DNA of 64,000 bases from Branchiostoma floridae (lineage: Eukaryota; Chordata; Leptocardii; Amphioxiformes; Branchiostomatidae), in assembly GCF_000003815.2 (NCBI RefSeq), contig NC_049983.1, positions 17,328,746-17,392,745 on the forward strand, read 5' to 3'. Position 1 is the first letter of the stretch. Each line of letters opens with the position of its first letter. Shown in pieces: positions 1 to 64,000 of this stretch. Position numbers and translations under genes: made by a program. Below the pieces are notes generated by a model. It saw nothing but the letters and a program-made list of their open reading frames with translations, was not told the origin of the DNA and made no database searches.

Positions 1-185
1 GTATTCTCAAGTTTACTCTACACTTAATTCTTAACACAAAAAACATGGATCTATAAAAACAGCAGGAGACTCTGTTGACCGACGTTCCCTTCATCACAAT
101 ATATGGCCTCCCAAAATGTTAATGGCTACATACTGATTTCCACAAGTGGTAGTTTTCACATTCAAGTTACTAACAGTTTCCTTAC

Positions 186-2414
186 CTCTTTTGAGCCTCC
201 GAACAAGCCCGAATCCAGCGACCAGGCTGACACGACGTTGAAGCCCTTTACCACGGTGGAAGCCGGCAGGAGCCGAGCGAGATACTCCGCGTTAGACTCT
301 CCTTCCTTCAGCTGGGTTGGACAAAGTCATTTCTAATGTCTGTTTCTCGGCATATGATTGCAAATTTTCAAAGGTCTGAAACAGGGTATTTACGTTCTAC
401 AGCGTACGTACGGTCTGTAAGAAGATTGACAAGTACATATATACAGGAAACGTTTTTGATGAACAAACAATTCATCTTAAGTCCTCCTTTCCATACAAAT
501 CTGTTTGAACATGCACAATTGACAGGCAGAGATGATCGCGTGCAGAACAACAGACAATGTCTGGCGACATTCTTTTTAGTTAACATCTAATCATCACTTA
601 ATCTCACCATACTACAACTGGATTCAAATAGTATTGCGCTGAATCGATTTTCAAAGTTTACATGAATGGAGGAATAAGGGAAAATGCTATGTTTTCGGAC
701 ATGTATGGCGTTCCACTGACCTCCTTTGAATAGTGACGTACCTTGGTGTTGTTGCTGACGTCGATGAGAATCTTGCCGGCCAGAGCGTCCCGGTCGGCCT
801 GCAGGGCGGGGTAGTTCTCCCGGTGGATGGCCACGAACACCAGCCCGGCTCCGGACAGGGCTGCCCGCCGCGTCGTCACAGCTGCAGCCTGTCAAGAAAA
901 TATCACTCCAGATTGTGCGTTAAACTAGATTGGAAGTGAAGGCCAGATATTTGTGAGGAGTAAGAGTCCTTGCAAGTATTGCCCTCAACTCTAGCTCGCT
1001 ATAGAATCCTGATAAGGTTAACGTCACATTTCCAAACTGGGGCCCGGCAGGGCTGTTTGTGGAAACTAAAGAAAGAAATTTGTACGCAAAAATATACACA
1101 AATAATGCCCACGACTATTCTCGTTACGTCTTGTGCAGTTTTGTGTCTTTTATATCATGCTTTTCATACAAGCTGCCCGACCAGGCCCATGTTTGGAAAT
1201 GTGACGTAGGCCTATATCTACGTTACGCCTCTTTCACTCTGAGCTGACTGTGGTTGGAATATTTGAACACGACTTTTCCCCAACCAACCCAATGACATGA
1301 ATGAATTCGCCCATGACCTTCAAGAAGTTCACAACCTAGGCGACTGCTTCCAGAACGTGTGCCAACAGTCTTGATATTCATACCTAACGGACGCAGCGAC
1401 AGACACAGACCACAGAAGCTTACCGTGAAGCTAACCTTGACCCAGATTTTACCACTCGGTTATGTTTACGACTCATTACGACTAAGCACGAAATGGTAGT
1501 CGCTGGTAATGTGAATTTTAGGTCCTCGGGGAGTTGTAAAATGCTTAAGATCGGTCAGGAGGGAAATAGCAGTCTCCGGTCAACGTTCCGACAGATTTGA
1601 TCCAACTTGGGACAATATTTTGGTCAGAATACACAGTAGCCTTCGGGTTGCTGCACTGCCATGTCAACAGGTGATTTGTCATTATGATTGTGCTGAACTC
1701 GACGGACATGTCAATAATGGGAGTGACATGTGTACAATGGGAGTGACCATTCACCAGGACAGAACGACCAAAATATGCAGGTACAAATACATTACATAAT
1801 ATGGCCAATATATTAGTCAAGGAACAAACAAAGCTATCCAGGCCATGGAACTGTGCCCCCACTACGTTTACAACAAACATCAATATTTTGCACAAAAATC
1901 TAAAAATTGATGAAAATGCCATCTGTAATTTGGGTAGCCAATGAACACTCCTAGTCCTAGCCCGACTAGTCTCTTAGAAATACACAAAGCACACAAATCA
2001 CATCACACGATTTGTGTGCTTTGCTGTTTTTTATCAGTCATATCTTCCAACTTTGAATAATATCACAAATATGCAACCAAGGATTACATAAATTGAACAT
2101 AGGTGGCATTGACATCACAAGGCTATCGCCTTCTAGTGGAATGCTGGCCTTACCTGAGGAAAGAGCCGTCGGTTACGGTCGGGGTCCCGACTCCCGACGA
2201 CGACGGAAAAGCCCGACCGTACGAGGCGGCCCGCCAGGGATCGGCTGTAGTCCCCACTCCCCAGAATCGCCACGGAAACCTTCGATGGAGTCTCTGACTT
2301 CTTCCCACCGTTCAGCTCGGGAGAGTCAAGTTTGGGCTCAAGTTTTGACTCCATAGCTAGAGACGTTCCGTTGTGTTCTACTTTTGCATCCATTCCTTCC
2401 TCGCGCCAGTCCAA
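186..2414 (-). CDS. STEAP: STEAP-family metalloreductase, N-terminal part (3 exons, runs off the left edge)
   Basis: Exons on the minus strand are 2154-2414, 742-888 and 186-311. All join in phase 0 with GT-AG sites and encode the first 178 residues. Exon 1 starts at the first Met of the open frame and carries a hydrophilic leader, then [13 protein letters not shown] (about residues 48-60), the dinucleotide-binding loop of F420H2:NADP-oxidoreductase-like domains. Exon 2 contains [11 protein letters not shown] and [14 protein letters not shown]; exon 3 contains [12 protein letters not shown] and [11 protein letters not shown]. These are hallmark segments of STEAP2/3/4, which move electrons from NADPH through FAD and haem to reduce Fe(III) and Cu(II) at endosomal or plasma membranes. 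STEAP1 lacks this cytosolic domain, so it is excluded. The six-helix ferric reductase half should lie to the left, outside the window. The gene is divergent from the thioesterase that begins near 5.0 kb. Family call is secure; the paralogue is not resolved. Confidence 0.9.
889..2153 (-). other. Intron 1 of the STEAP-like gene
   Basis: This intron separates STEAP coding exons 1 and 2. No additional exon was recognised. It includes a short perfect hairpin at about 1986-2021, built on the arm AAAGCACACAAATC and its complement. Confidence 0.7.
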
Positions 2415-4080
2415 GTGGTTCCGACAGTCTAAACGCCAGCTGGTTGCTATCAGAGAGTTAGGTAACGTTACGTTGTTTGGCAGTTTGCCCGGTCAGAAGT
2501 GGGACAGACAGTTGTGTAACCTACCGGGCCCCGCAAACTTTATTTTGTGGATGACATCACTGACGACGCAAAATTTGACGCGAAGGAGGGAATCAATAAT
2601 ACACAAAGAAAGCAAGACAAACAAACACAGAGAAAGACCGAAAACAATAATTCCGTTTTCACGGAGACAACAACATGCCTAAATGCGGATATGATGAACA
2701 CTGCTCCGAGTGTGGAGACATGTTGGTGTAACAACTTTGAATCTTTGTCTGCGATGATACAAACAAATGGACAAAATAAAGCTACTGTACTCCATTAATT
2801 ATCTTACAGTATAATCACCTCCTTCTACATTTCCGTACTAATTTTTCTTTTACTTCCAAATAGTACTGTAGGTAGTGCCATCCACCTCAAAGAAGATGAC
2901 TAAGTCTCAAGAATTTCCCTTTTCTTTGCAAGAGGCACTGACGCTAGCTCATAAATGGCGACAGCTTTGCCCTAAAATGAATATAGATTGACAAATCACG
3001 TTCGAAAGTAGGACACAAAGTCCAGGGTATCTACACAACGTGCAATAGATGATTAACCCTGGGCATTTGTTGAATGACCAGGCTGCTAAGTAACGACCAA
3101 GTGGTAGCGTGTCGCCCTTAATGCACCATCAATGAGTCAGCGACTTTAGATGATGATCTTTATTTGCTTTCTGCCACCCATGGGCACTTAGTAATGTACA
3201 CTCATACAAAACGGTGAAATCGTAAGTGATTAGACACAAATTACAAATGAAATCACTAAACCAAAATGACCACTTATCCGTACGTTAAATTATAAACAAT
3301 ATAAGGGTAGAACTAAAATCATAGTAACATTAATGTACAACTCAGCCACATGACAAAAGTGAAATCATAAAACCTGAACATGGACATGAACATATGAGGA
3401 AACATACGAGAATTATTCTCAATAAACAAATAAATCAGATGAAATCAACACAATACAAGGAAATGTCCTTTCATTTAGTTAAAGACGAGTGAAATAAAAG
3501 TAAATGCATATCAACACAAAGTAGATTAGCAATAAAATATGGAGGACAGAGGTTAAGTAGACAAGGACGACAGAAAGGGTGGTTTGTCACTGATATACTT
3601 CTAAAGTGAGACAGGGATGCCGTTTGCGTAATACTAAATGCGTAAACTTCAAAGATTCTTGAAAGCAATAGCACCCGGTACCCATCAGATAGAGTTATCG
3701 TTTATGATAAACAATAATTGTTCATCTGATGGAGACAAAATCAATCATATTTCGTTCAATTTCCATAAGAACTACTAAAAAGTAGGTAAAGCACTACTTA
3801 ATGATCTGTAGCTGAAGAGGCCTTCAAAATTGTACCAAGGTAATCAGATATTCTTAAGGAGGTACTTTCCTTCGGAGATTAGACAATGCGTTGAATGGGT
3901 GTTTCTCCCAGTGGTCAATCCAGAACATGACACACATGTAATGAGATCAATTGTTTGTTCGCCGCAAAAATAGTAGAATCATTATCCTCGCCACCTATCC
4001 TCCGTGGTGAGGATAATGATTCTACTCCCCTAGCGTACTATTTATTGACTCTTTATGTCCAATTTCTACAATTAGACCAA
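2415..4080. other. 5' flank of STEAP-like gene and intergenic DNA, no gene seen
   Basis: 2415-2800 probably holds the STEAP 5' UTR and promoter, but no TATA box or first exon could be fixed. The rest is AT-rich with only short chance frames. Two small hairpins occur: 3683-3731 (arms CCATCAGAT/ATCTGATGG) and 3973-4025. Confidence 0.5.
3973..4025. repeat. Short perfect hairpin
   Basis: A 17-base arm beginning GTAGAATCATTATCCTC is followed by a loop of about 19 bases and the exact complement ending GATAATGATTCTAC. Probably a miniature element remnant. Confidence 0.75.
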
Positions 4081-4156
4081 CGATCCACGGAGCCTGGTAG
4101 AGGCTAGCAAAAAATAAAGGGGGTGTGCCGAATGCTGGGTGCTGGGTCTTTTGCAG

Positions 4157-4935
4157 CATGCGCGGGTGACGGGAATTGTGGGTAATATGTCAAAGGTGAG
4201 GCCCGGCCAATGAGACGTAAACATTCTCGTCTCGACCATTGTTTAAATTTGCGTAACAATGCCCACTGCCTGCAAAATGGTGGAATTTTTACATACAAGT
4301 CAGGGGCCTTCACCTTTAAAATTCCTGCCGCCCGCACATGCACATGAGTAGTGGAATCTACCTACTAAAGAGCTTATATACGGATACCGGTCTTTCCACT
4401 TTCACCTGCGAAGCTTCTGAAACCGTCGCCAATGACACCAATAAGCCTTCTCACACTAGTACCACGCATGCGCGGTNNNNNNNNNNNNNNNNNNNNNNNN
4501 NNNNNNNNNNNNNNNNNNNNNNNNNNNNNNNNNNNNNNNNNNNNNNNNNNNNNNNNNNNNNNNNNNNNNNNNNNNNACTTTGACATATTACTCTGGGTTC
4601 CTTTCACCCGCGCATGCGTGGTAACTAGTGTGAGAAGGCTTATTGGTGTCATTGGCGACGGTTTCAGAAGCTTCGCAGGTGAAAGTGGAAAGACCGGTAT
4701 CCGTATATAAGCTCTTTATTAGGTAGATTCCACTACTCATGTGCATGTGCGGGCGGCAGGAATTTTAAAGGTGAAGGCCCCTGACTTGTATGTAAAAATT
4801 CCGCCATTTTGCAGGCGCCATTACGTTCCGGACATTATTTCACAAATCGAAACAACGCTAGAGACGAGACTGTTGACGTCTGAGGGCCTTCAACTTTGAC
4901 ATATTACCCAGAGTTCCTTTCACCCACGCATGCGT
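4157..4935. repeat. Foldback element disrupted by an assembly gap
   Basis: Left arm sequence (about 4157-4470) returns in inverted orientation on the right (about 4600-4935). It includes the segment with CTTTCACTTTCACCTGCGAAGC-like text and the block ending TCACACTAGTACCACGCATG. The right side also has a direct repeat: the block starting ACTTTGACATATTAC occurs at 4577 and again near 4893. The run of N replaces the centre, as expected when assemblers collapse long hairpins. It lies between the divergent STEAP and thioesterase promoters. Confidence 0.85.
4477..4576. other. Assembly gap (100 N)
   Basis: Exactly 100 N, so the length is nominal. It sits at the centre of an inverted repeat; any real sequence here is unknown. 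Confidence 0.99.
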
Positions 4936-5014
4936 GGTAACTAGTGTGAGAAGGCTTATTTCTTCCATAAGTAGGTCAGCCATCGACAGCTTTGTCTAAT
5001 GCTAAGTAGTCAGT

Positions 5015-5060
5015 TTGCTGATTAAGATCTTATTTGCATAACTGGGTGGACTCCGAACCC
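5015..5060 (+). promoter_or_regulatory. Conserved promoter-proximal block of thioesterase gene 1
   Basis: AGATCTTATTTGC and the following TGGGTGGACTCCGAACC recur, in inverted orientation, at the corresponding place upstream of thioesterase gene 2 (about 30765-30810). This copy contains an octamer-type ATTTGCAT at 5032-5039; the paralogue has ATTTGCTT. Conservation between paralogues can reflect function or simply recent duplication. Confidence 0.45.
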
Positions 5061-5159
5061 GTACGCAATGATAGGTGCACATCGGATGATCAGGTTACGT
5101 GGGAGAACCGTAGTAAAGAATCAGGTCGTGGGAATTCCATAGAGACAGCCAATACTTCG
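5040..5159 (+). other. 5' UTR exon of thioesterase gene 1
   Basis: The stretch ends at a strong donor (ACTTCG followed by GTAAGTCGCC) and matches an inverted copy ending at the same donor in the paralogue (30661). The next exon starts at 5477 after a pyrimidine-rich acceptor ending TTTCAG, four bases before the ATG. The left edge (transcription start) is not determined. Confidence 0.55.
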
Positions 5160-5480
5160 GTAAGTCGCCTGTGTGTCTGTCTGTTCCTGTTAAACGTCTG
5201 CGTGTGCATGGGCTTTACACGGTAATTTGTGCGGCACGGCACAGTGTATTATATCAAGCATAAATCAGGCCACACGAAACCATTTCACCCCTGACAAATA
5301 TCTGTTCCAACACCGCCAGTAAACCCTTGGAGAGAAAAGCGAGGCGTGGGCTGACCCTAACCCTACGCATAACAATGCATTAATTCAATCTATCCAGCGT
5401 TCAAACATGTAGCTATTTTCCCGAGTGTGAATGATTGTAACGAAAAGTCCTCAGGGATGTTGCCCAATTGTTTCAGAAAA

Positions 5481-8400
5481 ATGAGCAGCCAGGCTCGACT
5501 GCTGGTGACTCCAGCCACAGCCCTGGTTGATGACAAGGTGGACATCACCGTGGAGAGACTGGCTCCCAGACAACCAGTCACCTTACATGCACGACTGTCG
5601 GAGGGGACCGCCCGCTTCCAGTCATACGCACATTACAGGGCTGACGACACAGGAAGGGTTGTCGTGGCCAAACAGCCTTCACTGGGAGGGTTGTATACTG
5701 GTATGTACCACAATGTTCTATATGTTACCAATCTGTACATAATGTAGCATGTGGATGGAAACGCATGCATATGCCAGCTACATATACTTTCACCATTCTG
5801 TAAAGATGGGCATACATGGCTACGTATACACAGGAAGCAAAATTCTCTGATGCTAAATTAGATCTAGAAGGCAACCAGGGAGGGATATGTATAAACTACA
5901 AATAGAAATGATAATTCTGACACCCGTGTTATATCCATAAGAGCTATTATCTAAATAGTTTTAGCTGTTGAAGGATTTTAGTTTATTTGTCTAACTTTCA
6001 GGTGTTGACCAGATGGGTCTGTTCTGGAGCATGCAGCCCTCACCTGGTCAGAAACCCGGACTCCGTCTGCAGAAGAAAGATGTCTCCACACCGTTCCTGG
6101 TAGATGTGCGGGTTCATGAAGGGCACGTGGATGTGATGGGAGAAGAGAACCTGCCCTGGCTCGCGACTACAACTGTGGAGAGATGGTGCATGGGGGGCGG
6201 AGTGAAGAGGGTACCGGTGAGAGAAGGGCGTGTCCGAGGAACGCTGTTTCTACCTCCGGGTGAGTTGGCGCAATGCAGAGTCCGGCATTTCTGTACACAA
6301 AAAATAAGATCTTGGAGATACATACCTCCATGAAATATTTGGAGCTTTTGTAAATGTCTTGTTTTTTCATGCCTGATTGATTATGCAAAAATATGGTATG
6401 ATTATAGGATTTTAGGACTTTAAACCTACACCACTTATTCCTTACAGTAAAAGCTATCTAGTCGCCGAAATATAGCATGCCCGGGCCTCAGACGATACGT
6501 AACCGAACCGGAAGTTCTGCTGCAGCACCAAGGTTGTCCGAAAGAGGGCCTAAAATTGACCTTGACCTTTGGGTTCACAGCAACTTCTTACACATCATCG
6601 AAATCTATCCAGAGTATCTTAAGTCATTGCTACAGAAACACAAACATACGCACAAACATTCAAACTAAAGCTATAACATTACCTCCGAGTCTATTTTGTT
6701 ATAGAAAAAACAATGTTCAAACCTGAGATCTTGAGCAACTGTGCACGGGATTACAGATTTCAAGGGCACTATCTCTGCCGTTGCCAATTTCATGAAATTA
6801 CCTACTCTCCAAGCAGAGGTTCAGCTCCGGCTATTTTTGACGTGTTTTAGGCGTTTTTATCAGGCCTTCTATTTGTACCGTTTTCTTGATGTCTCCCGGC
6901 CTAATCTTGGCTCCCGAACTAAGACGACGGCACAGGACCAGAAAGGAAGACAGGTGGCTGAAGAGTGCAGGTGTTGTGAGATGACAGAACAACTTGCCGC
7001 GAGACATCAAGAAAACGGTACAAAATAGAAACTAAGAAAGCCCGATTAAAACGCCTTAAAGACGTTAAAAACAGCCGGAGCCTAAGTTCTGCTTGGAGAG
7101 TACTAATTACCACCTTTGTGGCTTCCCTTACATCTAATTAAAACATGCACAACATGCCCAACACAGGCGACGGTCCGTTCGCCGGAGTTATAGACATCTA
7201 TGGTTCCGCTGGAGGCTTGCCCGAGTACCGCGCGGCGTTGCTGGCATCACGAGGTTTTGCTGCGCTGGCTCTGGCTCACTTTGCTTTTGACGACCTCCCA
7301 AAAACCATTGGTGTCACTAATCTGGATTATTTTGAGGTATGTCGCGCCACACTTTTGCTCCGTCAGATATTTGTTTCATAGTGGTAGTCACGCGTATTAG
7401 AGGTAAGGATTAGGGTGGGGTTAGGGGTAGCCGAGGCGATAGGCATGATACAACCTCATTGGGAAAACGTATTCTTTTTTATTTGTAGGTTAGGGTAAGG
7501 GTAGGGTTAGGGTTAGGGTAAGGTTAGGGTTAGGGTTAGGGTTAGGGTTAAGGTAAGGGTAAGGTTAGGGTTAGGGTTAGGGTTAGGGGTAGGGTTAGGG
7601 TTAGGGTTAGGGGTAGGGGTAGGGTTAGGGTTAGGGTTAGGGTAAGATTAGGGTTAGAGTTAAGGTAAGGTTAGGGTTAGGGTAGGGTTAGGGTTAGGGT
7701 TATGGTTAGGGCTAGGGTAAGGTTAGGGTTAGGGTTAGGGTAAGGGTAAGGTTAGGGGTAGGGTTAGGTTAGGATTAGGGTTAGGGTAAGGTTAGGATTA
7801 GGGTTAGGGTTATAGGGTAAGGGATAGGGGTAGGGATACATAGATATATATTATGCAAATAAATACGTTTTCCCAACCCTATCTCCTCGGCTAGGTTAGG
7901 GGTTAAAGGGGCATTCCACTCCACACGGGAGTGTTATTTTCCGATAGATATTAATTTTACAAAGTAATGAAGTAACGTTCTTTGCTATCTTCTGAGCAAT
8001 TTTCCTTCTCGGCGTGCTTAGCGATCCTCATTTATTCCGAAAATATGCACGATAAACAAAGTGTCTATGCGTGTAGGGAATGCATGGGTAGGGACTGCAT
8101 GGGTTTAGTCAGTGTCATATTGCTTTACAAAGCACACATCGCGCAATTCGTCCCAAGGTGAATTCTACAAAATTAGGCTGATAATACATTCATTGCCACA
8201 TTATCTATTGGAATCAAAACACCACCCCCTTCTGGAGTGGAATGCCCCTTTAATAAGGGCAGGGTTAGGGTTACAGCTAGATACCAGCTGAACCCGCACA
8301 TCTACCAGGAACGGTGTGGAGACATCTTTCTTCTGCAGACGGAGTCCGGGTTTCTGACCAGGTGAGGGCTGCATGCTCCAGATACATTTGGCATTGGCAA

Positions 8401-11400
8401 AAATCTGGCTTGACTTTGGCTATATTTATTGCTCTCATATCATAAACATCGATATAGTCTAGGAGGATGACTGACTGTTGATAAAGATAGATTAAACATA
8501 CACAGCTCAGACTAAATGAAAGACGAAGATAATTTTCTATACTGCATTTCAGTTGTTGATGAATTGAATGACAGTAGTAATAAGGGTGAACCAGACGAAT
8601 TTATGCAAATGAGATGCAAATATATTCATGATATGCAAATGTATTCATGAGATGCAAATTTATGCATAACTAATAATTAATTTATTCATAACTTATTCAT
8701 AATTTATTATTAATTTATTCATAACTAATAAATAATTTATTCATAACTAATAATTAATTTATTCATAATTTAGAATTAATTTATGCATAACTTAGAATTA
8801 ATTTATTCATAATTTATAATTAATTTATTCATAATTTATAATTAATTTATTCATAACTGATAATTTATTTATTCATAACTGATAATTAATCTATTCATAA
8901 TTTAGAATAATTTATGCATAACTAAGAATTAATTTATTCATAATTTAGACTAAATTCATTCATAATAGCAAGTAATTAATCTATACATGACGAATAATCA
9001 ATTTATGCATAATCAATAATTAATTCATTCATAACCTGTCAGTGACCTTTGACGCATGTTTGTAAATTAGGTCACATGCTCCATTGTATATGAAATCAAT
9101 TTATGATCAATTTATCATTCATAATTAACGATAATTTTATCCATAGATAAAGCTGACAGTGACCTTGACGTATGTTTGTCAAGTGGGCCACGAGCTCCAT
9201 AACTCTATTGTTGATTGGATATGGTTCTAAAGTAGGTCACGTGCTTCACAACACTATGGCCGATTGGGTATGTTTACCATGTACGTCACGTGCTTTACAA
9301 CTCTTAAGAAATAATTCAATCACACATATGTGCAAATGCAATTAAAATGAGTCACTCATGAGTGACTCACCCCTTGCAGATACACACACACGCACACATA
9401 TCTTCGATATCGATAGATATCTAAGTATATAGAGATGGGTCAATAAAGAAGGATGGATAGGTGGGTGGATGGGTGGGTGAGTGGATGGATGGGTGGGTGG
9501 GTGGGTAGATTAATTACTTGCTATCATGAATGAATTTAGTCTAAATTATGAATAAATTAATTCTTAGTTATGCATAAATTATTCTAAATTATGAATAGAT
9601 TAATTATCAGTTATGAATAAATAAATTATCAGTTATGAATAAATTAATTATAAATTATGAACAAATTAATTCTAAATTATGAATAAATTAATTCTAAGTT
9701 ATGCATAAATTAATTCTAAATTATGAATAAATTAATTATTAGTTATGAATAAGTTATTTATTAGTTATGAATAAATTAATAATAAATTATGAATAAGTTA
9801 TGAATAAATTAATTATTAGTTATGCATAAATTTGCATCTCATGAATACATTTGCATATCATGAATATATTTGCATCTCATTTGCATAAATTCGTCTGGTT
9901 CACCCTTATTACTACTAATGACTCTTAAGTATCACTAGTTAACTAGACCGACCTCCTAGCCCCGACCACCTCTGTGAAAACCTAGAAATCGGCAAAAGTC
10001 AGGACCGGTCTTGAAAGTTTTGATGTACCCTTTTTAACCTCCTTACAGGAAGCGGCGGACTGGTTGCTGAGCCTCCCAAACGTCCGGAGCCATGGCGTGG
10101 GTGTTTTAGGCACTTCATACGGAGGAGAGCTAGCCTTATGCATGGCGTCATACATGAGCAAGGTATAAACAGAACACGAGTTGCAGGTTTTGTTCCTGTA
10201 TCCCAAATGTGCAACTGATGTAAAACAAAGTAATGAATTGTGTTGGTGTTTTCGTGCCCCTTTGCCATTACGAAGCATCCCTAGAGAGCATTCTTTGTTA
10301 CAGTATTTGTGACATGTAACCATCCATTGTACTAGTTGAAGCATTAAATGACAAACATTTTAAAGAACTACAAAAGACACATTTTCGACGTTAATGCAGG
10401 ATGCTTCCGAAGGGGAAAAAATCGTCAGAAAAAAAGACCGTTGTCAAACGTACAATGCCCTGTTCGCAAGATGGAAGCTTTGTATCTATATCTGAAAAAG
10501 AAAAAAAGAAAAGAAGAATAGATTAAAAGATTCCGACGTTGGTCACGAACCTTCGTCCCCTCATGGTGATTTTTAAATGTATATGACGCTGGATTGCTGA
10601 CGTCATCAGGCTTTCTGAAATTTGATTGGATAAAGTTTGAAAAAGAAAAAGAACACAGCCGATAGGCCAGCAAAAATAAAATGTCTTCCAACTCGTTCGG
10701 AAACATAAATATCATCATGTAATCTGTAATGGGCCATAATGGGCCGGTAAATGAAATCCATGATACGGATGCTGGATGGACGATGGTTACATTGTCAGCC
10801 TAAGTATCGATATTAAATGTGGGCTCCTGATTGGTGAAACATTTCGCCGATGGATGATGGTGGTTCACTTGTTACACAGGTCTCTGCTGTTACAGTGACG
10901 TCATCTCTCATTGCGGTGACCATTGCTCCACTACATTACAAGGACGGAGTCTTGCCTTGTGTACAGTAAGCTCATTCACTAATCTTGATATTCAGCGACA
11001 CCAGTAACGTCAGTGCTGAGATGCATAGGGGAGAGAACATTAACTATCGATCAATCTATCTATCTATCTATCTGTAATTATCCATCTTTATCTATATGTC
11101 TATCTGTATCTAGGTAGATAAATACAGATAGGCAAATAGATATAGATTAGATAGATATATAGATCTAGATAGATAGATGCAGATAGATTGTTCACTGTAT
11201 GTTATGAAATAATTATCTTGATCACCTTTAACTCCTAGTTTGTCTATTTCCAGTTATGACCTGAATCGGGCTGTATTCAGCAACGAGGGGTATATTGACA
11301 CAAGGAATGTCATAGAGGACTGCACACAAGAACCTGGTCTGAAAGCATGCATTCAGGTAAAGCCCCGGTCACAATGCGCGTGCGATTCCTTGCGATGCGC

Positions 11401-14400
11401 AGAATAAGCGCAGTGCGTCGTAAGTCGGGGGAGAATCGGAAGGAATAGTTACCTCCATGAAATGTCATGGAGGTTATAGTTACCTCCATGAAATGTCATG
11501 GAGGTTATATTTTACCCAGCGTTTGTGTGTGTGTGTGTGTGTGTGTGTCTGTCTGTCTGTCTGTCAACAAGATAACTCAAGAACGGCTGGATGGATTAGT
11601 TTCATACTTGGTGTGTTGGTGGGGTGCGATGAAAGCTAGAAGTGATTTTGGGCCCCCTAGCGGCTTCCCTTGGTACTGCAGCGCAACTTCCGGTTTTGCT
11701 ATCTCGTGTTCTGAACACGCTATGGTCACGATTTTTGAGTGTTAGATAGCTCTTGTGCTCAGGAATAAGTGACATAAGTTTTGGCCCCCTACCGACTAGT
11801 TTTGGGATAGCAGGGGCATTTTTGTCAAAAACTTCTGAAGAGGATAACTCAAGAAGGGAACAATGGATTTTCATGATTTTTTCTATGTAGGTACCTTAGA
11901 CAATGTTGTACAAGATAAGATACCAATTATGCAAAATAGGAGTAAATTTGCATAATTAATGAGAATATTCTATCATGCCAGTTTTTTCAATGTATCTCTT
12001 GTCCCGGATATGATGTAGTCTTGACATTTGGGTGGTAGATAGCTTGCAGTGACATGACAAAGTGGGGCAGATTTCAGCCCCCTAACATGTAATTTCGGAA
12101 CTGCAGGGGCGTTTTTGTCAAGACATTTTAAGTGGATAACTGCAGAAAGGATTGACGGATTGGCATCATTTTAGGGGTGCAGGTAGCTTAGGCAAAGGTG
12201 TTCATAATGATATACATGTTATGCAAATGCGGAGCTTATTTGCATAATTAATGAGGAAATTGTATAATGCCATTATTACTAATAACTGGACTTCAATAAA
12301 TGTAACACTTATTAATTATGATAGAAGGAATATAAGCAGATACCAAATATGGTAATGGGGAACTTATTTGCATAATTTATGCAAAAATTTGCAAAGCCGC
12401 TTTAAGTCTAATGATTGGAATTTTATACTTGTGTATAATGACATGTGTACGTTAGTCAATGATGAACAACAACACGCATAAATTCTGTTAATGTCTTAGT
12501 TAATTGCATGAAATTTACAAAAGCTCTAAATTTTCATGGAGGTATGAAGTCGCCGAACTCTAGTTCACCCTGCGTTTGTGTGTGTGTGTGTGTGTCTGTC
12601 TGTCTGTCAACAAGATAACTCAAGAACGGCTGGATGGATTACTTACATACTTGGTGTGTCGGTGGGGTGTGATGAAAGCTAGAAATGATTAGATTTTGGG
12701 CCCCCTAGCGGCTTCCCTTGGTACTGCAGCGCAACTTCCGGTTTCACTATCTCGTGTTCTGAACAAGCTATGGTCACGATTTTAGAGTATTAGATAGCTC
12801 TTGTGCTCAGGAATAAGTGAAAAAAGTGGGATAGCAGGGGCATTTTTGTCAAAAACTTCTGAAGACGATAACTCAAGAAGGGAACAACGGATTTTCATGA
12901 TTTTTGGTATGTAGGTACCTTAGACAATGTTGTACAAAGTACAATACCAATTATGCATAATATGAGCACATTTGCATAATTAATGAGAATATTCTATCAT
13001 AGCAATTTTTTCTATGTATCTCTTGTCCCAGATGTGATATGGTCTTGATATTTGGGTAGTAGATAGCTTTCAGTGTCATGACAAAGTGGAGCAAATTTCA
13101 GCCCCCTAACATTCAATTTGGGAACTGCAGGGGCATTTTTGTCAAGACATTCCAAAGGGGATAAATGCAGAAAGGATTGACGGATTGGCATCATATTAGG
13201 CATGCGGGTACCTTAGGCAAAGATGTTCATAATGATATACATGTTATGCAAATGGAGAGTTGATTTGCATAATTAATGAGGAAATTGTATAATTCCGTTA
13301 CTTTCAATAACTGGACTTTAATAAATGTAACAGATGTTAATTATGATAGGTGGAATATAAGCAGATACCAAATATGGTAATGAGGAACTTATTTGCATAA
13401 TTTATGTAAAAATTGCAAAACTGCTTTATGATTAATAATGGGAATTTTAGAATTGTGACATGTGTACGTTAGTCAATGCTGAACAACGCCATGTATAAAT
13501 TATGTTAATGTGTTAGTCAATTGCATGAAATTTACAAAAGCTTTAAATTTTCATGGAGGTATGAGGTCGCCGAACTCTAGTTTAAATATATAAATCCGTT
13601 GTCATAAAGCGCGTAGTACATCGTACAATGAGGTCATAAGAGCGTACCTGCGCCAATCGCAGTAAATCATAGTAAATCGGGGAGCGTCCTATGACGAAAA
13701 ATAGAGCTGAAATGGATTTTGAACATGTTCAAAGTTCCTCCCTCGTCGTACGATTTTTATTGCCCCCATAGCAGACTTCATTACGGCAATTTTTTGTACT
13801 AATGACGTTAAAGGTACATAATTTTTTTGCCTGTTGTGATGGTTTTAGTTTTCACTGATATCGTCGATGTCGACGAAAAGGGAAACTATATCGGTCGCAA
13901 CTGCCACAGTAGCAACCAAAGAACATTAGCACGCACAGGTGATAAATACAATTGTTCGATCGCTACATTCACGTGAGTTCATAATTAGATCAAATCTCAG
14001 CTCTCGTTGACAGAATCATCCTGTCAACATTGCAGAAATTTCTGTTCTTGACTGGATGTTTATGCCAATAAACACTTCCTGTGCAGAAACATGGTTTTAC
14101 AACATTATTGCTGATCTATGTAGTCCGGTGGTGTCGTAAAACCTTTGGGTTTAATTAATAAAGAGTAAAAATATGCAAAGAATGATGTCTCAGGCTATTA
14201 GAAGTATCATCGTGTCAATAGCCACTCCATAAGTATTATCATATCCTTAATATTGTCTATTAAGTTTCGCCAAAGTTGCAATCATTACATTCCCTCGATA
14301 TAGGGAGAACAATTCAGAGCAAAATTGAAGGGATTTTCCCCGCGTTTTTCAAGTCAAACCTAATGGCTTTGCGACACAACAGATGGCCAGCTGCATCAAA

Positions 14401-15710
14401 TGTTTGTTAGGGGGTGAATAGTATGTTTTTGTTGTTAGTATGTTTGTTGTTGTTTTTTTAAGGTGGAGAAAGCACAGTGCCCCATCATGTTTGTGGCAGG
14501 GGAGGATGATCTCATGACAAAATCAGTTCTCTATGCGAATCAGGTATTCTATTTGTACAGTGAGTTACTTTGTAAAAGTGTCGTAATCTAGCAATCATTT
14601 TGGCCGTCGTATCTCAGAAACTACTGACCAAAAGGTGTAGCGAATTCCGATAGAACTGACCAAATATCGACATGACTAGGTCCGGTCCAACTCGGTTGTA
14701 TTGTCTTCAAGAATGCACAAGATGCCTAAATTTCAAAATAGAGAACATAAAAATTGCGTTAAATCGACAAAATATAGCACCACGGCCAACAAGTCCATTA
14801 TCCCTGTATTGTAAAGAAGTGCACAAACTGTGACAAAGTGAAACTAGTATGGTTGTCTCGTTTGATGCGTATCACTTGGCAATATGTACTAGAGAACTTG
14901 TTCCATTTTCACAACTTCTCTCATGGATACCTTACTGATCCTTACTAGTACTAATGTCACTTCAATGTTACTATACGACATATTTTCCCATGTTTGATAC
15001 TTCCTCGTCATGTTGACCATCGATATCTCCGGAGGGGGAACAAGTTTTCCGAAACCAGGCAAAAATCCTTAACCATAGCAATCTTCTGTATGAACCAGTT
15101 AACATCGTGATCCATTGTGTCGCCACAATGCACATGCGCACCTGTAAGTTTTATCATGAATCGCTTCATTTCTCAGGCCATTGGTAGAATGAAGGCTCAC
15201 GGGAAGACGAACTACACCCTGCTGCAGTACCCAAGGACAGGTCACCTGATCGAGCCGCCGTACACGCCCCACTGCGGTCTGACATACCATGGCGTCTCCC
15301 GTGAGCGACACCGTTGCAGCTTTTATTTACACATATATGTCTGGTTGTTTCTGGATTTGTGTCTTCGCACCTGTAAATCATGCAAGATCCTTTTACTGGA
15401 TCAGCCTGACATTTGGCATGTTGGTAGCTAAACAGGGTATTAAACACCTTAGTTAGCCACCCCGAAACTCTATTATTTCTTCACATAGGTTTGTATCCTT
15501 CGGGCTGTTGGGTCTGAAGTTAGAAATTGTTGTTACAACAATGGTCAACAATGCCTTGTTTTAAACCACCGATGTTTGTATTTTCTAGAGATGTGCATTC
15601 TCGCGGGTGGGGAGCCTAAAAGCCATGCCGCGGCCCAGGAGGACTCTTGGCACAAGATCCTGGATTTCTTCAAGACGCATGTAGACACGAGTGCACAAAG
15701 CAAGCTTTAA
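5481..15710 (+). CDS. ACOT/BAAT-like: Peroxisomal acyl-CoA thioesterase / BAAT-like (gene 1, complete, 9 coding exons)
   Basis: Coding exons are 5481-5700, 6002-6259, 7167-7336, 10049-10162, 10880-10965, 11254-11356, 14463-14543, 15177-15300 and 15589-15710. All junctions are GT-AG and in phase, giving 425 aa, the usual length of type-I ACOT and BAAT. The start is chosen because a 5' UTR acceptor lies four bases upstream. The N-terminal beta-sandwich (residues 1-150; [25 protein letters not shown]) precedes an alpha/beta hydrolase domain. Predicted triad: Ser239 in GTSYGGE, Asp of GEDD (about 333) and His367 in TGHLIEPP. A Ser nucleophile points to acyl-CoA hydrolysis; mammalian BAAT uses Cys for bile-acid conjugation. 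The C-terminal SKL is a canonical PTS1 signal, so it should act in peroxisomes. Substrate is not determinable. It is convergent with the TRIM-like gene, 281 bp apart. Confidence 0.93.
6320..6672. repeat. Degraded copy of the 'CCTCCATGAAA' dispersed repeat
   Basis: Located in intron 2 of thioesterase gene 1. It begins near ACCTCCATGAAATATT and includes GGGCCTAAAATTGACC and TTGACCTTTG-type text shared with the fuller copy at 24968-25712. No coding capacity. Confidence 0.5.
6803..7102. repeat. Foldback element (MITE-like) in intron 2 of thioesterase gene 1
   Basis: Arms of about 95 bp start TACTCTCCAAGCAGAGGTT and end with the complement GCTTGGAGAGTA. Both arms include the ACCGTTTTCTTGATG block. 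A one-sided fragment of the same terminus occurs near 26845, and a weaker relative near 38600, so it is a family. The element ends about 65 bp before exon 3. Confidence 0.8.
7405..7902 (+). repeat. Interstitial telomere-like TTAGGG array between inverted arms
   Basis: About 350 bp (7486-7838) of TTAGGG and close variants (TAAGGG, TTAGGGG, GTAGGG) lie in intron 3 of thioesterase gene 1. The array is bracketed by non-telomeric arms that are imperfect inverted copies: AGCCGAGGCGATAGG..GGGAAAACGTATT on the left (7429-7485) and the complement ending CCTATCTCCTCGGCT on the right (7853-7892). A few more TTAGGG units lie outside the arms. Confidence 0.9.
7907..8249. mobile_element. MITE with TTAA duplication (piggyBac-like)
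   Basis: Terminal inverted repeats AGGGGCATTCCACTCCA and TGGAGTGGAATGCCCCT delimit 343 bp. TTAA lies immediately outside both ends (7903-7906 and 8250-8253), the signature target duplication of piggyBac-type elements. There is no open frame of note, so it is non-autonomous. Inserted in intron 3 of thioesterase gene 1, next to the TTAGGG array. Confidence 0.8.
8289..8382 (-). pseudogene. Perfect inverted copy of part of exon 2 of thioesterase gene 1
   Basis: This 94-bp block in intron 3 is the exact reverse complement of 6023-6116, inside exon 2 of the same gene. By eye there is no mismatch, whereas exon 2 of the paralogue differs at several positions here, so the source is this gene. It lacks splice sites and is not coding. 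Confidence 0.93.
8573..9916. repeat. 1.34-kb palindrome built of AT-rich ~17-bp repeats
   Basis: Two arms of about 410 bp (8573-8983 and 9507-9916) are near-perfect inverted copies. The outer ends read AGTAGTAATAAGGGTGAACC and its complement. Within each arm a unit like AATTAATTTATTCATAA repeats about 15-20 times. The roughly 520-bp spacer holds CACGTGCTTCACA-type repeats and a GGTGGGTGGATG stretch. It occupies the right half of intron 3 of thioesterase gene 1; looks like a foldback transposable element. Confidence 0.9.
10163..10879 (+). other. Intron 4 of thioesterase gene 1
   Basis: No exon, RNA gene or clear repeat was recognised in this interval. Confidence 0.6.
11041..11190. repeat. TCTA/TAGA microsatellite forming an imperfect inverted repeat
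   Basis: CTATCTATCTATCTAT on the left half changes to TAGATAGATAGA on the right half, in intron 5 of thioesterase gene 1. Confidence 0.8.
11505..12563 (+). repeat. Dispersed ~1-kb repeat element, tandem copy 1
   Basis: Starts with a hairpin (ACCTCCATGAAATGTCATGG, then GAGGT), then a (GT)n tract, (CTGT)n, CAACAAGATAACTCAAGAAC and GGGCCCCCTAGCGGCTTCC. It ends TTTCATGGAGGTATGAAGTC and CGCCGAACTCTAG. Located in intron 6 of thioesterase gene 1. It contains several ATTTGCATAATTAATGAG motifs. No reverse transcriptase or transposase frame was seen, so it is probably non-autonomous. Confidence 0.85.
12564..13580 (+). repeat. Dispersed ~1-kb repeat element, tandem copy 2
   Basis: Directly follows copy 1 head-to-tail and repeats it nearly throughout, from the CTGCGTTTGTGTG tract to CGCCGAACTCTAG, with small indels and scattered substitutions. 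The divergence suggests a duplication that is not brand new. Confidence 0.85.
13581..14462 (+). other. Rest of intron 6 of thioesterase gene 1
   Basis: No gene or clear repeat was recognised. A T-rich tract lies before the exon 7 acceptor. Confidence 0.55.
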
Positions 15711-15991
15711 TGGCCTACGATGATTTAGAATTATCATTAACTGGTACTCAGGCTAATATCTGGTAAGGGTCAGTTGTTCCTTCTTAAACATATTGATTTT
15801 GACAATAGATGTCGTTCAAGAAAGTCGGCTGAAAAACGGTATATGTAATACGTACGAGTAGTACGATGTAGCTCGATAAATTTGTAGCTACATTACTGTA
15901 ATGAGGCAGGGTATCAACAGATTACAATTAAAAGATTGAATTGAGGATACTATTAAGTTTCTGTCTAACACCTTGCAAGTCCCCCTCGATG

Positions 15992-18900
15992 TTACTCTTG
16001 ATCTGCTTTGATCGCTGGGAGTTCTCCGGTCCTGTGCAGGAACAGTGTGCTGTTAAATCCGATTCCATAGCTTCTCAGTGTTAGGTCATCACGGAGCGCC
16101 TTTCCACCGAACACCAATGACGTTTCCACATCTGTGAATGGGCAAGGACGTTATATAAGGCACTTGGAAGAGGCAATTGTAATTTTAACATTGTATGCCA
16201 CGTTACATTTGTATATCATAAAATTTAAACGTTGTGCCAATGGCAACCTTTCATGCCAGAATCGCACCATTTGAAACCAGCTTGATTTTTTTGGTCAATG
16301 AAATTATTCTAATCACATGTAAAGAAATTGATATTTTGGGTACCGCACACGCGCTGTTTTAAAATGCTACTTGCCGGCTATATAATGGCAAGTTACCTGT
16401 GTTCATCCTACGGCAGTATTTTTCTTTCAACGAAGCCACGGACTCGTCAAGGCGGACATCATCGATCGTGACCGTTCTTGGACTTTCCGATTCCCGCCTG
16501 ATAAAAACCTGGAATCGGTATCGATGCATGGAAATTTTATTAGTTAGAGAGCTCATGTCTGCCCATGCACGTGAGAGCTTAATATTCAGCCGTAAACATA
16601 TATTGAGTACCTTGTTGATTTGGTGCATTAGAAGTAAAAAAGCTCGTTTTGCCACAAGGTGTAGAATAAGGCAGTAAAATGTATTTGTCAATGCCAATCA
16701 ATGATCATCTAGAACATTACTTCAAGCTGTCATCACATATTTGTATGGGGTACAATACGTTATTTTGCTTAGTAATCATCATCATGTGATTACACCATGT
16801 ACACATATCATTGCAATACAGATTATATTCTACAGTTTCTCTATTGTCTCACCTGATGCCCTCTAGAACAACCCTTCTTGTTTTTGACGTCTTCACATCG
16901 GCCCCGCAAGTGTTGTACGTCACAAGCATGACCACAAGAAAGTTTCCTTTCGCAAACTTTGATAGCTACAAAAAGAGGAAAGGAAATCACGGTACCCCAC
17001 TATGATGATGTACGCAGAGCCTAAAGATCAGCCTTCGTTCGTTCATAAAATACGAGGGGCGTTCAATAAGTAATAACTCTGACTCATTTTCCATAGCAGG
17101 AGATTAATGAAACTTGGCACAGTTATTAGTCTTTCTCTTCATAGAAACCACCCAGAGTTATGCATTTCTCCCATTGTTTGATGCAGCTCTGGACACCGTT
17201 TTTGTAGGACACCCCAGGTTTGTCCTCCAACAGATGCCTCATCAATGGCAGAAGAGGAACGACCAGGTCTGGGAGCTGTTTCCACAGACTTCCGGCCATG
17301 TTTGAATTCAGGATGCCAGCGTTTTACAAGGTCATATGATGGGGCATCATCACCATAAGTTTCTTTCATTTCATCAAAAGTCTCCTTTGGTGTGCGTCCT
17401 TTCAAATACAAAAACCGGATCACTGCGCGACACTCAACTAGCCCCATTTCACACCTGGTCCATTTCACAACTAACTCAGTTTAAACACCATTAAATCAGA
17501 AACTACAATTAGGTCAGAGCTCTTTTTTGCAGCATAAACTATAGAGATATGAATCATTACACATGCATCTAGATCAGACAACTGAAAGTGGGTCAGAGTT
17601 ATTACTTATTGAACGCCCCTCGTACATCGGATTCAAACGCCAACAACTTGCCGAACAGTCCAATCAAAACAAGTTAGTTGGCATCGGCATGTTGTTATAG
17701 ATGTTTAATACGCATAGCTTTACCCATAAATTTTACTACTAATCTTAAGATATACTAACTTAAAAGCTCATCCGTGTTGTTGCTAGGACGTTTACATGTG
17801 TGTGAAATTAAAATTGTTCAATCGACAAGAAAAAGTTTGATTCGACGAAACGAAATTGACCGGTCTTATGTTAACTTCGGGTTGCAAACTGCAAATAGAT
17901 GAATAAAAATGTTATCCCGGAAACCTGACGGAGCCCCTACTGATGAATATTCCAAAGATATTCTACGGCCTAAAGCTAGTCCAATTCCTTACCTCCACGG
18001 ACCGATCCCACGTGTACTGTAGGCACCTGGGTGGATGGATCAAAGGTAAGTGGAGGCAACTCTTCATGATCAGGAACTTGCTCCCCTCCGAGGACGCTAA
18101 GTCGTTCCTCGGTTTCAGAACCAACTACCGTGACCTCATAGTCACTCCCATACGACCCCAGCTTCTCTGCAAAGTCCACAGCACTTGTGTAGTGAGCAAG
18201 AGTGGTGCCAACGTCATCTTCTTCTGATGACAAAAGCTTTTGTCTGAGTGCTGCAATTTTCCTGTGTTCCGCCAGGAGAGCCTCTTTACGTTTGTCTATT
18301 TCCGAAATTATACTTTCCTTCAGCCTTGAGGCTGTATCGACGATCTTAAGGTTTATACTTTCTTCAGTCTGTTTTTCTTTCTCGAGTTGATTCTGCAGCT
18401 GAGAGCGTATTGCTCGACAGTCGTCAGCTTTTGCCTTTACCTGGTCGATCTTATTTTGCAATTTTGCCCTAACCGATGGGCTATGGTCCTTCAGGTGAGT
18501 GAAAGCATGCTCTCTGTGTTTGAGCAGTGCACAGTCGCGACACATGGGTATCTGACATGTGTCACAGAAGAATTTGACCACCTCGTCCGGGTGTTCACTG
18601 CAGGGTTGTCCCTGTACGTGTCGCACACTTAACGCTTGCCCCTCTCCCCTTAGCTCATCCAGTCCCAACACCGTATGGTCTCTTGTCACTTTGATACGCA
18701 AATGAGCCAATACACACTCGGCACACAACAGTTCGTCACAGTTAAGACATCGCGAAGTAGCTTGACCTTTTGAGTCACAATAAGGGTTGCTACACACGAT
18801 TTCTGGTCCTTCTGACTCCAACGTCTTGTGAAGGTTAACGGTATCCTTCAAACTTTCGACGAAGAAGTTGTTCTTGAGTCCGTCAACGGTCCCACCCGGA

Positions 18901-19094
18901 AGTGGTGACTTACTTCTACAGGTTGGACACTCTATTTGGTCGCCATCGACGCAGTGGGCTTTGGCATATTCAGCCAGACATCCCTTGCCAAAAGTATGCA
19001 GACACGGAAGTATTTTAGGTTCACGGAAGGATTGCAGGCATATCTGACACTCGAGAAAGTCGTTAGAAATTTCCTTCAGAATTGAGGTCGCCAT
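15992..19094 (-). CDS. TRIM-like protein with Cys-rich CGHxC segment and C-terminal ubiquitin-like domain
   Basis: Exons on the minus strand: 17993-19094, 16853-16965, 16397-16508 and 15992-16131. Junction phases 1, 0 and 1 match exactly, giving 488 aa. Exon 1 has a RING (C16, C19, C31, H33, C39, C56, C59), two B-boxes (about 101-145 and 165-200) and a coiled coil (about 205-310). Position 36, normally the fifth zinc Cys, is Gly. Exon 2 encodes a 38-residue Cys/His-rich piece with KLSCGHAC, reminiscent of NFX1-type fingers. Exons 3-4 encode a ubiquitin-like fold: TVTIDDVRLDESVASLKEKY, then LVFGGKALRDDLTL and a YGI..STL.L ending. No C-terminal GG follows, so it is not a conjugatable modifier. 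TRIM proteins are usually E3 ligases in innate immunity or signalling; activity here is uncertain. A mariner derivative lies in intron 1. Exon 1 is certain; linkage to exons 2-4 rests on splice sites and phase. Confidence 0.8.
17051..17624 (-). mobile_element. Mariner-like element, internally deleted (copy 1)
   Basis: Terminal inverted repeats begin TACGAGGGGCGTTCAATAAG and end with the complement ending CCCCTCGTA; a TA occurs at both ends, as expected for Tc1/mariner. At about 574 bp it is less than half a full mariner. It lies in intron 1 of the TRIM-like gene, in which its transposase strand is the sense strand. Confidence 0.88.
17139..17468 (-). pseudogene. Mariner transposase remnant
   Basis: The open 109-codon frame reads ECRAVIRFLYLKGRTPKETF and VKRWHPEFKHGRKSVETAPR, the N-terminal helix-turn-helix region of mariner transposases, then jumps to CPELHQTMGEMHNSGWFL-like C-terminal sequence. 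The catalytic DDD/DDE core is deleted, so it cannot transpose itself. Confidence 0.85.
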
Positions 19095-19227
19095 CTTGTT
19101 TCGAATGGTTTCCGCAAGTCATGTCGGGAACATTACCTTTGAGCTTAAGTTAAACAAAGGATTATTATGGTACGTGAGGGTATCTAGATACGATGACAGC
19201 CAAGCTCAGAGAACATGCGAATGTTTG

Positions 19228-19680
19228 TATGTAGACGACCAGAATAACTCGAGAACGCTTGGATGGATTGTATTGTCATTCGGGATATGGGTAGGTCTCG
19301 ATGAGACCTGAAAACGATTAGATTTCGGGCCCCTGGCGTCCTGTTTAGGTACTGCAGCGGAACTTCCGGGTTTGGAGGAACGAGTTCTGGACGTGCTGCG
19401 GCTTTTGATTTTTGAGTGGTAGACAGCTCTTGGTGCCGAGAGTAAGTGGTGTAGGTTTTGGGCCCCACAGTGGCTTGTTCTGGAACTGCAGGACAGGTTT
19501 AGTTTCAGACTTTGAAAAGGAATAACTCAAGAAGGGGCTGACGGATTGTTATGATTTTTTATGGATAGATAGCATAAGTGATGCTTCATATAATCACATA
19601 TTAATGATGCAAATTGAATTTGATTTGCATAAGTAATTAGGAAATAGTCTAAACACGCTCAGTTCCATTATAGTACCATT
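19228..19680 (+). repeat. Truncated copy of the 'CCTCCATGAAA' dispersed repeat
   Basis: Shares ATAACTCGAGAACGCTTGGA, GGATTGTATTG and TTTGCATAAGTAATTAGGAA with the copies at 11.5-13.6 kb but lacks the GT tract. It lies just upstream of the TRIM-like start codon (19094 on the minus strand). Confidence 0.65.
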
Positions 19681-20279
19681 GTAACTGAAAACGATGTGTT
19701 TGGTGGAAAGAGGCAGAGAGGTAATTTAATATATTTGATTATAAATGTCACACTAAGATGTGTAAGATATTAAAGATATATGAAAAGAAGTATAGTTTAG
19801 CAAGAAAATCTTAAAATCCCATTGTTTAAACCAAAATTGATGATTTTTGCAAGATATGCCTTTCAGAAACCCGTTACCATGGCAACACGAAAAATTATAA
19901 ACTTACTCTTTTTGTTGCAAATTATTGCCAACATTATTTTAAAAAAAGTCACCAACTTTGGTTGTTCCATCACAAGCCGTTTGGGAGCTATACGACGTCA
20001 AATTTGGCGCAGGCTACTGTGGCAGTTGCGACCGATGTAGTTTCCCTTTTCGTAATCTGTTTCTGTACGTCTGTGAATGGTAGGAATCCAGGGATGGAAA
20101 ATGATATCGTGAATTCACGACTATAGACAATTGCGAGAAACAACTGATGTTTCAGGTGTAACAGTGTTTGTATAACTCAAGTCAAGTACAATATTTCTTA
20201 TAGGTCTCATAAGTACTTATTTGTATATGGCGAGTTTCCCGAACGTCTGTTGCACCTTAATTTTGACAATCTTTATCGT

Positions 20280-21390
20280 TTGATATATATATATATATTT
20301 GTCTTAATCGTTTGAGATGTATATTTGTCTTAATCGTTTGAGGTATATATTTGTCTTAATCGTTTGAGATATATATGTGTCTTAATCGTTTGAGATATAT
20401 AGTTGTCTTAATCGTTTGAGAAACTCATACTGTATTTACTGGTGATCATGACTGGATTAATCATGTTAAAGACATTCTCAATTACCATGGCTTTGGACAT
20501 ATATGGATGAAACCTGAGTCGTATAAACTAGATTACATTGCCGACCAACTTCGCTACCGTCTACAAGATACATTTATACAGGAGTGGTTTGCTCGCATAA
20601 AAAGCAATTCAAAACTGTCTTTTCTTAACAAATCGAAAAAGTGTTATGAACAAGAGACATACCTTTATGATATATATAACTTTGAAATTCGTAAAGCGAT
20701 AACCCAGAATCAGCAGTCATAAATTGAACATAGAAACAGGCAGGTATCATAATGTAGCGCCTGACCAAAGGTTTTGCCCATTCTGTCCAAAGCAAATTGA
20801 AGATGAATTTCACTTTGTCATGATGTGCAGTAGGTACAATGTTTCACGTAATGAGTTATTCACATTCCTCGAATCAAATACAACAGATTTTAAGAGACTC
20901 AATGATACAGACAGATTTGATTATATATTCGGATGTAATAACTCCCACAATGCTAAAATAGGCAAATATATAAAAGACTGCTTTATCATAAGAAAAAATG
21001 CCGAAACTCATAATTAGCCCCACTCGATTGTAATACAATATCAATGATTTAGGCTAGCTCTTATTGTTCTAGAAATTAGGATGCCAATTATTTTATTCTA
21101 TATTCATAATCTGCATATGTACTAAGGTTGATACTCGTTTTAGTAATAAGGATGATAAGTTTGTTTCTTCTTTTTGTTTGCCATACATTGTACCGTGTAC
21201 GATCGTTGCGCAATAAAGTTCTTCTATATTTGTCTTAATCGTTTGAGATATATATTTGTCTTAATCGTTTGAGATATATATTTGTCTTAATCGTTTGAGA
21301 AATTTATATATTCGTCTTTATCGTTTGAGATATATATTTAATCGTTTGAGAAATTTATATATTTGTCTTTATCGTTTGAGATACATATTT
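20280..21390 (+). repeat. ~26-bp minisatellite split by a LINE insertion
   Basis: The unit TTTGTCTTAATCGTTTGAGA followed by TATATA repeats about five times at 20280-20421 and about six times at 21226-21390. The intervening 20428-21225 is a truncated LINE, so the array was one tract before insertion. Confidence 0.85.
20428..21225 (+). mobile_element. 5'-truncated L2/CR1-like LINE (copy 1)
   Basis: Encodes the C-terminal part of a LINE ORF2 in two frames (20507-20722 and 20724-21017) separated by a small lesion at KAITQ. The downstream frame has a CPFC..H....C zinc-knuckle-like motif and NSHNAKIGKYIKDCF. The 3' end reads CAATAAAGTTCTTCT. The same sequence occurs at 50.9-51.9 kb and 53.7-54.7 kb. 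Confidence 0.85.
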
Positions 21391-21391
21391 G

Positions 21392-22430
21392 TCCTTCAGA
21401 TGAGTGAACAAATGTCGAATGCTCTCTCAGTGCGCAGTCGCGACACATGGGTACCTGGCACGTTTTACAGAAAAATATGACGACCTCGTCCGAAAGTGTT
21501 CACCGCAGGTGTGTCATTAATTGGCCTTGTACGTCACACTTTGATACAGAAATGGCTGCTTAACACACCCGTCATATCAGCCTTGTCAAAACAAGCCGGC
21601 TGGCGGCCGGAACCGCCGCCTACTTGCATTTTTCAGCCGGTTACATATGTCTAAAATTTCAAAAAATAAAAGCAGGGTTCTCTCCAGAGGACGGACAAAG
21701 AATGCTTCTAGCTCAGTGCCGTTATACTGCATTCCGAATTTATTATGTTTCTTCCCTATTTCGGTGGATCATTTAGCTAAAAATTCATGATAATACGCAG
21801 TTTTTTGGGCCGAGCGGTGTCACTTTTCCCGTCGGCAAACTTTTGTATGAGCGATCTTCGGAAAACAATGCACCGATGCTACAAAGGAATACTGGAGCAT
21901 ACGGCCCCTCAAGTGATTTAAAATCCTATAATTCTCATGTAAAAAACAATCATTGTCTTTGCTAACTTCGTGACCACAATCCTCGTGTCAGAATATAGGT
22001 TTATTAGGAGCTAGTACACGTATGTGAAAATCCAGGCTTACCGACATGTGGCCGCCGCAAGATTGGGAACATTTTCTTCAAAATCGGCAACAGCAATAAA
22101 ATGACTGGTTCCTTGTAGCACTACTACAAATAAAAATATCGTGTGCAATTTTGTATAGCCTTTGGTGTGGGTCTTAAGCCTCAAAACCGCTAAAATTATG
22201 TTAAGAAATTTGCTCAGGTGACTCTGGAGCAACGCCTTATTACGATATTGTAGGGCATTGACGCGAGAGTCAACCTTGTGTGGGTGGGAGGCTGTCGTGA
22301 AGTAGCAATTAAGACCTTTTTGAGCCCCAATATTAAATGGTTGCTGCAGGCGTTTTCTTGTGAATGCTAACGGCTTGTAAAGGTTAACGGCATCCTTCAA
22401 ACATTCGACGAAGAAGACATTAAACATTCA
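21392..22430 (-). pseudogene. TRIM-like pseudogene fragments (1)
   Basis: 21392-21560 matches the B-box 2 segment of the TRIM-like gene (TGCGCAGTCGCGACACATGG is shared closely), with indels. 22375-22430 matches the segment after the RING and encodes FFVECLKDAVNLYK on the minus strand. About 800 bp of unrelated DNA separates them. No continuous frame remains. Confidence 0.75.
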
Positions 22431-23425
22431 TAGGTTCTAAAACAGACGTGAATTATCACAATTATATTTACAAAACAAAACTTTTAAGGCAGATGTTTTA
22501 CCCCAGTTGTCATCTGGTGTTCAATCTTCTATTCTGTTCCATGGTCAGAACTTCAGACTATAACTCCCTATCTATACAGTAACTATATATCAACAGCAAC
22601 ACCACGTTTTGTCAGTTTCAGAATACATTACATTGTAGGTTACATACATACATACATGACACAGAAAGTGGTGACATATCTGTAGACAGACTTGTGGATA
22701 TGTTGTTATCAATAATGAATAAATACATTAACACTTGGAAATAATTTTTTTTAAATTTCAACAAGACAGCATTAGGCTGGTGCTGTTCATAACTGTCATT
22801 GGTGTTAACACTCTCCAACAATACTTCTACTACCACACATTTTCTATTTAGCTTTATACAATCTTTGTTTTATCACAAATTGTCAAAACAGATTTTAGTC
22901 TATACTGTACATTAAGAATAGTTTACCAATAATATATAGCCATATCAAAAGGCACAAAGACTAACACAACACCATTTACTTTTTAGAGAATATAGTCAAA
23001 CCTGGTCTTAGAAACCACTAAAGGGACTGAGCAAAAGTGGTTGCTGAGGCAAGACCCTAGATGGTTGACTAGATGTGTTGGTTGACTGGATTGCTTCATG
23101 TATATGGTAACAGGATTTTTTATCGGTTGGGCTCAATAATAATCATACAGGCTGACAGGGAAGATGGAATAATGGGAATAAGCCATTGCTCAGTGTGTAC
23201 AATTGGAAGTGACTGTTTAAATGTGGCCAAATGTGACTGTAGGTTGTTCCTTGCACCATGGCCAGGTTTGACTGTACCTAGATTACAGCTATGGGTTACA
23301 TCATTACACCCGTATCTGTTGAGGTCAGTTGTCTGACTTACAGTCAAATGATTCCACATATCTAAAATACTGGCCTTTCAGTCATTCAGAAGCAATTTTG
23401 CAATGTGAGCAAAAATGCAGAGGTA
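22431..23425. other. 3' flank of thioesterase gene 2
   Basis: Probably includes the 3' UTR of gene 2 (minus strand); no clear AATAAA was located. 22990-23330 contains a low-complexity repeat with variants of GGTTTGACTGTA. No other gene was seen. Confidence 0.5.
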
Positions 23426-26400
23426 TCAGAGCTTGCTTCTTGTTTCACATTTGTCTACATTTTTCCTCAAGAAGTCCAGAATCTTGGACCAGGAGTCCTC
23501 TTGAGCAGCAGTGTGTGCCTTTGGTACCCCACCTGCATACACGTAAACACCTGTGTAATATCAGAGATGTAGGGGTTCATTGTTTTGTTATGTTACCTTC
23601 ACAGAAGGGAACATATTGTTTTTGCTTTGTTTCTTCTTCTTTTCCGCACAAATAAGGTCAACGACCTGGACCAGACGGCTGTCACCATGGTAACCGGTAA
23701 AGTAGCAGGCACCATGAGGTGTTCAGTTACATAATGTAGCAAATGTCAGATCTAGAGGGGCTCGGGTCACTACATTTAGAAATGTGTTCAAATAAGAATG
23801 AACAAAACAGTCGCCAGTGTTAGACTACAACATGTGAAGGTAACATTCTGTATTTGCTTACAAATATTACCTTTCTAGTTTTGTTTCCGAAAACCCGTCT
23901 TCAGCACCTATTTTATTCAACATACTGTAATTCCTGATTTTTTCACAGTGACTGTACTTTTATGTTCACGGTTTTCACTGTGACGACTGTAACGTGAACT
24001 TATCATTACAGATAACAAATAATTCACAGACTTTTTTTTGCGCACCTGCTGCTATCGTGAACATTTAGTTCAGAGAACAAGTTAAATTTTCTCAGACCGT
24101 GTTTGGTTTGGTACCGAGAAGACAAAGTGAATAACAGTACTGCAATTAGCCTATCTGAGCATGACCATGCAATAAAGGTCATTCATTGTCACATGTCTTC
24201 ATCAGGCACAACCATCAATATCACATTAAAATCAGCAGTGTCACATTACAACCACTCTAATTATGTTACAACTACCACTTTTACAAAACAATTGACTTTC
24301 AAAAAGGTGACACATTAGATGAATTAAACATCAGTGTTACTTACGAAAGGCCGAGTGGAAGTAGAAGCCACAGTGAGGCGTGTACGGCGGCTCGATCAGG
24401 TGACCTGTCCCAGGGTACTTCAGTAGGGTGTAGTTAGTCTTCCCATGAGCCTTCATTCTAGCGATGGCCTGCCGTACAAAACAACTAGTCATTATTGCCT
24501 TGAGGAAGATGACAGTCCACTAAACACCAACAGGTACATCAATGAAGGGGCACCTGCCCCGAGGTGTATATAATCATAACACCTGGTCGTTTGCGAAAAC
24601 TTATAAGCACCAAATAAATCCACCAAGTGAGCGAAGCTTTGTATGTGGCCGATGGCTTTGTAGCTCTCATTCTGATTGGTCAATTTCCTGTGTATCACTC
24701 CATCTGATACCAGTGCCTGTCATTGAACACCCGGCACACCTATGTGTTACAGCGTCATATCCAATATGAAATAGGGCCTTTCTGATTGGTCAAAGTTGCC
24801 TGGCTAAATGATATTACTCTATCAAAGAGGCTGTGCATCAGCTTACCTTGTTTGCATGGAAGACAGATGGGATATTGATGTCATCTTCCCCTGTCACAAA
24901 CATGATGGGGCAGTGAGACTTCTCCACCTATCAAAGTGTGGAAAAACAGAGGTAAACAAGAGTTCGGAGACCTCATATCTCCATGAAATAGTCTGATTAT
25001 GTAAATGACTTCCACATATGCATAATCTATCCTTAGTTATGTACACCTGAAAATAACCTATGCTGGTCACTATGTTGATTGTCCAAGCATTTACTACATC
25101 GAAGAATTATGGCACTTTGGCATTAATTATGCAAATTAAGGACTTATGATAATTGGTATCTTATAATGTTCCATCTGCCACAAACTACATATATTGCACG
25201 TATCTGAGTTCTGTAAAGGAAACACTGCAAATACAGATTTTCCTAATTAAATATGCAAATTAGGTATCAGTTTGCATAAATTGCCTTTCATGATGTGCAT
25301 CTCTGTCTAAGCTACCTACATACCAAATATCATGTAAATTTGTCGTTCCTTTCTTCAGTTATTGCCCTTAGAAGATTTTGAGAAAAATGCCCCAGCAGTT
25401 CCAGAGCAACCTGCTAGGAGGACCAAATATACACCACATATCCCTTATGTCACAAGCTATCTGCCAACCAAAAATCAAGACCATGGCACATCCAGTTCAA
25501 AAGATCCAAAAAATGAATTTCTGCTGCAGTACCAAGGTCACAAACCAGGGGGCCTAAATTGACCTTGACCTTTGTCTTCCCAACACCTACCCACAAACCA
25601 AATATCATTGTAATCCATTTAGAGGTTCTTGAGTTATGCTCACTACAAAAATCCGGACACACACACAGACACACAGACACACCCAAACCTATATCTCCAT
25701 TTTTCATGGAGATAAAAATGAATGATTGTAATCATCATTTTCCTTAGTAAACTTTCCCAGGGGTGCTTTTTGGTACATTATGTTTTTTTCTGATATATAT
25801 CAACCAGTAGTGTATCGTCAATCAATGTTTTTGTAAAAACACATTTGAAGCAAATATTTGTATCCATGGTCCACGAGTGTTCATGACACAACTTCAGACA
25901 TTTTTCAGAAAAAAAGTCAGACAGTCTCCTAGACTACCAATTATTCTTTTGAAAATTCAAGAAAAGAATATATATATTTACTGATCAAATGATATCAGTT
26001 GCTACATAGCAAAAAGCAACATGACAACTTGACATGCTTGTTCAACCATCTTGGATTTGCTATGTGGAGAGTGTACCGCAATGAATGCTGTAGGAAGAAT
26101 GCCAGATCCTCCCCAACATCGATTCAAGGTCCAAGTGTGCAGAACTTCAGAAGAAGACAACCAGAAGGTAGTTCTGACCTGAATGCACGCGTGAATCCCA
26201 GGCTCTGTAGTGATGTCCTCTAGCTGGTTTTGCACATTCGCAAATCCATCTTCAGTGAACACAATCTGATCTGCCATCCACCTGCACATGATGAATAAAC
26301 AATGGCTCAACAATAAATGTTTTGAATGGAAATTGTGCATTGCTTAGGAAATATTCACATTTGTAGAGGATCTAATCTGGACAGGTGTTCAACTGCACCC

Positions 26401-29400
26401 CAAAATGTCAGAGTTTGCTTGTTGCTATGGAGAGGATGACAAGACTTAATATGCTCTATAAGGTCTATGCAACGATTCTAAATTAACTACCAAAAGATAG
26501 GTGTATACAGGACTCGGGTCAGATAGTAGAAGAAGTGCAAGAGATTCGAATTCGGTTGAAAATTCCAGTGAATCAGAAATTTGGGTTGGAGAACGGTTTA
26601 TATTTCTCTTTAATACTCACTCACACTCACTATCTGGTTTATCGTCTGTAGGTATGACTTATGTCATATTTAATAGTAAATGTAATTTACCAATACTCAA
26701 TACAAACAAGATGAATTTCAGTAAAAAAAAGACTTACTGCAAGACCCTAAAAACTATCATTTTTAAGTTAAACCTTCCGTTGATTCCCTGAACTACAGCC
26801 TAGGGATTTTTCTTTTTCCTGGAGCCCTAACCCACTGTCATTCTACTCTCCAAGCAGAGGTTAGGATCTGGCTGTTGTTTTTTTACGTTTTTGACGAATT
26901 TGGCCAATATAAGTAAGTATATTTAAAGCAGTCTTCAACCACACAAGTACCTTGCACATGGTAAAACCATGTCCTTGTAAGGTAGAGGTGCGTAGCTTAC
27001 TGCACTGTAGGAACTGATCGCTACTGCTGCAGAGACCTGAAGACACAAAACAATTTCACATTTATGACTCATCAATGAACATTCACGAGTAATCATTCAA
27101 ACATTTAAGCAATCTTCAAGACGGCTGGAAATTCCATTCCTTAACCACATTTAAGATTTTAGAAATGCTAAGTTTTTTGTAGATATGTGTGCAGACACTA
27201 ATGAGACATACCCAGAGGGAACAATGCTAGTTCACCTTTATCTGCAGGGAAACCTATATCTAAAAACAGGTTATTTAGGGTTTTAAGTCAACAAACAGTG
27301 GTTTCAGACTGCAATATTTTGAAAATACTGTAATTGCATTTAAGTTTGCGGGATTTAATTTTGCAGTAGTCGAAAAAGGGACTTTTCGCGGTGGTTTTTA
27401 CTTCGCGGTACACCATGCACTGTAGTCTCTTAATGCCATGGAAAAATGTTTGCCTTGGTTTTCGCGGTGGCCACTTCACCGTGAACTAAAAGTTTGCGGT
27501 GAAGTGGCCACCGGGAAAACCGTGAATATTAAACCACCGCGAAAGTTTTTGCATTCACAGTATTGCAATTTGAAACCACCGTCCATCAACGCGACATATC
27601 TAAATATCAATCCTGTTTTGAAATATAACGTCTATGGGTTACTCTGCGGATAAAGGTGAACTAGCATATCTGTACCTGTTTCATGTACGTTGCCATTGCC
27701 TGGACTATCTCCCCTGCCTTCGACGTACCGACAAGCCCAACCCCATGTCCCTGGACCTTGGGATGGGCAAGGAGCCAGTCTGCAGCTTCCTTAAAGATAC
27801 GGGAAAGTGATCTTAAGCACTGGGATTGAATTACCCACAAGCAACATGCTTGCAATGCATGCATGCATGTAATTTGCTTGCAATTTCTATGTAAGAGTAT
27901 TCTGATGATGCAAATGGAAAATACTTTATCATGTACTGCATAATCTACAGAACAGATGGCTCAAATTGCATGTAATATGTTTGCCAAAATGAATTTTTGC
28001 ATGTTAATGAATAAAAGTATTTTGAGCCCTGTTAACATTCAATTTACTTCTAAAATACTAGTACTTCTCTGCCAGCATACAATTTACATGTATGTTGTCA
28101 AAACATTTTGCAAAAGCTTAATCTGCACTATCAATTCACATGCCTTTGTGCTTTCAACTACAATTGTATATTAATTACCAATTGACACACATCTTTTGCC
28201 TACATCCCATAAATTGTAAATGTTCATCATCACTGTGCTTATGTTTGCTTTCTCAGAGCTACCTCACCACACAGCAAACATATGCTTCATCTTACATTTA
28301 CTGCTAACAAACTTAAAACACAAGAAATACACCTTTCCCGTCCAACTGCAGTAATCAAAACGAATTTCATACCTCAAAATAGTCCAGATCGACGTCAGAC
28401 ATATCGTTTGGAAGATCCTCATAACCGAAGAAGGCCAAACCTAAAGTGGCGAACCCCCGAGACGCCAGCAGCGCTGAACGGTAGTCAGCAAAACCCCCGG
28501 TGGACCCGAACATGTCAATAACTCCTGGGAAGGGACCTTCACCTAATTGCAAAATATTGACTTTTGTTTTTTTTGGTGTTGGCACGTAATTTTAACTCTG
28601 ACATAACATGATGCCCACCTTGCTTTATATTGTCTGAGTAAGTTTGATAATCATTACTGTCATGTTATTTTTTAGAATTACTGATAACACATGCAAAGTA
28701 ATAATAGGTCTCTAGACAAACCATTGATCATAAAACATAAAACATATCTGCTCTTTTATCTCCACTATAACAAAAAAGCGAGAAGTTGAATTTATCCAGC
28801 AATAGTCTCATTTTGTATCTGTTATCTGTATCTTTTCAAAATGTCTTGTTGTGACCTGTACTTAGCCTGGTGTGGTAAAAATGTGCAATAAAGGTGTTTT
28901 ATTCATTCATTAACCACAGCATGCAAGAAATTGTGTAACATGGGCTAGCCCTAATTTTTGGTCAGAGAAGCTTTTTGGCAGCATTACTGGAAACACAGCA
29001 AATGGAGCAGATTATTATTGGACTGAGCAGAGCACTTTGGACTAATGCTGGTAGCATTTTACAGCTTAAACTAACATACCTGATACTTAGTCTCTGGTAC
29101 TTAACAGATCATAATGACCCACCATGCTTCATTGGAAATCAAAAATCTTGAGATTTACCACAAATCTTGAGATTATTTTATTTTCAATGAGGCGTGATTA
29201 TGATAAGCTGTGTAACAGACAAGCTTTTCTCAAAATATCAGATATGTATGCCAAAAATTAGCTACTCAAGCAACTGGATATGATTTTGGAAATGGTCAGA
29301 TACCAATGGATGTTGTTTGAAACGTTTGTCCGTTTCTAAAATCATATCCAGTTGCTTGAGTAACGTTAACTGCTTTTTGCCGTATCTTACATATTACCTG

Positions 29401-30356
29401 GATGTCTAATCTTCATTGACGTATCAGATATAAAGCTGTAAAGCTGTAAATGACCAAAAGCATTAGTCCAAAGTGCTCTGCTCAGTCCAATAATAATCTG
29501 CTTGCTGTTAACAGCTTTCTCCAAGGTGAAAAAATAGCCAGAGTGAATTTGTTGTTATGGTGGACAAGAAACACTCTCTCTCACCTGGAGGAAGAAACAA
29601 AGCCCCTCTCAGACGGCCTTCTCTTAATGGTATCCTCTTCACACCTTTCCCAAGATACCATCTTTCCAGACGTGTTGTCACCAAGGCAGCAGGGTTCTGT
29701 TCCTCCATCATGTCTAAGTGTCCATCGTGCACACTTAAGTCTACCAGGAATGGTGTGGAGACGTCTTTCTTCCTGAGACGGAGTCCGGGTTTCTGACCAG
29801 GTGAGGGCTGCATGCTCCAGAACAGACCCATCTGGTCAACACCTGAGCATGACCAAGGGAAGGTTGTTTTGCGCGATCTCAAGACAGATAGACTACTGAC
29901 TAAAGACCTACAAATGTATTACAGAGTCAATCCCCCATCCTGGAACTCCACTTGGTTCATATGCAGAGTTGAACCCACGTCCAAAAACTCTACTTCGGAT
30001 CAGAGGTTTATGATGCGGGTTCACTGTTCCCGTGTTGTTAGCTCTGTATTATATGTGTGTATTACTGCAAGTGGGCGGTCCCCTCCACATGCTACATTGT
30101 ATACAGCTATATATAACATTGTGGTACAATATTTACCAGTATACAGCCCTCCCAGCGAAGGCTGTTTGGCCACGACAACCCTTCCCGTGTCGTCAGCCCT
30201 GTAATGTGCGTATGACTGGAAGCGGGCGGTCCCCTCCAACAGTCGTGCATGTAAGGTGACCGGTTGTCTGGGAGCCAGTCTCTCCACGGTGATGTCCACC
30301 TTGTCATCAACCAGGGCTGTGGCTGGAGTCACCAGCAGTCGAGCCTGGCTGCTCAT
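23426..30356 (-). CDS. ACOT/BAAT-like: Peroxisomal acyl-CoA thioesterase / BAAT-like (gene 2, complete, 9 coding exons)
   Basis: Exons on the minus strand: 30137-30356, 29585-29842, 28373-28542, 27676-27789, 26951-27036, 26179-26281, 24847-24927, 24345-24468 and 23426-23550. The first eight have exactly the lengths and phases of gene 1; the protein is 426 aa. Predicted triad: Ser239 in GTSKAGE, Asp of GEDD (about 333), His367 in TGHLIEPP. The elbow is G-x-S-x-A rather than G-x-S-x-G. The C-terminus SKL is a PTS1 peroxisomal signal. Exon 1 differs from gene 1 at about 5 of 220 bases, while exons 4-6 differ at many residues ([16 protein letters not shown] against [16 protein letters not shown]). 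Probably hydrolyses acyl-CoA esters in peroxisomes; the elbow and lining changes suggest a different substrate from gene 1. Start supported by the same acceptor just upstream of the ATG. Confidence 0.92.
24968..25712 (-). repeat. Full-looking copy of the 'CCTCCATGAAA' dispersed repeat
   Basis: In intron 6 of thioesterase gene 2. Read on the minus strand it starts with a hairpin (TATCTCCATGAAAAATGGAG), then a GTGTCTGTG tract, AACTCAAGAACCTC and GGCCCCCTGG, and ends CATGGAGATATGAGGTCTCC. The termini match the copies at 11.5-13.6 kb and define both ends of the family. Confidence 0.75.
27226..27665. repeat. Foldback element in intron 4 of thioesterase gene 2
   Basis: Outer arms GCTAGTTCACCTTTATCTGC and the complement ending AAAGGTGAACTAGC bracket nested inner arms (27461-27481 with 27496-27514, GTGGCCACTTCACCG). 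The core carries a TACTGTAATTGCATTTAAG-like motif also seen near 35350. It ends about 10 bp from the exon 4 donor. Confidence 0.8.
28995..29508. repeat. Foldback element in intron 2 of thioesterase gene 2
   Basis: Arms of about 50 bp (28995-29048 and 29458-29508) carry GCAGATTATTATTGGACTGA and its complement. A second inner pair (29262-29292 and 29333-29362) carries CAACTGGATATGATTTT. No coding content. Confidence 0.85.
30031..30092 (-). repeat. Partial duplicate of exon 1 in intron 1 of thioesterase gene 2
   Basis: GGGCGGTCCCCTCC and the surrounding CCCGTGTTGTTAGCTCTGTA closely mirror exon 1 of the same gene at about 30180-30238 (+ strand reading). About 60 bp, diverged, without splice sites. 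Confidence 0.6.
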
Positions 30357-30660
30357 TTTTCTGAAACAATTGGGCAACATCCGTGAGGACATTTTGTTAC
30401 AATGTTGTCCACAAGTAAAATGGCTACACTGAATGCATGGATGGATTATGATTGAATTAATGCATTGTTATGATTAGGGTCATCCCACACATCGCTTTTC
30501 TCTCCAAGGGTACACTGGCAGTGTTGGAACAGATATTTGTCAGGGGTAAAAGGTTTGTGTGGGCTGATGATACACTGTATCGTGCCGGTACACAAATTAC
30601 TGTGTAAGGTCCATGCACACACAGACGTTTAACATGAACAGACACACACAAGCGACTTAC

Positions 30661-30785
30661 CGAAGTACTGTATTGTCTGTCTCTATGAAATTCCCACGAC
30701 CTGATCCTTTAGTTCTCACACGTAAACCTGATCATCAGACATGCACCTAATCGTTGCCTACAGGTTCGGAGTCCACCCAATTAAG
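30661..30785 (-). other. 5' UTR exon and conserved upstream block of thioesterase gene 2
   Basis: Homologous to 5040-5159. The minus-strand sequence ends at donor ACTTCG/GTAAGTCGC, and AGATCTTATTTGC lies upstream near 30790. The next exon begins at 30360. The transcription start was not determined. Confidence 0.5.
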
Positions 30786-31423
30786 CAAATAAGATCTTTA
30801 TCAGCCAAAAGCCTCGGATTTAGTGTAAATTGTATTTCTTTAAGCCACTGCAATGTCAACGAATCAAATTCGATTTTTTTTTCTTTGCCAACAATGCACA
30901 CTGCAGTAAACAGGCTCTATGTCAGCAACACTGAAAAACTCACAAATGTGGATGTTTGTTTGTTTGATTAGTGTTCAAGCATATATCATAGTTTTAACTA
31001 TGATACAGGTAATGGCAGGTATCCTAACTTCATTCATAAACTTACGAGTTACAATGCAGGTCCAACAAGAGAAGAGCAATGTACAACACCGACATCGACC
31101 AATTCAAGCATTTGCTACTGTCTCTGTTTATTAGTTTGTTTGTGTTTTCTAACATAACTGTTTCCACTGTCTTCGATAGTTGTTCAATCCTCTATCGAGG
31201 TATTAACGAAAACCGCATAACGTTAAAGAAATAATCCTCAACTTCAAGCAGAAATTATGGCAGCCAGAAATTTTTGAAACGTCAGCAAAAATATACTTGG
31301 AAAAAAATAAGTCATTGTTTACAATTGGATAGACATAATGTACAATGTACAATGTATCCAGGACGTCACATACAGGTCCTTATGTTTGTACACTGGATAT
31401 TATATATGTGACCGTTTCGGTAG

Positions 31424-31522
31424 TAACATACATTCGCATAATTCCACCAGGTGTCATTATACTAACGTTTTTTGAGGTGGCGGTATCATGACACCTGGTG
31501 GAATTATGATAGTCGATGTTAT
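31424..31522. mobile_element. Short MITE, family 'TAACATA..TTCGCATAATTCC' (copy 1)
   Basis: A 99-bp hairpin with terminal arms TAACATACATTCGCATAATT and the complement; ACCACCAGGTGTCA-type text follows. A longer relative is at 55335-55565. Confidence 0.8.
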
Positions 31523-31874
31523 ATATTGTTAAAAGTTATAACAGCTTTTGCCGGGCGGTGAACGTCTGAGCTGAGCTGAGCTGAGTGAATGCGCGCCTGG
31601 ACTCGGAACGGGTCATGTCTATTATAAAATTGAGGCACATTTACCTGAATTGTATTCTAGCAATGTGCAGCATGGTGTATCGGTACGATCCTTTTGCTGT
31701 TACGGGACAAACTCCATGTTCTGACAGTGTTGTTGCTTCTTCAACCCTCCCACAGCAAGTTCACGGTGACCCTTGACCTCCGAAGTTCCTGGTGATGATT
31801 GACCTCTGACCTTACATACCCTGATGATCCAAATCGTGGTCATGTAATGTCATATACATATATGTATGTTTTTC

Positions 31875-32905
31875 TTTGAGCAGTGCGCCGCATTCGCGAC
31901 AAATCTTATATATTTGATGAGGACAAGTTTGGGGATTGTGTCTGACTTGGTACTTTGAGTCGATTTCTTCCCCTTATGAACGACTAGTGAAGGCAGCATT
32001 TTGACCGCTTTCTTCCTAAAAACACTGAACTACGAGGGGCATTCAATAAGTAATGTCCCTGACCCACTGCCAGTTGTCTGATCTAGATGAAATGTTGCAT
32101 GTGTAATGAGTCATATCTCTATGGGTTATGTTGCAAAAAACAGCTCTGAACTAATTGTGGTTACTGATTTACTGGTGTTTGAACTGAGTCAGGTGCGAAA
32201 TGGACCAGGTGTGAAATGGAGCAAGTTGAGTGTCGCGCAGTGATCCGGTTTTTGTATTTGAAAGGACGCACACCAAAAGGGACTTTTGATGAAATGAAAA
32301 AAACTTATGGTGATGATGCCCCATCATATGACCTTGTAAAACGCTGGCATCCTGAATTCAAGACCTGGTCGTCCCTCTTCTGCCATTGATGAGGCATCTG
32401 TCGGAGGACCAACCTGGGATGTCCTACAAGAACGGTGTCCAGAGCTACATCAAATGATGGTAGAAATTCATAACTCTGGGTGGTTCCTATGTAGAAAAAG
32501 ACTAATAACTGTGCCAAGTTTCATTAATCTCCTGCTATGGGAAATGGGTCAGGGACATTACTTATTGAATGCCCCTCGTAACATGACATTTTGAGTGGCA
32601 AACGGAGTTGCTATATATATATACACATATATAACCAATTTATAAAAATTTATACAAATATATATATATAACCAATTTCCTCAGGCTCCTAAATTGCAAC
32701 GACCGGAAAAGGTTGACGGTTTTCCTTCAAAATTTCAACGAAGAAGTTGTCATTGAGTCCGTCAACGTTAACGGTCAGACACGGAATTCACGGGTGACTT
32801 GCTTCCACACATTAGGGACTCTATCTTTAGTCACCATTGACACAGTGGACATTTGTGTCTTCAGCCAGACGTCCTTTCCGAAAACACATGGAAGAAGTTG
32901 GGACT
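31875..32905 (-). pseudogene. TRIM-like pseudogene fragments (2), split by a mariner derivative
   Basis: 32697-32905 resembles the RING and post-RING part of the TRIM-like exon 1 (GAGTCCGTCAACG and TCTTCAGCCAGACGTCCTTT shared), and 31878-31915 resembles the B-box 2 part. Between them lies mariner copy 2. Frames are broken throughout. The position of the missing fifth RING Cys is again a Gly codon here. Confidence 0.7.
32031..32580 (+). mobile_element. Mariner-like element, internally deleted (copy 2)
   Basis: Same family as 17051-17624, with termini TACGAGGGGCATTCAATAAG and the complement ending CCCCTCGTA, about 550 bp. A frame at 32216-32389 encodes the transposase N-terminus (ECRAVIRFLYLKGRTPKGTF) and ends early after a frame-shifting deletion where copy 1 has HGRKSVETAPR. 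Confidence 0.87.
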
Positions 32906-32999
32906 ATTGTCTGACTCCCCATCTCTTTAGCAAAAAGCGGCAGGGAAACCTATGAGAAAGAACTGGACTATCATTATGATAGCTTTCGTTTGAAGCTTG

Positions 33000-35900
33000 T
33001 GTACATGATATCCATACCTTGGTGCAGTGTGAAAGAAAATCAATCAGCCTGTTAAACTTCTGTCTTGTGTGGAAGTGGTAATTTCAATCTCGGTACTTTA
33101 TCTGGAAGTATTTATTATCGGCGATGTTGGCTTAAGTCCTGAAAATTTAAAACCTTCACAAATTTCGCGCCAGTCACCATTTCTATTCCACATAGGCAAC
33201 TGCAATATGGAGCTAGCTGGTGAGTGGAGTTAGTTCAACCCCAATAGCCTTTCTCATAAGTTCAGAAAAAAAAACAATTCACAAATCTATCCGGTTGCCT
33301 GTGTAACTGTTATTTGCGAATCTTAATTGTAAAGTCCTTCGAATAACATGAATTCGTCTTTCGGAAGGGACTTAAAACGAGGAGGTGCCTCGAGCACGTA
33401 AATCAGCCTCATTATTCACAAATTGGGCACCTACTGGCTGAAATTTAATACAACAGATGTATTACCAGATGATTAGGACTTGATCAGATGTTGAAAGTAT
33501 TCCCACGGGGTACCGTAGGTTGCGCTTTTGCTATTTCCTTCAAGGCCTACGTCAATAGCGGCGCAATTATGGCAAATATTGCTGTACGCCGGGAGGGCGT
33601 TTTCCTTTGTCCATAGAACAGCTCCAATCTACATTTTTCCTGTCAGTACTATTATATAGTAATACATTGGAAATTCATAATTGCCGTGTCTTCATGATAT
33701 CATCAAAATCACTACGAAGGACGAATATTGTAAGATTCACAGCAAAATGCTGCAGAAACAAAGAGTGGATCAAATCCTTACATCTGCTTGAAGATGGGTC
33801 GTGCTTAGAAATCAGGTCTTTATGACAATTATAGAGGAAAACGTCAACTGATCTCAATTACCATGCGTCAGCACCTGAAGAGTGTAATGTTGGAAAATCC
33901 AGCTGCTGTCTATAAGGTGAATGCCCCTAAGTATAAAGACATAAACGAAATACTTATGGAACTTGTTGAGAATACCGACCGACGGAGACCATATACTAGA
34001 ATATCCTGCCATGTATTAAACATGGTAGAGACAAGAACTGTTAAAGCCCCCTTCACAAGAGAGCAACAATCAGCCGGAATGCCGTCGGAATGAAAATTCT
34101 TTTCTATTCTTGGCAATTCCTGGCAATTCGTAGTCTGTTCCAGAAATTCTCACTGCATTCCAGCCAATTTCCAGGTATTTTGGCTCATTCCTTCTCGTGT
34201 GAAGGGGATGTAAGGTCCATTTGGAATTCCCACTCGGAATGGCCCCGCATGTGGCACGAATTTTGCAAATACTTCAATCCGGCTGGTTCTGGTTGATTCC
34301 TGCTAATTCGGTTTCATTGTGAAGGCCCTATAACAAGGGAGGGGTCCTTCAACTTGGACAATCGCATGGGAAGTTGGATCCGTGAACATGCTCATACCTC
34401 TCGTTACCGCGCACACGTTTGGAGACATTAGTTGAGAAGCCACCACGCCACGACAAGGCTGCCTCCATGTGGTGGGAAATAACGACACAAGACACGAACA
34501 TGTTTCTTACGTCACCTTTATTGAACCAGAAAATGACAACATCTAGAGATTACAGGTCCCAATATTCCACGAGTTACATCATGACTACAGTAAGGCCGTA
34601 GGAAAAAAATCCAGCTGTGTTTCTGGCAACTCGACTGACGCTAGCAAAAACATACCGACCTAGTAGCTTCTTTTGGTCGGACGCTGAAAAGAGACAAAAG
34701 TTCCAATCGGACATCTGATTAGTGTTGAAATTTAAAACAAGCTTTTTTTTTTAAGTAAAGTTTAGTCTTTTCCATAAGCTTCTTGTATTTCGCACTCGAG
34801 ACGACAGCTTTGAGCCAGTGATGTATGTGAAGTTAACATCGTACTTCTTTCAAATGATACTTGTTCAACTTATCGATAAATTTGTGCTTGTACCGATTTC
34901 ATAAATAAAGTACATGTACATCTGCATAACCATAACATGATGTTGAAAATGCCAGTCTTTGATGCATTTCAGGTTCACATTGCTAAAATGTATTTGCCAG
35001 ATTACTTCGGCCGAAATCTAAAACATTAAAAGAATTAACAGTCCCCTTAACCTACCGAGCCTAATTTCTGTAGGACAGTAGCCAGAAACACAACTTTTTT
35101 TCCTGCTTAAATCCTTTTCTTTCCGTGAAATTGCAGGTTCATCATTGAAAACAATTTGAGAAAGCTGCATACACACAAAAAAATACAGATTATAATCAAT
35201 CTTGCGACATACACTTGCAAGAATTCAATGCTACAATGGCACTGAAGCAAATATTCCCATTGTACAACTTCCTGACACAGTAGATTTTCTACTCTCTGTA
35301 CGTAGCTGCACTAAAATAGCATGACAGTTAACATCACCTAGTACAGATACTGTAAATGCATTCAAGTTCGCAGTGGTCTTCATGTTCACGGTTCTCGTGG
35401 TTAACTTTTACACCGAGACCTCCGAACCATCGAAAACATATTTGACATGCCGTCCGCCCGCCTTCCCTCTTGTCTAAGCGCTACATGTACGTACTCTACA
35501 TTGTTCAGTACATGTATTATGATGTACATGTACATGTGCGGCACCCTTGCTATGTCCCTAGAAGTGGTTTCCTACTGGATGTAGCCTCTACCATGTCATC
35601 CTAAGGGGTACAGGGATCAGGGGAGTCCGGCTGCGCGGCCGGCAAACTCCTCTGGTAGCAAAGCTCCCCTGGCAAATTATTCTCCATACAACAGCCAGCG
35701 TAGTCAGTTAGTAGAGACTATAGTATACTGGCTGTGCGTTTCCATTATTGTAGCAGTATGTGACTACGGTACGGTGCTATCACGAGCTCCAGACCACCGC
35801 ATACACTACACCGCATCATCCAAGTAAATCATCGGGAACATAAATTTAAATGCATTTACAGTATTTAGCGTTACATCTACAAAAGTTTAACCAATACATA

Positions 35901-36010
35901 TCGATAGAATACCAGATATCGCAAGCAAAACTATTACAAGACGGATCTCTTTTTGAAAAACTCCGTGAACGAAAATTACAAGGTTCAAAGGTGTGCAGAA
36001 AATCCTCAGT
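33000..36010. other. Intergenic DNA, no gene seen
   Basis: Only short chance frames. 34040-34334 has weak terminal similarity (GCCCCCTTCACAA against TTGTGAAGGCCC) suggesting an old MITE. 35340-35420 is a fragment of the TACTGTAAATGCATTCAAG repeat also seen near 27320. Confidence 0.5.
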
Positions 36011-36016
36011 CTCCGA

Positions 36017-36173
36017 AACAGGCTCTCTGGGGCCTTTTTTCGGCTCATAATACACTTTTGCTGGCCAGTTCTTTTTGTACTGGGTCGCGCGCTGATTGCC
36101 AGCCGTCGCTGATTCATTGGCCACTGGAGAAAAAGTGTATTATGAGTCGAAAAAGGGCCCCAGAGAGCCTGTT
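36017..36173. repeat. MITE-like foldback
   Basis: Arms of about 42 bp: AACAGGCTCTCTGGGGCC and TCGGCTCATAATACACTTT on the left, near-exact complement on the right (36132-36173). The loop is about 70 bp. Confidence 0.87.
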
Positions 36174-38142
36174 ACAGAGGCTAAGTAAGTCCTGTTTCTT
36201 TTCCGTGCACAGTGCGTACTATAACGTTATATACCCATTGTATCCGGCACGCCATGCAAAGAGTAGCGTGCCAAAGCCCAGCCCGATCTCAAGTATCTAT
36301 CGTGCAGGGGTCTGGCCGGATGGGATAGGAACTCTTCTCAATTTAGTGGGCAAAAAACTCCACCAATAGAACAGCACAGGATCAGCAGGAGGTAATTACA
36401 CCCCTGTCATGATTGGTTAAACACCCCCAACTGTACTTTTTGAATCCATAACAGTGACCACTAAGTACCCGATTCGCTACTGTGATAGCCTGCTGACCAT
36501 GGTACCAACTGTGGTGTGTTGTAGCTGGCTACCTGTGGTGAGAGTGGTCATCAATCCTAGGTTCTCCTCCCTCTGATCAAGGGCCTTCGAGAACCTTTCT
36601 ACAGCCATCCTGCCAGACCCCAACACGAAAGATATATTTTGAGGTTGGGGTATGGTATCCAGGTCATGCAAAGAGTTCTATGAACATTTCCTTTCGCGAG
36701 AAGAAGATAGTCCGTTCCATGACTCTAGGCATCAACACCCCTTATGCCATGTTGATTTGATTACATGGATGACATCCTCTGGGAATCCAAATATCGATGT
36801 GAGCGTGCGAATAAACAAAAATGCCCAAAAAGGTTGCCTTCATTATGAAATGAAAGTGGTCAAAAGGTTGAACAAATGACTGAACACACAGAATATCTAG
36901 TAAACTAAACAATAGATTCATTTTGATTTCTTCTTTCACTTGTTCTTTGACCTTGTAAATTAGATTGATCTATGGCAATAGTATACGTTTTCCGATATTC
37001 ATTTCTGTAATCCACTGCATATATTTGCATAGTATGAAGCTGATGTGTACGATTTAAAGCATGGTGTTTTTTTTTTTTTAATTCTGGAAACGGCCCAAAT
37101 GCCCGCGTGGATGTCATCCATACACTAGTAATCAAATCAACATGATCTTACAAGAACTGCAGAGAAAATACTGGTACAATCGAAACTCGCTCAATAAAGA
37201 CAAATACAATGCTAAAAGTTTTCCAGCAAAAAGTTATACACGTATCAAATGTTTATACATGATATATGTATAAATACATTTATGTCACATATATTACTAG
37301 AATTTGAGCGCGGTCATTCAAACCATGATAGCCGAACCATCAGGCGTGAAGAGTTCCAACCTTATAGAACTTCGAAACCAGAGTAAGCCACACTTGTGCG
37401 AATAGGCAGTTGTTTGTAAGGCCGTTTATTTATTATTTAAGTCATTTATAAATATATATTTGGCTGTTTCTGTAAAAATAGAAAGATGGTCAAATATTCC
37501 ACATAGCTCATATTCCTCGACACAGTTTACTTTTAAACTAATATATTTTCGCATTTTGGTTATTTCGAGTGAGCATGCCTTCTTGCACGTCGGCACGTAT
37601 TCAGATCATAAATAAGAATATCTCAATGCAATTGCTTTTGCACAATTTAGAAATAATCTTCTACAATCTAAATTAATCAATACATATAAACATTTTCATC
37701 AATTAATGTGACAAAATCCCTCAATAATGGATAATAAATATATCTCTCTCTATATATATATATATACATAGATATAGTTTTACTTTTTAATTTGTTCTAT
37801 ATTTACTTGTTTGTATGTTGGGTCTGGTTCAAAATATTTTGTCCCTTTGTGTAAAAAAAAAAAACAACTTGGCGGAGCATTTACCAACACAAAGTATTCT
37901 ATATTTCACATATTCTAGTGACGCTGAAGAAGAGTGATGGATGTCACTCTCCGTTTTTTATCCATTGTAGAGATTAGATTGTATTTGAATATTGTATACT
38001 AAATTTATTAACGTTTTTTTGCAATTTGGTGAACCGTTATTTCTCGTATACGTAATGGCTCGTGACAATGCATAATGTTAATGCTACTGCTAGTGCTACT
38101 GAACAGTGTGGATCTTGTTTGTATTATTGCTGTCATCGGTGC
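36174..38142. other. Intergenic DNA, no gene seen
   Basis: AT-rich with TATATA tracts (37745-37770). No open frame with recognisable domains. 36480-36660 has mildly higher GC content but no identifiable product. Confidence 0.5.
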
Positions 38143-38264
38143 GGCTTTGGACAGAAGAGGAAAATGTGGCACTGCGCTCAAGTTTTAGTAACTTATTTCA
38201 ACAATGACACAAACAAAGTACAAACAGAAGGTAAAATCTCCCCGACCAAAGTCAGGTATCCATG
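38143..38264 (+). repeat. Duplicated 120-135-bp segment, copy 1
   Basis: GCTTTGGACAGAAGAGGAAA onward recurs almost exactly at 39838-39973, the second copy having a short insertion. A diverged inverted relative lies at about 46605-46755. Confidence 0.85.
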
Positions 38265-38354
38265 ACAGGCGACCTCAATACGAGGTGCGACCATAGAACT
38301 TTTTTTTTTCTTACTTTGGTGATCATTTTTCATTGATCATTATAGCACAATCTT

Positions 38355-38800
38355 TATTTAACGTCCTATCCGAGGGACGCCCCTTGCCGAAGCTAGGTAC
38401 TCATTTTCACCAAACCAATGGTTTTCACCTGAGTGAAGTGGGGAAAGTCGTGTAAAATTGTGACATTTTCCTTTCATACGTTTTTATCGACCGACCTTTT
38501 TCCACATGTCTGTTGGTAGAAAGGTCGGTCGATAAATCATAAAAAACGGATGAAAGGAATTCCGGAAATGGTCACGTTTTTTTCCAACCAACCTCTGCTT
38601 GTAGAGTAAGGATTAACTCCCATGAACTAAGAAGCCAATTCAAGGAGCAAACTTTGAAACGGAATTTGGGCTAATTTACACTATAGAGTATTTGGATATC
38701 ATGATTCCCAATAGCACAAAATCGTGCCCGACACGGCGGGGTTCGAACTCGGGACCTTTTGGGCCTGAGCCCAACGCGCTGCCGATTGCGCCACACGATC
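38355..38800 (-). mobile_element. tRNA-derived SINE, interrupted
   Basis: The head at 38720-38800 folds as a degraded tRNA on the minus strand: acceptor arms GATCGTG/CACGATT, a GCGC D-stem and an A-box-like TGGCGCAATCGG; the + strand shows GGTTCGAACTC for the B box. The anticodon loop would read CAG (Leu-like), but the anticodon stem is imperfect and the T loop carries an insertion. The body at 38355-38460 has the tract TAACGTCCTATCCGAGGGAC shared with the SINE piece at 50765. A hairpin (38470-38557) is inserted between. Confidence 0.65.
38470..38557. repeat. Hairpin MITE inside a SINE
   Basis: Arms CCTTTCATACG...TATCGACCGACCTT and the complement AAGGTCGGTCGATA...ATGAAAGG. Confidence 0.8.
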
Positions 38801-38920
38801 TCACGCGGTTTATAACTACTCACACCGGAAAGAACCCATTCACCCTTTTCGATAAGTGTGATGGGTTCTTTTACGTACGCAATGTGTAGCTCTCCTCAAA
38901 CACGGAACTTCATTTGATGC

Positions 38921-39330
38921 ACGATCCGAGGGACGACCCTAAAGCTAAGGGCACAATCCGCCGCACGTGCAAATACGTGCTGTCTACGTGCCAAGTCGTG
39001 GGTAATCTTTTGGGATCCGTGAGTGGTACTAGTGATTACCGCCTCCATACGAACTCGCAGGGAATCCGACGGATTTTGGAGCTCACAGACACGCCGTAGA
39101 ACTTTACGTGCAGGCAAAACTTTGTGTGCCATCGGGCTGTGCATTCGTCCCCCTTACGCGCCAGTACGGGCGACGCGCCTGCCCTGTACAGCCTGAACGT
39201 TTTCAAAAATACGTGGTGGACGTGGCCTCCCCAAAAAAACGTACGGACAAATTTCACGTACGGCGGGTTGTGCCCTTAGCTTAACAGAAGCTTGGTACAC
39301 ATTTTCACCTGAGTGAAGAAAGCCGTGTAC
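38921..39330 (-). mobile_element. SINE body fragment split by a MITE
   Basis: GATCCGAGGGACGACCCT before the MITE and GAAGCTTGGTACACATTTTC plus ACCTGAGTGAAG after it are consecutive pieces of the SINE body seen intact at 38370-38450. Confidence 0.7.
38943..39281. mobile_element. Harbinger-like MITE with TAA duplication
   Basis: Terminal inverted repeats AGCTAAGGGCACAATCCGCCG-type (about 21 bp, right end slightly diverged) enclose 339 bp. TAA flanks both ends (38940-38942 and 39282-39284), and the interrupted SINE reads across the site. A three-base T-A duplication is typical of PIF/Harbinger. No transposase frame. Confidence 0.8.
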
Positions 39331-39335
39331 CAGTC

Positions 39336-39487
39336 AGTGTGTGTGTCAGTGTGTGTGTGTATGTATGTGTGTGTGTTTGTGTGTGTGTGTGTGTATGTGT
39401 GTGTGCGTGTGTGTGTGTTTGTGTATGTGTGCGTATGTATGTGTGTGTGTGCGCGCGCGCGCGCGCGTGTGTGTGTGTGCGCGTGTG

Positions 39488-39526
<39 letters not shown>

Positions 39527-39545
39527 GTGTGTGTGTGTATGTATT
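39336..39545 (+). repeat. (GT)n microsatellite with a (GC)n island
   Basis: About 210 bp of GT repeats with interruptions and an 18-bp GC alternation in the middle. The long Cys/Val frames across it are artefacts. Confidence 0.97.
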
Positions 39546-39837
39546 ATGTGCGTCATTTCACAGCACTATGTACTTTTACATGCATATACATTTCCTTGTC
39601 TTCATGGTACATGTGTCACAGTCAAACCTGGCCTCAACTACCACTCAAGGAAAATGGTGGTGGAGGTGTGTGCTCCAGACCAATGGTTTGCTTGGAAAAA
39701 CATTATATTTAAGCAATAGACACCTTAGGTCCAAGACACATATACAAGAGATATACACAAAATAAAACCACATTGTTATATCAGAGTCTAACAAGTTTAA
39801 CAATCAGAGCCGTGTTTTTAAGATGTTTATAGTATTT

Positions 39838-39973
39838 GCTTTGGACAGAAGAGGAAAATGTGGTACTGCGCTCAAGTTTTAGTAACCTATTTCAACAATG
39901 ACACAAACAAAGTACAAACAGAAGGTAAAAGGTATAATCATTCTATCTCCCCAACCAAAGTCAGGTACCCATG
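39838..39973 (+). repeat. Duplicated 120-135-bp segment, copy 2
   Basis: Second copy of 38143-38264, same orientation, with few substitutions and an extra ~14 bases near the 3' end. Confidence 0.85.
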
Positions 39974-40240
39974 TTTAAACCTAGATGAGGCAGCAGAGGT
40001 CAGTATGACTCGGTGCAGTGAAATTTAATATGGGGGACCTGATGTAGAGGAGCAAGGGACCAGTCGCTGGCATAGACAAGCAGTTATTATCAAAACTTCA
40101 AATTGGTGTTGTTGTTTTTTTCCGCCGAGAAGTGGCATGTGACTGGAGGTGACTGGATGCACCAAATGCTAGCCAGGTTTGACTGTGATATACATGTACC
40201 TTCAGGCAAAAGCCCTCTGCACGCTGCTTGCAGAGAACAA

Positions 40241-42749
40241 TTACCACAGATCATTCATCATCCTTCGCATCTTGCGGAAAGCCCTTTTCATGGCTTTGCG
40301 GTAGACGTCGTTGCGGTAGGCGTAGACGAGGGAATCCGAAAAGGTGGAGGTCTGCATGATGATGTAGGTGATGTCTCCCCAGATGGGGGCGGAATGAGCG
40401 CTGATGCCTCCAAACNNNNNNNNNNNNNNNNNNNNNNNNNNNNNNNNNNNNNNNNNNNNNNNNNNNNNNNNNNNNNNNNNNNNNNNNNNNNNNNNNNNNN
40501 NNNNNNNNNNNNNNNTCGCATCACCAGAATGATCAGCGGAACCCACGAGGCCCACTGGACTCCGACAACGATCCCGAAGGTCTTGGCAGCTTTGAGCTTC
40601 TTCGGCAGTTGGTCAGCCTGGGCCGCCCAAGCCCGTTTCGTGTCGTGTTTCTTCTCGTTGTCCCATGCCACCTTGGAGATGAGGCCGGCAATGCAGCACA
40701 CAATGATCTGCCCGAGACCGCACAGGAACGTGGTGACGGTGCTCTCCGTGCCGCCGGGTGTGCACGGCAACAGCAGGCTCACGGGCACCGCGATGTCGGC
40801 AGCAGCCACGTCAAGCGCCCAGGTGGACACGCGCCCGACCCGTGCGATCCCGACCAGAGGCGGCACCAGGGCGACGAAGAAGCAGGCGGCCATGCCGAGA
40901 GCGAGTCGGCTGCTTGCCAGGTGCTTGGCGAAGTGGTAGGGAAACGCGATGTGCACCCAGCGGCAGAACAGCAGCCCCGCCTGCAGGTAGATGGTCAGGC
41001 AGGACAGGAAAGAGACGAGGAAAGCCTGGATCCTGCACCCGAGCCAGCCGGGAGACACGCCGTGCAACAGGCTGTGTATGGCACTTGGTGAGAACATCAG
41101 GCACTGGGCAATGTCGCAGAGGGCGAGGGCACACAGGAAAATGTTTCCCGGTTCCTGAAAGCGGTTTGTTGCTGGTAAATCAAAGTTTTAAAAAAGCTTC
41201 CTTTTTTGGCCGGAATTTATGATATACTGTACCACATCATTTGTTTAATACATGCACATTCAAATGAGGGGTTGAAATTCAAAACTAGTTTCTTCCTTTT
41301 CCTTTCATAATTAATATGTCGTTTCAATCAATATTAGAAATGAAACCGTAATGGAGAGGGACAATTTGTACCCCGACATTCTTGCTGCAAACACTAAAAC
41401 CTTATCATATATAGATAGATAGATATATAGATAGATAGATAGATATATAACCTAGAGACCACGTCTAGCAAAATAATAGACGTTAAATGAGGACAACAAC
41501 AACAACAACAACAACCTTTCAATTAGACCTAGTTCTTATATGCAAAAACATACGCTTTTCAATTATGACCGGCCGTTAGTTGTCAATTAATAAAACACAT
41601 TTAAAAGTAAAATAGCAACCATTCTCTTCTCATATCAAAACATTTGATTGTCAACGGCGGCAGACTCTGAGGAATTGGCCCTTGACTGTACTGTACTACA
41701 CCAGAGAACATATTTCAAAAGACTCGATGCTACATACATTTATATTTCGATGTCAGAACTCGCATAATGCAAAAATAGGCAAATATATCAAGGGCTGCTT
41801 TGCTATTAGAAAGAATACTGAAGCTAATGTTTAGCTTTCTTCATTCTGATACTAAAATGTATTTGAATATGTTAACTAGGATGCTAAGCTTTATCCTATA
41901 CCCCTATTTTGTACCTAATGTAATAGTTGTTGCCATACTTTGTACCATGTACAATTGTCGTGCGATAAAGTTCTTCTTTCACTAGACAGCAATTGCGCTG
42001 CGAACTCGCTGCGACCTAAATTGGATGTGTGTAGCCATTGACTTCATAACTGGAATGTCATGCGAAAGGTATGATTTCATAACTGGATTGTCATGCGAAA
42101 GGTGAAAGTATGACTGAAAAGAAAACAATGCATACAAACCGTAAAAGGGTTCGTGTTTATCAATGAACTTTGTTAAGAGCTCTGTCAAATTCTATGCCCA
42201 ATCACTGTAGTTTACACCCTAATTTGAAAGTCTCCGCGCGATTGCCGTCTAGCAGAGTGGTGGTATGGTTGACAAAGTCAGCCACAAGACATAAAAAAGC
42301 AAAGACTATGACACACCCACCTGCATGTCCTTGTCTGTCATGACGACGCCTATCAGGCAGCCGTTGCCGAAGAGTGTCCAGAGCAGGAAGCCGATGAGGA
42401 CGAGGATCAGAAGATACTTAATAGGCGGGTAGAGGCCGTACAGACCACAGTTGACTGGGTTGTAGCTCACCACTTCCTCGGTTGTGTTTCCGCTGATTGT
42501 GACGTTGGTGAATGTGAACTCGCACATGCCGACATCGCCTATGGACTTTACAAGGCTGCTGACTCCTTCTGCTGTGATGTTAGTCACGTTCTTGGCGAGG
42601 TCATAGGTCACGTTTACATGACGTGTCACAAAGTGATTGAGAATACCCCCGGCAAGTTGTTCTGTGACGTTTGCGACTTTTGTAAAAGCGCCCGCCATGG
42701 CAGACGTCAGCTTTGTGACGGCTTCAGGTGAGATGATGGGAAGCCTCAT
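40241..42749 (-). CDS. Class-A-like seven-helix GPCR, orphan, interrupted by an assembly gap
   Basis: Exon 1 (42321-42749) encodes 143 aa: an extracellular N-terminus with six N-glycosylation sequons (N27, N46, N54, N57, N82, N88), then helix 1 with FGNG (N129 as the conserved helix-1 Asn). Exon 2 (40241-41154) joins in phase 0 and supplies helix 2 (LALCD, D157), helix 3 with GCRIQ and FCRW in place of DRY, helices 4-5, a basic third loop, WASWVP for helix 6, and after the gap a helix 7 with DSLVY in place of NPxxY, then a basic tail ending MMNDLW. An in-frame TGA lies just before the chosen Met. The 100-N gap hides the end of helix 6 and loop 3, and the two sides are in different frames, so the true gap is not 100 bp. 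Ligand and subfamily are unknown. Confidence 0.83.
40416..40515. other. Assembly gap (100 N) inside GPCR exon 2
   Basis: Exactly 100 N. The frame differs on each side, which implies a nominal gap length rather than a pseudogene. Confidence 0.99.
41403..41447. repeat. (GATA)n microsatellite
   Basis: ATAGATAGATAGATA tract in the GPCR intron. Confidence 0.9.
41690..41978 (+). mobile_element. LINE 3' end fragment
   Basis: Encodes NAKIGKYIKGCFAIRKNTEA-like text as in the larger LINE copies, stops at the same place, and ends GCGATAAAGTTCTTCT. Within the GPCR intron. Confidence 0.8.
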
Positions 42750-43008
42750 AACCTCGTGTCACCTGGCGTGATCTGAATCCGTAATCTGAAATTCAGACAA
42801 GAATATGCTTCCTTTTTAGTGACACAATTGTGAGGTGAATTGAGGTTCATCATTTGTGTTGAGTAGCTCTTTCTGGTATATATACCACGAGTGCCAACCG
42901 GCAGCTGTTTTGGGATATAGTGGCATTTCGAAGCGAATGATTAAAATGTTTCTGTATTCAAGAAGATGCCGGGATGGAACCACTGTCCTCCACCCGGCTG
43001 TTTTGTTC

Positions 43009-43546
43009 ACCCTGATCAGTATCATTTCTCATCATTCTGTCAATGCAATGATTTTGGGTTTGTTTGTCTTAGTTCATATTTTCAATATTTCTTTAATGGT
43101 CAACCACTGCTGATACTGCAGGGATGAAGACTGTGAAAGCTAAACTCATGTCTCATTAACTCAGGGTTGCTGCCAGGCTCTCAATTACTTTGTTTTTTCT
43201 TTGTACTTGACCATTCCCTATCCCCTAATTATTTACCAGGACTAGCTGTGTTACAAGACCACTGTCGGTTTTGTTTTCCCACATCACCATGACAACCCTG
43301 ACGTACAAGGTTTCCGCGACTTAATGAGGAAAGTTTATGAAAGTTCACATTATCACATCAGTGAGCACACAGCATAATCATGCTGTGTGCTCACTGATCT
43401 GATAATGTGAGTGGGCGTTTAGCTGCATGTGGTAGTGAAGAGGCTACAACTCATCTAACATGGACTCGACATGAAAGTCGCGGAAACCTTGTACGTCAGG
43501 GTTGTCATGCATTTACAGAATGATGAGAAATGATACTGATCAGGGT
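43009..43546. repeat. Three-tier nested palindrome upstream of the GPCR
   Basis: Outer arms of 32 bp (43009-43040/43515-43546), middle arms of 33 bp (43289-43321/43476-43508, including GACGTACAAGGTTTCCGCGA) and an inner hairpin (43344-43410, arms GTGAGCACACAGCAT and complement). Outer and middle arms are perfect by eye. Confidence 0.88.
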
Positions 43547-43559
43547 AATTCGTTATCTC

Positions 43560-45000
43560 TTTGTTTAGGATACAGTTTTTAAGCATAAAGAAACAACAAC
43601 AGTTGACATGCTGTATTTGGCATTGATGGATTCATAGCTAACTTTATCCGAATGGTGCCAATGCCAGTGCCAATACCACCGCACAAGAAATTATATTCTT
43701 TTTTCCCTTTCTTTTGTGGTACAATTGACCCCGATAACTCAGGTCTGTAAGATTAAAGTACACGATAATGAGGTAAGTGTTTAATACCATGGGATCGGAT
43801 GCCAATGGAGAATATGACACCGATTAGTCATCGTTGACTCCAATACTTAAACGAAAGTAACAAACCATTTAGGTTTACACAATCGAATGATCTGAAACAA
43901 AGGTACTTCTACTAAACTCGACTTACAAAAATACAACGTGACAATTTCATTCTACACAGCATTCAAAGAAGGCGAACATCAGAATTGATTCCGAAGTAGA
44001 ATTTTGTACTAGTAGATATTATACATAAGTTATAGACAATCATGGCAATCATGCGCTATGTAGTCGTTATTCAAATCAATAAGCGATTAATCTTGCAATA
44101 AAGATCTTTTCCTATCAGAATTATTGCTTTTTATTGATAGAAAGTGCTAACCATGGGAACGTGTATTCCAATGGTTAGCGCCAAACAACACCGATTTCGT
44201 GAGTGACATGAAAAAAACAGGAAATAATCATGAAGCACAGAAAGCTCTGGAGACCAACTACAAGATACAGGATGTTGAGAGTCGTCGTGCAACACGCGCA
44301 AGAACACAACAGGGGAGTAATGCTGTTTTTTGTGTGAAGCTTTATTTATTAATAAAAAAACTACTGGGCCTGGACCCGGCAAACTACCTTCCTGCATGAC
44401 TCCACCCTGAAGTGCTTATATCAAAGGTCTCCGGAAAGAACTGCCACGGCTGTCTGGCTCTGAGGGTAAACTCACACCTGCCTGCTACCCCTCCCCTGGA
44501 CAGCTATAGTACCGAGTTCTGCTACTGGGCTTGAGCCGGGCCCCTAGCGACCTTGGCCAATTGAGAACATAAACCTACGGAAGCGGAAACCTTTGCCCAA
44601 AACCGCCCTGAATGGAGACTGCTTGCTGCCCAATGTGTTACTAGACACGGGAGGATCTAAGTCTAAGTAGGCCTACCGACATGCCCCGTAAACTGCCCTG
44701 CAGTGTTCTTTGCTTGCCCCGAAAATAATGTGCACAACGTAAAATTCGGGGTACAATTTGAGGCCTTTTATTTACCAAATTTCGAATCATTTTTCATTAC
44801 ATTGTAGGTGAGACCAAGTAACGTTGGGTGAGAGAGAAGGAAAAAAAAAACACGGACAATTGATCGAGGTGCGACAGTAGGTGTGCCGGTCAACTTGCTC
44901 CACTTAAACTCAGATACCCCCTTCTTTCTGTTTGAAATGCAAAGGGATTCCTCTTAAAAAGTTTTGAACATGTAAAAAAAAATATTCCGTGTTTTGAAGC
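43560..45000. other. Intergenic DNA, no gene seen
   Basis: No recognisable coding region. 44380-44720 is relatively GC-rich with several Pro/Leu-rich short frames but no identifiable product. Confidence 0.45.
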
Positions 45001-45009
45001 GCAGATATA

Positions 45010-45330
45010 GGAGGCGAGGAGACGATACCGACGAACGGCGCACATATGTGTCGTGCACGTCTCAACAGGTGGTCATACATGACGTATATATTGTCGTAGG
45101 AGCTCCGGAGGCATGATTATTTGTTTGCCATGTTTGGTTAGCAACTTGAGCGGTATTGTACGAGGCGTTAGTCAAGTGAGTTCTTTCCTCGCCTATAGGT
45201 AATTGCCACAGCGGGAATGGATGAATAGTTAGGGGATAGGGAATAATAAAAAGTAATTGAGAACCTGGCAGCAACCCAGAGTTCATAAGAAACGAGACTT
45301 GTTTAGACACTCGTCAGACACCCGCCCACA
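45010..45330 (+). repeat. Dispersed repeat shared with 57285-57790
   Basis: TTTGTTTGCCATGTTTGGTTA, CGACGAACG and ATTGCCACAGCGGGA recur in order near 57.3-57.8 kb, diverged. Part of its right side recurs inverted at 43165-43250. Confidence 0.65.
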
Positions 45331-46219
45331 GTATCAGTAGCGGTTGAACTTAAAGAAATATTGGGGATATGAAATACGAAAAACAATCCAAAAGCATTGC
45401 ATTGACAGAATAATGAAAAAAACATAACCTTAGCCATTCTGGTAACGGTAATGAGACTAATCAGGGTAATTCTTCATCTCTCTGTTTAAAAGAAAGGTTT
45501 TAAACATAAACACACAGCAACAGTTGAGATGCTGTCTTTGGCATTGATGTCACTCCGGTGGAGTCATAGCTAACTTTAATCCGAACGTTTTCATATTCCA
45601 TTAATTCCAAAATTCTAGCTATAACTTGAAATTTTATCACAACCTCCAAACAATTTACAGCCTGATTCATTTATTCTTCCAAGCTTTTTAGTTGCCTGTA
45701 AAATTTGACCTTTATTATTGGGATAGGGGCGTATAACAACTTTGTCATACACATTATATTTAATTTCCATTTCAATTTTGCTATCAGTATGGTTTACATC
45801 TTACTTCATTTTGTATTTTGCTTAGTCTGGTTATGTTTATACTTCTATATATATATATGGATAGTGGTGGCGTGAATATAAGTAGATTACCACCACGGCT
45901 GTCTTGTTTGTCAAAGTGAATAAAAACAAGTGCTTCTGAAAAAAGCTGTGTCTTGGCGTGTAGTAGTGATATCGATAGGAAAAAGTACCTCGGTGCTTCG
46001 CCGGCGCTCATCAATAAACATGAGGATCACATCAAAATAACCAGAGACAACCAGAAAAAAATAATTTTGTTTTCACAATTAAAGAACGTTGAATCCTTTC
46101 CAGTGGACTTTTCCCTCTAAAATTAAAGTTACTGGGGTCAGTAAGTTCGTAATCTGCTCTTTCAAATGGTACGACTACTCTCATTCTGCTGCGGTCTAGC
46201 ACATCGATGCGCAAGCACT

Positions 46220-46528
46220 AGTCTCTACCAGACTCCGGGTCGCTGGAAAAACCGTAGAAATGGAACAAATAGAGGAGTGTAAGCCTAATCTCCAAACATA
46301 TCCTACTGTAGCATAAGATAGTATCAAAAGCTGGCAGAGGAGTGAAGCTGGCTTAGGGGTGTGTTTCGCTACCAGGGAAAATTGACACCCTTTGGATGAC
46401 TACACTCCTTGGCCAGTTTGGTACTATCTTATGCCATTATGGTAGCTGCTTGGAGATTAGTGTGATCCGTCCAGAGAATTATAGCTGGCTAGGTAACAGC
46501 GCGCGACCTACGGAGTCTGGTAGAGACT
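46220..46528. repeat. Foldback element
   Basis: Perfect 18-bp termini AGTCTCTACCAGACTCCG and complement, with longer imperfect inner arms (CATAAGATAGTA against TACTATCTTATG). CTGGTAGAGGCTAG near 4092 looks like a lone terminus of the same family. Confidence 0.82.
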
Positions 46529-46529
46529 A

Positions 46530-49250
46530 CGCAAGAACCGTAAACACAGGGTCACGCAGCCAGTGCGGTATCAGGACAGTTCGAAATTGCCACACGTCGA
46601 AATTGCTACACCCCTTGCCATCATACAACGCTTCCTTAGGACAAAATGCAACACTCTCTTACCCTCTGCCTGTACCGTGTATGTGGCACTTTTAATATAA
46701 GTTACAAAAACTTGAGTGTATACGTAGTGCCGCATTGTCCTCGTCTGTCCAAAAGCAAATAGAAAAAAAACCTGTAACAACAATCGCGAACCTGTAACCT
46801 GTAACTATCGCAAACCTGGCCGCCGTTTTCATTGGCAAATTTCTGGTGATTTAAGTATTTTAGCAGCTAAATAAACACATCACAAGAAAGAGAAACATGT
46901 ATCCTTTATCTGCTTGGTTAACTTTATCTTTAGGAACGGATAGGTTTCGTACCGTGAGTGTGGAAATATGCTAGAAAATTTACCGAATGTCAGTAGGTCT
47001 GGGAAATTTACTTCATTAACATAATTTATGTCATGTGAATTTATGGCACAATAAACCTGTTTTTTGAAAACATTTTGACTCAATATATATATATGCATTA
47101 TTCTTGTAGAATGTGAGTTGTGCGTGTTACTTTTGGTAAGGTCAACAACGTACTTCATGATGAGTTTCTCACTAAAGACGTCATCAATTAACAACCGCAT
47201 ATTGATGATTGATTAATGGGTGCATTAATGGGTGGATGGGGTGATTGGTTGGTTAGTTGATTGATTGATTGGCAATGTCAATGATAAGGGCAATATTGGC
47301 TATACTCGAGTGGCAAACAACTTATATCAACGTCACCACAGATATGCGACTAACGAAAATGAGTAACTAACTAACTAAACTACTAAACGAGTAACTGATG
47401 CCATCAAGTATACAAGGTACTGAGAAGAAACCATGGGCGGAAGGATTAGGAGAGCTGGTACGTACCATTGACTGTCGGCAACACGAAAGCAATGCCTCGT
47501 ACCAACTCACATCTCCGGCATTAGCTGACTGGCAACATTATTAGCGTTGTATCAATTCACACTGATTTCTGTCAACGATATCGTATGATACAAAATTTTC
47601 AGTTGTGTGCAGTGTCGTATCTGAAAAGTAGGAAAACAGATGACACCTTTAAGGTACAATCCCATTCCAATTACCAACTCCGCGGGGAAGTCAATGCTGT
47701 CAAAGAAGGATTGCGACATGACAACAGCATAAAATCGACCCGGAATCCAAATGGTTTCCACAGCCAGCACAGGCCAGCTCGTCGGCACCGGGACCAACAT
47801 GGCCCTGAGAAAGAGAGGCTGATGACCCGTAGACTAGAGTCCAGCCTTGTTTAGCCTTGGTCCGCTGCCGACGGTCGCTTCGGAGATCTAGAGGACCAAA
47901 GGCTGGACTCCAGGCTAGCTGACCAGGTTAAATAGAATGGGTTTCATATTCAAAAGCTTACCTTGGTTTAAAAGAGAAGCTGTGTACCATACCGCTATCT
48001 TTTCAGGAGTATATATGTCTTTGCCACAAGGAATACAAGGCGTTCGATTTCGCTGGAAGACGGAATACGGGAATAACCAGCGGTGGAAGTGGCCAGGTAA
48101 GACTGGTAAAGGTCGCTCAGGATGAAACGTAAGCTTAACCAGACCTACCTGGCATTTGCATGCCACCATTTCTCAGGTCCTACTTTTGGAGCTGTGTATG
48201 TAAAGGTGCTCTAATTGTACTTGGGGCACGCTTGCGGCACTGCTGGGTTCATTCACTGCAGCACTGTTGTGCTACTTTTGCCGATTTTCTCTTGCACTCA
48301 CACTGACGAGCGGCGTTTCTAGACTAAATGAACATTTCATTTCATGAAAAATGAAGGCAAAATGATGAAAACGCCCCAAAATGAGATACGTAATGAAAGG
48401 ATTTCCCTTATGATGATGAATTATATGGCATATGTTGTAAATAATCTTGAACGACTTTTACCGTAAAAGAAATGACCCAAATGAACGGACACTAATTAAC
48501 CGTATGCCAGATTTGACTCGATTGAATATGTGTTTTGCACCATGTATATGGGATAATATATTTTTATAGGTTTATTCAACAATTTTCCAATTTATCAAAT
48601 GAAAATGTTTGATATTTCACACGATTTTGTATGACGCGGAGTCTTTTCACTGTCGGCGGATGGCGACCATTGATGTCTATAAAGTCTATCACATCTGTAA
48701 AAATTGAGAAAAATGGCTTTATAGATCGGAATGACTGCAAGATTGGTGTTCTATCGGCAGCAGGCTACCAGCAATGATTAGACTGCTTGTAACTCAAAAG
48801 CGAACGTTATCATCCAACATAAATGTTTCTTTTTCAACGTCATACGACAATCTGTTTCTCCACATCTGTAGGTCTATGAATCGACACCCAGTTACCAGAA
48901 AAATTTTAAGAAATAGAGGCTCTCTGGTGCATTTTAGAGCCATCTCTGAGCAAATATGAGAAGCAAACGAACACTAACTTTTTGTCATGTCTGTGGCTGT
49001 CTAGTTCACGTTAGGGACGTTTTTTTACTATCTTTATCAACTACCACTCATGACAAACCTAACAAACCTAACGAAGGCTAGTTCCTCCTTGTTAATATTC
49101 ATAAATGACGCCACGCTACACAAACAATATCGCAAAATTATTTGTACCTGGCTGCCGATTTGCCTTTCACCGCGAAGCGGCTCGCGCTCCTATGAAATCG
49201 CATAGAACTCTCGTGGGATCTGAGCGGCTTGCCGGAGACGATTTTGAAAG
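46530..49250. other. Intergenic DNA, possible orphan exon only
   Basis: 46605-46755 is a diverged inverted relative of the 38143 repeat. 47838-47912 is a short inverted repeat (AGTCCAGCCTT/AAGGCTGGACT). 48006-48094 on the plus strand is flanked by good acceptor and donor sequences but has no recognisable product. 48205-48300 resembles 51960-52050 inverted. Confidence 0.4.
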
Positions 49251-49467
49251 TGTCTTACGCATTTGAAATTACATATATTTCGGACTCTTTTTGCTTCTCA
49301 CTCGTTCTCATTGAAATGTCGAAAATGGCATTTTTTTGGTCGAAAAATAGATCGGCTTTATTTTCACTGAAAACTACTTGGTTGTTTGGGAAAATTCCTC
49401 TTTTAACCATAGCCAAAAAATGGCAACTTATTATTTTCGGTCCCATTGATAATACATTACAGGGCAT

Positions 49468-49842
49468 GTAACAAACGTTACCGGTAACGTTTGTTACAAC
49501 AGTAGACTTTACCCTGTTCTCTTCAAAAGGACGTACCTTATTGACTACATCATTTAGGTATAAGTGGATGTCCCTAGGGGCATTTGAAAAGTGGGCAGCT
49601 TTTTTACACCAGGTCAAATAGAAAGCTTAGACAGCATCGAACAATGGTAACGTTTGTTACAGTCATTTCTGTACAACATTTTGTTAAGCATGGTGAGATA
49701 CAAATGACAGTCACCAACCCTTTTTTGTTTCTTTAGAAAGCCAGAAAAACTGTACAGCGTTACAAAAACGGCCATTTCTAGTCTTATACGTGCATAATAT
49801 AACCGTGGCAACCATCGTACTAGTGGTGGTAACGTTTGTTAC
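49468..49842. repeat. Cluster of GTAAC-GTTT-GTTAC palindromic motifs
   Basis: A perfect 30-bp palindrome (49468-49497, two inverted copies of GTAACGTTTGTTAC joined at CCGG) and two further single copies at 49647-49660 and 49829-49842. The sequences between them are weakly similar on the minus strand (DIHLYL/DCHLYL frames). Function unknown. Confidence 0.85.
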
Positions 49843-49859
49843 AGAATCTGGCGACAGGC

Positions 49860-50764
49860 ATAAACCACCTCACACAGCCTCCAAGATCAGTGACAGGGGC
49901 GATCAGACGTGATCGGGCAGAGGGCCTGGGTAGCTGGTTTCAACTGCCGAACAATCATTCTGGGAACTGAATTGTTACATTTTTGGCTACTATTTGAATT
50001 CTTCGTTTCTTCTCAGGCGACAGCCATTTTTTAGGGTGTGAAATCCCACCCGTGGCTATGATAATCTTCTAATCCATCAACCTCTACGAATGTTGTGGTG
50101 CATCTTTTGTAAAACATTACAGGGGTTGTGGAAAAATGAAGGAACCAGTCATGTTGTCTATAGTTTGCTCCATATCAAGGCGTAAAGTCAGGCGACAGCA
50201 TTTCGACATTTAAATGAGAACGAGCCTTCTGCGGTGGCAATTGATGACGACTAATCGGGGGAAAATGACAACAAAAACGTCAGCACAGTCATTGCGGCGA
50301 CTGATCAGAACTGGAGTGGGGAGGGGGGTGTCGGCGCACGACGCCGATTTTCCCAAGGCGGGGTCTCTCTGATGACGGGCGATAGAAATCCCCAGTTTAT
50401 CAAAAGTAATTAAATTCCGCTGATTTTCTGGAGATCTTACAAAATTTTCACGCTCTTTCTATATTTTTGAGCGCCGATTTTGGCTTACAGCGACCCACCA
50501 GTTTCATGGGGAGAAATTGATGCGGTCGCGCCCCGGGCCTTTACCGTAAGTTTACGTGACTCGAAAGACCCACTAGTAATTGCAAACTGCAAGTTTCTCT
50601 TTATAATTACCAGAAAATCTCCTTTCAAATAAGCGAATTAGTTTTATAACGTTGTCAATATTCCTAGCATAACTTCCGAAGACCCCTAGCAGCCTGGGTT
50701 TATCTTGCTAATTTTTTTTTTTTCGCCAGCTGAAGGGCCTAGCGCGCCTCCCCCTGGATCCGCG
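49860..50764. other. Intergenic DNA, no gene seen
   Basis: Mixed composition; no coherent frame or repeat recognised. Confidence 0.5.
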
Positions 50765-50898
50765 CGTGGCTTTCCTCACTTTACTCAGGTGAACATGAGT
50801 ACCTAGCTTCGGCCTGGGACGTCCCTCGGATAGGACGTTAAATGGAGGTCCCGTGTATGGGGAGAGCCACACCCCATGCACGTTAAAGAACCCCCACA
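50765..50898 (+). mobile_element. SINE 3' body fragment
   Basis: GGCTTTCCTCACTTTACTCA, GGACGTCCCTCGGATAGGAC and GCACGTTAAAGAACCCCCAC form the conserved body and tail of the tRNA-derived SINE. No tRNA head. A LINE 3' end abuts it. Confidence 0.7.
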
Positions 50899-50900
50899 TG

Positions 50901-51940
50901 AAGAAGAACTTTATTGCGCAACGATCGTACACGGTACAATGTATGGCAAAAAAAAAAGAAGAAACAAACTTATCATCCTTATTACTAAAACAAGTATCAA
51001 CCTTAGTACATATGCAGATTATGAATATAGAATAAAATAATTGGCATCCTGATTTCTAGAACAATAAGAGCTAGCTTAAATCATTGATATTGTATTACAA
51101 TCGAGTGGGGCTAATTATGAGTTTCGGCATTTTTTCTTATGACAAAGCAGTCTTTTATATATTTGCCTATTTTAGCATTGTGGGAGTTATTACATCTGAA
51201 TATATAATCAAATCTGTCTGTATCATTGAGTCTCTTAAAATCTGTTGTATTTGATTCGAGGAATGTGAATAACTCATTACGTGAAACATTGTACCTACTG
51301 CACATCATGACAAAGTGACATTCATCTTCAATTTGCTTTGGACAGAATGGGCAAAACCTTTGGTCAGGCGCTACATTATGATACCTGCCTGTTTCTATGT
51401 TCAATTTATGACTGCTGATTCTTAACTGGGTTATCGCTTTACGAATTTCAAAGTTATATATATCATAAAGGTATGTCTCTTGTTCATAACACTTTTTCGA
51501 TTTGTTAAGAAAAGACAGTTTTGAATTGCTTTTTATGCGAGCAAACCACTCCTGTATAAATGTATCTTGTAGACGGTAGCGAAGTTGGTCGGCAATGTAA
51601 TCTAGTTTATACGACTCAGGTTTCACCCATATATGTCCAAAGCCATGGTAATTGAGAATGTCTTTAACATGATTAATCCAGTCATGATCACCAGTAAATA
51701 CAGTATTGTATGCATCGCGAAGCAGAGAGTCCTCAGGTAAGTTTACCAAACGGTGCCAGTATTTAATGAGCTGAATTTTAGCAGAAATCATAATAGGAAA
51801 AGTTCCTAATTCTCCTCGAACGCCGTCATTAGATGATTTGGAGTGGATTCCAAGTAGAAATTTTTGAAAGCGTATATCAATTATGTCAAATTCCGGTATG
51901 ACTGTTGGGAGGCGTGTGTTACATGTGCGATGGTTTGTTG
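50901..51940 (-). mobile_element. 5'-truncated L2/CR1-like LINE (copy 2)
   Basis: The minus-strand frame 51111-51956 (281 codons, first residues in flanking DNA) is uninterrupted and encodes the ORF2 C-terminus: IQLIKYWHRLVNLPEDSLLR, then CPFCPKQIEDECHFVMMC and NSHNAKIGKYIKDCF. The 3' UTR ends CAATAAAGTTCTTCT on the minus strand. It is the best preserved of the copies but has no polymerase domain. Confidence 0.87.
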
Positions 51941-51959
51941 CGCTTGCAACCGGCACCTC

Positions 51960-53490
51960 TACTCTAGGTTCGTTTGCGGCACCTCTAGGTTCCTTGAGGG
52001 TACATCTGCGTTATCGAACCCCGTAGTGCCGCAAGCGTGCCACAAGAGCAGTGAGAGGGCACCTTAAGAGGCAAACAGCTAGTAACAGATTGTGGCACAC
52101 CACAATATTGATACCGCACGTATTCAAGGGATCAAAGTAACCAGGAAATCGTAACAACGGCATCAAATCTAACGCGCCGGATCTTAAGTCAGATACCTAA
52201 CCGCTTTAGCAGTCCCCGAGTAATGCAGCAGGGTACTAGATTTTTCAGGCTAGATATAATCTTTTGAAAACCTGCCGTTCTGGCGTTCACAAAATTCGAC
52301 CAACGGTCCCTAGAAGTGTGACGCCGGCTTAACGAACTCGTCATGGTCAGCGACCGAATAGCCACTAGAGAGCTGAATTTTGAGCTTCGGCTCGAGAACC
52401 TCGAGAACCAAAGCCTTGTAGAATCAATGTCTTAAACGCGCTTGAGCTTCGCCATTATAGTCTTATGTTTGCTCTTAGTGTGCACAAGTGGCGATATCAA
52501 CGGTGCACACACCAATGCGCGACAAAAATGTGACGAATGGGTCTCGAGGGTCCGTGTTTGAGTTCAAATTTCTCATAATCTGCTGCGAAGTGGCATTTAA
52601 TACTGGCATGGCTAAAAAGCGTAAGAAGTGATGTGTTTTTGGTGCAATTTGGTTTTGGGCCCGAGTTTCGCTTTCTTGTATTTCTACGCGTTGGAAGTGA
52701 TTCGCCCGTTGACCCAGATTCTCCGTCCATATGCGGTCTGTGAGCCGTGTTGCTATGCCTCGCGCGTCGGGTTATTGTAAAAATCACAGTGTTACGATTT
52801 TCTTTATTTTTTGCTAGATTAATCCTAGGTGTATTCTCTTTCCGACAATATCAGTCATTTTCATGACTAAAATATAGGTGATGGGTTTATTTCCACGTCG
52901 ACATTCCCCTTTTTTTGCATACTTTTTTATGAGAAAAAAACTGTTCTCCACCCAAAATTACGAAAAGCAGAGAGAGTGAAGAAACTGAAACCCGGCTGTT
53001 CTTAAAGCTGGAGTGATACCCTTCATTCCCATATACGGCCTTTCTGCTTTAGATGTATTTTCTTGAAAGACGGCCTCTCACAAAGCATGGCAACAACTAT
53101 TACATAAAGTACAAAATAGAGGTATTTTTTTATTTTTTTTAATGGTTCTCCTGTCGTTTCGACAGATGAGCAGGCAGACAGGCATTTTTACCTGTTTTTT
53201 TGCCTGACCCGCACATGACTTTTTATGGTGAAGGAGGGGTGTGCAATTCCTTCTCCACCCTCTCGTCTACTGGAGCACTAAGTCTCACAGGGACACAACT
53301 GTTTGACACATGTGAGACGGCTTCAGCAGATGCAGCTTTGTTATTCGGAGTATCCGTCTCCTAGGAGGACTTCCGACCAAGGATGTAAGGAGTTCCTCCT
53401 ACCCCTGATCGCGCGACTCGTGTGTCATGGCGGGTGCGTCATGCCCGAACATGCCCCTAAGCCTGTCTCGGCCAAGAAAGCCCCGCCAAG
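51960..53490. other. Intergenic DNA, no gene seen
   Basis: No recognisable gene. 51960-52050 resembles 48205-48300 inverted (GCCGCAAGCGTGCC). Confidence 0.5.
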
Positions 53491-53499
53491 GCCACTAGC

Positions 53500-53655
53500 C
53501 GCAGCTAAGTACCATTTACACCTGAGTTAGGTGAGGAAAGTCGTGTAAAGTGCCTTTCCCAAGGGCACAAGATCGGTGACACGGCAGGCGGATTCGAACC
53601 CGCAACCTCTCGGTCTCGAGCCGAATATGCTGCCACTGCACCACGTGGTCCCACT
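53500..53655 (-). mobile_element. tRNA-derived SINE
   Basis: Read on the minus strand, the head has an A-box-like GTGGTGCAGTGG and a B box GGGTTCGAATCC, followed by CTTGGGAAAGGCACTTTACA and CGACTTTCCTCAC body sequence. The anticodon loop reads CTCGAGA. It is truncated or abutted by LINE sequence at both ends, so not a functional tRNA gene. Confidence 0.8.
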
Positions 53656-53659
53656 AAGC

Positions 53660-54720
53660 AAGAGGTATAGGATAAAGCTTAACATCATAGTTAACATAAC
53701 AATAAGGGCTAATATGCATAATTCATTCATATAGTATCATAATGAAGTAGGGTAATCATTGGCTTCAGTATTCTTTTTAATAGCAAAGCAGTCCTTGATA
53801 TATTTGCCTATTTTTGCATTATGGGAGTTCTGACATCTAAATAAATGTGCAAATCTGTCTGTAGCATCGAGTCTTTTGAAATATGTTATACTTGCTTCGA
53901 GAAACGTAAATAATTCATTGCGTAAACTAGCGTATGTAGAACATTCCATTATAAAATGAGATTCATCTTCAATATGATTTGGGCAGAATGGACAGAACCT
54001 TTGGTCAGGGGCTACATTGTAGTATCTGCCTGTTTCAACATTCAACTTATGGCTACTAATTCTTAACTGAGTTACTGCTTTGCGAATCTCAAAGTTATCT
54101 ATATTATAAAGGTACATTTCTTGTTCATAACATTCTTTTGATTTGCTAAGAAAAGATAGTTTTGAATTGTTTTCAATAGAACTAAACCACTCCTGTATGT
54201 ATATATCTTGTAGCCTGGTGCGCAGTTGGTTAGCAATATAATCTGTTTTATAAGCCTCAGGTTTCGCCCATATTTGCCCAAGGCCGTGGTAACAGAGAAT
54301 GTCCTTAACATGATTAATCCAGTCTTGATTATCAGTAAATACATGTTGTATGCATCGCGAAGTAGCGAGTCCTCAGGTAAGTTTACCAAACGGTGCCAGT
54401 ATTTAATGAGCTGAATTCTAGCAGATATTATAAAGGGAAAAGTTCCTAACTCTCCTCTCACGCCGTCGTTAGATGATTTTGAGTGGACTCCGAGTAGAGA
54501 TTTTTGAAAACGTGTGTCAAGTATGTCAAATTCCGGTATATCTAAAGGGAGGCGTGTGTTATCGATTGAAAAGCCATCTTTTTCTAGATTAAGCACAGAC
54601 GCACATTTTAGAAACTTGTCTTTGTCTGATCTTCTTTCAAAATTCATATGAGTCTGAAGATCCACGACTGAACATGTATCTATATAATCTGCAAACCTAT
54701 GTCCGTAAGGTACAGAATTG
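53660..54720 (-). mobile_element. 5'-truncated L2/CR1-like LINE (copy 3), frameshifted
   Basis: Frames 54099-54665 and 53737-54117 together cover the same C-terminal region as copy 2, extending slightly further 5'. Reading is lost after LLRDAYN (an indel relative to copy 2). HFIMEC and NSHNAKIGKYIKDCF mark the end. Confidence 0.85.
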
Positions 54721-55334
54721 TGCCTTTAGCTTTTTTTGCTTGAGTGTCGTCATCAGTAGATGAAGCTGACCGCCAGTCATCGTCGTCGCAAATCAGTTAC
54801 TGCGTGTAGGCCAAATGTCACTAATATATGCATGTACCCACACCCCCATGCAAAGAAACACACAGAAGCAATTCATAGAGTATAATGAACGTCAGAGTTA
54901 GAAGCGACTGCATATAGTATATAATTAACGCCGGAGTGAACTACTTTCCGGATGGTACCCAGGCTAGGTAAAGTCGCATCTTAGCAAAACACCTTTAATG
55001 ATGATACAACCACACTTGAGTGGAGGACTCGAGGAGGCAATTTAATGGTGACAACCCTCAGTATCACGTGCAGGGGACGCATGCAATTCTAAATAATAAT
55101 TGAACAGGCCAAAAAGACTTGAAAGATGCAGTGTTTAGATTTTTGTATCATTACGAAGGATAAAAAAGACAAGTACGTAACATGTTAAGAAGGAAATAAA
55201 ACTAAACTTAACATAGTGTGATGCCCAAAAGAAAGAAAAAAACACAAGTCTGTTATACTACAATTGCAACAGCATCGTCATATAATGTTCAAAGATTGTC
55301 CACTAGACGAATTGCTAGAATCTGCCCTTCCACG

Positions 55335-55565
55335 TAACATACCTTCGCATAATTCCACCAGGTGCCATTATACCGCCACCTCCAAAAACGTTGTTATAGA
55401 GGCCTTCTCAAGATTGTCTTCAACACCTAGATATCTGAATTGTATTTATCAATTTACCATTTTTAACATTCGGAATTCAAAACAATCTTGGGAAGACCTC
55501 TATACTAACGTATTTTTCACGTGGCGGTATTATGGCACCTGGTGGAATTATGATAGTCGATGTTA
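55335..55565. mobile_element. MITE, family 'TAACATA..TTCGCATAATTCC' (copy 2)
   Basis: Termini TAACATACCTTCGCATAATT and the complement ATTATGATAGTCGATGTTA. Inner arms carry AGAGGCCTTCTCAAGATTGT and a near complement. Related to 31424-31522. Confidence 0.82.
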
Positions 55566-55849
55566 CGTAGCAAACCAACTTTTCTGGCTTATAGCAACGT
55601 ATGTAGCGACACCATGATCACTGATAGCAGCGTACGTACCGGTGTTTGCCTGCACGCGCTTAGGCCTGCCTTTCCTTAAGAAAGATCCCGGCTCCTATAG
55701 CCGACCAACGCCTCCAGACCTTCTCCAGGCCATGGTAATATGTTTTTATTGCCTAGTATGTGTACCTGGGCCCCGATGAAAATCACTTTCTCAAAACTGA
55801 ATCGGGCTACCCAGGAGTCTGAAAATATCAATTAATAATAAATGAAGTA

Positions 55850-56300
55850 ATCTGGCCGGACCTACTCTAAATCATAGAACGTGTGAAGCTATGTGGGTTG
55901 GGGCCAATCGAGGACGAAGAGACACTCCCTTCGGAATCGACTGGCCGAATAAACCCATTAAATCCCTTGGAATTTACCATGGTTTGTCAGAGGAAGAGTG
56001 TGAGACTTTGAACTGGGAAAAGAGAATAGATAACCTGGAAAATTTGCTTCTAAAATGGCTTAGATGCAAATTAACCCTTTACGGTAAAGTACTGATTATA
56101 AAAACATTATCTGTCTCTCAAATAATCTATAATATGTCCATGATCCCAACACCCTGACTGGGCCTTAAAACGTATTGAAAAAGCATGTTTCTCTTTTCTA
56201 TTGAACCGCAAACCGGACAAAATAAAAAGAAAAGTACTGTACTCCAATTACCAAGAAGGAGGGATAAAAATGGTAGATATCAATTTAACGCAGTAGCCAA
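55850..56300 (+). mobile_element. LINE fragment (reverse-transcriptase thumb/connection region)
   Basis: Frame 55891-56157 reads KSLGIYHGLSEEE and LTLYGKVLIIKTLSVSQIIY; the next frame continues KRIEKACFSFLLNRKPDKIK and YQEGGIKMVDI. This is typical sequence following the catalytic core of L2/CR1-type LINEs. A frame change and stops show it is dead. Confidence 0.8.
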
Positions 56301-56429
56301 CAGGCTGCATGGGTTAAAAGACTTATACAGTCGGCACACGACGACACTCAAGTGCGCCACAGGCATCTTATACCTTTACACTTTATTAATCATTTCGGAA
56401 AAGATTTCCTTCTCTTCCGCTTCCGTACT

Positions 56430-56732
56430 AACCTGTCTAGTAGGAGTATGGTTACAATCAAACTTAAAATGGGATACGCAGGTATCAAAAATGATCTCCA
56501 AAGCCAACGCAAGACTCTTCATGCTTCGAAGCCTGAAACGGTTCAACGTTAGGGTGGATGACTTGCTTCAAGTATACACGTCCTATGTCAGACCCGTTTT
56601 AGAACACTGTGTTCCAGTATGGCATCCCGGACTCACTAAAGAGCATACTGCACGGTTAGAAAGAATTCAGAAGAGAGCCCTCCGTACCGTGTTAGGCGGA
56701 CAGTACACGACCTATGAAGCTGCACTAACCCT
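56430..56732 (+). mobile_element. CR1-like LINE ORF2 C-terminal fragment
   Basis: Reads LKWDTQVSKMISKANARLFM, SYVRPVLEHCVPVWHPGLTK and LERIQKRALRTVLGG, a conserved CR1/jockey signature after the polymerase domain. Inserted next to the previous LINE fragment in the same orientation. Confidence 0.85.
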
Positions 56733-56734
56733 AT

Positions 56735-57284
56735 TAATGATGACATTATGATATTGTTATACATGTGTACACGGCGCTTTGTACACTTGATTTCTGCTGG
56801 TGGAATAAAATCAATTGGAAAAAAAACAATAAATGGTTCGGGGTACGTCGTGACGAAGGTTTTCTGTGGTTGGGATTTGGTCCTCGAGGTTTCCTACTAG
56901 ACTTAATAAGAATCGACCGCGCCTGCCGACCGCACAAATGGTCATGTTCAGCTTGGATGCGAGCAGAGAAACCTAACAAAGCAGGAAGAATGAGACTAGG
57001 GTGGATTTCAGGCTACGTCCACCCCAGACCTTGGTTGGGAAGTGGTTGGGGCAAAGTCGTAGGAACGTCCTGATAATGTAACAGGGTTTAAACTGCGGTC
57101 AACCTGAGATTTCTTTAATTTCCACCAAATATACAAGTACAAAGTACATGTTAGATCTAACCGGAACATGGCATCAACTCACGTCAATGACATCTAAACA
57201 CTTCCATCCATCCCAATAACACAAGTGATATAAAGTTGAAGCATACAATGAAAAGAAGTGATAAAAAGATTCCTACCGTGTTCA
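56735..57284. other. Intergenic DNA, one unexplained frame
   Basis: 56765-57073 is open on the plus strand and rich in Trp/Gly/Arg, without a recognised domain. The reverse strand is also open. Probably non-coding or transposon debris. Confidence 0.4.
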
Positions 57285-57624
57285 GATAGTGATGTTAAGC
57301 TGACGGGCGGTTATAAAAGACGACGAGTCGAAACCAACGAACGTCGCGCTAATGCGGCGTGCGCGGATCAACAGGTATATTGTACTTGTGATGTTTCTCT
57401 GTTTGCCATATTTGGTTGGCGGCTTGAGCACCAATAAGCGGTGCTGACGGGGATATTTTTTAGCCTCATTGCAGTGTTCGTCGGAACGGGGCTTTGCCGT
57501 GTTAGCCCCGGGTGCAAAGACTCGCTGTAACGGCAAAGTCCCTTCCACAGCAAACTCCCTTTGTGGGCAAACTCCCTTTCCGGGCCCATGGGAACATAGC
57601 CAACGTTAAAAATTGCAAACCAAG

Positions 57625-57643
57625 CCCCCCCCCCCCCCCCCCC
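57625..57643 (+). repeat. Poly-C tract (19 C) followed by poly-A
   Basis: Nineteen C then eight A. The length may be a sequencing estimate. Confidence 0.9.
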
Positions 57644-57949
57644 AAAAAAAACAGCCCCGTTCTGAAGACTGCAACGGAGGCTAGATGTGTCTACAAAAAG
57701 GTTATTTTCTTGCTAGTTGATTGCCACAGCGGGACATAAATGAATGCTGTCTTATTCATCTCTATGTCCCCCTAGGGTTGGGGATTATGTAATTTTTTTT
57801 CTATTTTGTACTTTGTAGTCACTGTGGTAATTAAGGTTCATTAAAGCTTTAAAGCAATAGCAATCATCACCGAGGTAGATATGCCTATAAGATGGTACGC
57901 TCGAAACTTGTGATTTTCATTTTATCTATTTATCCATGGGGGTTTTCAC

Positions 57950-58110
57950 TAGCGTTTGTGTGTGTGCGTCAACAAGATAATTCAAGAACGGTTGGATAGA
58001 TGATTTTCATACTTGGTGTATCGGTGGGGTGTGACGAACGCATCTAAGAAGTTTCAGATGGTCAAGATTTCAACTTTTTCCCTGGACGTCACATGTGATC
58101 ACAAATGATG
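57950..58110 (+). repeat. Truncated copy of the 'CCTCCATGAAA' dispersed repeat
   Basis: GCGTTTGTGTGTGTG, CAACAAGATAATTCAAGAAC and GTATCGGTGGGGTGTGACGA match the 5' part of the 11.5-kb copies. Confidence 0.7.
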
Positions 58111-59300
58111 AATCTATGTTGGAAATGTTAAGAGTTATGTTGTAAATAATCTTGAAAGACTTTTACCGTAAATGTTAAATGTTGGAAACTAACAGAAATA
58201 ATGTATTTGAAGTTAAAAATGTTTCTAACATGTATGAACACTATAGAAACAAGAGTTCGTAGACCTCAGGCCTGCATGAAATGTATTGGGTGTCTGTAGA
58301 CCTATTGTTTATTTTTTTTCCTTTTCGTCCGTGGTTGCGTGGTTGGAAAAGTGAGATTTTTACCTTGTTGGTTTGACTGCACCATGCCAAAGTCTGAAAT
58401 TCCATTTTGGGAATGTGTAAGCTTGGGCATGGATGAACATTACTTATTTTGGATTTCTTAAGCAGGTAACCAACCACAGTACCTTGAAGTTGTTGAGACG
58501 ACTTTTCCTACCTTTTTTTTGTCTCAGATGGCCCATGTAGTTATTCTGTCACATATGACTTGGCACTGGAAGGTTATTTGCATAATTTGACCAATTATAT
58601 TTTTATAGTAGTTCCATAGACAATATGAATAGTGGTAGCCCCCATCCAGCAGCAACAGTTAGTCCCCAGGGTGGTATGATATTTTTATTCAATCCGTCCA
58701 ACTAAAACCTAAATCTCTTGAAGTACCTAAGCCAAATTTAACAGCAGAGTTTACTATTCAAAATGTCCTTTTCAATTCCATTCATAGATGGCAAGCTGCT
58801 GCTGCTTTAAAAAGTTCAGAAAGCTGTTGTAGTCAGAGTGAACACCCAGCAAACATCCCACAAAATCAATGAGCAGTTGCTTAGAGGGGGAAAACAATTT
58901 CATCATATTTTTGCAGTGACAAAATGCAACAAACGATACTAAATTTAAAACAGAACAAAGCCTCTACCACTTAACCCTGCCCGTACTATAGATTAAGCAG
59001 GCCCAAAAATCAAGCGAATATGACTAGCCCCAAACTACAAATTACCTGCATAAAATACGGAAATGGCAACCCCAAAGAAACAGCAAGAAGGAAAAATCAT
59101 ACACATACCTTTCTCTAGCACTCAAGCTCTATACATTTCTTCTCCACTTTAGAAAGTTGTATCTTCTGCTGATTGCCACACAGGGTAAAGGAACTTGTAC
59201 CAGAACTTTAAACTCAGTACTACACAGCTCTCTAAACACCACAAAGTCGGACTAACAAGTAGCAAACTCAAATGGTACCTAACCAATACACAACAGATAC
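58111..59300. other. Intergenic DNA, no gene seen
   Basis: 58250-58600 contains an inverted terminus of the same dispersed family (GTAGACCTCAGGCCTGCATG). Nothing else recognised. Confidence 0.45.
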
Positions 59301-59469
59301 TAATACATCATCTGGCAGGTCAGACACTGTTGATACAAAGTAACCTGATACATTGAAGGTGGCAGAAGCCAGTGCAAAAACAGATGACGATTCTACACCT
59401 AAGCTTAAAGACCTATCAATCAACCCAAACCCAACCAAACCAAGCAGATATTGGGGGGATGCCCCAACC

Positions 59470-60415
59470 ACACAAAAACAGGGTCAACCTACAGTATCAA
59501 GTTCAAGCACTAGGAGGCCCAAGATCAAACCTGACCACCAGGACACCAGCAACAACCCACGTAACAAATAGCAACACGATGGCACCTTGCGTTCCGGAGA
59601 TACAGCGCACGCGCAGTGCCCGCACAAAAGGTAACTTGGAATGTCAAGTTCAAGCACCAAGGGCGCCAAAATCAAAATTGAGAATTATTCAGCCACCGCC
59701 AACACATGTGCCAAATATCATCGCGCCCGCACCAACCGTTCAGAAGATATAACTCCGGAAATACCCCTCCCGGACACAAAATTCGACCTGCCGGGTCAAG
59801 TTCAAACGCGACAAGGCCCAAAGTCAATCCTAGGCAACAGGCAACAGCCCCCCACCCATGCACCAAAAATCGTCGCAATCGCGCGTATCGTTCCAGATAC
59901 ACAGCGCCAAAAGTGCCCCCAAAACACCAAAAATGCCACCTGCAATGTCAAGTTCAAGCGCCAGGAGGCCCAAAATCAAACCTGAGTGTCAAGCCACCAC
60001 CCCCAACCCGCATACCAAAAATCGTCGTGCTCGCACCATTCGTTCTCGAGATACAGCGCCCTAAATCCCCAGCTTCCAAATTTTCCCACGCCCGTGAAAA
60101 CCATACCTGCATACATGCAGGTAAATATTGAGAACATTACACAGATGTTATAAATAGTTCTAAACAGTTACTTATCATAGTTAGAATGTTATTAAGATTT
60201 CCAAAATGTTGGAACAAAAGGCAAGAAATACCCTCTTGGTAATGTGGAATCGACTCTACAACACACCAAGTATGAGAACAATCCATCCTGCCGCTCTTGA
60301 GTTATCTTGTTGGTAGACACACACACGCTCACACACACACACACACATACACGCACACGCACGCACATACACACACACACACACACACACAAACGCTATC
60401 GTGAAAATATTTCAT
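59470..60415 (-). repeat. Expanded copy of the dispersed repeat with four ~150-bp tandem subunits
   Basis: Blocks beginning TCAAGTTCAAGC recur at about 59497, 59642, 59793 and 59948 (spacing 145-155 bp). The right end (60240-60415) shows CTCTTGAGTTATCTTGTTGG, a CA tract and TTTCATGGAG, the family's first end read in reverse. Overlapping frames here are artefacts of the repeat. Confidence 0.78.
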
Positions 60416-60659
60416 GGAGTTTACTTCTTGTATTAATTGCATTTCGAACAATATGTGTCACTGACATCGGTACGCCAGATTTCAAGTCAATTATCACCTG
60501 GACCTTACAGAAAGAAAAACGCCGGGGTGTCCGCTGCTATGTATAATTGCCGCCGTTCGTGATGTCCCTAAATAGCAAACGTGCCTATGGTACTATTTTC
60601 AGGTCATTTGGTCTTAATATAATAGCATAGGAGCCAAAAGTATACAACGGCCCTGTCTG

Positions 60660-60796
60660 GAGTCATATGACTCAAAGTTGAGTCGAGTGACCCAAAGACT
60701 CCGTGTTGAGTCATATGACTCAAAGTGACCCTTTATAATACAGAAATCCATCCATTGTGGCTGAATATTGAAAAATCTGTTTGAGTCATATGACTC
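60660..60796. repeat. Three copies of a TGAGTCA-TA-TGACTCA palindrome
   Basis: GAGTCATATGACTC occurs at 60660-60673, 60709-60722 and 60783-60796, usually extended to TGAGTCATATGACTCA. Each half is a perfect AP-1 consensus. Confidence 0.9.
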
Positions 60797-61199
60797 CAAG
60801 ACGTCTTGAATTCCTAGATGACAAGCTTAAACGGCTGCAATTGCGTAGAATAAATGGCTTCATTTTCTGATTTTTAAGTCGAAAAAGGGGAATAAATTGG
60901 ATTTTCCCTTATTATTTTGGATTATGTTGTCTAGAAATGGCAAAGAAATCCCCAAATTCAGCAATATTAAGTAGTGCATGCCTGAAGTGTAAATGAAGCC
61001 GATATCGGGAAAAACTGTGTGTAGTCGAGGTAGGGAATCGCAATCAGTTTGGATTGTGTGCGATTAATCAGAATGTCTGAAAACAAATGTGAACGCATTT
61101 TTTAACCAGATTGCAAAATTTTGATCCGGATCAAGCTTGGTTCTTTTTCATTTGTGAATTTGGTTTAGTTCAACAGACTGCCCGATTTCAAATTTGTAA

Positions 61200-61493
61200 C
61201 CGCGAGTCCTTTATATTCAGCACAACTGTCACGCCTTTACAAGCAATAGATTCGTCCAGGAGAAATGGCACAACCTAGTTTATAGGCGACGAATATCAAA
61301 TTTGTTTTCTTCTTTTTTGCTGCCAGTATTCCTCTTTGTTGTTTGACCGCGAGTCCTTTATTTTTAAGCACAACAAACGCCTTTGCAATCAATGTTTCGG
61401 AATTCTTCAAAGACAAACTGCAAAGCCTCGTTTATAGGCGACAAATATCAAATCTATTTTCATTTTACTGCTAGTATTCCTCTTTGTTGTTTT
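61200..61493 (+). repeat. ~147-bp tandem duplication
   Basis: CCGCGAGTCCTTTAT through CCTCTTTGTTGTTT occurs twice head-to-tail (units start at 61200 and 61347), with moderate divergence. Confidence 0.85.
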
Positions 61494-61809
61494 ACTACCA
61501 AATTTACGAGTATGTCCCGCGGAACTTCGGACAGCCCGACGCCAGCGGTATTAAAGAATTTTCAAAATCCGATCTGTCATCATGACCACGCACCGTCAGA
61601 ACGTAAGCACGTGCGGAAATGGGACCTAAGACGGTCAAGTATCAAGGACCTACATCTGAATGGGGAAACTCTTTCATGCGGAGTGTCACAAGTAACTAAA
61701 AAGTTAGGCCGGCTCTTATCAAATACGTGGTTCCGGTCGAAGAGAGCTCGTCGGAAGACTGAAAATAAGTAGATGACATGTCGCTGGTCGAATCCAGACC
61801 CAATACTAC

Positions 61810-62120
61810 TCATTCCACTATGCATTGAAGCTGTACAAAATAAGGCGTGTAGAATAATTCTAGGCAGAGACTAATATGTTTGCTTGATAGGGCCTTAGAA
61901 CAGCTGTCACTTACTTCCCTGTACCTGAGACACCGTAATCTTTGTTTGAAACTTGCACTATGCCTAAATCTCCATTCTTCTCTAGACGGTTGCCTTCGAA
62001 ACGGGGAAGTGTACATAGCAGAGAACCAAGAACAAAGGACAACTACACGCAGTTCAGATGTAGGACATCTAGATTAAAAAATATTACCTTACCTTTTATT
62101 ACCTTAACATTTTTGAATGA
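61810..62120 (+). mobile_element. CR1-like LINE 3' terminal fragment, frameshifted
   Basis: Begins EAVQNKACRIILGRD and continues in another frame with LSLTSLYLRHRNLCLKLALC, a typical end of CR1-family ORF2. Degenerate. Confidence 0.75.
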
Positions 62121-62261
62121 ATTTTAATGCATTTTTAACAAATGTTTATGTCATATACCCCAATTCAGCCAAGTATGGCTGCAATGGTATGTATAAGTAA
62201 ACTTCTTTGTTGCAAATGAACCAGTCATTAAGTCATTCATAACCTTATTAACGCTTGCTTG

Positions 62262-63520
62262 TTCTTTACAGTGTTCTTTGCAGTGGACAGAGAACTCCGG
62301 GAACAGCAAGCTGGCTTTCGACCCAAACGATCCTGCGCTGAACAAATCTTCACTCTAAGACGCATTATAGAAAAGTGCAATGAACTTCAGACCCCACTCG
62401 CTATCAGCTACATTGATTTTACTAAGGCATTTGATTCCATTCATCGGCCCTCATTGCGGAACATTATGCAGATGTATGGATTGCCTCCCAAGTTGATATC
62501 TGCAATCAAGGGGATTTATGCCAACTCAAGATGCTGTGTAAGGACCAGTGATGGGTACAGTGACTGGTTTGAGGTTAAGCAACGGGGGTACGTCAAGGAT
62601 GTGTGCTATCACCCATTCTCTTTGCCCTCGCCATTGACTGGGTCCTATCCAAGGCAACAGACAGAAAGGGTATACAGTGGGTACAAGAACAGAAACTGTC
62701 GGATCTGGATTTTGCAGTTGACATCGCCGCCCTAACAGAAACCACCCAAGAGCTCCAGCCGTTAGTAAGCGACATAGGCTCCTCAGCAGCTAGTATTGGC
62801 CTTGAGATCAGTACAAAAAAGACCAAGAACATGCTGTCAGGACCCCACCCACCGACAACAGCTGTATTCATCGATCAGTATGAAGTAGAAGTGGTTGAGA
62901 ATTTCACTTACCTTGGAAGTTCCATAAACAACAACGGGGAAATAGATAAAGAATTGGACTGTAGGATTGGAAAGGCCTCAGCAGCATTTAACCAACTAGG
63001 AAAGATCTGGAGGTGTAAGAAACTTTCTATTAAGATAAAACTACGCTTTTACAATAGCAACGTCCTGTCCACACTCCTCTACGGCTCTGAATCATGGAAT
63101 TTGAAAACCAGCCATGAGAAGAACCTTGACGCCTTCGACAGCAAGTGTGTGAGGAGGATCTTGGGGATCAAATGGAGTGACTTTGTCTCAAACAAAGACG
63201 TAAGAGCACAAACAAGACAACAGCCAGTGTCATCAATCATATGTAAACGACGGTTAAGCTGGCTAGGACATGTGGAACGACTCCCACCCGAGGGATTTGC
63301 TCACCAAGTTCTTCAGTGGAAACCTCAAGGTCGGAGAAAGAGGGGACGTCCTAAGATGAACTGGCAGCAGACAGTTGACAGAGATCTCCTGCCAGTGGGC
63401 AAGAGATGGAAAGATGTGTGGAGACTGGCTGTAGACAGAGCGGGCTGGAACCTTCTAACTGCCTCATGCGTCACACGACGTGGGAGCCACTAAGTAAGTC
63501 TAAGTCTAAGTAAGTTCTTT
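62262..63520 (+). mobile_element. RTE-like LINE, defective reverse transcriptase
   Basis: Frame 1 (62262-62590) reads REQQAGFRPKRSCAEQIFTL and ISYIDFTKAFDSIHR. After a 2-base excess near 62585 the frame shifts to 62603-63493 with LSPILFALAIDWV, YLGSSINNNGEIDKE, LLYGSESW and RRKRGRPKMNWQQTVDRDLL. The catalytic FADD box is FAVD (first Asp to Val), so the polymerase is dead. The tail has repeated AAGTCTAAGT units. The 5' part with the endonuclease is missing. Confidence 0.88.
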
Positions 63521-63858
63521 AACATTTTTGCAGATTTTGTTTGGGTGCGGGCAGTAAAGTACGCAAGCCAACTGTGGCCACGCTTTGTGACCAAGTTTTG
63601 AAAAAAATCTAAAAAGTGCATACATTAATCAAGAAAATACAGTTATGTTACAGTATCATGATGTAACAAGATTACGTTTCTGGGAGCATTTGCCAGCATG
63701 TGCACACAAATGCTTGGGAAACATAATCTTCTCTGACAAAGGTAACAAACTGACAGCTATATACAAGTTCACCAGGGTACACTTATATAAATCACACTTA
63801 TATAAAAGGCACAATATTATTTTGCGCAAATTCATGTAGTTAAAAATTAGAGGAAGAA

Positions 63859-63983
63859 TCAGAGTCTGCTTTGTGTATTATTTTTGTCTACATGTGTCCT
63901 GAAGAAACTGAGGATCTTGTGCCAAGAGTCCTCCTGGGCTGCGGCATGGCTTCTAGGCTCCCCACCAGCAAGCATACACCAGT
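63859..63983 (-). CDS. ACOT/BAAT-like: Peroxisomal acyl-CoA thioesterase / BAAT-like (gene 3), last exon only
   Basis: The acceptor TTTTTCTAG lies at 63984 and later. The 125-bp exon has the same length as exon 9 of gene 2, with entry phase 1 as in genes 1 and 2. It encodes [20 protein letters not shown] and HKILSFFRTHVDKN and ends in SRL, an accepted PTS1 variant. The catalytic exons lie beyond the right edge. It is closer in sequence to gene 1 exon 9 ([17 protein letters not shown]) than to gene 2. Confidence 0.88.
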
Positions 63984-64000
63984 CTAGAAAAATGTAAAGG

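Follow-up and report, generated by a model that had tools for sequence, protein, structure and literature searches.

A subfamily of TRIM genes in Branchiostoma floridae with a predicted C-terminal Cys/His finger and ubiquitin-like domain

Results

Gene structure in the window

The window, a stretch of 64,000 nucleotides of Branchiostoma floridae contig NC_049983.1, carries on its minus strand (19094-15992) a gene whose four exons form a single open frame of 488 amino acids. All four exons have GT-AG borders, and the introns lie in phases 1, 0 and 1. This splice model had been proposed in a first-pass annotation of the same DNA, and all of its coordinates, borders and phases were reproduced. 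The gene comprises the following features, listed in the direction of transcription:

17993-19094, minus strand: exon 1, 1102 nt, codons 1-367 plus one base, encoding the RING, B-box 1, B-box 2 and the probable coiled coil
18918-19049, minus strand: RING finger, residues 16-59 (Pfam, with the ligands numbered by eye)
18987-18989, minus strand: codon 36, GGC (Gly), at which the fifth RING zinc ligand is lost; TGC (Cys) in both paralogs on contig C9
18498-18779, minus strand: B-box 1 and B-box 2, residues about 106-199 (Pfam PF22586 and PF00643)
17994-18482, minus strand: probable coiled coil and linker, residues 205-367, assigned from position and the charged, helical-looking sequence
17051-17624, no strand assigned: element in intron 1, 574 bp, with 41-nt terminal inverted repeats that are 95% complementary and TA at both ends
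16853-16965, minus strand: exon 2, 113 nt, coding for a Cys/His finger that has a single CGH unit
16397-16508, minus strand: exon 3, 112 nt, N-terminal half of the ubiquitin-like domain
15992-16131, minus strand: exon 4, 140 nt including the stop, C-terminal half of the ubiquitin-like domain and a tail without Gly-Gly

Pfam searches with the window protein returned the B-box model PF00643 in two stretches (44.1 bits, cut-off 24.1) and, also above the curated cut-offs, the B-box-like model PF22586 and the RING models PF13445, PF00097 and PF13639. The ubiquitin-like domain (Ubl) had previously been called by motif; residues 415-476 scored 44.2 bits with the ubiquitin model PF00240 (cut-off 25.4). 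The Cys/His exon with a CGH motif described earlier was recovered as exon 2 and is common to the C9 paralogs. Very probably, a single gene encodes all of these parts, from the RING and both B-boxes through the probable coiled coil to the finger and the Ubl.

Elsewhere in the window, the repeats 20427-21225 and 50902-51706 are 98% identical and inverted, and 53698-54561 is related to them. A dispersed repeat at 62232-63493 contains open frames resembling reverse transcriptase by eye, and a long open frame at 40288-41187 (minus strand), which includes a masked run, looks like a seven-helix receptor by eye.

Paralogs on contig C9 share the complete exon structure

The genome searched was the 513-Mb assembly of 431 contigs. 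With the finger-Ubl part as query and E up to 1, eight matches were obtained, namely the three window exons, four on contig C9 and a weak one on C165. When exon 1 served as query, the best matches after the window itself were two C9 loci at 72 and 71% identity, followed by the next best at 44%, and both C9 loci adjoin the finger-Ubl matches on that contig. The C9 pair is arranged head to head (a plus gene and a minus gene), their start codons being separated by 1,088 bases. Each gene consists of an exon 1 of exactly 1102 nt, a finger exon and two Ubl exons, again with GT-AG borders and phases 1, 0 and 1, and the Pfam ubiquitin scores of the two proteins are 50.1 and 37.8 bits (cut-off 25.4). 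In all three proteins Pfam places a RING near the N-terminus and B-boxes after it, as in TRIM (RBCC) proteins.

The join between exon 1 and the tail spans a transposon-containing intron and had earlier only been inferred. An alternative is that two separate transcription units are present: a one-exon TRIM that stops in intron 1 and a small finger-Ubl gene downstream. A stop soon after the exon-1 donor (GKELD), the transposon-like element within intron 1 and the location of the other TRIM matches of the genome on one long open frame would all suit this arrangement. However, the donor, acceptors and phases are identical at three loci on two contigs, the read-through tails past the exon-1 donor differ in all three genes, and none of the three has an in-frame ATG between the preceding stop and exon 2. 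We regard the join as real because the C9 pair shares exons, borders and phases, the tails differ and exon 2 lacks an ATG of its own; two units at this locus are highly improbable. Thus, splicing of exon 1 to the finger-Ubl tail is established, at the level of genomic sequence, by comparison of the three loci. As an example of the architecture the window gene has the proposed build but is not the best one, since the C9 paralogs keep the RING ligand and a part of the finger that are lost here.

The intron-1 element, which we take to be mariner-like, has a second copy in the window at 32031-32580 that is 86% identical over its length and adjoins a TRIM relic. A search of the 20 kb surrounding the C9 pair recovered no copy, the only matches there being two of 13 bases (E 0.40).

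At least three TRIM-Ubl genes form a separate group

At an E of 0.001 or below, the exon-1 TRIM search yielded 112 match rows, with 111 of 498 candidates scored. The best 30 loci among these rows, including the window gene and its two C9 sisters, were used for tree construction. In the midpoint-rooted tree, a long stem with 100/100 support separates the three TRIM-Ubl genes from the remaining 27 loci. By sequence, in both the exon-1 search and the tree, they group with TRIMs.

Further TRIM-Ubl fusions were sought by pairing the 112 TRIM rows with the 43 rows of an exon-by-exon ubiquitin scan, on the same strand and less than 60 kb apart. Only the plus C9 gene, C7 and C146 (53 kb apart) gave such pairs. 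On C7, ubiquitin follows two TRIMs at 8.6 and 13.5 kb; this ubiquitin is near-canonical and has an ATG of its own downstream of a splice acceptor, so the case is no fusion. This screen, which yielded no additional fusion, is a weak test: because the reading is exon by exon, the scan detects the plus C9 gene alone among the three known genes and misses the window gene and the minus C9 gene, and the TRIM rows derive from the 111 scored candidates out of 498. Tail searches of the genome revealed no fourth close relative. Since the scan detected only one of three known genes, three is a lower bound, and the subfamily is predicted to have at least three members in this genome. Separately, six ubiquitin-like matches lie on one strand of contig C9 within 92 kb (7830532-7922295), possibly a cluster of Ubl genes.

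The ubiquitin-like domain lacks a conjugation end

Compared with the PDB, the last 121 residues matched polyubiquitin chains best, followed by ISG15, UBL4A, FAT10 and engineered ubiquitins (best 60 of 335 matches). Relative to the genome's own ubiquitin, the three Ubls keep F4, K27, V for I44, F45, G47, K48, Y59 and T66. L8 is replaced by E or Q in the three genes, beside an insertion, and H68 by F. V70 reads as H, H or N in a gap-free reading by eye, whereas the program alignment has a gap or Ala at this position. The Ubl of the minus C9 gene has a very short end and stops at about ubiquitin position 71.

A terminal Gly-Gly, as found in conjugated modifiers, is present in none of the three Ubls. 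Because it is missing, the predicted proteins cannot be conjugated through their own ends. Recruitment of the proteasome or of UBA proteins, which the first-pass annotation had put forward as a role of the Ubl, is uncertain; the usual hydrophobic patch is changed at L8 and V70, and such docking is therefore not to be assumed.

A TRIM on contig C4 appears to end in a similar finger without the Ubl

An NF-X1-type finger was suspected for the CGH exon, but a Pfam search of the finger with a maximum E of 10, at which the HMMER filters still discard most matches above about 0.1, gave no zf-NF-X1 match, and no PDB match was obtained either. The two Pfam matches returned, DAGAT and Crisp, were below their cut-offs and were taken as chance. 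No family name is therefore given to the finger here.

When the plus C9 tail was compared with the genome, eight rows represented the gene itself, its sister and the window gene, 11 were ubiquitin rows, and one match was located on C4. The latter (10672527-10672643) aligned to the plus C9 finger with 46% identity over 37 residues at an E of 0.157, which is not significant by score; the support for it comes from its surroundings and from the reverse comparison. In the reverse search with the C4 finger and E up to 1, the only other matches were the two C9 fingers (E 0.11 and 0.12). The C4 locus, at about 10672452-10682934 on the minus strand, is a multi-exon TRIM in which the finger is the last coding stretch; in a partial gene model, RING/B-box 1, B-box 2 and coiled-coil-like stretches occupy separate upstream exons of the same strand. 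Just before the finger lies a phase-1 border, as in the three TRIM-Ubl genes (by eye). The C4 gene has no Ubl, and its frame stops 27 residues past the second CGH. Its first exon is 40.7-42.0% identical to those of the three TRIM-Ubl genes and 33-43% identical to those of the other 27 TRIM loci.

The C4 TRIM seems to resemble the three genes in its CGH finger end but differs from them in the missing Ubl and in a front half split over several exons. Comparison of the genes is compatible both with common descent of these finger-ended TRIMs and with independent gains of the finger. As the C4 TRIM seems, by a weak match, to end in a similar finger without a Ubl, the Ubl may have been added to a finger-ended TRIM. 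The CGH finger of the C4 gene, which has no Pfam name, is possibly another undescribed TRIM C-terminus.

Excess of synonymous change in exon 1 and the Ubl, with losses in the window copy

Rates were estimated as dN/dS by NG86, with Fisher tests on rounded counts. Between the window gene and the plus C9 gene, exon 1 gave a dS of 1.01, a dN of 0.166 and a dN/dS of 0.16 (p 6.7e-35), and the Ubl a dN/dS of 0.23 (p 1e-6). The corresponding ratios against the minus C9 gene were 0.18 for exon 1 and 0.34 for the Ubl (Ubl p 0.00045). Exon 2 was saturated in dS between the window gene and its paralogs. Synonymous change is thus in excess in exon 1 and the Ubl of the window-paralog pairs. Between the plus and minus C9 genes, dN/dS was 0.27 in exon 1 and 0.47 in the Ubl; taken alone, the Ubl comparison of these two youngest copies (p 0.057) does not establish constraint on the domain. 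Their whole tail gave p 0.0016 (Fisher).

In the window copy the RING ligand positions read C16, C19, C31, H33, G36, C39, C56 and C59 (by eye). Cys occupies the fifth ligand position in 29 of the 30 TRIM loci, the window copy being the only exception, and both C9 genes possess the full ligand set. A Cys at residue 48, missing from both C9 paralogs, might substitute for the lost ligand, and the Gly36 codon could also be a polymorphism or an assembly error. Furthermore, exon 2 of the window gene has no second CGH unit and falls 69 nt (23 codons) short of its length in both paralogs. Since the C4 relative, if it truly is one, has both CGH units, loss in the window copy appears the simpler reading.

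These losses raise the question of whether the window copy is a decaying pseudogene and the C9 pair alone represents the working architecture. Several features point in this direction: a RING ligand is missing, exon 2 has lost 69 nt, intron 1 harbours the element, and remnants of additional TRIM exon sequence lie between 21391 and 32884. Conversely, the 488-amino-acid frame is fully open and all splice sites are intact at an exon-1 dS of about 1. In addition, dN/dS is low in the RING (0.09 against the plus and 0.13 against the minus gene) and in the B-box region (0.09 against each), values that span the time both before and after the losses. We consider decay of the window gene rather unlikely, though less so than the other alternatives weighed here. 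The relics themselves, on the minus strand at 32884-32709, 22416-22295 and 21515-21391, show 71-78% DNA identity. Stops occur in 21391-21515 and a frameshift in 32709-32884. They lie in order along the strand, yet codons 77-88 are found in two of them, possibly reflecting two relics.

Discussion

Known C-terminal classes of TRIM proteins include SPRY, NHL, FN3, filamin, MATH, PHD-bromo and bromodomain. C-terminal to residue 205, PF00240 was the sole Pfam match above cut-off in the three proteins, and no known TRIM C-terminal class was detected. The earlier remark that no standard TRIM class is known to end in a Ubl is supported by two TRIM surveys (PMC3503706, PMC3137616), which list none in the portions available. 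Likewise, among the matches listed, titles and abstract openings of the open-licence literature contained no TRIM with a C-terminal Ubl.

Like other members of the TRIM (RBCC) family, which has many copies in this genome, the three genes encode the RING, both B-boxes and the probable coiled coil within a single exon; as C-terminus they carry a finger and a Ubl instead. A foreign C-terminal domain has likewise been gained by the two-MATH TRIMs of Branchiostoma floridae, although this is MATH rather than Ubl and no finger is mentioned in the available text; these MATH domains are described as most similar to those of ubiquitin proteases (PMC3503706). In zebrafish, TRIMs whose C-termini have been swapped (chromodomain, RanBD/cyclophilin) also acquired a domain by exon gain, but the domains are others and the background is B30.2 (PMC3137616, from the part available).

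In the pseudoligases TRIM6, 15, 22 and most likely 51, it is the dimer or the E2-ubiquitin interface that has diverged according to the accessible text (PMC11992055), whereas the window protein has lost a zinc ligand and is predicted to be inactive. The window copy resembles these proteins, as they are portrayed there, in combining a predicted inactive RING with close paralogs that are likely active. Because of the lost RING zinc ligand we read the window gene as most likely encoding a pseudoligase, and the C9 pair, with full RING ligands, would be working ligases.

The layout of such proteins may be approached through TRIM72, which, as reported in the part of the study available (PMC10643145), forms an antiparallel coiled-coil dimer with the C-terminal domains at the middle and the B-boxes at the ends. 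If the coiled coil of the TRIM-Ubl proteins forms the usual antiparallel dimer, the finger-Ubl units would be placed where other TRIMs have SPRY or NHL. Two such units at the dimer middle would form a paired surface on which ubiquitin-pathway or immune adaptor proteins could dock, and the Ubl would serve as a permanent, non-conjugatable docking or mimicry module that is not attached to substrates. The window protein would keep dimerisation and Ubl docking and would modulate, or compete with, its ligase-proficient C9 sisters. A precedent for contact between such relatives is the pseudoligase TRIM51, which is reported to bind its ligase-proficient relative TRIM49 (PMC11992055, in the text available). 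A finger-Ubl TRIM subfamily with a docking Ubl and a pseudoligase in the window is our best explanation overall, and we would give it an even chance of being correct as a whole; the docking and pseudoligase mechanism taken by itself is tentative and somewhat less assured.

A different role would be cis action of the Ubl, either on the RING, as proposed previously, or on the E2. Such action is known from parkin and UHRF1; RBBP6 is, like UHRF1, a further RING-type ligase with a Ubl, and in these ligases, as in RBCK1/HOIL, the Ubl is N-terminal. That parkin and RBCK1/HOIL are ligases with an integral Ubl, though not TRIMs, lends this idea some plausibility (PMC3503706, as far as the available text goes). 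It is not favoured by the TRIM72 layout, in which the C-terminal domains sit mid coiled coil (PMC10643145, in the part available), nor by the probably defective window RING and the failure to keep L8 and V70 of the Ubl. We thus deem cis action unlikely and prefer docking.

In a stronger form of the docking model, the TRIM scaffold would carry an irremovable ubiquitin mimic whose paired Ubl faces recruit ubiquitin readers without a ligase step, with the ligase-dead window sister tuning the competent C9 sisters. This form is speculative and improbable; if true, it would amount to a signalling platform that bypasses ubiquitin conjugation.

Many novel combinations of immune domains have been described in amphioxus, in a paper whose main text, in the portion available, does not contain the word TRIM (PMC2575513). 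The TRIM-Ubl genes may have an immune role. The finger-Ubl end would add a TRIM C-terminus that is not listed in the available parts of the two surveys (PMC3503706, PMC3137616), in a lineage that is reported to shuffle immune domains heavily (PMC2575513, same portion). With two genes that have intact RING ligands and one that does not, the subfamily offers a natural set in which to ask whether a built-in Ubl may replace or tune ubiquitin transfer.
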